DNA of 33,608 bases from a virus. The first letter of the stretch is position 1, and each line of letters opens with the position of its first letter. Positions 1-33,608 of this stretch are shown here, one piece after another. Position numbers and translations under genes: made by a program. The stretch lies in IMG/VR virus record IMGVR_UViG_3300006802_000285, positions 1 to 33,608 of that record; one strand, 5' to 3'. The notes under the pieces were generated by a model. It did not search any database. It was given only the letters and a program-made list of their open reading frames with translations, and was not told the origin of the DNA.

Positions 1-145
1 TATCATAGCACCCATTAGTGAAAACTGTTTCAATAAAAAACCCGTAAGATTTATAAACTATAGTAATCAATACTGAATTAACTATAAATTATAAATCTTA
101 CGGGTTTTTTATTGATAACAGTTTTCACTAATGGGTGCTATGATA
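1..145. repeat. Long imperfect inverted repeat at the window edge
   Basis: Bases 1-54 are the reverse complement of 91-145 with one single-base difference: the right arm has one extra A near 115. The spacer, 55-90, is 36 nt. The right arm contains the first 34 nt of the first coding frame, so the left arm is an antisense copy of a gene start, and it ends exactly at the window edge. The inner part (35-54 with 91-110) looks like a normal intrinsic terminator, whereas the outer part copies coding sequence. This is what a polymerase fold-back or chimeric contig end produces. A real hairpin terminus is the alternative. Confidence 0.9.
35..110. terminator. Terminator-like hairpin with A and T tracts
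   Basis: A 20-bp stem (35-54 with 91-110) is flanked by six A on the left and six T on the right, with CCCGTAAG/CTTACGGG as its GC core. The form is that of a bidirectional intrinsic terminator, but the 36-nt loop is large. It stands directly before the first reading frame, where a terminator would not normally be useful. It may have seeded the fold-back that built the longer palindrome. Confidence 0.5.
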
Positions 146-519
146 TATTACACCCAGGACATATAGATTTACTTAATTATGCTTCTAGTTTAGGAGACAG
201 ATTAATTGTATGCTTAGATACTGATGAAAGAGTTAAACAAAATAAGGGCACTGATAGGCCTATAAATAGTTTAGCAGTACGCGCTAAAATTGTAAGTGCT
301 TTAAAGCCCGTATCAGCAGTTTTACCTTTTGATTCTGATGAAGAATTATGTTCTATATTCGAAGCTTTTAATGCGGATTTACTAGTCATAGGAGAAGAAT
401 ATAAACATAAAAATATTGTAGGTGAAGATTTTGTAAAGAAAGTTATATTTTATGAGAGAGACATTAGATACTCAACAACTGACGTCATTAAAAATATTAA
501 TAATAGGCGAGTCTTGTAA
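112..519 (+). CDS. HldE-type nucleotidyltransferase (cytidylyltransferase-like fold)
   Basis: This 135-aa protein matches the C-terminal domain of HldE/RfaE, which transfers AMP from ATP to a sugar 1-phosphate to give an ADP-sugar. Visible features are the strand TNGCYDILHPGH with the HxGH nucleotide-binding motif at residues 14-17, a GEE motif at 94-96, and STTD at 121-124 corresponding to the S/T-T-D end signature. The frame opens with TTG at 112, but there is no Shine-Dalgarno sequence and the upstream DNA belongs to the inverted repeat, so the native 5' end and promoter are uncertain. It overlaps the sugar-kinase frame by 68 nt. In HldE the two activities are fused with the kinase first; here they are split and the order is reversed. 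The actual sugar is unknown; it may not be heptose. Confidence 0.8.
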   Translation: MITVFTNGCYDILHPGHIDLLNYASSLGDRLIVCLDTDERVKQNKGTDRPINSLAVRAKIVSALKPVSAVLPFDSDEELCSIFEAFNADLLVIGEEYKHKNIVGEDFVKKVIFYERDIRYSTTDVIKNINNRRVL

Positions 520-1249
520 AGATGAGTACAGACTAGGCAGTGTTAAAAGAATATCGCCAGAAGCTCCCGTACCTATAATAAACTATTCTTCTAGTTTTAG
601 CGTAGAAGGAATGGCTGCTAATGTTAGAAATAACGTAGAATCTTTTTGCGGAAACAATTCTATAACTTTATTAACTAATACTGATACTATAATTAAAAGA
701 CGTTTTATAGATAATAAATCAAATCAACAATTATTAAGAGAAGATATAAACGATTCAGTAGCTCATTTAACTGAAGAACAATTAGAGGTTATAAATAATA
801 ATGATTTTGATGCTGTAATTATTTCTGACTACTGTAAAGGGTTAATCTCTCCAGAAGCTGCTAAAATAATTTGTGAAAAATTTAAATATAAAGTATATGT
901 AGATAGTAAAAAAGAAGATTTAAGTTGTTTTCCTTTTTCTATTATAAAAATAAATGAAGAAGAAGATAATCAAAGCTATAATTTGCCTATAACAGCTACT
1001 AAAATAGTAACTCTAGGCTCTGAAGGATCTTTTTGTGAAGGAGTTCATTCAAAACCTAAGTCTGTACAAGTACACGATGTTACAGGAGCAGGAGACGTAT
1101 TTTTAGCTGCCTTAGCTATTTTTAACACTTATAAATCTGTTCACGATTCTATAGACTTAGCTAATAAATTAGCTTCTTATTCTGTAGAACATTTTGGAAC
1201 ATATGTAATAACTAAAACAGACATAGAAAGAGCATTAAATGAGACTTGA
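452..1249 (+). CDS. PfkB-family sugar kinase, HldE kinase-domain-like
   Basis: This 265-aa protein resembles the N-terminal kinase domain of HldE, which phosphorylates heptose 7-phosphate at C1. It has the opening strand LKILIIGE (13-20), RISPEAPVP (33-41) as in HldE, a GMAANV segment (53-58) in place of GGAANV, and the PfkB signature TGAGDVFLAA (211-220) with the presumed catalytic Asp215. It is shorter than typical HldE kinase domains of about 310-330 aa. The first core strand starts only 12 residues after ATG 452 and no later start would keep it, so the 68-nt overlap with the nucleotidyltransferase looks real. Together with its neighbours it would phosphorylate a sugar and then activate it with a nucleotide. 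Substrate specificity cannot be read from sequence. Confidence 0.8.
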   Translation: MRETLDTQQLTSLKILIIGESCKDEYRLGSVKRISPEAPVPIINYSSSFSVEGMAANVRNNVESFCGNNSITLLTNTDTIIKRRFIDNKSNQQLLREDINDSVAHLTEEQLEVINNNDFDAVIISDYCKGLISPEAAKIICEKFKYKVYVDSKKEDLSCFPFSIIKINEEEDNQSYNLPITATKIVTLGSEGSFCEGVHSKPKSVQVHDVTGAGDVFLAALAIFNTYKSVHDSIDLANKLASYSVEHFGTYVITKTDIERALNET

Positions 1250-1592
1250 AGGTTTTGTAAAAAAAGGATGGGGGCACGAACTTATTTGGGCTACTAACGA
1301 TAAGTACTGCGGTAAATTAATGAAATTTAATGAGGGTGCAAAGTTTTCTATGCACTTTCATAAAGAGAAAGAAGAAAGTTGGTATGTTTTAGAAGGAGAG
1401 TTTATTGTTCACTGGTTAAATACTTTTGATGCTTCTAAGATAAGTAACCATTTAAAACAAGGAGATACTTGGCATAATGAACCTTGTAGTCCTCACCAAC
1501 TAGAATGTATAAAAGAAGGAACTATATTAGAAGTTAGTACTCCTGATAGCGTAGAAGACAATTATAGAGTGTCTCCTGGAGATTCTCAATGA
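1239..1592 (+). CDS. Single-domain cupin, mannose-6-phosphate-isomerase-like
   Basis: This 117-aa protein is a small cupin. The first cupin motif is visible as HFHKEKEESWYVLEGE (about 39-54), giving the His-x-His, Glu and later His metal ligands, and the second as PCSPHQLE near residue 86. The opening KGWGHELIW resembles the start of the ManC/mannose-6-phosphate isomerase cupin, which has a WG(S/H)E pattern. It starts inside the kinase 3' end (11-nt overlap), so it is translationally coupled to it. A sugar-phosphate isomerase or epimerase role in the same pathway is inferred. Cupins are functionally diverse, so this is a fold-level call. Confidence 0.7.
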   Translation: MRLEGFVKKGWGHELIWATNDKYCGKLMKFNEGAKFSMHFHKEKEESWYVLEGEFIVHWLNTFDASKISNHLKQGDTWHNEPCSPHQLECIKEGTILEVSTPDSVEDNYRVSPGDSQ

Positions 1593-1602
1593 CACAATTA
1601 GT

Positions 1603-1631
1603 TTGACATATACTTACTTATTTAGTAATAT
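1603..1631 (+). promoter_or_regulatory. Sigma70-type promoter before uvsE
   Basis: TTGACA at 1603-1608, a 17-nt spacer and TAATAT at 1626-1631. The predicted start near 1638 leaves room for an AGGA ribosome-binding site at 1647-1650 and ATG 1657. Its position argues against the longer TTG-initiated frame beginning at 1603. Confidence 0.65.
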
Positions 1632-1656
1632 AAAGTATAATTATATAGGAAAAACT

Positions 1657-2727
1657 ATGGAATACTTTAATCAAACTAGCCAAGATTGGCGAATTGCTCA
1701 GTGTTGTCAATTTCACGATAAAAACAAAGCTAAAGCTTATAACTTTGGAACTACTACTAAAACCTACGCTCTTAAAGAAGGGGGTAAAGAAAGAGTACAA
1801 CAAAAAGCTATATTTAACTGTATGCAGCTTTTATCTGTATTAAAAAATTATTTTCCTACCCAACCTAAAAACTTAAGAGCTTGGAGAATTTCTTCTGAGT
1901 TGTTTCCTTGTTATACTTTAGATTTTACTAAGCCTTGGTATGAAGAAATTTGGGATGATATATGTGCAATCTTACAAGAATGTGGTAATTTAGCTAAAGA
2001 GCATGAAGTACGTCTAAGTGTTCACCCAGGTCAATATACAGTATTAGCCTCTAACAAAGCAGAAGTAGTTGAAAATTCTATTAAAGATTTAGAATATCAT
2101 GCATTGTACGGAAGTTTAATGAATCTTCCTGCTAAAGATTTTGTAATGAATATTCATTTACAAGGTCTTTATGGAGGAAAACACTCAGACGGTATTAAAC
2201 GGTTTGCAACTAACTTTCCCTATCTTTCTGACTATGCACAACAGTGTTTAACAGTAGAAAATGAAGATAAGCCAAACGGATACGATATTGAACACACTAT
2301 TGAATTATCTAAAATAATTCCTATTAGATGTTGTCTTGACACACACCACTATGCTTGCCACAGAATGAAAGAAACTGAAAAAGTATTTTTAGGCGATAAG
2401 ACAGTTAATAGAAAAGTAAGAGAAATAGAACATATTACTTATACTCACGAATATTTTATTGAAGCAGTAAAATCTTGGAAAGGAGTTAGGCCTTTGTTTC
2501 ACGTTTCTCAATCTTTTCCTATTGAAAATCCAGATTATTGGATGAAACCAAATGCGCACTCCGAAGTTTTTTGGGATGAAGAACTAATGGCTAATCATGT
2601 CCCTATGCTTCAATATGCAGACTTTGATATTGAAGCAAAACACAAAGAAGTTGCAGTGCTTGGTTTTTACAATTTTATTAAAGAAGAAGAGGAACTAGCA
2701 GGGGAACCCCTAGTTGTTGCATTATAA
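1657..2727 (+). CDS. uvsE: UV damage endonuclease UvsE/UvdE
   Basis: The 356-aa product belongs to the UvdE TIM-barrel endonucleases, which nick DNA 5' of pyrimidine dimers and other distortions. Family landmarks in order are AWRISSELFP, LSVHPGQYTVL, VMNIHLQGLYGGK, LTVENED, CLDTHHYACH and LFHVSQS. The His, Glu and Asp residues in these are the usual metal ligands. The frame is open back to TTG 1603, but AGGA six nt before ATG 1657 and the promoter at 1603-1631 favour the ATG. The N-terminus before the first barrel strand differs from the usual opening. The stop overlaps the next start by one base. Such an enzyme would repair phage DNA damaged in sunlit water. Confidence 0.9.
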   Translation: MEYFNQTSQDWRIAQCCQFHDKNKAKAYNFGTTTKTYALKEGGKERVQQKAIFNCMQLLSVLKNYFPTQPKNLRAWRISSELFPCYTLDFTKPWYEEIWDDICAILQECGNLAKEHEVRLSVHPGQYTVLASNKAEVVENSIKDLEYHALYGSLMNLPAKDFVMNIHLQGLYGGKHSDGIKRFATNFPYLSDYAQQCLTVENEDKPNGYDIEHTIELSKIIPIRCCLDTHHYACHRMKETEKVFLGDKTVNRKVREIEHITYTHEYFIEAVKSWKGVRPLFHVSQSFPIENPDYWMKPNAHSEVFWDEELMANHVPMLQYADFDIEAKHKEVAVLGFYNFIKEEEELAGEPLVVAL

Positions 2728-2999
2728 TGATTGACTATAGATTTAATGAAGACTTATATATAGAAGAATTTAGAAACTATGTAGATTCTACTTATGACCA
2801 ACATTATTCTAATGGAGGTTTTCAATCTACAGAAGTTATTATGAGTAGAGGACACGGAACTGGTTTTTGTATGGGCAGTATAGATAAATATTCTAATAGA
2901 TATGGAAAAAAAGGTACTGCAGAAGATGCTAGAAAAGATTTAATGAAGATTCTTCATTATGCGCTACTTCAACTCTATATTCATGATAATGATCTTTAA
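2727..2999 (+). CDS. DUF3310-like small phage protein
   Basis: 90 aa. The C-terminal half follows the DUF3310 (SaV-like) pattern: a Gly-containing helix running into KYSNRYGKKG, then an acidic helix EDARKDLMKILHYAL. DUF3310 proteins occur widely in phages and have been described as nucleotide-kinase-like, but their role is not firmly known. It shares one base with the uvsE stop (taATG), which indicates coupled translation. No catalytic motif can be named. Confidence 0.5.
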   Translation: MIDYRFNEDLYIEEFRNYVDSTYDQHYSNGGFQSTEVIMSRGHGTGFCMGSIDKYSNRYGKKGTAEDARKDLMKILHYALLQLYIHDNDL

Positions 3000-3009
3000 G
3001 GACCGTTCT

Positions 3010-3405
3010 ATGAGTAAGTATATATTTAGAAATATAGAAGAACCTAAAGACATAGATCGAGAAATAGTTGCTAGAAATTTGGTACGAAATTTAGAAAAGC
3101 TAGGAAAATTTCAAATAGAGCAGCTGTCTGGAGAAAGTTGGACTCATTTAAAAATACATGCTCCTGACAACTTGATAACTATGTTTAAATATATAAAAAC
3201 TAAAAAATATAAACCTATTATAAAAGGTAAATATGTTTATATATACATAGATAGTAATGTAACTCTTTTAGATGTTAGAATGTTTATAGGAGAACTAATT
3301 TCTTTTATAAATACTAAAAATAATAAGTTATCTCATAGAATTAGAAGAAAAATAGGTATTTTTCTTTTTAAACTAGCGAGAATAGTGTATAAACCTGCAA
3401 AATAA
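3010..3405 (+). CDS. Hypothetical protein, basic C-terminus
   Basis: 131 aa, not recognised. ATG 3010 is preferred over an upstream in-frame start because AAGGA lies at about 2998-3002. The middle alternates beta-like strands (KYVYIYIDSN) with a hydrophobic helix (MFIGELISFI). The last 25 residues are strongly basic and amphipathic, which might bind a membrane surface or nucleic acid. It sits between the DUF3310-like gene and the DsbA-like gene in one co-oriented run. Confidence 0.6.
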   Translation: MSKYIFRNIEEPKDIDREIVARNLVRNLEKLGKFQIEQLSGESWTHLKIHAPDNLITMFKYIKTKKYKPIIKGKYVYIYIDSNVTLLDVRMFIGELISFINTKNNKLSHRIRRKIGIFLFKLARIVYKPAK

Positions 3406-3415
3406 GGAAAAAATT

Positions 3416-3685
3416 ATGCCTAAAAGCGATGAAACAATTAAAGTTATTAAAGCTATTGATCCAGAAGATGTAGCAGAGCAAATAGATATTATTGTGTCTT
3501 TTTTAGGAGCTATAGAAAGTTCTAGAGAAGAAATAAATAAAAGAGTAAAACATCTAAAAGACGAATATGGGTTACAATCTACTGCTGTTAGGGCGGCTGC
3601 TGCAGTACTGCATAAACAAAATCAAGAACAACTTGATGAAAAAGAAATGCAAATTAGAAATATACTAGATATTTGTAAAGGATAA
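3416..3685 (+). CDS. dsbA: DsbA-like dsDNA-binding protein of late transcription
   Basis: 89 aa. From memory, T4 DsbA is also 89 aa, with the same all-helical layout and a matching C-terminal half: a basic helix RVKHLKDEYGL, then LHKQNQEQLDE (T4: LYHKDNRDVFE), then a final acidic helix. In T4, DsbA binds double-stranded DNA and stimulates late transcription. The gene has a good ribosome-binding site (AAGGA about ten nt before ATG). If right, it is the clearest sign in this window of a T4-like lineage. The call rests on remembered similarity without an alignment; a GapR-like helical protein is an alternative. Confidence 0.55.
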   Translation: MPKSDETIKVIKAIDPEDVAEQIDIIVSFLGAIESSREEINKRVKHLKDEYGLQSTAVRAAAAVLHKQNQEQLDEKEMQIRNILDICKG

Positions 3686-3688
3686 TTT

Positions 3689-4486
3689 ATGTCTGACATA
3701 GTATTAGTTACTGGAGGGTTTGATCCTTTACACTCTGGGCATATAGCATATCTAAAAGCAGCTAAAAAATTAGGAACTAATTTAGTAGTAGGCCTTAACA
3801 GTGATAAATGGTTGTCTAGAAAAAAAGGTAGACCGTTTATGTCTTGGGAGGAAAGAAAAGAAATCTTAGAAAATTTAAGTTTTGTAAGTAGAGTAATTAG
3901 TTTTAATGATGATGACGATACTGCTAATAATGCTATACACAAAACCTTAAACATGACCCATGATAATAGTATTATTTTTGCCAATGGAGGAGATAGAAAG
4001 CAAGGAAATACTCCTGAAGAAAAAATCTATGGTAAAACTCCTTGGGTCAAATTTAAGTGGGGAGTAGGAGGAGATAATAAACTTAATAGCTCTTCCTGGA
4101 TATTAGATAATTGGAAAACTGATAAAACAATTAGAGATTGGGGCTACTGGAGAGTATTAGATGACAAACAACCTAGAATAGGTCAAAAAATAAAAGAACT
4201 TGTTATCAAGCCAGGATGTAACTTATCAGACCAAAAACACTTACACAGATCAGAACATTGGTATATTTTAGAAGGTTCTGTGCAAATAGAACTAGAATAC
4301 CCTAATGGTCAATGGCAGATTCAAATATTAGAAGAAAATACTAGTTTTATAATACCTTCTAATACTTGGCACTTAACTACTAATACTGGTAGTTCTGACG
4401 CTCACATACTTGAAGTACAATATGGAAATACTTGTATAGAATCAGATATTGAGCGAAGGAAAGTACTTAATGAAGAAAATAAATGA
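3689..4486 (+). CDS. Nucleotidyltransferase-cupin fusion protein
   Basis: The 265-aa product has two domains. Residues 1 to about 128 form an HxGH nucleotidyltransferase (LVTGGFDPLHSGH, motif at 15-18, followed by GLNSDKWLSRKKG as in HldE/RibF-like enzymes). Residues about 150-250 form a cupin close to the C-terminal isomerase part of ManC: DWGYWRVLDD, then KHLHRSEHWYILEG with His184, His186, Glu189 and His190, then NTWHLT with His228. Fusing an activating enzyme with a sugar-phosphate isomerase-like cupin suggests sequential steps in making one nucleotide-sugar. The pairing repeats that of the separate genes at 112-1592. It starts three bases after the dsbA stop. The NxS/T-T end signature of the transferase is not obvious, so activity is uncertain. 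Confidence 0.75.
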   Translation: MSDIVLVTGGFDPLHSGHIAYLKAAKKLGTNLVVGLNSDKWLSRKKGRPFMSWEERKEILENLSFVSRVISFNDDDDTANNAIHKTLNMTHDNSIIFANGGDRKQGNTPEEKIYGKTPWVKFKWGVGGDNKLNSSSWILDNWKTDKTIRDWGYWRVLDDKQPRIGQKIKELVIKPGCNLSDQKHLHRSEHWYILEGSVQIELEYPNGQWQIQILEENTSFIIPSNTWHLTTNTGSSDAHILEVQYGNTCIESDIERRKVLNEENK

Positions 4487-4970
4487 AAAAACCTATAATT
4501 ATTCTGTTTATCCTTCAGAAGTAGAACAACTAATTATAGATCATTTACAAGACTCAGATAAATTAATTTATAGCTGGGGACAAAACGACTCTACCTTCTG
4601 GTTAGCACGAAGAGCATATTCTTTATGTTTAGTAGAGCCTAATTTAGTGTCTTTTAATGTGATAAAAGAGTTTATGTCATTTAAAAACATAAATAATATA
4701 AAAATAACTTATGATAAATAAGATTATGTAAATAGTATAAAAAAATATCCTTCTTGTATTTTTGATGTTTTAACTATAAGTGAAGACCTACATAAAGAAG
4801 AATGTTTTAAACTCGCATTGAAAGAGGCCAAGCCTGGAGGTCTTATTATTACTTCTTCTTTAGATTTAGATCTTTTAGAAGAGTTTTCTAATAAAATAGA
4901 AACATATTCTTTTTTTTCTGGCAGAGATTATGTGCATGAAGAAACCCTTGTTATTAGAAAAAAGCAGTAA
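4470..4970 (+). pseudogene. Methyltransferase-like gene interrupted by one in-frame TAA
   Basis: From ATG 4470 (GAAGGAAAG just upstream) the frame encodes 83 residues and meets TAA at 4719-4721. It then continues open in the same frame for 82 more codons to TAA 4968-4970. The two halves together look like a class I SAM methyltransferase of the Methyltransf_24 type: LIYSWGQNDSTFWLA with a later VEPN in the first half, FDVLTISEDL and AKPGGLIITSSLD in the second. Motif I is already eroded, with SWGQ where a Gly-rich motif is usual. A single substitution would restore the frame. None of the three tRNAs here reads TAA. It could be a true nonsense mutation, a sequencing error or a readthrough gene. 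It overlaps the cupin fusion by 17 nt and the next gene by 41 nt. Confidence 0.65.
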
Positions 4971-5355
4971 TATTACTTTTTATATGCGAAGAGCAGGTAG
5001 TTGGTTGACTCCTACAGCTTATGACCTATTTAATAATAATAAAAGTTTGATTATTTTTTTAAAAGGAGCCTATATAGATAATGATACTATTTTATCTTAT
5101 GATTCTAAAGTAAAGAATTATGATTATGATAATGTCTATTGTTGTTGTGTAAATGATTCTTTCGTTATGAATCAATGGGCCTCTGATTTAAATATAAAAA
5201 ACATAAAAATGCTTCCTGACGGAAATAAAGATTTTTGTAACTATTTAAATCTTTTATCTTGGGACAAAACTTTTAATGCTTATTTACCTCTATATCAAGA
5301 AGTAGAAATTTTTAATAATAAAATATCTTATCGAGACTTTAATGCAAAATGTTAA
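4930..5355 (+). CDS. Degenerate peroxiredoxin-like protein without the active site
   Basis: 141 aa. The segment VYCCCVNDSFVMNQW (69-83) and the following NIKNIKMLPDGNKDF line up with the Prx5-type enzyme encoded at 15805-16317 (VYCLSVNDSFVMKSW, then a matching IKK.KFLAD). Where the enzyme has VPGAFTPTCT with its peroxidatic Cys, this protein has LKGAYIDNDT, so catalytic Thr, Pro and Cys are gone, and the C-terminal Arg-containing strand is missing. Peroxidase activity is therefore unlikely; a binding or regulatory role, or decay, is possible. Three consecutive Cys (71-73) are odd. ATG 4930 is used; ATG 4936 is an in-frame alternative. It is followed by a glutaredoxin-like gene with a 7-nt overlap. 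Confidence 0.6.
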   Translation: MCMKKPLLLEKSSNITFYMRRAGSWLTPTAYDLFNNNKSLIIFLKGAYIDNDTILSYDSKVKNYDYDNVYCCCVNDSFVMNQWASDLNIKNIKMLPDGNKDFCNYLNLLSWDKTFNAYLPLYQEVEIFNNKISYRDFNAKC

Positions 5356-5618
5356 AATTAAAAGTATATTCTCTCCCTAGCTGCATAGCTTCTAATGATT
5401 TTGTCTTATATTGTAAGCAAAAAAACTTAGATTTTAAAAACTATGTAGTAAAAGATACAAACTGGCCTCAAATTAGACATGATGTTACCATAGAAGAAGT
5501 AGAATCTTTATACAAGAGAAATTTTTTTACTCTTCCAATAATTTACATAAATGAAGAGTATATAAACTCTATTCAAACTGCTAAAAAACTTATTGAAGGT
5601 ATTTTAAAAAATGAATAG
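5349..5618 (+). CDS. Glutaredoxin-like protein with CxxS site
   Basis: 89 aa, thioredoxin fold. The opening strand KLKVYSLPSCIAS puts a CIAS motif at 12-15, so only the N-terminal active-site Cys remains, as in monothiol-type glutaredoxins. The cis-proline motif TLP is at 61-63, followed by strand IIYINEEYI and the helix that normally binds glutathione. A further Cys is at residue 22. With the second Cys absent it would act, if at all, through glutathionylation or cluster binding and not dithiol exchange. It overlaps the degenerate peroxiredoxin gene and precedes the zinc-finger gene, so the three are probably coupled. Confidence 0.65.
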   Translation: MLKLKVYSLPSCIASNDFVLYCKQKNLDFKNYVVKDTNWPQIRHDVTIEEVESLYKRNFFTLPIIYINEEYINSIQTAKKLIEGILKNE

Positions 5619-5784
5619 AGTTGAAGGATACGAAGAACGTATAGAATATACAGATGAAGATATTATAAAATGTTCTGGAGATAACAACGATCATCCTATT
5701 ACTTATTACAGAGTACCTTTTAAAGGGTTTGTAGTATGTAAGTATTGTGATATAAAATTTATACATAGAGAAAGTAAAAAATGA
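5611..5784 (+). CDS. Small zf-CHCC zinc-finger protein (NDUFS6-like)
   Basis: This 57-aa gene starts at ATG 5611 inside the previous gene and ends TGA 5782-5784, overlapping the next start (ATGA). Residues 20-52 read CSG, then DHP, then VVCKYCDIKF. That is the C-x(7)-H plus CxxC arrangement of the zf-CHCC family, to which the complex I subunit NDUFS6 and its short alphaproteobacterial homologues belong. The spacing and the final Phe after CxxC fit well. Function in a phage is unknown; it may bind zinc and attach to a host respiratory or redox complex. The assignment rests on motif spacing alone. Confidence 0.6.
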   Translation: MNRVEGYEERIEYTDEDIIKCSGDNNDHPITYYRVPFKGFVVCKYCDIKFIHRESKK

Positions 5785-6404
5785 AAATAGTAGAAAAAAT
5801 AAAAGTAGATTGTAATTATGCTTTAGTTATGGACAACTGGTATTCTCCCGAAGAATATGATAGGGCTTTAGAAGAATGTAAATTTATGACTCCTTACCTT
5901 TTAGAACCAGAAAAGTCAGGAACTGCAAAGGATAAAGAGGGAAATCCTTTAAAAAATAATAGGGCTGCTTTTATTTGTGATGTTTTTTCAAATTTTAATA
6001 CGAGTTTTATAGGAAGCTCCTCTATCAATCTTTATCGCCCAGATGTTTTTGAAATGTTAGAAAAGGAAGATAATATTTACTCATATCTTTCTAATTGCAA
6101 TGCTCATGATTGTTTAATAAGTTATTATGAAGAAGCTAGTTATTATGAGGCCCACTCTGATGCAGCTACAATTACTATGCTTACTTGGCTATATGATGTA
6201 CCAAAATCTTTTGAAGGAGGAGATTTAATTTTGCTAAATAGAGATAACACTACTGCAGGATTTATAGAGTGTTTACCTAATAGAGCAGTAGTATTTCCTT
6301 CTTATATGCAACATCAAGTAACTGAGGTAAAAATGAAAGACGTAACAGGTAAAAACAAAGGTAGGTATACTATCTCTCAATTCTCATTGATTGGAGTAAG
6401 ATGA
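5781..6404 (+). CDS. 2-oxoglutarate/Fe(II)-dependent oxygenase, prolyl-4-hydroxylase-like
   Basis: 207 aa. The iron-binding triad of the double-stranded beta-helix is visible: HSD (His125, Asp127) after SYYEEASYYEA, and His178 in PSYMQHQVTEV. Arg195 in GRYTISQF follows, the usual 2-oxoglutarate carboxylate contact. The intervening FEGGDLIL and NRAVVFPS strands are typical of P4Hc/PKHD-type hydroxylases. Phages carry several of these, with proposed protein or nucleic-acid hydroxylation roles. Here the neighbours are redox proteins (CxxS glutaredoxin-like, zinc finger, dithiol glutaredoxin), which could keep the iron site reduced. It shares 4 nt with both flanking genes. Confidence 0.8.
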   Translation: MKIVEKIKVDCNYALVMDNWYSPEEYDRALEECKFMTPYLLEPEKSGTAKDKEGNPLKNNRAAFICDVFSNFNTSFIGSSSINLYRPDVFEMLEKEDNIYSYLSNCNAHDCLISYYEEASYYEAHSDAATITMLTWLYDVPKSFEGGDLILLNRDNTTAGFIECLPNRAVVFPSYMQHQVTEVKMKDVTGKNKGRYTISQFSLIGVR

Positions 6405-6631
6405 AAAATATAATTATTTATTCAAAAAATAACTGCAATTATTGTGTACGCGCTAAAAATATTCTATCTATCAAAAATTTAGAGTATAAAGAATTTGTAT
6501 TAGATAAAGACTATACTAAAGAAGAGTTATTAAAAAAATTTCCAGAAGCTAAGACCCTTCCTCAAATAGAAATAGATGGGATTGCTATAGGAGGTTACAG
6601 AGAATTAGATCAATACTTAAAAACAATCTAA
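6401..6631 (+). CDS. Glutaredoxin (dithiol, CNYC)
   Basis: 76 aa, a full-length small glutaredoxin: strand NIIIYSKNNCNYC with the active-site pair Cys12 and Cys15, cis-proline TLP at 52-54, and GGYREL (64-69) for glutathione binding. It reduces disulfides with glutathione and in phages commonly serves ribonucleotide reductase. No reductase gene lies in this window; the local partners would be the oxygenase and thiol proteins just upstream. ATG 6401 overlaps the oxygenase stop (ATGA), closing a gene cluster that runs from 4930. Confidence 0.9.
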   Translation: MKNIIIYSKNNCNYCVRAKNILSIKNLEYKEFVLDKDYTKEELLKKFPEAKTLPQIEIDGIAIGGYRELDQYLKTI

Positions 6632-6644
6632 CTATATTTAATTA

Positions 6645-6673
6645 TTGCTTAAACCTTTAAAATTATATAATAT
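6645..6673 (+). promoter_or_regulatory. Sigma70-type promoter, predicted leaderless
   Basis: TTGCTT at 6645-6650, a 17-nt spacer and TAATAT at 6668-6673. Only six nt separate the -10 from ATG 6680, so the transcript would start at or next to the start codon. There is no Shine-Dalgarno sequence. The glutaredoxin gene ends at 6631, so a new transcript here makes sense. Confidence 0.5.
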
Positions 6674-6679
6674 AATATT

Positions 6680-7192
6680 ATGGAAAACATATTTACTGCT
6701 TTTATTTTAATATTTTTTGTAATTCTGCCTCTAGTAGCTATTTTTAGTTTTACTTCGAAAGTAACTAGTGGCATTTACTATTGGGCTGATTCTCAACATC
6801 CTAAAGAAGAAGAACCTCTCACCTATCATTATGTAACAGAGAATGAAGAACCTTATACGTTAGAAATTTCTGAGCCTAAAATTAATACTACAGCTACAGA
6901 CTCGTTAAAAGATAAACTTAACCTTAGAGAAAAACTTAAACTTAGAGAAAAACTTTCTGAAAGAATAGGTAAAGAAAAAGCATATTCTATGTCGTGGGAA
7001 GAAGTTTATAAAGAAGTAAACAACCCCAAGAAAGAATCTTTAGTTTTAAAACACCCTGTTGCAAAATCAGATAAAAAAGATATGGAATCGTATTTAGGTT
7101 ACTCATTAGAGTGGGAAGACTCTGCTGAGTTTACAGAATTTTTAGATACTAATAATTTTGATTTCAGAGATTATCTAACTAAAAAAGGTTAA
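6680..7192 (+). CDS. Membrane-anchored protein with charged helical repeats
   Basis: 170 aa, not recognised. One strong transmembrane helix (about 5-28) is followed by a long charged, probably cytoplasmic region. Residues about 75-97 hold a short internal repeat, LNLREKL then KLREKL then LSERI, likely to form a coiled coil. The C-terminus is acidic (SLEWEDSAEFTEFLD). No ribosome-binding site is seen before ATG 6680, and the promoter geometry suggests leaderless translation. A membrane-tethered scaffold is only a guess. Confidence 0.65.
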   Translation: MENIFTAFILIFFVILPLVAIFSFTSKVTSGIYYWADSQHPKEEEPLTYHYVTENEEPYTLEISEPKINTTATDSLKDKLNLREKLKLREKLSERIGKEKAYSMSWEEVYKEVNNPKKESLVLKHPVAKSDKKDMESYLGYSLEWEDSAEFTEFLDTNNFDFRDYLTKKG

Positions 7193-7196
7193 TACG

Positions 7197-7409
7197 GTGT
7201 ATACTAAAAAATTTGACTTAGGCATAAGAGACATTGAAATAATAGAACAAGCTCTACGAGCAAAAGCTGGACGTAGAGGGCTAGCTATTGCTCAAGGAGA
7301 AACCTCGGATAAACTAAAAGAAGAAATGATAGAAATTCAAGAATTATTAGGTAGAATTCATCAACAAAAAACTTGGTATAGACCTAAAGAAGGATATATA
7401 AGCGGATGA
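7197..7409 (+). CDS. Hypothetical small helical protein, GTG start
   Basis: 70 aa, unknown. It starts with GTG 7197, supported by AAAAGG about nine nt upstream; the previous gene ends five bases before. The protein is mostly helical: DIEIIEQALRAKAGRRG, then an amphipathic KLKEEMIEIQELLGRIHQQK, then an aromatic and basic tail. Its stop overlaps the next start (gATGA). Nothing indicates a function. Confidence 0.6.
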   Translation: MYTKKFDLGIRDIEIIEQALRAKAGRRGLAIAQGETSDKLKEEMIEIQELLGRIHQQKTWYRPKEGYISG

Positions 7410-7546
7410 ATATTTATGTAAAAACAGGTATGTTAGTTATTTGTCTTGGTATATCTCTTATAGGAGTACAACACTTATTAGTTCTTAGTACTGATGTCTT
7501 TAGCCTTCTAACCTCTTTAGGAGAAGAATTAAATAAATTACCTTGA
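7406..7546 (+). CDS. 46-aa hydrophobic membrane peptide
   Basis: This short frame runs from ATG 7406, overlapping the previous stop by four bases, to TGA 7544-7546. The peptide is dominated by one hydrophobic helix (MLVICLGISLIGVQHLLVL, about 9-27) and a short acidic tail. Its stop codon lies inside the -35 box of the ligase promoter. The length, overlap and clean hydrophobicity support a real small membrane protein; no family is recognised. Confidence 0.5.
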   Translation: MNIYVKTGMLVICLGISLIGVQHLLVLSTDVFSLLTSLGEELNKLP

Positions 7547-7571
7547 CAATTAATCATAATTACTATATATT
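7543..7571 (+). promoter_or_regulatory. Strong sigma70-type promoter before the DNA ligase gene
   Basis: TTGACA at 7543-7548, a 17-nt spacer, and TATATT at 7566-7571; it is the closest match to consensus in the window. The start near 7578 gives a short leader with GAAAGG before ATG 7593. Confidence 0.75.
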
Positions 7572-7592
7572 ATATGTATAAGAAAGGCAACA

Positions 7593-9332
7593 ATGAAACA
7601 AGATTATAACTCCCTTTTAGAAACAGTCAAACATCATGCAAAGCTATATTATGATAATAGCAGCCCTATTATATCAGATGAAGAGTATGACCAACTTTAT
7701 GATAGGCTAAAAGCTTTAGAGGATAAACAAGGTTGGTCTGATTCCTCAAGCCCTACTGTGAAAGTAGGAAGCGCAAAAGGTAAAGTTAAACATCCATACC
7801 CTTTGTACTCTTTAAAAAAAGTGTATGAAAAAGAAGAAATAGATTCTGAATTTATTGTTGAAACTATAAAAATAGATGGTACTAACTTATCTGTTACATA
7901 TGATAAAGAAGGTAAGTTGTTACATGCTCTTACTAGAGGCGATGGAGAATTTGGAGAGAATGTAACTCATTTAGTAGATTATATTGCTTCTATTCCTTTT
8001 TCTATCTCTCCTTTAAATAAGATTGTTACTTTTATTGGAGAAGTAGTTACTGATAAAGAGAATGTACAAAACTTTAGAAATTTTGTAAGCGGCTCTCTTG
8101 GTATAAAAAATGCAGAAGAAATTATAGACAGAGAACTAAGATTCATTGTTCATGATGTAGCAGGAGTAGAAGAAGACTATACTGAGAGAGTTAAAAATTC
8201 TCATAATTTTGGATTTGTTTCTCCTTTTAACTGGGACTGTTCTGCTTATCCCAGTGATGGAGTAGTGTATCGAGTTAACTCTTACAAAAGAGAAAGACTA
8301 TTAGGTACTACTTCAAAATATCCTAGATACGCTGTAGCTCTAAAAATTAGAGGAGCTATGACAGCTGTTACTACTATTCAAGATATTTTTTGGAGTATAG
8401 GTAGAACAGGGGTTGTAACTCCTGTTGCAGTTGTAGAACCTGTAAACATAGATGATGCTACTATTTCTAGAGTTATTTTACATAACATAGAATTTATAGA
8501 ACAGCACGATTTAGGTCTTGGTGATGAAATTCTAATAGAAAGACAAATTACTCCTCAGTTTGTAAAAGTTCTTTCTAAGTCTAAATTTGCTCGATTTTGT
8601 GTCTCAGACGCAGAGAAAAAACTAGGACTAAAACTATACAGAGAGGGTCCTAAGCTTTTTACTTCTGAAAAAGATGGTAATAAGTCTGTAGAGTACTTTG
8701 TAAAACAACTTGGTATTAAAGGCCTAGGTCCTGCTTGGATTCAAAAATTAAATTTAACACATCCTAATGACTTGTTTAAAGAAGAAATTCCTTGGGAAGA
8801 TATGGGTAAAAATGGTGAGAAAGTTTTAGAGGAGCTTTCTAGACCTAAAGAATATTCTTCCGTACTAGGAGCATTAGGTATTCCAGGAGTGGGTAAGAAT
8901 ACGGCTAAAAAAATTATTCAAAAAATACCTTCTTTTGATAGATTAAGAGATATTGAATACGAAAGTATTAATGGTATAGGCCCTAAAACTGTAGATAATA
9001 TATTAGCATGGTTAGACATAAATGAAGAATGGGTAAAAGACTTACCCTACTCTTTAAATGCTTCAACTTTTGTTGAAGAGTCTATTAATGCTATATCTGT
9101 GGCTGTATCTGGTAAATTAGATATGACTAAACAAGATTTAGCAGACCACTTACAAGAATTTAATATTGTTTTAAAAGATAGAGTAACTAAAGATGTAGAC
9201 TATTTAATTAGCTCTGGAGAAGAAACTTCTAAAGTAGCTAAAGCTAGGCAGTATAATATTCCTATTATAAACTACTGGAAAAATAAAAAGTACATCTTGA
9301 GAGGAGAACTAACTTATGGCAGAAGTTATTGA
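7593..9332 (+). CDS. ligA: NAD+-dependent DNA ligase, zinc finger missing
   Basis: This 579-aa LigA homologue seals nicks using NAD+. Domains in order: the NMN-binding Ia domain (YY and ISDEEYDQL, 15-40); the adenylation domain with KIDG (93-96, Lys93 the AMP carrier) and LTRGDGEFGENVT; the OB fold (IGRTGVVTPVAVVEPV then RVILHN, about 268-330); helix-hairpin-helix repeats (IPGVGKNTAKKI, INGIGPKTV); and a C-terminal BRCT domain. Between OB and HhH, where bacterial LigA has a four-Cys zinc finger, only one Cys is found and the region is short, so the finger is lost. This largely explains why it is shorter than the usual 670 aa. It has its own strong promoter. T4 itself encodes an ATP-dependent ligase instead. 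Confidence 0.92.
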   Translation: MKQDYNSLLETVKHHAKLYYDNSSPIISDEEYDQLYDRLKALEDKQGWSDSSSPTVKVGSAKGKVKHPYPLYSLKKVYEKEEIDSEFIVETIKIDGTNLSVTYDKEGKLLHALTRGDGEFGENVTHLVDYIASIPFSISPLNKIVTFIGEVVTDKENVQNFRNFVSGSLGIKNAEEIIDRELRFIVHDVAGVEEDYTERVKNSHNFGFVSPFNWDCSAYPSDGVVYRVNSYKRERLLGTTSKYPRYAVALKIRGAMTAVTTIQDIFWSIGRTGVVTPVAVVEPVNIDDATISRVILHNIEFIEQHDLGLGDEILIERQITPQFVKVLSKSKFARFCVSDAEKKLGLKLYREGPKLFTSEKDGNKSVEYFVKQLGIKGLGPAWIQKLNLTHPNDLFKEEIPWEDMGKNGEKVLEELSRPKEYSSVLGALGIPGVGKNTAKKIIQKIPSFDRLRDIEYESINGIGPKTVDNILAWLDINEEWVKDLPYSLNASTFVEESINAISVAVSGKLDMTKQDLADHLQEFNIVLKDRVTKDVDYLISSGEETSKVAKARQYNIPIINYWKNKKYILRGELTYGRSY

Positions 9333-9651
9333 TTTCTTAGAAAGAACACAACAACTTAAAAAACAATATGAAGACGAAGAAACTGACATAGATGATGCTA
9401 AACTAATAAGTAAAGATATATTTTATGAAACACTAATGACTTTAGAAGAATTAGGATATTCCCCTAATGAAAATCCTCAAACTTTAAAAGATTTAGAAGC
9501 TTTATCTTTTATAGCTACAGCAGTAATTTTTAGAGTACATAAAAATTATCATCCAGGTCTTGATCTTCTTGATATTGGGTATAAGCACTTATTAGATACA
9601 ATATCTTTTGTAGAGGAGACTTTAAATGCCGAAAATGATAATAAGGTTTGA
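9316..9651 (+). CDS. Hypothetical acidic helical protein
   Basis: 111 aa, unrecognised. ATG 9316 lies inside the ligase 3' end (17-nt overlap) with GAGAGGAG ten nt upstream. It is acidic throughout, with helices DFLERTQQLKKQYEDEE, IFYETLMTLEELGY and a C-terminal LLDTISFVEETL. Similar small acidic proteins are common in T4-like marine phages without assigned roles. Coupling to the ligase suggests a DNA-metabolism context, not a function. Confidence 0.6.
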   Translation: MAEVIDFLERTQQLKKQYEDEETDIDDAKLISKDIFYETLMTLEELGYSPNENPQTLKDLEALSFIATAVIFRVHKNYHPGLDLLDIGYKHLLDTISFVEETLNAENDNKV

Positions 9652-9895
9652 GGACTCAGGACTAACCAAAAAAGAAGCTAAAGAATTTGCAGAGCAAAAT
9701 CATGCAACTCTAACTGCATTTCAAAGCGACAGTAAATCTAAACAATCTTTTCTTGACTTAACCCTAGAAGACTATTATCATGGTAATGAACTGCTAGAAG
9801 AATATAATGACATAGCTCAAGGATATTTACAATTTGAAGACGGCACTGTTAGCAGGCATTTTATTAGAAAAGAAAGAAACTTTACTGAAGACTAA
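9626..9895 (+). CDS. Hypothetical small protein
   Basis: 89 aa, not recognised. ATG 9626 overlaps the previous gene by 26 nt and follows GAGGAG ten nt upstream. A beta strand (KMIIRFEDS) leads into a helix (TKKEAKEFAEQNHA), then a strand, an acidic helix and a basic end (RHFIRKERN); an alpha/beta two-layer fold is plausible. No catalytic residues stand out. Confidence 0.55.
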   Translation: MPKMIIRFEDSGLTKKEAKEFAEQNHATLTAFQSDSKSKQSFLDLTLEDYYHGNELLEEYNDIAQGYLQFEDGTVSRHFIRKERNFTED

Positions 9896-9913
9896 TATAA
9901 AAGGATGAATACT

Positions 9914-10198
9914 ATGTATGATTTAATTAAGAATTTAACTACTGCAGAGCAAGCAAAAAAAGTACTTAAAGCTAACGATGCAAATGAGTCATTAACAAAA
10001 AGCTTAATGGACAGATGGCATGCAGATAAAGAAGCTGCAGATATAGCAGCAGAAGCAGCTAAAATAGCTGCTGTAGCTCCTCCTATTAAAAAAGCTACAC
10101 TATCAGCAGCTAAAACTACTACTACTAAAGTAGAGAGTATGGGAGACCCAGACATTTGGAAGAAAGACGAAGAATTTGATCCCAAAGAAGAAGTTTAA
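9914..10198 (+). CDS. Alanine-rich hypothetical protein
   Basis: 94 aa from ATG 9914. An in-frame ATG at 9905 overlaps the AAGGAT ribosome-binding site (9901-9906), so the second ATG is preferred. The N-terminal helix (MYDLIKNLTTAEQAKKVL) is followed by an Ala-rich stretch (about 44-68) and a Thr/Lys linker. The acidic end is FDPKEEV. It may be a small structural or nucleoid-associated protein, but nothing proves that. A promoter for the next genes follows at once. Confidence 0.55.
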   Translation: MYDLIKNLTTAEQAKKVLKANDANESLTKSLMDRWHADKEAADIAAEAAKIAAVAPPIKKATLSAAKTTTTKVESMGDPDIWKKDEEFDPKEEV

Positions 10199-10211
10199 TT
10201 TAACTTTTTTA

Positions 10212-10240
10212 TTTACATACTCTTAATTATTTGATATATT
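10212..10240 (+). promoter_or_regulatory. Sigma70-type promoter of the Hsp20 operon
   Basis: TTTACA at 10212-10217, a 17-nt spacer, and TATATT at 10235-10240. Transcription would start near 10247, the first base of a perfect hairpin. Confidence 0.65.
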
Positions 10241-10246
10241 TACTAT

Positions 10247-10319
10247 AGTTTCTAATAATGTCTTATGAGTTATTAGAAACTACTTATGAAAATACAATGC
10301 GAAAATATTCGATTGTATT
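10247..10319 (+). promoter_or_regulatory. Two-hairpin 5' leader upstream of the Hsp20 operon
   Basis: Hairpin 1 is a perfect 12-bp stem (AGTTTCTAATAA at 10247-10258 with TTATTAGAAACT at 10270-10281; 11-nt loop). Hairpin 2 is an 8-bp stem (10291-10298 with 10312-10319), a bulged G, then CGAA/TTCG closing an AATA tetraloop. The ribosome-binding site AAGGAG (10339-10344) lies further down and is not obviously sequestered. The leader begins at the predicted transcription start, so it could stabilise the mRNA 5' end or sense temperature or a ligand. Stem order is seen; function is inferred. Confidence 0.6.
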
Positions 10320-10351
10320 CATAAATCTTGCTTTTAAAAAGGAGAAAAAAT

Positions 10352-10573
10352 ATGATGAGTTCATATATTACAAATTGGGGAATTGATACCCTTCAAAATA
10401 CTAAAAAATACTGCGTGGACACTTTAATAAAAGAAGAAAGTTTAGCTGAACCCTTGCATTCTTTTATAGATGCACAAACAGACTTTGCTAAGTCTGTAGT
10501 AAAAGCTGGAGAATCTTTTACAGAGTCTTTAAATAACTCTATACAATCTTTAGTTAAAGGAGTTTCAAAATGA
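10352..10573 (+). CDS. Small helical protein preceding Hsp20
   Basis: 73 aa, starting at ATG 10352 seven nt after AAGGAG. It is almost entirely helical and amphipathic: IDAQTDFAKSVVKAGESFTESLNNSIQSLVKG is a run of heptads somewhat like the phasin family, whose members coat polyester granules. That likeness is weak and the protein is far shorter than phasins. It overlaps the Hsp20 start by four bases (ATGA), so the two are made together, and a chaperone accessory role is conceivable. Confidence 0.6.
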   Translation: MMSSYITNWGIDTLQNTKKYCVDTLIKEESLAEPLHSFIDAQTDFAKSVVKAGESFTESLNNSIQSLVKGVSK

Positions 10574-11010
10574 ATATGAGAAATACTTCTTTACTAGATA
10601 TTAATAAATTTACCCCTTACGCTGTAGGATTTGATCGTCTTTTCGATCAAATGAATAAGTATTTAGACAGCCATGCTCAAAGTACTGGGTATCCTCCTTA
10701 TAATATTACTCATGTAGATAATCAATATACAATTGAAATTGCTCTTGCGGGAGTTTCTAAAGAAGATATTGAGATGCTAGTTACTGATAATATTCTTTCT
10801 ATATCTTATAAGCCAGAAACTTCTGATAACAGTTCAGAGTCTTGGATTTATAGAGGAATTGCTAATAGAGGCTTTACAAGAAAGTTTACTTTAGCAGACG
10901 ATATAGAGGTAAAAGAGGCTTCTATGAATAATGGGCTTCTTACAGTAGTTTTAGAAAGATTAATTCCTGAAACTAAAAAACCTAAAGTTATTGCGATAAC
11001 TTCTAGATAA
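10570..11010 (+). CDS. Small heat shock protein Hsp20
   Basis: 146 aa. The N-terminal LFDQMNKYLD segment is IbpA-like. The alpha-crystallin domain spans about residues 45-135, with YTIEIALAGVSKEDIEMLV, RGFTRKFTLADDIEV and the closing NGLLTVVLER. The C-terminal IxI anchor (IAI, about 142-144) needed for oligomer assembly is intact. Such holdases bind unfolding proteins; Hsp20 genes are frequent in marine T4-like phages and may aid virion assembly. It has an AAGGAG site and is the second gene of a two-gene unit with a structured leader. Confidence 0.92.
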   Translation: MNMRNTSLLDINKFTPYAVGFDRLFDQMNKYLDSHAQSTGYPPYNITHVDNQYTIEIALAGVSKEDIEMLVTDNILSISYKPETSDNSSESWIYRGIANRGFTRKFTLADDIEVKEASMNNGLLTVVLERLIPETKKPKVIAITSR

Positions 11011-11020
11011 GTAAAATCGA

Positions 11021-11042
11021 GGAGGGTCTTACAAGGCCCTCC
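11021..11042 (+). terminator. GC-rich hairpin after hsp20, no U tract
   Basis: Stem GGAGGGTC (11021-11028) pairs with GGCCCTCC (11035-11042) including one G-U pair, with a 6-nt loop. It lies eleven bases after the Hsp20 stop. No T run follows, so it may pause, protect the mRNA 3' end or sequester a site, and is only a possible terminator. Confidence 0.5.
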
Positions 11043-11062
11043 CACTAATTAATGAGTGCTAA

Positions 11063-11392
11063 ATGATAAAAAAACATTTTTCTGAAATTGAACTTCTAGA
11101 ATTTACCAGAACTCATAAATACACTAAGTCTTTTAATAAAGAAAAATCTCACTCTAGCCCTGTAAAATACCAGATACTTAAGTTTGTAAACTTAGAACAT
11201 CCGAATATGAAAAAAATATTAACCTGGTGTTCTGAGAATTGTAACTTTAGATACGATGTGTGTCAATGGCACTTAGGTTATGGTAATAGTATATTTATAA
11301 AATTTTATGCTAACAACGATTATTCTAAATTTTATACTTTTTATGATTCTAACTTTTTTCCAAGAATTGATGTTAGAATAGGAGATAATTAA
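11063..11392 (+). CDS. Hypothetical aromatic-rich protein
   Basis: 109 aa, unrecognised. The N-terminal third is basic (TRTHKYTKSFNKEKSH). The rest is rich in Phe, Tyr and Trp, with three Cys in a short span (WCSENCNFRYDVC, about 56-68) followed by strands NSIFIKFYANND and KFYTFYDSN. The Cys spacing is not a standard zinc motif. The C-terminal half looks like a beta sheet. ATG 11063 follows the hairpin closely with no clear Shine-Dalgarno sequence. Confidence 0.55.
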   Translation: MIKKHFSEIELLEFTRTHKYTKSFNKEKSHSSPVKYQILKFVNLEHPNMKKILTWCSENCNFRYDVCQWHLGYGNSIFIKFYANNDYSKFYTFYDSNFFPRIDVRIGDN

Positions 11393-11393
11393 T

Positions 11394-11741
11394 TTGGAAA
11401 CTTCAATAATTAAAACCCCTCAAATGCTTCAAGGAAATTCAAGTATGCCCATGAATGAAGGAGATAAGTCTGTTCAAGGAAACTCTAAAAATATGCCTTT
11501 TACAGCACATACTTTTCCTAATGCTGAAAATATAAGACCCCCAAGAACTGAAGAAAGAAGAGTAGTTGAGCCTTCTACTCGTGCTGCAGTTATACTAAAA
11601 AAATATCAAGAAACTCAGTTTATGTGGCAAGAATATATTTCTAAAATACAAAATAAAACTTTTGCAGAAAGAGCTTACTTACGAGAAAAGTTTGCTTTAA
11701 TGCTTAAGGATAGAAACTCTCTAATAGATATTAAAGTCTAG
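11394..11741 (+). CDS. Hypothetical protein, TTG start
   Basis: 115 aa, unknown. AGGAGAT eight nt before TTG 11394 makes this start credible; the next in-frame ATG (11424) lacks a site. The first 60 residues are low-complexity, polar and probably disordered (many Asn, Ser, Pro). The last 50 form a basic helix region (AAVILKKYQETQFMWQEYI, AERAYLREKFALML). The layout, a disordered tail plus helical domain, is common in phage structural or scaffold-like proteins but gives no function. Confidence 0.55.
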   Translation: METSIIKTPQMLQGNSSMPMNEGDKSVQGNSKNMPFTAHTFPNAENIRPPRTEERRVVEPSTRAAVILKKYQETQFMWQEYISKIQNKTFAERAYLREKFALMLKDRNSLIDIKV

Positions 11742-12251
11742 ATGAATACTATAACCTTTGAAAATACTAAATATCCCGCTTTCCAAGCTACTGGCAATGC
11801 TGCTAGATTTGCATTACCCTTTGCAGAAGAAATTATTGGTTTTGGAAAAGTAGGATATGATATTGGATGTATGAAAAAAGAATGGTCTTATCCTAATTCT
11901 ATTTTAATTGATGTTAATATAGAAGACCCCTGGGATGCCTATTCTTTACCTTCTACTCCTGTAGATTATATATTTTCTTCTCATTGTTTAGAGCATTTAC
12001 CTGACTGGGTAGGAGCTTTAGACTATTGGAATACGAAATTAAAAACAGGAGGAATTCTATTTTTGTACTTACCGCACAAGAGTCAAAAATATTGGAATCC
12101 TTGGAATAATAGAAAGCACTATCATATGTTTTCTTCTTCTCAATTTATAAAATACTTTAAAAGTAAACAAACTATATGGAAAAATACTTTTGTCACAAAA
12201 GGACATGACTTGAACAATAGTTTCTATTGCGTAGCAGAAAAATGCGGATAA
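11742..12251 (+). CDS. SAM-dependent methyltransferase, Methyltransf_11-like
   Basis: 169 aa. A Rossmann-type order is visible: GKVGYDIGCMKKEW (36-48) as motif I, ILIDVNIEDPWD (54-65) as the acidic strand, VDYIFSSHCLEHLPDW (74-89) as the characteristic CLEHL segment, then LKTGGILFLYLPH (100-112). The domain is shorter than usual and the glycine motif is reduced to DIGC. After residue 112 is an aromatic, basic tail. Enzymes with HxLEH/CLEHL motifs methylate small molecules or sugars more often than DNA; no target-recognition domain is present. It begins directly after the stop codon of the previous gene. Confidence 0.75.
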   Translation: MNTITFENTKYPAFQATGNAARFALPFAEEIIGFGKVGYDIGCMKKEWSYPNSILIDVNIEDPWDAYSLPSTPVDYIFSSHCLEHLPDWVGALDYWNTKLKTGGILFLYLPHKSQKYWNPWNNRKHYHMFSSSQFIKYFKSKQTIWKNTFVTKGHDLNNSFYCVAEKCG

Positions 12252-12254
12252 TAG

Positions 12255-12283
12255 TTGCATAAATAGTTATTAAATGTTATTAT
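12255..12283 (+). promoter_or_regulatory. Sigma70-type promoter
   Basis: TTGCAT at 12255-12260, a 17-nt spacer, and TATTAT at 12278-12283. GAGG then lies about nine nt before ATG 12310. It opens the run of genes to 13660. Confidence 0.6.
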
Positions 12284-12309
12284 ATAATATAACATAAAGA
12301 GGTAACTAT

Positions 12310-12606
12310 ATGTACGCAGTAAAAAAACTAAGTAATAGTAATTTTGAAGTTGTTAATATGGAAGATGATCCTAAAGTCTATACAGTTAACAAAAGTACAA
12401 AAGGACATTATCAATGCGATTGTATGGGCTTTGCGAGACAAAAAAATAAGCTAGAACATAAACATTGTTTAATGGTACAAGTTTTAGAAGATTTAGAGTA
12501 TGATAGTTTAGTGCTAGACACCGATAAAGAATGGAAAATTGTGTCTGCCTACACTATGCAAGACGCTTTAAAAGAAGTAGAATCTTTTATTGACGGAATA
12601 TTGTAG
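12310..12606 (+). CDS. SWIM-like zinc-finger protein
   Basis: 98 aa. The central YQCDCMGFARQKNKLEHKHCLMV (35-57) follows the SWIM pattern CxCx(n)CxH, with His50 taking the place of the third Cys (HKH at 50-52) and Cys53 following. SWIM fingers bind DNA or proteins. The surrounding strands (VVNMEDDPKVYTVNKS before, an acidic helix ALKEVESFIDGIL after) match small phage proteins that consist of little more than the finger. Zinc binding is likely; the target is unknown. It heads the transcript from the promoter at 12255. Confidence 0.65.
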   Translation: MYAVKKLSNSNFEVVNMEDDPKVYTVNKSTKGHYQCDCMGFARQKNKLEHKHCLMVQVLEDLEYDSLVLDTDKEWKIVSAYTMQDALKEVESFIDGIL

Positions 12607-12617
12607 AGAGGAAAATT

Positions 12618-12947
12618 ATGTTAGCTAATATTACTAATCTAGATACTGACTATGCAGACTGTACTATAATAACAGACATTCCAGATGCCTGGACAACAGA
12701 TAAAACTATCTGCATTTTATTATCTAGACTATTAGCTAACTACGCCGAATATTGTGAAGAGTCGCCTTCGACTTTTTCTTTAGAAGATTGGAAACTAGAA
12801 GTTAATTATTGGTCAGACTGTTTAAACGAGTATTACTATTGTCAAGATTCAGAGAGCGCAGAGTTCGAAGCAGTTCTTAAAGACGCTAAAAAAGCTTTAC
12901 GATTCACTGCTCAATACTTAGAAGATCTATGGATAGTTAATGAATGA
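12618..12947 (+). CDS. Strongly acidic hypothetical protein
   Basis: 109 aa, unrecognised. By hand count it has about 22 Asp/Glu against 7 Lys/Arg, with many Tyr and Trp (LNEYYYCQDSESAEFEAV). The ribosome-binding site is GAGAGG. It is followed by the HAD gene with a 4-nt overlap. Small acidic proteins of this kind in phages sometimes act as DNA mimics that block host nucleases, but nothing beyond composition supports that here. Confidence 0.6.
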   Translation: MLANITNLDTDYADCTIITDIPDAWTTDKTICILLSRLLANYAEYCEESPSTFSLEDWKLEVNYWSDCLNEYYYCQDSESAEFEAVLKDAKKALRFTAQYLEDLWIVNE

Positions 12948-13660
12948 CTGCTTTAATATTTGATGTGGACGGAACCCTGACAGAGCCTAGAGAAAAAATT
13001 GATAAGTTTTTTCTAGAAGAAATATCAGGATTAATTTCAAACTTTAATATATATTTAGCTACGGGTAGTGATTATGGTAAAACAGAAGAACAATTAGATT
13101 CTTGGTTTTTAGAAAATATTGTATCTTACAGTTTTAACTGCTCAGGAAACTCAATATGGCATAAAGGAAAAGAAATTTTAAAGCAAGAATTAGAAATTCC
13201 TTCTGAAATAATGGACTGGCTCACTGAACAATTACATAATAGTTCTTTTGAGTATAAAACAGGCTTTCATTTTGATAAGAGACCGGGTATGTTAAATTTT
13301 AGTATAGTTGGAAGAAATGCTTCAACATTACAAAGATTTTTATATTCTGAATACGATAAGAAAACTAACGAAAGAATAAAATTAGCAACAACATTTAATT
13401 CTCTGTTTAGCGATAAGTATAAAATTACTGCTCAAGTTGCAGGCATGACAGGGTTTGATATTTATCAAGAAGGAAAAGATAAAAGTCAGATTATAAAATA
13501 TTTTGATAATATTCCTATTTTCTTTTTTGGTGATGATACTCAAGAAGGAGGTAATGATTTTACATTAGCTCAAGCAATAGAAACAAGAAACAATAAAGAA
13601 GATAAAGTATTTAAAGTATCTTCTCCTTCTGAAACTAGATATTTATTATCTCTTCTTTAA
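12944..13660 (+). CDS. Eukaryotic-type phosphomannomutase-like HAD enzyme
   Basis: The 238-aa product matches the PMM2-type alpha-phosphomannomutase layout of the HAD-IIB superfamily nearly end to end; human PMM2 has 246 aa. Visible are the nucleophile motif FDVDGTL (6-12, with Asp7 and Asp9), GSDYGKTEEQL (41-51), the cap signature RPGMLNFSIVGR (113-124), a GFDIYQEGKDKS segment (170-181), and GDDTQEGGND (196-205) for metal binding. These enzymes interconvert mannose 6- and 1-phosphate. Bacterial phosphomannomutases mostly belong to another fold (ManB), so this is notable. It would supply mannose 1-phosphate to the nucleotidyltransferases seen elsewhere. Mutase versus phosphatase activity cannot be settled from sequence. 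Confidence 0.85.
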   Translation: MTALIFDVDGTLTEPREKIDKFFLEEISGLISNFNIYLATGSDYGKTEEQLDSWFLENIVSYSFNCSGNSIWHKGKEILKQELEIPSEIMDWLTEQLHNSSFEYKTGFHFDKRPGMLNFSIVGRNASTLQRFLYSEYDKKTNERIKLATTFNSLFSDKYKITAQVAGMTGFDIYQEGKDKSQIIKYFDNIPIFFFGDDTQEGGNDFTLAQAIETRNNKEDKVFKVSSPSETRYLLSLL

Positions 13661-13663
13661 ACA

Positions 13664-13848
13664 ATAGTTTAAGATGAGGGGCTGGTCAAGTGATGCCAGT
13701 AAACAAGAAAATCACTAAAGGTTAAGTTAAACTATCCTATCCGAAGAAAACGGTTTAACCGCTACTCTACAAGCGAAAGAATAAGTCCATTATTTCGGAA
13801 ATGGCTCGTAGATGAAAAGGCGTTCTGTTTGGGCGCCTTTTTATTTTT
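13664..13848 (+). ncRNA. Candidate structured RNA with H-type pseudoknot, ending in a terminator
   Basis: No coding frame spans this 200-nt gap. Helices seen: ATAGTTTAA (13664-13672) pairs with TTAAACTAT (13727-13735) and encloses a pseudoknot in which CTGG (13682-13685) pairs with CCAG (13696-13699), while loop bases AGTGAT (13689-13694) pair with ATCACT (13711-13716). Downstream, TCTAC (13766-13770) pairs with GTAGA (13808-13812) around a hairpin CCATT/AATGG (13787-13791, 13800-13804), followed by the terminator. It does not fit RNase P, tmRNA, tRNA or the glutamine riboswitch as I know them. It lies 20 nt before a kinase-like gene that has no promoter of its own, so it could be a riboswitch-attenuator or a free small RNA. 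Confidence 0.6.
13815..13848 (+). terminator. Intrinsic terminator of the structured RNA
   Basis: AAAAGGCG (13815-13822) pairs with CGCCTTTT (13834-13841) across an 11-nt loop, and is followed by a nearly unbroken T run to 13850. It is a textbook rho-independent terminator placed 20 nt before the next start codon. Confidence 0.85.
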
Positions 13849-13867
13849 TTTAATAGAAAGAAAGCGT

Positions 13868-14476
13868 ATGGCAACTGTTAACACAATTTTAAAAAATGCT
13901 CTAAAAAATATGAATTACGTAGGATCAGGCTGTTATGCCGCAACTTTTGACAACAATGATGAAGTAATTAAAATAGGAGGAGATATTTTTGACCCTTACT
14001 TATATTATCTTAGAGAGATCTCAGATTTAAAAAATATTCATTTTCCAAAATTTCATAGTTTGTACGTAGATAATTATAATGAGTTCTACACTGTAAGAAT
14101 AGAGAAGCTATACCCTTTAAAAGATAAGCAGTTAAAACTGTATGAACAAGTATTTGATTGGGCAGTTAAAGGAGATAGTAAACCTGATTGGGTTTCTGAA
14201 GAGCTAGAGAATGCAGTAAATAAAATTATAGACTTAGCGGATATTATAGGTCTTAATCCTGATGAAGATTGGAGCTCTACCTACGCGGATGATGCTTGTA
14301 GATTAGACTTACATGAAGCAAATGTAATGAGCAGAGCTGACGGTACTTTTGTATTTACAGACCCTCTTTCAGACGCTAATATGTATGATGTACCCGCTAT
14401 TGAAGAATGGATAGATGATTATGTTGAAAGAACCAATCAATCTAGATTAAAAAGTAAATTTAAACTTGCATGTTAG
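13868..14476 (+). CDS. Protein-kinase-like fold protein
   Basis: 202 aa from ATG 13868 (GAAAG upstream); a longer frame reading back through the terminator is rejected. Kinase-like landmarks occur in order: a glycine loop GSGCYAATF (19-27), a candidate ATP-site Lys35 in EVIKIG, then LDLHEANVM (146-154) with Asp147 and Asn152 spaced as in the catalytic HRDxxxxN motif, and FTDP (163-166) at the DFG position. The lobes are short for a Ser/Thr kinase; a small aminoglycoside-kinase-like or pseudokinase fold is possible. The gene sits just downstream of the terminator-ended RNA, so its expression may depend on readthrough. T7 and other phages use kinases to alter host proteins; this is analogy only. 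Confidence 0.65.
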   Translation: MATVNTILKNALKNMNYVGSGCYAATFDNNDEVIKIGGDIFDPYLYYLREISDLKNIHFPKFHSLYVDNYNEFYTVRIEKLYPLKDKQLKLYEQVFDWAVKGDSKPDWVSEELENAVNKIIDLADIIGLNPDEDWSSTYADDACRLDLHEANVMSRADGTFVFTDPLSDANMYDVPAIEEWIDDYVERTNQSRLKSKFKLAC

Positions 14477-14494
14477 TTATTTTAATAGTAATAT
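14466..14494 (+). promoter_or_regulatory. Sigma70-type promoter of the tRNA cluster, predicted leaderless
   Basis: TTGCAT at 14466-14471, inside the end of the kinase-like gene, a 17-nt spacer and TAATAT at 14489-14494. Six nt then lead to ATG 14501, the same geometry as at 6668-6680, and there is no Shine-Dalgarno sequence. Confidence 0.55.
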
Positions 14495-14500
14495 AATTAT

Positions 14501-14656
14501 ATGATGAAAAAAGAAATTAAATTTACCGTAAAATCTGTAGAAGATTTAAAAGCTCAAATGAGAGTCTGGGCAGACGAGAACCTACCTATTGAACATATAG
14601 AAGATACTAAATTAGCTTCTAAAATGTTAAAAGATATAGGAATTAAGGTCACGTAG
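14501..14656 (+). CDS. 51-aa hypothetical protein ending inside tRNA-Arg
   Basis: ATG ATG at 14501 opens a 51-residue frame. The peptide has a basic strand (KKEIKFTVKSV) and a helical region with acidic and aliphatic residues (DLKAQMRVWADENLPIEHIEDTKLASKML, seen in pieces). The stop TAG at 14654-14656 is the U8-A9-G10 of the tRNA, so the gene and the tRNA share ten bases. Translation would be leaderless given the promoter position. No family is recognised. Confidence 0.55.
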   Translation: MMKKEIKFTVKSVEDLKAQMRVWADENLPIEHIEDTKLASKMLKDIGIKVT

Positions 14657-14723
14657 CTCAACTGGATAGAGCAACTGACTTCTAATCAGTAGGTTGAGGG
14701 TTCGAGTCCTTCCGTGATCACCA
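14647..14723 (+). tRNA. tRNA-Arg(UCU)
   Basis: A full cloverleaf of 77 nt including an encoded CCA. The acceptor GGTCACG pairs with CGTGATC (one G-U), the D arm is GCTC/GAGC, the anticodon stem ACTGA/TCAGT has loop CTTCTAA giving anticodon TCT, and the T loop is TTCGAGT. It reads AGA, the dominant Arg codon in this phage's genes. Confidence 0.93.
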
Positions 14724-14878
14724 AATAGGCACATGAAAAGAGGTGGTAATGTATTCATGAAAAATCCTAGTGCTAGGCAGATGTGGCCCTCTACATTAGG
14801 TCGTTTGTTGCACACGTGAGATGCAAATAGGCTGGAGAGTTCTGCAGAAGCTCTCCAGCTGATTATAAAAAGTAAAGA
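14724..14878 (+). other. tRNA spacer with a stable hairpin and a possible tiny peptide
   Basis: A perfect 9-bp stem GCTGGAGAG (14831-14839) with CTCTCCAGC (14851-14859) carries an inner TTC/GAA pair on a TGCA loop, and a smaller CCTAG/CTAGG pair lies near 14767-14778. Both would form between two tRNAs in one precursor and could guide processing or act as a small RNA. A 28-codon frame (from about ATG 14734, reading MKRGGNVFMKNPSARQMWPS at its start) spans the first part but lacks a convincing ribosome-binding site. Confidence 0.4.
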
Positions 14879-14955
14879 GGGCCTGTAGCTCAATCGGTTA
14901 GAGCAGAGCGCTCATAACGCTTTGGTTGGGGGTTCGAGTCCCTCTGGGCCTACCA
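14879..14955 (+). tRNA. tRNA with CAU anticodon (Met or lysidine-type Ile2)
   Basis: 77 nt with encoded CCA. The acceptor GGGCCTG pairs with TGGGCCT, so 1-72 is G-U and C4-G69 and C5-G68 are present; the D stem is GCTC/GAGC, the anticodon loop CTCATAA, and the T arm GGGGG/CCCTC. C4-G69 and C5-G68 are bases the lysidine enzyme TilS recognises in Ile2 tRNAs, which would let it read AUA, but they do not exclude an elongator Met tRNA. It is not an initiator-like tRNA by its D and anticodon stems. Confidence 0.9.
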
Positions 14956-14969
14956 GAAAGAAAGTTATT

Positions 14970-15212
14970 ATGTATACAGTAGAGATGGAACACGATGATA
15001 TTACTATTACTATTTTAGATGATACAGGTTCTGTTCCAGACTTAGTAGTAAGTACTTATGAAGATGCTGTATATATCACTCAAGTAGATGAAAACGGTCA
15101 TGTTGAGGATTTGTTAAGTATAACTCCAGAAATGTGGGAAGAATTAATATTAGCAATAGATAGTCCAGAAGGATCTTATATCGTACAACGAAATGGCCGT
15201 GTGGTGGAATAG
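14970..15212 (+). CDS. Conserved-looking small phage protein ending inside tRNA-Leu
   Basis: 80 aa from ATG 14970, preceded by GAAAGAAAG; an upstream extension into the tRNA is a frame artefact. The protein is acidic and beta-rich (MYTVEMEHDDITITILDD, then AVYITQVDE) with a helix (PEMWEELILAID) near the end. It resembles short hypothetical proteins I recall from T4-like marine phages, but I cannot name a family. The stop TAG (15210-15212) comes from the tRNA-Leu D loop, giving an 18-nt overlap. Confidence 0.65.
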   Translation: MYTVEMEHDDITITILDDTGSVPDLVVSTYEDAVYITQVDENGHVEDLLSITPEMWEELILAIDSPEGSYIVQRNGRVVE

Positions 15213-15281
15213 GTAGACACAAGGGACTTAAAATCCCTCGCCGCTATAGGTGTGCCGGTTCGAGTCCGGCCACGGCTACCA
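15195..15281 (+). tRNA. tRNA-Leu(UAA)
   Basis: 87 nt with encoded CCA and a long variable arm. The acceptor GGCCGTG pairs with CACGGCT (1-72 is G-U), the anticodon stem GGGA/TCCC holds loop CTTAAAA giving anticodon TAA, and the T arm CCGG(T)TTCGAGTCCGG is intact. It reads UUA, the commonest Leu codon here. Confidence 0.93.
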
Positions 15282-15284
15282 ATT

Positions 15285-15421
15285 AGCGTGACAACTACGC
15301 TCTCTAGTATGTTCCGGACTTTATACTATGAGAAATAGTTGTATTAGTAAGTCGTACTTTGTTGAGTTTTTATCTATTATCTGAGGGGGTTATATAGATA
15401 ATTATTCCAAAGAGCGACTAT
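15285..15421 (+). ncRNA. Candidate structured RNA downstream of the tRNAs
   Basis: No gene occupies this stretch, but three helices are stacked in order: AGCGT (15285-15289)/ACGCT (15297-15301) with a 7-nt loop; TAGTAT (15305-15310)/ATACTA (15323-15328); and a long arm with AGTCG (15350-15354)/CGACT (15415-15419), CTTTG (15357-15361)/CAAAG (15408-15412) and ATCTAT (15372-15377)/ATAGAT (15394-15399), topped by a purine-rich loop GAGGGGG. It starts four bases after tRNA-Leu and ends at a strong terminator, so it is probably co-transcribed and released by tRNA 3' processing. The GAGGGGG loop could act by base pairing. No known RNA family is recognised. Confidence 0.55.
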
Positions 15422-15456
15422 AGCCCTCCTAGTATAAATTACTAGGAGGGCTATTT
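15422..15456 (+). terminator. Strong intrinsic terminator after the tRNA region
   Basis: A perfect 13-bp stem AGCCCTCCTAGTA (15422-15434) with TACTAGGAGGGCT (15440-15452), loop TAAAT, is followed by ATTTT. It ends the tRNA and structured-RNA transcript. Confidence 0.85.
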
Positions 15457-15482
15457 TGCATACAAACTCTATAAAATAAAAT

Positions 15483-15511
15483 TTAACATATGCTTAAAAT
15501 AGTGTTATTAT
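15483..15511 (+). promoter_or_regulatory. Sigma70-type promoter after the tRNA terminator
   Basis: TTAACA at 15483-15488, a 17-nt spacer and TATTAT at 15506-15511. The leader to ATG 15576 is about 60 nt. It restarts transcription immediately past a strong terminator. Confidence 0.6.
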
Positions 15512-15575
15512 ATTAAAATAAGATGTTTACAATAATCTCAATATAATTTTTAAAAAAAGTTAGTAGGAGATACAA

Positions 15576-15764
15576 ATGGATATTAAACACTATGTACATA
15601 AAATAAAAGAGCATGAGAGTACTAGAATGAGTACTAATGATAGATCTAAATATTGGAAAAGTTATATGAGCAATACTGCTCCCGTACATCAGGATAATTC
15701 TTTTCAAGAAAGATACCATGAATATATCCTAAGAAAGACTAAAGAAGAAAAAAATTATACTTGA
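15576..15764 (+). CDS. Hypothetical 62-aa charged protein
   Basis: ATG 15576 follows TAGGAG at a good distance. The 62-residue product is hydrophilic, with many Lys, His, Glu and Tyr (KHYVHKIKEHESTRM, ERYHEYILRKTKEEK), probably two helices separated by a polar loop. No family is recognised. Its last codons overlap the -35 box of the peroxiredoxin promoter. Confidence 0.55.
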   Translation: MDIKHYVHKIKEHESTRMSTNDRSKYWKSYMSNTAPVHQDNSFQERYHEYILRKTKEEKNYT

Positions 15765-15789
15765 CTAATTGCCTATAATTATATATTAT
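15761..15789 (+). promoter_or_regulatory. Sigma70-type promoter of the peroxiredoxin-porin pair
   Basis: TTGACT at 15761-15766, a 17-nt spacer and TATTAT at 15784-15789 (TATATT at 15782-15787 with a 15-nt spacer is an overlapping option). It precedes ATG 15805 by about 15 nt; AAAAGAG serves as a weak ribosome-binding site. Confidence 0.55.
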
Positions 15790-15804
15790 GAAAAGAGTAT
15801 AATA

Positions 15805-16317
15805 ATGAAGTCTTATACTAATCTAATAATTCCTAATGTAACTTTACAAGAAATATCAAATGATGGTAACATTAATATAATTAACAACTACTTTTTTAAG
15901 AATAAAAGAGTGGTTGTTTTTTCTGTTCCAGGTGCTTTTACTCCTACTTGTACTACTAAGCAGCTTCCTGATTTTGAAAAAGCTTATGATGAAATTGTTT
16001 CTTTAGGCATATCAGAAGTATATTGTTTATCTGTAAATGATTCTTTTGTAATGAAAAGCTGGAGAGAATTTCTAGGCATAAAAAAAGTAAAATTTTTAGC
16101 TGATAGTACTACTGCTTTTACTGAAAAAATGGGAATGTTAGTAGATAAAAAACACTTAGGTATGGGTATGAGATCTTGGAGATATACTATAATTATAAAT
16201 AATATGTTAGTAGAAGCACTGCTAGAAGAACCTGGTCGTACTCTTGTAAGATCTTTTGAAGATCCTTACAAAGAAACTTCTCCTAAAAATATATTAAAAT
16301 ATTTAAAAACAGATTAA
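15805..16317 (+). CDS. Peroxiredoxin, Prx5 type
   Basis: 170 aa from ATG 15805; an extension reading back to 15769 is rejected. The active site VPGAFTPTCTTKQLP (41-55) holds Pro42, Thr46 and peroxidatic Cys49, followed by EVYCLSVNDSFVMKSW (71-86) with Cys74 and the MRSWRYTII strand carrying the catalytic-type Arg126. This is the Prx5/AhpE-like pattern that reduces hydrogen peroxide and alkyl hydroperoxides with thioredoxin or glutaredoxin as electron donor. The phage's own glutaredoxin (6401-6631) could serve. It protects the infected cell from oxidative damage. A related but active-site-less copy lies at 4930-5355. Confidence 0.92.
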   Translation: MKSYTNLIIPNVTLQEISNDGNINIINNYFFKNKRVVVFSVPGAFTPTCTTKQLPDFEKAYDEIVSLGISEVYCLSVNDSFVMKSWREFLGIKKVKFLADSTTAFTEKMGMLVDKKHLGMGMRSWRYTIIINNMLVEALLEEPGRTLVRSFEDPYKETSPKNILKYLKTD

Positions 16318-16340
16318 ATCTGTATAGAAGGAAGATTATT

Positions 16341-17102
16341 ATGAATCGTTTATCACAAATTTTATTAACAACTACAGCTATTAGCTGTATTTCTTTTTCG
16401 GCTTTAGCCAATCCTTTATCTGGCAGTGTCGAAGTAGGAGTATCTGAAGGCTCTTCTGATGCTTGGAAAACTACTACAACTTTAGGGTTAGCTTTTGAGA
16501 CTGAAGGACTTGCTTTTGGAGGTTTTAACATTGAATCAGTAGATGAATCTAACTTTACATTAGACGAATGGAATATTGGAACTACTATTGGGCCCGTAAC
16601 TGCTTCTTTAGGCAAACAAGGAGATATTTGGGTTGGTGCAGAAGGTGAGCATACTATTGCTAATATGTCTATGGATGAAAGCTTAATTATTTCTTTAGAC
16701 TCAACATCTGCTTCTTTAGAATTTAAAGATTATAAAAATGATATTTCAGAAATAGAGTCAATTGCTCTATCTCATTCATTAAGCATTGATCCTTTAGCTG
16801 TAACTGCCGCAGTAGATTATGATCTAGACTCTGAAAATTGGACTCTAGGTGCTCGTATATCTATGGATTCTTATGGCGGTGTAGTTACCTATGGTAAAGA
16901 AGCAGAAACTATTGCTTATGAAATAGATGCTTCTATGTCTGACATTACTGTTTATGTAAATGGAGATGAAGATGAAATGTTGCGTAATATTGGAGCTACT
17001 TACGCAATGGATTTATCAGGATTAGCTATCGAACCTAAATTAAATTATGACATTGATGCGGAAGATTTATCTCCCAGCATTTCTGCTACTTTAAAATTCT
17101 AA
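16341..17102 (+). CDS. Porin-like outer-membrane beta-barrel protein with signal peptide
   Basis: 253 aa. A signal peptide (MNRLSQILLTTTAISCISFS then ALA, cleavage near residue 23 before NPL) is followed by a mature part made of alternating short amphipathic strands (SGSVEVGVSE, TTTLGLAFETEGLAFGGFNIE and similar) with acidic turns. It ends SATLKF, the terminal Phe expected for recognition by the BAM assembly machinery. No Cys occurs after the leader. It resembles small alphaproteobacterial porins, though shorter than the usual 300 or more residues. GAAGGAAGA precedes ATG. Encoded in a phage, it may change surface permeability, nutrient uptake or receptor exposure. The barrel call is from pattern, not homology. 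Confidence 0.75.
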   Translation: MNRLSQILLTTTAISCISFSALANPLSGSVEVGVSEGSSDAWKTTTTLGLAFETEGLAFGGFNIESVDESNFTLDEWNIGTTIGPVTASLGKQGDIWVGAEGEHTIANMSMDESLIISLDSTSASLEFKDYKNDISEIESIALSHSLSIDPLAVTAAVDYDLDSENWTLGARISMDSYGGVVTYGKEAETIAYEIDASMSDITVYVNGDEDEMLRNIGATYAMDLSGLAIEPKLNYDIDAEDLSPSISATLKF

Positions 17103-17167
17103 CTCTTTAACGATCAGGAGCTCTCGTTATAAAATAAACTCCTTTAAATTATTAGAAAGTTGTAACA

Positions 17168-17578
17168 TTGAAAAACGTCGATTTAAACAAATACAAACAT
17201 TTTGTAGAAAAAGTAACCAGCAACGAAAGTAATGCTTTTGGAGCTATGGTTAAAAGAATGGAAACAATAAGCGATATGGAAGGAGTAAATCCTTCTTTAT
17301 TATTAACAGGAGCTATAGGAATTGCTAGTGAAGGAGGAGAGTTTGCTGAAATCGTTAAGAAATGTATCTTTCAAGGAAAGCCTTTGGATGAAAACACAGT
17401 TTTTCACGCTAAACGAGAATTGGGCGATATTATGTGGTACTGGATTAATTCATGTAGGGCTCTTAATTTAGATCCAAATGAGGTAATTTCTGAAAATGTA
17501 AATAAGTTAGAAGCCCGTTACCCTGATGGCGCTTTTAATGTTTGGTATAGTGAGAATAGACAAGAAGGAGATTTGTAA
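17168..17578 (+). CDS. mazG: MazG-like nucleotide pyrophosphohydrolase
   Basis: 136 aa. The all-alpha NTP pyrophosphatase signature is visible: SEGGEFAEIVKK (54-65, Glu55 and Glu58) and KRELGDIMWYW (82-92, Glu84 and Asp87), the ExxE plus ExxD magnesium ligands. The surrounding FQGKPL and LDPNEVISENVNKLEARYP fit MazG-like proteins of T4-like marine phages. It hydrolyses NTPs or related nucleotides, with proposed roles in clearing non-canonical nucleotides or damping the stringent response. The start is TTG 17168, chosen because the conserved N-terminal helix (KYKHFVEKVTSNES) lies between it and the first ATG. The ribosome-binding site is weak. It abuts the UDP-sugar dehydrogenase gene. Confidence 0.88.
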   Translation: MKNVDLNKYKHFVEKVTSNESNAFGAMVKRMETISDMEGVNPSLLLTGAIGIASEGGEFAEIVKKCIFQGKPLDENTVFHAKRELGDIMWYWINSCRALNLDPNEVISENVNKLEARYPDGAFNVWYSENRQEGDL

Positions 17579-18345
17579 TGTCTTCTTTAGTTTTGAGTGG
17601 TGTAGGTTTTGTAGGGTCGGCAGTCATGTCGGCCCTTAGTCATGAGTACACTATATATGTTTCAGACCCCTTAATAAATAATAAAAAAGTTTTTGATTTT
17701 GAAAGTGCAGAAGGAGTCATACTGTGCCTTCCTACCCCTGAGAAAGAAGATGGAAGCTGTGACTTAAGCTATATTGATAAAGTATTAAGTGAGTGTTATC
17801 ATAACATACCTATACTTATTAAATCAACTATGAGCTTAGAAGGGTTTAGATCTTTAAGAAACAAATACTCTTTATTATCTATAACCTTTTCTCCAGAGTT
17901 TTTAACAGCTAAGAACGCAAAAGAAGATTTTAAAAATCAGAAAATTATGTATTTTGCAGGAGATAATACTGATTTTTGGTCTTCTATTTTTTATAAAGCA
18001 ATGCCTCATTTACAAATAAGTACGCACAGTGATATTGAAACGCTCATATTAGCTAAATATTTTAGAAATTCTTTTCTGGCTCTAAAAGTAGCTTACGCTA
18101 ATCAAATGTTTGATGTTTGTAAAAAATTAAATATATCTTTTGAAGAATTAATTAATATTTTTAGGCAAGATCCTAGAATTGGTGATAGTCATACCACTGT
18201 TCCTGGCGATGATGGTAGGGGTTTTGGTGGAGCTTGCTTTCCCAAAGATACAGCAGCTTTATTATACTCAATGAAGCATTATGGTATAGATTTTTCTATT
18301 TTAAAAGAAGCAGTAAAGTATAATAATAGTATAAAGGAATTATAA
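17578..18345 (+). CDS. Short UDP-glucose/UDP-sugar dehydrogenase-like protein
   Basis: 255 aa. The NAD-binding Rossmann motif GVGFVG (8-13), the LPTPEKEDGSCDLSYI segment (51-66), SPEFL (105-109), the central helix LAKYFRNSFLALKVAYANQ (158-176) and the catalytic Cys220 in GFGGACFPKD match UDP-glucose 6-dehydrogenases, which oxidise the C6 hydroxyl to a carboxylate. Bacterial family members run to 380-450 aa and end with a second nucleotide-binding domain that is absent here. Phage homologues of similar short size are known to me, so this may be functional and not truncated. It follows MazG with a 1-nt overlap and leads into a methyltransferase gene. Confidence 0.85.
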   Translation: MSSLVLSGVGFVGSAVMSALSHEYTIYVSDPLINNKKVFDFESAEGVILCLPTPEKEDGSCDLSYIDKVLSECYHNIPILIKSTMSLEGFRSLRNKYSLLSITFSPEFLTAKNAKEDFKNQKIMYFAGDNTDFWSSIFYKAMPHLQISTHSDIETLILAKYFRNSFLALKVAYANQMFDVCKKLNISFEELINIFRQDPRIGDSHTTVPGDDGRGFGGACFPKDTAALLYSMKHYGIDFSILKEAVKYNNSIKEL

Positions 18346-18956
18346 TGTCAGGACACTATATTGAAATTAAAGGACATAAAATATTTGGATACTCTAGATA
18401 TATAAATTTTTATTCAGAAATAGTTGCTAATGCAGCAGATGGAGATTTATTTGTAGAATTAGGAAGTTTTTTAGGACAGTCTACTGCTGCAATGGGTACT
18501 TTTATAAAAGAAAGCAGTAAACGAATTGATTTTCATGCTGTAGACATATTTGAGTTATCAGATTTTAGTGATGAACCTCACTTTGAAGTTATCAAACAAC
18601 ATGGAGGAGATTTTTATAAAGTCTTTGAAGATAATCTAACAGCAGCAGAAGTTAGAGACTACGTTAATCCTATAAAGGCTACTTCTTTAGAAGCCGCTTC
18701 TCAGTACGAAGATAGAAGTATTTCTTTTTTAATGATAGATGCTTCCCATGCTTATGCCGATGTAGTAGATGACATAGAACATTGGTATCCGAAAATAAAA
18801 ATGGGAGGAATTATATCTGGAGATGACTATGATTTCGAAGAAGTAGCTAAAGCTGTAAAAGATACTTGTGGAGATAATATTAAAGTATATCCTAATACTA
18901 CTTGGTGGTTTAGAAAAAATAGACTTACTTTAGAGGAGCATAGAATTGTTGTATAA
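18345..18956 (+). CDS. Class I SAM methyltransferase, Methyltransf_24-like
   Basis: 203 aa. DLFVELGSFLGQSTAAM (34-50) is motif I, IDFHAVDIFE (65-74) the ribose-binding acidic strand, and SFLMIDASHAYADVVDDIEHW (137-157) the DxxH segment typical of Methyltransf_24. MGGIISGDDYDF follows. These enzymes usually methylate small molecules or sugars, in line with the UDP-sugar dehydrogenase immediately upstream (1-nt overlap). A target cannot be read off. Its 3' end overlaps the nuclease gene by 11 nt. Confidence 0.82.
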   Translation: MSGHYIEIKGHKIFGYSRYINFYSEIVANAADGDLFVELGSFLGQSTAAMGTFIKESSKRIDFHAVDIFELSDFSDEPHFEVIKQHGGDFYKVFEDNLTAAEVRDYVNPIKATSLEAASQYEDRSISFLMIDASHAYADVVDDIEHWYPKIKMGGIISGDDYDFEEVAKAVKDTCGDNIKVYPNTTWWFRKNRLTLEEHRIVV

Positions 18957-19368
18957 ATTTTTATTATCTTTGTTATTAATTATTATTGGTACTCCTGTAT
19001 ATTCTGAAATAAAAATGAGAGAATATAGAGATAGAGTTTGTTACGATGGGGATACTTGTTATATTATATATGAATCTTTGCCGGAAAGCTTACAAAAAAT
19101 GAGTATTAGAGTTTTAGGAATAGACACTCCTGAAATAAAAGGAAACTGCAATAAAGAAAAAGAATTAGCTTTAGAAGCAAGAGAGTTTGCTAATTCTGTT
19201 TTTAAGGCTGCTAAAAATATTGAGTTTAAAGATTTAAAATGGGATAAGTATGGGGGTAGAGTTTTATCTAATGTTTATTTAGACGGTAAACTTTACGCAG
19301 ATTTAATCATTGCAAAAGGACTAGCCAAAAGTTATGATGGTGGTAAAAAAATTTCTTGGTGTGACTAA
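18946..19368 (+). CDS. Secreted thermonuclease (staphylococcal nuclease fold)
   Basis: 140 aa, initiated at TTG 18946 seven nt after GAGGAG. A signal peptide (MLYKFLLSLLLIIIGTPVYS) precedes an SNase domain with the calcium and catalytic residues in place: DGDT (34-37), RVLGIDTPE (55-63; Arg55, Asp60, Glu63) and DKYGGRVL (Arg105), then GLAKSYDGGK. It should cut DNA and RNA in the periplasm or outside. Export of a nuclease by a phage could supply nucleotides from extracellular DNA or destroy incoming phage DNA. Three Cys in the mature part may form a disulfide. Confidence 0.88.
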   Translation: MLYKFLLSLLLIIIGTPVYSEIKMREYRDRVCYDGDTCYIIYESLPESLQKMSIRVLGIDTPEIKGNCNKEKELALEAREFANSVFKAAKNIEFKDLKWDKYGGRVLSNVYLDGKLYADLIIAKGLAKSYDGGKKISWCD

Positions 19369-19394
19369 CACTTTTTATTATTAAGGAGAGGTAA

Positions 19395-20363
19395 ATGGAA
19401 CTACTCACGCTATGGAGTCTTGTGGGCTTTTTACTTGCTGCGTATGCAGTTATAGCAAACGATTCAGTACAAACGCTCGGTACATGGATGGCATCAAACA
19501 ATGAGCGATTCAACTACAAAATCTTATGGGGATCAGCATCGGCAGTGCTACTAGCTACCCTATGGTATGGTTGGAGTGTAAATGGGGGAGACATTTCATA
19601 CGGACGATTAAATAAAATACCCTGGCAAGAGGTTCAGTGGTATCATGCTGCTGCTCCTGCAATTTTGGTGGCGCTAACTCGACTTGGAGTTCCAGTATCA
19701 ACTTCATTTCTAGTTCTATCAGTATTTGCAAGTACATTTGTTCTTGAGAAGATGTTGATGAAATCTATTATGGGTTATGGTGTTGCCGCTGCATTTGCTT
19801 ATGCTGTGTGGTTTGCAATTAATAAGTATGCCAACAAGTGGTTTGATGAGACACAACCTGTCAGTGAAGATAATAAACGGTTCTGGCGAATTGCACAGTG
19901 GGTTGCTACTGGTGGGTTGTGGTGGACTTGGTTATCACATGATATGGCAAACATAGCGGTATTCTTACCACGTCAAGTACCAATAGACCTTATGATTATG
20001 ATTTCAGTTGTATTTGTTGCAGGATTGTTCTTTATGTTTAGAGAACGTGGTGGTAGAATCCAACAGATTGTATTGGAGAAACACAACACACGTTATGTGC
20101 GTAGTGCAACACTGATCGACTTGTTCTATTGGTTGTGCTTGTACTTCTTTAAGGAACTGAACGACATTCCAATGTCAACAACATGGGTGTTCGTAGGCTT
20201 GTTAGCAGGTCGTGAGCTTGCAATGGCTACTTACTTTGGTAAGAAGAAAACCAAATCAGTGTTTCCACTTGTGGCAAAAGACTTTGGTAAGATGATGGTA
20301 GGATTAGGTACATCAGTAGCTCTTGTATTAGCAATTCATTATATTATACTACCTGTAAGTTGA
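19395..20363 (+). CDS. Pit/PHO4-family phosphate permease-like protein
   Basis: 322 aa, about nine hydrophobic segments. The Pit/PHO4 inverted repeat is recognisable: ANDSVQTLGT (21-30) and SHDMANIAVFLP (181-192) stand for the two GANDVAN motifs, and GVPVSTSF (98-105) and IPMSTTW (248-254) for the two P(V/I)STTH motifs. It would import inorganic phosphate with a cation. It has an excellent AAGGAGAGG site. The composition is foreign: Arg uses many CGN codons while neighbours use AGA, and hand-counted lines have 25-26 G+C per 60 against about 18 in an upstream gene. This points to recent acquisition. The Pit call is from motif pattern; it is shorter than bacterial Pit proteins. Confidence 0.78.
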   Translation: MELLTLWSLVGFLLAAYAVIANDSVQTLGTWMASNNERFNYKILWGSASAVLLATLWYGWSVNGGDISYGRLNKIPWQEVQWYHAAAPAILVALTRLGVPVSTSFLVLSVFASTFVLEKMLMKSIMGYGVAAAFAYAVWFAINKYANKWFDETQPVSEDNKRFWRIAQWVATGGLWWTWLSHDMANIAVFLPRQVPIDLMIMISVVFVAGLFFMFRERGGRIQQIVLEKHNTRYVRSATLIDLFYWLCLYFFKELNDIPMSTTWVFVGLLAGRELAMATYFGKKKTKSVFPLVAKDFGKMMVGLGTSVALVLAIHYIILPVS

Positions 20364-20372
20364 TAATTTACA

Positions 20373-20597
20373 ATGAGATTCAGAGCTATTATAATGTTAC
20401 ACAAAGGAATATTAGATAATGCAGGATCTGCTGTAACTAATGCTCTTCACTCTTTAGGTTTTGATTCTGTTTTAGATACTAGAATAGGCAAAACTTTAGA
20501 GTTCTCTGCTTCTTCTTTTGAAGAAGCAGAGCGTATGATTAAGACTCAAGTAAATGAAGTAATGGAATATTATACTATTGAGCAGCTAGAGGATTAA
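20373..20597 (+). CDS. purS: PurS subunit of formylglycinamide ribonucleotide amidotransferase
   Basis: 74 aa. FRAIIMLHKGILDNAGSAV, then ALHSLGFDSVLDTRIGKTLEF and a closing acidic helix, reproduces the PurS pattern (KPGVLDPQG, LGF...VR.GK). In bacteria PurS joins PurL and PurQ in the fourth step of purine synthesis. PurL and PurQ are not in the window, so it would act with host proteins or phage genes elsewhere. Purine genes are known auxiliary metabolic genes of marine T4-like phages. It starts nine bases after the permease stop but has the AT-rich composition of the phage, not of the permease. Confidence 0.85.
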   Translation: MRFRAIIMLHKGILDNAGSAVTNALHSLGFDSVLDTRIGKTLEFSASSFEEAERMIKTQVNEVMEYYTIEQLED

Positions 20598-20704
20598 TGA
20601 TACTACAAGATATAATATTTATCAGTCCTATTATCGTACTTGTTTCAATAATAATCATAGGGCCTAGTGGACTAAGAGAATGGAAAAAAAGAAAGAAAAA
20701 ATGA
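20597..20704 (+). CDS. 35-aa membrane peptide
   Basis: ATG 20597 overlaps the purS stop by one base, and the frame ends at TGA 20702-20704, overlapping the next start. One hydrophobic helix (IIFISPIIVLVSIIIIG, about 6-22) is followed by a basic tail (REWKKRKKK), the positive-inside arrangement of a single-span inner-membrane peptide. No family is known. Tight overlaps on both sides support it being translated. Confidence 0.5.
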   Translation: MILQDIIFISPIIVLVSIIIIGPSGLREWKKRKKK

Positions 20705-21117
20705 GAATAGGATTGACTGCTAGTACTTTTGATTTATTACATGCAGGACATATAATGATGTTACGAGAGGCTAAGTCTCAGTGCGATTGGCTAATTGCTG
20801 CTTTACAAGTAGACCCTTCTATAGATAGAAAAGAAAAAAATTCTCCTATTCAAACTATAGTTGAAAGACAAGCACAGTTAGGAGCTGTAAAATATGTAGA
20901 CGAGGTTATCATCTACTGTACAGAAGCTGATTTACTAGATATAATAAATATGTATCCTATTGATGTTAGAATATTAGGAGAAGAGTATAGACAAAAAGAC
21001 TTTACCGGCAAAGATGAATGTCGTAATCGTGGAATTGAGTTGTATTTTAATAAACGTGATCATCGATTTAGTTCTAGTGATTTAAGAAATAGAGTATGTC
21101 AAGAAATTGATAACTAA
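20701..21117 (+). CDS. Glycerol-3-phosphate-cytidylyltransferase-like enzyme
   Basis: 138 aa from ATG 20701 (ATGA overlap with the peptide gene); an in-frame ATG at 20680 would add seven Lys/Glu residues. LTASTFDLLHAGH gives the HxGH motif at 14-17. RILGEEYRQKDFTGK (90-104) and the C-terminal RDHRFSSSDLRNR (119-131) match the TagD-type order, with SSS where STT is usual. TagD makes CDP-glycerol from CTP and glycerol 3-phosphate; related enzymes activate other alditol or sugar phosphates. This is the third nucleotidyltransferase of the HxGH class in the window and the most complete TagD-like one. Confidence 0.82.
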   Translation: MRIGLTASTFDLLHAGHIMMLREAKSQCDWLIAALQVDPSIDRKEKNSPIQTIVERQAQLGAVKYVDEVIIYCTEADLLDIINMYPIDVRILGEEYRQKDFTGKDECRNRGIELYFNKRDHRFSSSDLRNRVCQEIDN

Positions 21118-21163
21118 TTGTCTTTTAGTATGATATACCTTACTAGATTATTTAAAAAAATAA

Positions 21164-21191
21164 TTGACAATTTAGCCTTTAATAATATATT
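21164..21191 (+). promoter_or_regulatory. Sigma70-type promoter
   Basis: TTGACA at 21164-21169, then TATATT at 21186-21191 with a 16-nt spacer (TATTAT at 21188-21193 with 18 nt is the overlapping alternative). AAAGGAAC precedes ATG 21223. Confidence 0.65.
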
Positions 21192-21222
21192 ATTAATAGT
21201 AATCTAAAAAAAGGAACATAAG

Positions 21223-21498
21223 ATGGCTAAAAGAAAAGGTGGAAAATCTAAAGGTAATGTATCTGCGGGAATTCACTCTAATGTTAGTGGGGCTATTCGT
21301 AGAGATATGCGTAATGCGTATCTTTCTTCTGGCGAACGTATTATTAACCAAATGAAAGCTTTGCGTCAAGGAAAACGAGTTATGGTAACTATTCCTAATC
21401 CTAATACGAATGAAACTAATAAGCCTTTTATTCGTGTTCCTGCTCAGCAAGCCGGTTGGAAAGTGCCAGGAGCTTCTTACGCAAAACAAGGAGCTTAG
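21223..21498 (+). CDS. Basic hypothetical protein
   Basis: 91 aa, strongly basic at the N-terminus (MAKRKGGKSKGN), with a helical centre (SGAIRRDMRNAYLSSGERIINQMKALRQGKR) and a Pro/Asn-rich strand region (VMVTIPNPNTNETNKPF). It has its own good promoter and an AAGGAAC site, implying substantial expression. Composition would suit a DNA-binding or virion-internal protein. I do not recognise the family. Confidence 0.65.
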   Translation: MAKRKGGKSKGNVSAGIHSNVSGAIRRDMRNAYLSSGERIINQMKALRQGKRVMVTIPNPNTNETNKPFIRVPAQQAGWKVPGASYAKQGA

Positions 21499-21500
21499 TT

Positions 21501-21698
21501 TTGAATTTATTTGAGTTCAAAGACGTATTATATATGAGTGTGCTTGTCTTAGCTTGCTGGTACTCTTATAAAAAAGGCTTCATGGAAGGCTTAGAGAACG
21601 GAGTAGATAAATCTTTACTCTTTCTAAATAAAAAAGGATATATTACTCTTACTAGAGACGCTAATGGAGAAATCATAGAGTTCGAAAGTAAAGATTAA
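21501..21698 (+). CDS. Small single-span membrane protein, TTG start
   Basis: 65 aa. AAGGAG (21488-21493) lies seven nt before TTG 21501, which is therefore preferred over ATG 21534. A transmembrane helix (VLYMSVLVLACWYSY, about 9-23) leads to a short basic turn and a polar C-terminus (KGYITLTRDANGEIIEFESKD). It sits two genes before the endolysin, so a lysis-accessory role (spanin or pinholin-like) could be considered, but no hallmark is present. Confidence 0.6.
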   Translation: MNLFEFKDVLYMSVLVLACWYSYKKGFMEGLENGVDKSLLFLNKKGYITLTRDANGEIIEFESKD

Positions 21699-22258
21699 TG
21701 AAATATTCTAAAATCGAGCAATATGAAAATATTGCCAAATACTATATAAATATCTCTTCTAAAGAGATCTGCAAGTTGATAGACTTTCACGACTTTGAAT
21801 TAGCTTATTATAAACTAGATTGGTCTAAGCGCAGATCTTCTTCAAGAGGAGGATGGTATTCAAATAAAGGCGGTGCTGGTGTCAGCATCGCCATGAATGC
21901 TACCACAAATATAAAAAAAGGTCAAGTATCTAAAGTGCATGAATATGCTTCTTTTAAAGATTGTCCTATTATAGGTAGCATTTATACAAAAAATACAGAA
22001 GATAAAATTGCTCTACATTGTTTACATGAAGTAGCGCACGCTGCTCAATATTGGGGTAAATATTTAAAAAGAAAATCAGCAGGAACTCCTCACGGCACAG
22101 TATGGAAATCTATATATCGACATCTTAGAGTTAATATATTAAATCCTAGACTCGAAGATCAAGCTGTTTTAAAATTAGAGTATGACAAAGATATTTTATC
22201 TTTAGGAAAAGAAAAAATAAAAACTAATTTAATTAGGCAGATAGCAGCTTCTAAATAG
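21698..22258 (+). CDS. SprT-like zinc metalloprotease
   Basis: 186 aa. LHCLHEVAHAAQYWG (106-120) contains the HExxH motif (His110, Glu111, His114). PHGTVWKSIYRHLR (131-144) supplies the downstream His with the G-x-x-W spacing that marks SprT/Spartan-like and related minigluzincins. Before it, a basic patch (SKRRSSSRGGWY) could contact DNA. Spartan-type enzymes cleave DNA-protein crosslinks; phage versions are uncharacterised. It begins on the last base of the previous stop codon and is followed by the endolysin gene. Confidence 0.7.
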   Translation: MKYSKIEQYENIAKYYINISSKEICKLIDFHDFELAYYKLDWSKRRSSSRGGWYSNKGGAGVSIAMNATTNIKKGQVSKVHEYASFKDCPIIGSIYTKNTEDKIALHCLHEVAHAAQYWGKYLKRKSAGTPHGTVWKSIYRHLRVNILNPRLEDQAVLKLEYDKDILSLGKEKIKTNLIRQIAASK

Positions 22259-22271
22259 CTAGGAGAATATT

Positions 22272-23102
22272 ATGAAATTTAATTTTACCGTTGAAATGTT
22301 AAATGAACTTATAGGTAAAGGAAATAATGAAGTTTCTGTTTGGCATAAAGCTATGACAGAAATATTACCTAAATATGAAATTGATACCCCCGAAAGAATC
22401 GCGGCTTTTATAGCTCAATGTGCTCACGAGAGCAGAAACTTTACTGTACTAGAAGAAAATTTAAACTATAGTGCAGCAGCTTTAGAAGCTGTATTTACTA
22501 AATACTTTAGAGATCGATCCTCTAAAGCCTATGCCAGAAAACCAGAAGCTATTGCTAATGTAGTATATGCTAATAGAATGGGAAATGGTAGTGAAAAAAC
22601 TGGAGATGGTTGGAGATTTAGAGGTAGAGGTATAATTCAACTAACAGGTTGTAACAACTATACAGCCTTTGGAGAATCTATAGGCAAAGACACAGATCAA
22701 GTAATTAAATATGTTCAGACAAAAGAAGGAGCTTTAGAAAGCGCTTGTTGGTATTGGAATTCTAGAAATATAAATAAAGCAGCGGATGCTAAAGATATTG
22801 TAAAAATAACTAAACTTATTAATGGTGGAACCATTGGTTTAGAAGATAGAAAAAAACACTATGAGCACGCCTTAGAAGTGTTAGGGGTTAAGAAAAAAGC
22901 AACTCCTCCTGCCGCTAAAAAAACTACCTCTGCAGCCCCAACACCTACTTTAATACATATTCAAACAGCTTTGAAAATAAAAGCTGATGGGATAAACGGT
23001 CCTAAAACTAAAGCAGCTATAATGGCCTTTCAAAGAAGTAAAGGTCTTACTCCTGATGGAATAGCAGGACCAAAAACAATTAACGCATTATTTGGAGATT
23101 AA
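22272..23102 (+). CDS. Endolysin: GH19 glycosidase plus peptidoglycan-binding domain
   Basis: The 276-aa product has a GH19 (chitinase-like lysozyme) domain at about 1-206 with catalytic Glu53 in CAHESRNF, FRGRGIIQLTGCNNY (115-129) and ALESACWYWNSRNIN. A Lys/Ala/Pro-rich linker (207-226) leads to a PG_binding_1 domain (227-276: IQTALKIKADGINGPKTK, then GLTPDGIAGPKTI). It cleaves the glycan backbone of peptidoglycan for host lysis. There is no signal peptide, so a holin elsewhere would release it. CTAGGAGA is the ribosome-binding site. It separates the accessory region from the adhesin genes. Confidence 0.92.
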   Translation: MKFNFTVEMLNELIGKGNNEVSVWHKAMTEILPKYEIDTPERIAAFIAQCAHESRNFTVLEENLNYSAAALEAVFTKYFRDRSSKAYARKPEAIANVVYANRMGNGSEKTGDGWRFRGRGIIQLTGCNNYTAFGESIGKDTDQVIKYVQTKEGALESACWYWNSRNINKAADAKDIVKITKLINGGTIGLEDRKKHYEHALEVLGVKKKATPPAAKKTTSAAPTPTLIHIQTALKIKADGINGPKTKAAIMAFQRSKGLTPDGIAGPKTINALFGD

Positions 23103-23103
23103 A

Positions 23104-23334
23104 ATGTATGTAAGAATGTCAGTAAGCTCAAGTCACGATGACTGGCAAAGAGACTCTTCTGGTAGAATACCAGATATTGAAATGAGCATGGAATATGATT
23201 CTGGAAGAGTTCCTACAGCAGAAGAACTTAAAGATTTATTTTCTAGATTCTTATTGTCTATTACTGCAGAACAAAGTTACGATGAAAATCACTCTAAAGC
23301 CACAAAAACTGGTAGGGAACTAGGAAGTGGCTAA
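23104..23334 (+). CDS. Hypothetical protein after the endolysin
   Basis: 76 aa from ATG 23104, which touches the endolysin stop; an ATG-less extension to 23092 is rejected. The N-terminal strand YVRMSVSSSHDDW is followed by an acidic helix (EELKDLFSRFLLSI) and a polar C-terminus. No family is recognised. No clear ribosome-binding site of its own was found, so translation is probably coupled to the endolysin. Confidence 0.55.
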   Translation: MYVRMSVSSSHDDWQRDSSGRIPDIEMSMEYDSGRVPTAEELKDLFSRFLLSITAEQSYDENHSKATKTGRELGSG

Positions 23335-23500
23335 AAAACATAATTTAAAACAATTAGAAGATTTTGCAAAAGATTGGGGCATTTATAAATGGATGCACGC
23401 AGATAATCCTGATAAAGAGCCTGTTAGGTCTCAAAAACATAGAAAACCTTATAATAATAAATTTTCAAAAAATAAGAAAGGTTTTAAAGGAAGAAAATAA
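23327..23500 (+). CDS. 57-aa basic protein, GTG start
   Basis: GTG 23327 overlaps the previous gene by eight bases and follows AGGGAACTAGGA. The peptide is strongly basic, especially the C-terminus (FSKNKKGFKGRK), with a Trp-rich middle (DWGIYKWMHADNPD). A small nucleic-acid-binding or structural protein is possible. It ends three bases before the first adhesin gene. Confidence 0.5.
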   Translation: MAKKHNLKQLEDFAKDWGIYKWMHADNPDKEPVRSQKHRKPYNNKFSKNKKGFKGRK

Positions 23501-23503
23501 TTA

Positions 23504-26500
23504 ATGGCCGTTAATTTTCCAGACTCTCCTTCTAATGGAGACTCATTTAGTGTAAATGATACTACTTATGTATATAACGCTACTGCGGGTTACTGGGATA
23601 TAACGTCTACAGTACAAGTTAGTGCTAGTACTAGTACTAATGCACCTTCTAACCCTTCTTCCGGAGATCTTTGGTTTGATCCATCATCTCTTACTACTTA
23701 TATTTACTATAATGACGGTACTAGCTCTCAATGGGTACCGGCAAACTCTGTAGGTGCTAGAGGTCCTGCAGGTCCAGGGTATCCTACTGCTTATTATTCT
23801 GCAGACTATACAAGTACAAGTACTGGAAATGTAGTTTTTAATGCTAATAGTACCCCAAGTTTAGCTTCTTATTCAATAGGAAAAGTTAATGTTTGGGTAA
23901 ATGGAGTACTAAGATCTGACTTTATTGCTTCTGATGGTTCTAATGTAGAGATAGCTTTATCTACAGGAGATGAAGTTAAAATAGTAAACTTCGGAGATAC
24001 AGATGTTTTAGATGTTACAGCTTCTTCTAATGATTATGCAACTTATACCTCTTTAACTTCTAATGATTATTCAACCTATACTACACTATCTAGTTTAATA
24101 GATACTGTTCAATCAAATGTTAGCTCAGGCGGATCAGGAGTGGTAGTTTATGCTACTCCTGATCTTTTGCCTTTATCGGGTAACGATGCAGGAGATCAAG
24201 CGTATGTTAGTTCTACAAATAGGCTTTATATTAACACTGGTAGTGGGTGGTATTCTATTGGTTTGGTAAATACTAATCCAAATATTACTTCAGTACAAGA
24301 TGCTAATGGAGGAGTTTCGCCTTTTGTATTGTCAAGTAGTGGGACAGCTACAGTTATTACAATAACTGCTAGCGATCCTGAAGAAGTACCTCTAACTTAT
24401 AGTTACGCTGTTACAAGTGGATCACTAACTAATGGAGGAGGTACTACTGCAACAGTAGCACAAGGTACTGGCGCTAATACTAATCAGTTTACCATTACTC
24501 CAACTACTAATGCTTATTATGGAGGCACATTTAACTTAACATTTACAGTTAGTGACGGCGTAAACACTTCTACTAGTGCTAATGTGTTTACCTTACAATT
24601 TACTATACCAAATAGTAAATACACAACTTTATTAGCAACAGCAGTTGATACATCTGACAACAATAACATAACTGATTCATCAACAAACAACCACACGGTT
24701 ACGGTTAATGGGGATGCTCATGCTGGTACTTTTAGCCCTTATCGGCATGGTGGATATAGTACTTATTTTGATGGCACTGGGGATTATATTACAGCCCCTC
24801 CCAATACAAGTTTCGACTTTGGTACTGGTGATTTCACAATTGAAGCTTGGATTTATCCAACAGCACTATCAGGTAATCATCTAATAGTTGATACTTATGT
24901 ATCAGGAGATAACGGTAGTTTTCAGTTATATTGGAGAAGCACTGGCAACTCATTAGCATTTTATACTCCAGGCGATGGTGTATTTTTACAGGATCCTAGC
25001 AGTTCAAATATAGTTGTAAATACTTGGAATCATGTCGCTGTATCTAGATCAGGCACATCAGCCAAATTATTTGTAAATGGTACAGTAGTTGATACTATTA
25101 CTAATAGCAGAGATTTAACTCATGGAAATACATTAGCAGTCGGCGCACAAATCGCCACAGGCACTAATTATTTTTCTGGGTTTATAACTGATGTGCGTAT
25201 AGTAAAAGGTACGGCCGTCTACACTTCCACTTTTACTCCACCAACAGAACGACTCACATCAATCACCAATACTAGCCTACTCACTTGTCACCTGCCATAC
25301 ATTGCTGATGGATCAACTAACGATCACACAATTACAGTAAACGGTAATACTTCAACAAAACCATTCGGCCCTTATGATTACGAAGAATACGCATCAAGTG
25401 ACAACGGTGGGTCTGTGTACTTTGATGGGAATGGGGATTGGCTTAGAGTACCTGATAGCACCGATTGGGATCTAGACAACACGTCTAACTGGACTGTGGA
25501 AGGATGGTTTTATCGTACATCAAATTCAGGCGAGGCTTATTTGTTGGCACAGGGCGAACAAGCCATAAACGGTAATTATGTAAGCAACATCATTGCTTTA
25601 TCAAACACTTCAACTATTGCTGTAAATTCAATAATGATGCAAGTTTATAACTCTGGTAACCGAGTTGTTTTAACCACTCCTGCAAATAGTATAAAAGTCA
25701 ATCAATGGCATCATCTAGCTGTTCAGTATAGTTCGTCAGCGGGCTGGTCGATTTACCTTGATGGTAAAGACCAAACTCTTACAGCTTTGTCAGGCACCGA
25801 TTCAGCAAGTAGTACAACTTGGGGTTGGACAAACAGTGGATTACCCTCTGGTCCACTATATATTGGCACACGGTCCTACAACCAAGGGGCAGATGGTTAT
25901 GTCGATGGTTATTTGTCGGATTGGAAATGGACACCATCCGTTCAATATAGTTCAAACTTTACACCCCCAACTTCACCTTCTTCGTCTACGAATGCTTTAT
26001 TTCACCTCAAAGGCACTGACGCTTCGATCATAGATAAATCTCAGACTAACAACCTAAAACTTTTTGGAAATACTACTGGCTCTACAACTGAAGTTAAATT
26101 TGCTGGTTCTAAGTCAATGTATTTTGATGGTAACGGAGATAGAATTAATCTCGATGCAAACAACTCTTTATATGACTTATCTTATGGGCAAGGCGATTTT
26201 ACTATTGAAGGCTGGTTTTATTTCAATAGTCACTCTAACGACACTAAGTTATACATTGATGTTGCTAGTGCTACAACATACTGGCAGTTGACTTATTGGG
26301 TAAGTACAGGATTAAAATTTAGTGCAAACGTCACAGGTATAAATGTTGATGCAGGAAGTACATTATCTTTAAATACTTGGTATCATATTGCTTTAGTGCG
26401 TAACAGCAGCACCTACAATGTTTATGTTGATGGCACTAGTGTTATTAGTACGACAACTACACATCAAATTGGGAGCAATAGCGAAAAAGCTATAGGGGGT

Positions 26501-26617
26501 ACCGCATTGGATGCGACAGCTAGTTTAGATGGTTACATTCAAGACTTCCGCCTCACCAAAGGTCTCGCAAGATACACTGCAAACTTTACACCACCAATAG
26601 CACCGTTTGCAGGTTAA
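23504..26617 (+). CDS. Tail fibre/adhesin with cadherin-like and three LamG domains
   Basis: 1037 aa. A head module (MAVNFPDSPSNGDSFSVNDT, then VYNATAGYWD) recurs in the neighbouring genes. It is followed by a second similar module (NPSSGDLWFDPSS), a short collagen-like GARGPAGPGYP (84-94), a display module near 212-265 (LPLSGNDAGDQAYVSSTNRL, then GSGWYSI), and a cadherin-like beta domain (about 265-368). Three LamG/concanavalin-A-like domains follow, opening at about 419 (YFDGTGDYI), 637 (YFDGNGDWL) and 872 (YFDGNGDRI), each with FTIEAW or TVEGW and a DGY..D closing strand. Such domains bind sugars, so this is probably a receptor-binding fibre. It has no signal peptide. The LamG parts share long DNA blocks with the next genes. 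Confidence 0.82.
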   Translation: MAVNFPDSPSNGDSFSVNDTTYVYNATAGYWDITSTVQVSASTSTNAPSNPSSGDLWFDPSSLTTYIYYNDGTSSQWVPANSVGARGPAGPGYPTAYYSADYTSTSTGNVVFNANSTPSLASYSIGKVNVWVNGVLRSDFIASDGSNVEIALSTGDEVKIVNFGDTDVLDVTASSNDYATYTSLTSNDYSTYTTLSSLIDTVQSNVSSGGSGVVVYATPDLLPLSGNDAGDQAYVSSTNRLYINTGSGWYSIGLVNTNPNITSVQDANGGVSPFVLSSSGTATVITITASDPEEVPLTYSYAVTSGSLTNGGGTTATVAQGTGANTNQFTITPTTNAYYGGTFNLTFTVSDGVNTSTSANVFTLQFTIPNSKYTTLLATAVDTSDNNNITDSSTNNHTVTVNGDAHAGTFSPYRHGGYSTYFDGTGDYITAPPNTSFDFGTGDFTIEAWIYPTALSGNHLIVDTYVSGDNGSFQLYWRSTGNSLAFYTPGDGVFLQDPSSSNIVVNTWNHVAVSRSGTSAKLFVNGTVVDTITNSRDLTHGNTLAVGAQIATGTNYFSGFITDVRIVKGTAVYTSTFTPPTERLTSITNTSLLTCHLPYIADGSTNDHTITVNGNTSTKPFGPYDYEEYASSDNGGSVYFDGNGDWLRVPDSTDWDLDNTSNWTVEGWFYRTSNSGEAYLLAQGEQAINGNYVSNIIALSNTSTIAVNSIMMQVYNSGNRVVLTTPANSIKVNQWHHLAVQYSSSAGWSIYLDGKDQTLTALSGTDSASSTTWGWTNSGLPSGPLYIGTRSYNQGADGYVDGYLSDWKWTPSVQYSSNFTPPTSPSSSTNALFHLKGTDASIIDKSQTNNLKLFGNTTGSTTEVKFAGSKSMYFDGNGDRINLDANNSLYDLSYGQGDFTIEGWFYFNSHSNDTKLYIDVASATTYWQLTYWVSTGLKFSANVTGINVDAGSTLSLNTWYHIALVRNSSTYNVYVDGTSVISTTTTHQIGSNSEKAIGGTALDATASLDGYIQDFRLTKGLARYTANFTPPIAPFAG
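24612..24760 (+). repeat. DNA-level repeat shared by three adhesin genes (first copy)
   Basis: About 150 nt encoding NSKYTTLLATA, then DSSTNNHTVTVNGDAHAG and SPYRHGGYS, recur with few changes at about 27256-27405 and 30511-30660, always between the cadherin-like domain and the first LamG domain. A second shared block of about 85 nt encoding GTDASIIDKSQ, then NTTGSTTEVKFA recurs near 26017-26110, 28655-28748 and 31910-32003. These are recombination-prone islands in otherwise divergent genes. Confidence 0.85.
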
Positions 26618-26618
26618 T

Positions 26619-26626
26619 TTATAAAA
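26619..26626 (+). promoter_or_regulatory. Possible T4-type late promoter -10 (TATAAAAT)
   Basis: TATAAAAT lies 36 nt before ATG 26662, one mismatch from the T4 late promoter TATAAATA, and is followed by a small ATACCT/AGGTAT hairpin (26630-26645). AT-rich DNA gives such octamers by chance, so support is weak; the adhesin context is what makes it worth listing. Confidence 0.3.
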
Positions 26627-26661
26627 TACTATACCTACAAAGGTATCAAAAGGATAAGACA

Positions 26662-29256
26662 ATGGCAATAGATTTTCCAAGCAATCCTAGTAATGGACAA
26701 CAGATTTCAGCAGGCGGTAACGCCTGGCAATATAATAGTGCAAAAAGTGTTTGGGAAAAGATATTAACTAGCGGTAAAATTGGAGGAGTTATTACAACTT
26801 ATACTAATACTAGCGATCTTCCTTTAAGTGGGGTAGCTGCAGGTACTCAGGCTTTTGTAACTTCTTCTAATGCTTTATATATTTCTAATGGCTCAGGATG
26901 GTATAGTATAGCATTAGTTAATACTAACCCTAATATTACTTCGGTGCAAGATGCTAGTGCTAATACTACACCCTTTACCCTAGCTACTGATGGAACATCA
27001 ACTGTTATTACTGTTACAGCTAGTGATCCTGAAGGATTTCCCCTAACTTACAACTATGCTGTTACAAGTGGATCACTAACTAATGGAGGGGGTACAACAG
27101 CCACTGTTACTCAAGCAGATAATGTATTTACAGTTACTCCTACTACTACAGAAGCGTATGCAGGCACATTTAGTTTAACCTTTACAGTTAGTGATGGTGT
27201 AAATACTTCTACTAGTATATCAAGTTTTACATTAGAATTTATTCTTATTGTAGCAAACAGTAAATATACAACTTTATTAGCAACTGCTACTGATACATCA
27301 GACAACAACAATATAACTGATTCATCAACAAACAATCACACGATTACAGTTAATGGGGATGCTCATGTAGGCACGTTTAGTCCGTATCGACATGGTGGGT
27401 ATTCTTGGGACTTTGAAGGCGGTTCAACTGTTGATGATACAGCAGTAGGTGCAGCAATTGTTGCACAAAGTACTGGTACAGATTTTAATGTAGGCACAAA
27501 TGATTACAGCATAGAATGCTGGTTTAAACACAGAAGTCCAACAACGTATAATACGAATCCGAATTTTAGATTATGTGAGTTTAATGATAAACCAAACGGC
27601 GGTTCTAATGATAGAATATCTTTACAACACAATAATGCGGGAAATATAAATGTTAAAGAAAACGGTAGTACTGTTGTTACGACAACCAGTACTCCATGTG
27701 ATGGTGAATGGCATTTTATTCAAGTTATTCGTACTGGCGGTACTACAGCTGTTTATATTGATGGTACACAGGAGGCTTCGGCTTCTTCTTCTACAAACAT
27801 CGGTGCAATATCACGTATAGTTGTAGGTGCTTGGTACGAATATAACTATGGTTTTGATGGTCAGATTGCTGACTTTAGATTTTCAAATACAGCACGAACA
27901 GCGGGAACTCCTACAGAAAGATTAACGTCAGATAGTAATACTAAACTGCTTGTTTGTTCAAAACCTTATTTTGTTGATGAAAGCGGAACCGCAACAAGCC
28001 TGTATCTGGCTAGGGCCTCTGGTATCACAACAAGACCAGAACCTGCATCAAAACCATTCGGCCCTTACGACAACTTAGAATACTCAGCAAGCGATCACGG
28101 TGGGTCTGTGTATTTTAATGGGACCACTGACTTTCTCACTTTACCCCAAGTCTCTGCCTTAGGAGCGTCCCACTTTGAAGTGTCTTTTTGGGTTTATCCA
28201 ACTTCAGGTGATTGTTTATTAATAGATTGGGCTGAGCAGACCTTTAACGGTAGTAGCTACAATAGAACCTTTTTAGCACCGCATGTGTCTCTTTTATCTG
28301 GATCACTTAACTGGTTTACAAAAAACGCTTCAGGCACGAATATAATTATGATCGCAGATACTTCTACCATTCCTCTAAATACTTGGGTCTATGTAACTAT
28401 AAAAAGGTATAATAACGACACAAAAATGTATGCTAATGGGGTACAAGTAGGCAGCACATATTCCACTAACTTTAATTTTGTAGTAGCACCTAGCAGACCC
28501 ATAATTGGAAGAAATGGTTATAATAGTACTTATTTTTTATCTGGAAATATTGCAGACCTCACAATAAAAATAGGTACAGATGTAATTGATGGTTCTGCTC
28601 CAACAGTTCCTACTACTCCTCAATCTTCATCAGGCACAGCAGTACACATCAAAGGAACAGACGCTTCTATTATTGATAAGTCTCAAAACGCTAATCTACA
28701 ACTTGTCGGAAACACTACTGGCTCTACAACTGAGGTTAAGTTTGCTAATACTAAGTCAATATATTTTGATGGGACTGGAGATCGTGTTCTTACTACATCT
28801 GTTTCTGACCTTGGTGATGATTTTACTATTGAAGCGTGGATTTATAGCACTGCTACGGGTAATGCGGGAATAGTGGGATCTGTTGATAATTACGGATCTT
28901 TTTCTGGAAGTGGTTATTGGAATTTTATGAGAAACGCTGGTAACAAATTGATACTATATCTCGACAGTGGGACATACATACAATCAACTTCAACTATCCC
29001 ATTAAATCAGTGGGTCCATGTAGCTTGTACAAGATCAAGCGGGACTATTTATTATTACATTGATGGTACACAAGATAGCACAACTGTTTCAAATAGTCTT
29101 TCATTAACAAATCCGTCAGGTCTTATTATTGGTTCTTCTCCCAATAATAACTATATTTACAATTGGAATGGATATATCCAAGACCTACGGGTCAGTGCTG
29201 GAACAGCTCGCTACACCAGCAACTTCACTGTCCCAAGTGCCCCACTAAAAGGATAA
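26662..29256 (+). CDS. Tail fibre/adhesin paralogue with three LamG domains
   Basis: 864 aa, the same plan as the preceding gene but without the second head module and collagen-like stretch. Head MAIDFPSNPSNGQQIS (1-16), display module LPLSGVAAGTQAFVTSSNAL then GSGWYSI (about 53-87), cadherin-like domain to about 195, the shared 150-nt junction, then LamG domains opening at about 246 (WDFEGG), 480 (YFNGTTDFL) and 698 (YFDGTGDRV). It ends SAPLKG. The LamG interiors differ strongly from the first gene while junctions are nearly identical, which suggests domain exchange. AAAAGGA is its ribosome-binding site. Confidence 0.8.
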   Translation: MAIDFPSNPSNGQQISAGGNAWQYNSAKSVWEKILTSGKIGGVITTYTNTSDLPLSGVAAGTQAFVTSSNALYISNGSGWYSIALVNTNPNITSVQDASANTTPFTLATDGTSTVITVTASDPEGFPLTYNYAVTSGSLTNGGGTTATVTQADNVFTVTPTTTEAYAGTFSLTFTVSDGVNTSTSISSFTLEFILIVANSKYTTLLATATDTSDNNNITDSSTNNHTITVNGDAHVGTFSPYRHGGYSWDFEGGSTVDDTAVGAAIVAQSTGTDFNVGTNDYSIECWFKHRSPTTYNTNPNFRLCEFNDKPNGGSNDRISLQHNNAGNINVKENGSTVVTTTSTPCDGEWHFIQVIRTGGTTAVYIDGTQEASASSSTNIGAISRIVVGAWYEYNYGFDGQIADFRFSNTARTAGTPTERLTSDSNTKLLVCSKPYFVDESGTATSLYLARASGITTRPEPASKPFGPYDNLEYSASDHGGSVYFNGTTDFLTLPQVSALGASHFEVSFWVYPTSGDCLLIDWAEQTFNGSSYNRTFLAPHVSLLSGSLNWFTKNASGTNIIMIADTSTIPLNTWVYVTIKRYNNDTKMYANGVQVGSTYSTNFNFVVAPSRPIIGRNGYNSTYFLSGNIADLTIKIGTDVIDGSAPTVPTTPQSSSGTAVHIKGTDASIIDKSQNANLQLVGNTTGSTTEVKFANTKSIYFDGTGDRVLTTSVSDLGDDFTIEAWIYSTATGNAGIVGSVDNYGSFSGSGYWNFMRNAGNKLILYLDSGTYIQSTSTIPLNQWVHVACTRSSGTIYYYIDGTQDSTTVSNSLSLTNPSGLIIGSSPNNNYIYNWNGYIQDLRVSAGTARYTSNFTVPSAPLKG

Positions 29257-29260
29257 AATA

Positions 29261-29944
29261 ATGGCCGATTTTCCAAACAATCCTAGTAACGGAGATACAT
29301 ATACTTCAGCTAATGTAACCTATGCTTATAATAGTACAAAGGGAGTGTGGACTATGGCTACTCCTTTTACTAGTGACGTATCAAATTTAACAGATATAAA
29401 TAATTTATTAGGCACTAAATGGACAAGATTTTATTTTGATCGTGGAGGAAGTACTCCTTCCCCTTCGGGTGTTGCAAATAGTGAAAATGTAGGTAAGAAC
29501 TTTGGAAGTTGGACTGAAACTACATCCGCAAATAGTGGGACAACTTATTTAACTCCATATAATTCTACTTATGATCCAACACTTATAAACATAACAGTTA
29601 ATTCTAATGGAGAATTTCAGTTTCCGGCTGGAGTATATGAAGTTAGTGCTTCAATTCAATTTAAAATTTATAATACTTCTAGTAATTTAAAAAAATACGA
29701 TTTTTACCTTTATGGGGAATCAGGTAGTGATTGGGCGGGAAGTTATGATGAACAATTATTAGTCCCTCCAACAAGTGCTTTATTAAATAATGATATGATA
29801 ATTAAAGTGTCGGGGCTATATGTTTTTGAAAATGCAACTCAAGCAAACAATAAATTATACTTACAGATGGGAACAAGTTCAAATCCTGTTTATGCAGATA
29901 TGTATCCAGACTTTGGATTTTTAGATATTAAAAAGTTAGGATAA
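29261..29944 (+). CDS. Short adhesin-like protein with jelly-roll-type C-terminus
   Basis: 227 aa. The head module (MADFPNNPSNGDTYTSANVT, then AYNSTKGVW) matches the flanking fibres, but no cadherin-like or LamG domain follows. Instead residues about 95-225 form alternating strands, FQFPAGVYEVSASIQFKI, YDFYLYGESGSD, IIKVSGLYVFENATQ, and a final LQMGTSS, a layout like the C1q/TNF-type jelly roll found at phage fibre tips. Its stop-start junction with the previous gene places AAAGGATAA as a combined stop and ribosome-binding site. The fold is inferred from pattern only. Confidence 0.65.
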   Translation: MADFPNNPSNGDTYTSANVTYAYNSTKGVWTMATPFTSDVSNLTDINNLLGTKWTRFYFDRGGSTPSPSGVANSENVGKNFGSWTETTSANSGTTYLTPYNSTYDPTLINITVNSNGEFQFPAGVYEVSASIQFKIYNTSSNLKKYDFYLYGESGSDWAGSYDEQLLVPPTSALLNNDMIIKVSGLYVFENATQANNKLYLQMGTSSNPVYADMYPDFGFLDIKKLG

Positions 29945-29955
29945 AGGAATAAAAT

Positions 29956-32487
29956 ATGGGAAGAGTTAGAAGATTAGCAGATTTAGCAGGTGTGTTAGCT
30001 AGGGCAAGTAGTGGTCAAATTTTGTCCTTTGATGATTCAGGCGATATTCAATCTACTCCTTCTTCAAGCGGTACTACTGTTTATGCAGATATGGCAGCAC
30101 TAATAGCTGCCACTGGCATGTCTAGCGGAGATCAGGCATTTGTAACAGGAAACAATAATCTTTATATATATTCTGGTACTGGTTGGTATAAGATTGCTAC
30201 AGTACAAAATGACTCACCTAGTACAATTACTGGAGTTGCTGGATCTTATTCACTTGCAACTGACGGAACACCTACTGTAATCACAGCAGTTTCTACAGAC
30301 CCTGAAGGGTTTCCTCTTACGTGGACATATTCCACTTCTGGACTTGGTAGTATTGCTACAATAAGTCAAGCAGACAATGTATTTACTATTACACCTAGTA
30401 CTACAGAAGCTGATGCTGGAACATTTTCACTAACCATAAACGCAACTGATGGTGTCAATGGTGCAGTAAGTACATCTACAAACTTAACTCTAGAATTTAT
30501 TGTGACAATTGCAAATAGTAGATATACTACTTTATTAGCAACTGCTACTGGCACTGGTGATAACAATGATATTACGGATTCTTCAACAAACAACCACCCG
30601 ATCACAGTATACGGCGATGCTCATGCTGGTACATTTAGTCCATACAGACATGGTGGGTATTCCACTAGAGTTATTGGTAATGATAGACTTGAAGCAAGTG
30701 GATTTACTATATCAGGATCATGGACATTTGAATTTTGGTATAAACTACCAACTGGTGTAAGTTTAGATAATTATCAAACAATTGCATCATTTGGTCAATC
30801 TTGGGGGACTAATTGTCGCTTGTTTCGCATGATGCAAGATCCAAGTACTAAGTTTGCTTTTGATTTTTCTGGTGGCGGTGCCGCTCAAAATATTTATACG
30901 CATACCGAAACTTATAATCAAGATCAATGGTATCATATATGTGCTACATATGACGCTACAGCGAACACTGGAAAAGTTTATATTGATGGAACCGAAGTTT
31001 ATTCAGCAAGTTTTACAGCAAATTGGACTGGAGTAACGACAGCTATGATTGGTCAACACAGATTCGATAGTTCTACACTTTCCGGCACACCAAGTGGTAA
31101 AGGTATTTTTAGAGATTTCCATGTAATTGGAAATGCTGCTGTTGCTCCAGCCGCTGGAGGTTCTAGTAAAGTAGAACTACAAAGCGGATCTGTTTTGTTG
31201 TTATTTTCAGGTGGTCCATTAATTGATACTAGTACAAGTAACTGTACTATATCTGTAGGTAGTAACATAAATAATTTTTATACATTAGTTGATACTCCCT
31301 ACGACAATTTAGAATACTCAGCAGCAGATCATGGCAGGTCTATTTATTTTGATGGAAGTGGGGATAAACTTTCATTACCACTTTCTGCTGATACAAACAT
31401 TGTTAAAAATAATGATGATTTTACTATTGAGGCTTGGGTTTATCCAACTAGTTTTACGGGAGCCGCTCAAACTATTGTATCACAGTGGGGGCAAGTCAGT
31501 ACTACTACTGATGGATGGATTTTAGCTACCAACACCAGCGGACAACTTGGATGGTATTATGGGCCCTATAGTACAAGTGCTGTTGCAATTACGGGAACAT
31601 CTAATCCTTTATGTTTAAATTCTTGGAATCATGTTGCCATTGTTCGGACTTCAGGATCACACATAATGTATGTTAACGGCAGTCAAGCTGGGACGTATAG
31701 TGGCAATTCATTTTATACTGGTTCATATAGTTATGATACTCATATTGGTTTTTATGGAAACGGTACGACAGGAGGTTCTCCTACTTCATGGTGGAATGGA
31801 TATATTAGTGATTTAAGATTTGTAAAAGGAAGCGCCGTTTACACTTCCAACTTCACCCTACCAACTGCCCCTCTTACAGCAATTACAAATACTTCATTTC
31901 TTATTTCTGGAACAAATGCTTCGATCATAGATAAATCGCAAAGAACTAATCTAAAACTTGTTGGAAACACTACTGGCTCAACTAATCAAGTTAAGTTTGC
32001 AGATACTAAGTCAATGTATTTTGATGGTAACGGAGATAGAATAACAGTAAATCACGATGCGCTAGGTACAGGTGATTGGACAATAGAAGGTTGGGTTTAC
32101 TTTAATAGTACAGCAACTGGAACATATGTATTTGATTTTAGAGCTAGTGCTAATACAAATCCTGCACTAGATATTCAAACTGACTGGAGATATATTACTG
32201 ATGGTGCATATCGTATTTCCTCTGGAGTTGTACCCTCTGCATATACGTGGTATCACTTTGCCATAGTAAAAAATAACGGAACAACTACTCTTTATGTCAA
32301 TGGCTCGTCAATTGGAACATATGCCGATTCACTCAATTATGTCGGAAATTCGGCTGGGAGTATAGGAAAATATCATGGTGGTAATTCTGGCTTTCTAAAT
32401 GGTTATCTACAAGACTTCCGTATTACAAAAGGTCTCGCAAGATACACCGCAAACTTTACCCCGCCCACAGCACCCCTGGAAGGATAA
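29956..32487 (+). CDS. Third LamG-bearing tail fibre/adhesin
   Basis: 843 aa. It has a different N-terminus (MGRVRRLADLAGVLARASSG) that replaces the FP..PSNG head. Display module (SSGDQAFVTGNNNLYIYSGT, about 55-74), cadherin-like domain (about 85-185), shared junction, then LamG domains opening near 236, 455 (YFDGSGDKL) and 690 (YFDGNGDRI), closing with ARYTANFTPPTAPLEG as in the first fibre. AAAGGA precedes ATG. The new head may mean a different attachment point on the virion, with the binding parts drawn from the same pool. Confidence 0.8.
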   Translation: MGRVRRLADLAGVLARASSGQILSFDDSGDIQSTPSSSGTTVYADMAALIAATGMSSGDQAFVTGNNNLYIYSGTGWYKIATVQNDSPSTITGVAGSYSLATDGTPTVITAVSTDPEGFPLTWTYSTSGLGSIATISQADNVFTITPSTTEADAGTFSLTINATDGVNGAVSTSTNLTLEFIVTIANSRYTTLLATATGTGDNNDITDSSTNNHPITVYGDAHAGTFSPYRHGGYSTRVIGNDRLEASGFTISGSWTFEFWYKLPTGVSLDNYQTIASFGQSWGTNCRLFRMMQDPSTKFAFDFSGGGAAQNIYTHTETYNQDQWYHICATYDATANTGKVYIDGTEVYSASFTANWTGVTTAMIGQHRFDSSTLSGTPSGKGIFRDFHVIGNAAVAPAAGGSSKVELQSGSVLLLFSGGPLIDTSTSNCTISVGSNINNFYTLVDTPYDNLEYSAADHGRSIYFDGSGDKLSLPLSADTNIVKNNDDFTIEAWVYPTSFTGAAQTIVSQWGQVSTTTDGWILATNTSGQLGWYYGPYSTSAVAITGTSNPLCLNSWNHVAIVRTSGSHIMYVNGSQAGTYSGNSFYTGSYSYDTHIGFYGNGTTGGSPTSWWNGYISDLRFVKGSAVYTSNFTLPTAPLTAITNTSFLISGTNASIIDKSQRTNLKLVGNTTGSTNQVKFADTKSMYFDGNGDRITVNHDALGTGDWTIEGWVYFNSTATGTYVFDFRASANTNPALDIQTDWRYITDGAYRISSGVVPSAYTWYHFAIVKNNGTTTLYVNGSSIGTYADSLNYVGNSAGSIGKYHGGNSGFLNGYLQDFRITKGLARYTANFTPPTAPLEG

Positions 32488-32491
32488 AATC

Positions 32492-33608
32492 ATGGCAATC
32501 AATTTCCCAGATAGTCCTGTAGACGGACAAGAAGTAACTCTAGCAAATACAAGCTGGATGTATAGCACTTCTAAATCTGCTTGGCTTAGGACTAGTAGGG
32601 GTGTAACAGTTGATGTATTAAAAATTTATAATACTATATCTGATTTACCTCTTTCGGGGCTTACTGCCGGTCAACAAGCTTTTATTTCATCTTCCAATAC
32701 TTATTATATCTCTAATGGTTCAGGTTGGTACAGTGTAACTCTAGTTAATACTAGTCCTTCTATTACAGCAGTACAAGATGCTAGTGCTAATACTACACCT
32801 TTTACTTTGAATACAGATGGAAGTACTACTGTTATAACAGTTACTGCTACTGATCCAGAAGATACTCCTCTTATTTACTCGTATAGTGTAACAAGCGGAA
32901 GCCTAAATGGAACTACAATTACTCAGTCTAGTAATGTGTTTACTATAACTCCTCATGCAAGTAATGCTACTACTTTTGAATTAACTTTTACAGCCTCAGA
33001 CGGTGTTAACACAGCTACATCTGGAGCTAATAGTTTTACCTTATCCTTTGCAAGTTGGTCCAACGCCACTCAAGAAGCTAAGATACAGGCAAGTGATATA
33101 TCAGCAGGTGATCAATTTGGTTGGTCTGTCTCTATTTCTTCTGACGGAAATACAGCTATTGTTGGTTCGAGATTTAAAGATATCGATTCAGCAAGTAATT
33201 GTGGCGCTGCTTATGTTTTCACCAGATCAGGCTCAACATGGTCCCAACAAGCCAGGATAGAAGCCAGTGATAAAGAACTGGGTGATAACTTTGGTCACTC
33301 TGTTTCTATTTCTTCTGACGGAAATACGGCTATTGTTGGTGCAGTTGCAGAAGATACTACAGCAACTTATATTAGTGATGCTGGCTCCGCTTATATCTTC
33401 ACTAGATCAGGCTCAACATGGTCCCAACAAGCCAAGATAGAAGCCAGTGATGCACAAGCAAGTGATAACTTTGGTTGGTCTGTTTCTATTTCTTCTGACG
33501 GAAATACGGCTATTGTTAGTGCAGTTGCAGAAGATACTGGTGGCACAGGTGCTGGTTCTGCCTACATCTTCACCAGATCTGGCTCAACGTGGTCTCACCA
33601 AGCTAAAA
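32492..33608 (+). CDS. Adhesin with FG-GAP-type repeats (runs off the window)
   Basis: Frame open from ATG 32492 to the window end, at least 372 aa. The head (MAINFPDSPVDGQEVTLANT), display module (DLPLSGLTAGQQAFISSSNT) and cadherin-like domain match the LamG fibres. After SLSFASWSNATQ the protein instead enters repeats of about 58-60 aa, each with FGWSVSISSDGNTAIVG, AAYVFTRSGSTWSQQ and KIEASD, typical of FG-GAP beta-propeller blades. A propeller needs about seven blades, so several more are expected beyond the window. It shares its 5' half with the other fibres and has a wholly different binding part. AAGGATAAAATC precedes ATG. Confidence 0.8.
   Translation, partial: MAINFPDSPVDGQEVTLANTSWMYSTSKSAWLRTSRGVTVDVLKIYNTISDLPLSGLTAGQQAFISSSNTYYISNGSGWYSVTLVNTSPSITAVQDASANTTPFTLNTDGSTTVITVTATDPEDTPLIYSYSVTSGSLNGTTITQSSNVFTITPHASNATTFELTFTASDGVNTATSGANSFTLSFASWSNATQEAKIQASDISAGDQFGWSVSISSDGNTAIVGSRFKDIDSASNCGAAYVFTRSGSTWSQQARIEASDKELGDNFGHSVSISSDGNTAIVGAVAEDTTATYISDAGSAYIFTRSGSTWSQQAKIEASDAQASDNFGWSVSISSDGNTAIVSAVAEDTGGTGAGSAYIFTRSGSTWSHQAK
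33066..33608 (+). repeat. Tandem FG-GAP coding repeats
   Basis: Three units are visible, with equivalent GGT positions at 33119, 33293 and 33473, giving periods of 174 and 180 nt (58 and 60 codons). Blocks of 30 or more nt (around TTTCTATTTCTTCTGACGG, then AAATACGGCTATTGTT) are nearly identical between units two and three, so the array expanded recently. It continues past the window. Confidence 0.85.

Follow-up and report, generated by a model that had tools for sequence, protein, structure and literature searches.

A divergent PiT-fold permease of marine phages: putative role in phosphate uptake, exchange between phages and a predicted porin partner

Described systems and the phage locus

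The PiT/PHO4 family (PF01384, TCDB 2.A.20; TmPiT, 6L85) shares with the phage permease that was the focus of this study the fold, an internal duplication, the signature aspartates and the serines of the P-V-S-T motif. On the other hand, the permease was too diverged to be assigned by Pfam alone, carried Gln in place of the second Asn in the first signature, was shorter (322 vs ~400 amino acids in TmPiT), and formed a phage clade of its own. Prasinoviruses and coccolithoviruses also carry a PiT gene thought to aid phosphate supply in infection, but they are viruses of eukaryotes and their PHO4 is of the algal type (Monier et al. 2012, PMC3429862). The same study reported one clone from the Pacific, derived from a phage, with a PHO4 branching near HIMB59, which possibly belongs to the permease clade; it was the only phage PiT gene found in the literature searched, which covered few subscription journals, and as far as this literature shows, neither the permease clade, nor its exchange, nor its link to a porin has been described. 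Among cyanophage genes, pstS is likewise widely carried for phosphate acquisition, but encodes a periplasmic binding protein that uses the host ABC transporter, whereas the present gene encodes a complete permease. Its mode of evolution resembled that of cyanophage psbA/psbD, which are strongly conserved genes of cellular type swapped between phages by recombination, although the function differs and the search of cellular genomes yielded no close copy in a host.

The gene is located in the window, i.e., the entire virus record analysed here (33,608 bases), a bona fide genome of a phage (a virus of bacteria) with endolysin, baseplate-like and MazG genes; terminases were found in four large relatives. 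The permease and its surroundings are as follows.

18946-19368, + strand: staphylococcal-nuclease-like gene directly upstream of the permease (PF00565, 1.3e-8), with an apparent signal peptide
19381-19394, + strand: ribosome-binding site of the permease, TTAAGGAGAGGTAA, taken from the sequence itself
19395-20363, + strand: permease ORF, ATG to TGA, 322 amino acids with ~10 long helices, a putative divergent PiT/PHO4-type phosphate permease
20373-20597, + strand: purS (FGAM synthase subunit), the next gene after the permease (PF02700, 3.7e-13; GC3 of 0.20, typical of the phage)

We propose, at a probability of roughly 0.7, that the product is a PiT-type phosphate:cation symporter of the inner membrane, from a divergent clade specific to phages, and that its allele was gained by homologous exchange from another phage and not straight from a cell. 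Expressed in infection, it would provide the host cell with additional, constitutive uptake of phosphate and feed phage DNA synthesis, acting beside purine and nucleotide genes of the phage (purS and MazG in the window; in other phages, PRPP synthase), while a phage-encoded 16-stranded porin, present here and in several other phages, would pass phosphate across the outer membrane. What substrate is carried, in which direction and with which ion, when the gene is expressed and whether the porin cooperates with it are given as we infer them.

A Shine-Dalgarno-like AAGGAGAGG was found directly 5' of the permease ATG. The GC3 of the gene was 0.34, compared with 0.24 expected from its own amino acids and the codon usage of the window (z = 5.7), which was the most extreme value among the 42 genes in the window (GC3 of ~0.19). 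Arginine was encoded by CGN in 10 of 12 cases and by AGA in the other two, the reverse of most neighbours, in a genome that mostly uses AGA and encodes its own tRNA-Arg(TCT). The first-pass annotation had described a composition unlike that of all neighbours; this was borne out by GC3 and the arginine codons, but not by overall G+C, since the 41% of the permease, partly an effect of its amino acids (16 Trp), was close to the values at 21223-21498 (40%) and in the tail genes (38-39%). The adjacent purS was phage-like, as had been stated. Three tRNA genes, Arg(tct), Met(cat) and Leu(taa), were located at 14647-15281, and the first of these matched the AGA usage of the phage, not the CGN usage of the permease. 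A short ORF at 21456-21698 was a second compositional outlier (GC3 of 0.36, z = 4.1) and, unlike the permease, was near-identical in the sister phage L002. The nuclease-like product of 18946-19368 is possibly periplasmic.

Family, motifs and cellular contexts of the permease

When analysed as a single protein, the permease of the window matched no Pfam, PHROG or NCBIfam model. PDB sequences were matched neither by the protein itself (phmmer) nor by the family profile; only the comparison of folds was successful. PF01384 (PHO4) was matched weakly by 12 of the 13 members of the family alignment, which was built with relatives on viral and bacterial contigs (best E-value of 2.7e-7), while the gathering score of 33.7 bits was reached neither by the window protein, which gave no match, nor by the best viral relative (26.7 bits). 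Because 12 of 13 members still match weakly, this failure is a sensitivity limit of the model. Alignment of the family profile with canonical PiT by hhalign gave a probability of 95.5% (E-value of 1.6e-8), and the AlphaFold (AF2) model of the permease (pLDDT of 81.8, pTM of 0.82) matched TmPiT, a Na+/phosphate transporter (6l85), in a Foldseek search of the PDB (probability of 1.00, E-value of 6.8e-5, TM-score of 0.66-0.68 by query), this being the only significant match to a solved fold. As judged by profile alignment and the predicted structure, the permease belongs to the PiT/PHO4 fold, in a highly divergent clade. The family assignment in the first-pass annotation was thus upheld by the alignment of the family and by the predicted fold, but failed in direct profile searches of the single protein. 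The duplicated motifs that it had pointed out were present in a diverged form.

19452-19484, + strand: first PiT signature, IANDSVQTLGT (residues 20-30; Asp23 at 19461-19463), aligned by hhalign to GANDVAN of TmPiT
19686-19706, + strand: first P-V-S-T motif, GVPVSTS (residues 98-104; Ser102 at 19698-19700), aligned to PVSTT of TmPiT
19935-19958, + strand: second PiT signature, SHDMANIA (residues 181-188; Asp183 at 19941-19943), aligned by hhalign to the second GANDVAN of TmPiT
20166-20183, + strand: second motif of this type, P-M-S-T, IPMSTT (residues 258-263; Ser261 at 20175-20177)

Asp23, Ser102, Asp183, Asn186 and Ser261 were invariant in an alignment of 31 relatives. The Glu of TM2 that is critical in human PiT2 (E55) was not found in helix 41-62 of the window permease; since canonical SAR11 PiT also lacks this residue, it is not universal. 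The critical serines of PiT2, S113 and S593, presumably lie in the P-V-S-T motif. In PiT2, both signature aspartates are critical for phosphate transport, and critical serines have also been reported (PMC3126765). CysP, a sulfate transporter within the PiT family, has its signature aspartates replaced (Gly/Asn in the B. subtilis protein; PMC5840216), and this type of loss was absent from the permease. Therefore, by the criterion of these two studies, phosphate is the likelier substrate than sulfate, as far as the sequence can indicate.

The genes surrounding the cellular homologues also bear on the substrate. In four gammaproteobacterial MAGs, the permease had a 10-bp overlap with a porin gene (of the Porin_4 family in L087), at L094 it was 3 bp from a Porin_O_P gene (annotated as phosphate-selective), and in a SAR11 MAG it adjoined PhoU_div and a canonical PiT. 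In HIMB59-like cells (L090:378-7862), the permease followed genes for an ABC transporter, an FAD oxidoreductase and an HAD hydrolase, for which Pfam gave general families only, and which we take to resemble a 2-aminoethylphosphonate cluster.

A PiT-fold transporter of another oxyanion, such as sulfate (like CysP), arsenate or phosphite, would be in keeping with the presence of CysP in the family, with the distance of this clade from characterised PiT proteins, below the PHO4 cut-off, and with those cellular copies that adjoin unrelated genes. Sulfate is abundant in seawater, and its uptake would offer little gain to a phage. Given, in addition, the invariance of both aspartates that CysP has lost, and cellular neighbours that include PhoU_div with a canonical PiT and the Porin_O_P gene, we consider a substrate other than phosphate unlikely.

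Viral clade, selection and exchange between phages

Close relatives of the permease were encoded on at least 592 IMG/VR contig stretches in one scan, and the family-wide scan of IMG/VR likewise gives a lower bound. Searches of INPHARED by tblastn, in a set from which close relatives of the window may be missing, yielded no match with either the window permease (E-value of 1e-5) or a bacterial homologue (E-value of up to 1). All of the 39 viral permeases sampled formed one clade (support of 100/98), with the bacterial homologues, of limited sampling, outside. The closest cellular homologues were at most 62% identical in 754 genomes of two proteobacterial classes (385 and 369) and a scan of genome contigs. 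Matches of 82-93% in the genome search all came from one Rhodobacteraceae bin, Water_Bin34, and were counted as phage because their contigs have a gene order in common with viral contigs (L082 compared with L079); L081, L082 and L083, which carry the phage permease in a phage-like gene order, are probably of phage origin and were binned with a bacterium. When the viral loci whose flanks could be used (125) were grouped by gene neighbourhood, 7 to 37 groups resulted, according to the strictness of sharing, and 17 when approximately two neighbouring families had to be shared. Several carriers were large T4-type phages, with a clamp loader, UvsX-like and SbcC-like genes and terminases. The terminase model PF03237 missed several of the large records.

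Between the window permease and phage copies outside its own species, dS was more than 1 and often near saturation, with dN of 0.05-0.10; over all comparisons, dN was ~0.02-0.10, dS ranged from 0.65 to saturated, and omega between phages was ~0.03-0.07. Saturated dS together with low dN and omega indicates long residence in phages under strong purifying selection. A degraded permease gene was ruled out by the omega values.

In five pairs of phages, the permeases were 68-78% identical while the large terminases were only 23-32% identical; in one more closely related pair, the values were 66 and 56%, respectively. Between the window and L002, two members of the same phage species, dS was 0.00-0.25 in neighbouring genes and 0.65 in the permease, and nucleotide divergence rose from ~1-3% to 14% across the permease and dropped again within 1-2 kb. 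A divergence peak centred on the permease is the pattern that homologous replacement of an allele should leave. Another variable spot, apart from the permease, was found at 23504-26617, where a large tail/baseplate-like protein was 56% identical to its L002 counterpart between flanking genes of 95-100%; this is probably a hot spot of host recognition.

The nearest permeases (95% amino acid identity) were encoded by phages such as L005 and L074, the flanks of which matched the permease in composition (GC3 of 0.35, CGN of ~0.7). Since these flanks share the GC3 and CGN usage of the gene, a phage of this composition is a sufficient donor, and the foreign composition of the permease fits transfer from phage to phage. 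In the lineage of L005, L007, L008 and L074, the GC3 and arginine usage of the permease were equal to those of the flanks, so that long-resident relatives with normal codon use, which the first-pass annotation had named as evidence against a recent acquisition, do exist.

Recent capture of the phosphate permease from a cellular host, as that annotation had supposed, would account for the outstanding GC3 and arginine codons in the window genome and for the permease GC3 above that of the flank in most carrier phages (mean of +0.07). However, the single viral clade, with bacterial homologues falling outside it in the tree, the absence of any cellular copy above 62% identity in the genomes searched, the nearest relatives in phages of matching GC3, the saturated synonymous sites and the strong purifying selection make such a capture very unlikely. 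The permease looks, from these comparisons, to be long resident in phages, with a phage-to-phage exchange of the allele as the recent event. An auxiliary metabolic gene for phosphate uptake is accordingly retained from the earlier annotation in that the gene is carried by phages and a role in phosphate supply is plausible, but not as a recent gain from a cell.

Predicted porin and neighbouring genes

An ORF that the first-pass annotation had not mentioned was recognised here for the first time as a putative porin.

16341-17102, + strand: predicted outer-membrane porin of 253 amino acids, with a signal-like helix at residues 3-20, ~16 predicted strands and a C-terminal Phe (AF2 pLDDT of 79.7)

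The signal peptide was judged by eye. No Pfam, PHROG or NCBIfam model matched the ORF, and a search of INPHARED, with the limit on close relatives given above, gave no match. Foldseek aligned the model with trimeric general porins, V. cholerae OmpU and the porin of Rhodobacter blasticus (probability of 1.00, E-value of 1.6e-8), with which the ORF also shares the signal-like helix, the number of strands and the terminal Phe, but from which it differs in being phage-encoded and having no detectable sequence family. The model therefore predicts a 16-stranded porin.

Homologues of the porin were 28-35% identical, with closer ones in sister phages, and those of phages were located on the same strand as the permease, at most three genes away, on either side and in several unrelated arrangements. 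This applied to 20 of the 26 permease loci holding a porin, while the porin of the window was five genes from the permease. Within the fetched flanks, 151 of 177 permease loci held no recognisable porin. In a search starting from the porin, 11 of 70 loci held a permease in the fetched flank, as did 11 of the 32 records with a porin that were searched over their full length, a set that includes records already known to hold it and does not give a clean rate. Both values were far above the IMG/VR-wide rate of the permease (hundreds in 2.9 million contigs), and are inflated by shared ancestry. The porin as an obligate partner was unsupported: in addition to the 151 loci with none nearby, 21 of the 32 porin records, many of them fragments, were without a permease. 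We propose the porin as the outer-membrane partner of the permease, and the cellular and phage gene contexts make both a phosphate role and this partnership plausible.

The same pair of genes may instead alter the cell surface or membrane, i.e., serve superinfection exclusion, receptor masking, phosphate efflux or ion balance and not phosphate supply. Porins are common phage receptors and their replacement is a known route of exclusion, and the fast divergence of the porins (33-35% between phages) beside a conserved permease would be in line with such a role. However, the permease retains the transport residues of PiT under very strong purifying selection, and the pair also occurs in cells, where exclusion is no motive; we regard this explanation as improbable, and favour phosphate supply.

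Other genes recurred near the viral permeases. The window encodes a short (255 amino acids) nucleotide-sugar dehydrogenase-like protein at 17578-18345, relatives of which (~250 amino acids) were found at most five genes from the permease in 40 viral loci. An esterase/lipase-like gene on the opposite strand (L180:2313-3191 and relatives) was near the permease in 61 viral loci, and PRPP synthase (L054:7721-8707 and relatives) in 27, placing phosphate uptake beside a phosphate-consuming step of nucleotide synthesis.

A broader reading, which we hold tentatively and at slightly less than even odds, is that marine phages carry a two-membrane module for phosphate acquisition, in which a phage-specific PiT clade and a phage porin copy the permease-porin operon of cells, that unrelated phages pass the permease to each other through the exchange of alleles, in the manner of psbA, and that it was overlooked because Pfam and PHROG models are blind to it. 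Phage production over much of the ocean is considered to be phosphorus-limited, and counts of phage genes for phosphate usually cover pstS, phoA and phoH. Since a complete permease is present on at least several hundred IMG/VR contigs and is missed by the usual profile libraries, such counts are incomplete. That unrelated phages exchange it suggests that phosphate supply in infection is under strong selection, and should the porin partner prove real, phages would remodel how nutrients enter the infected cell across both of its membranes.
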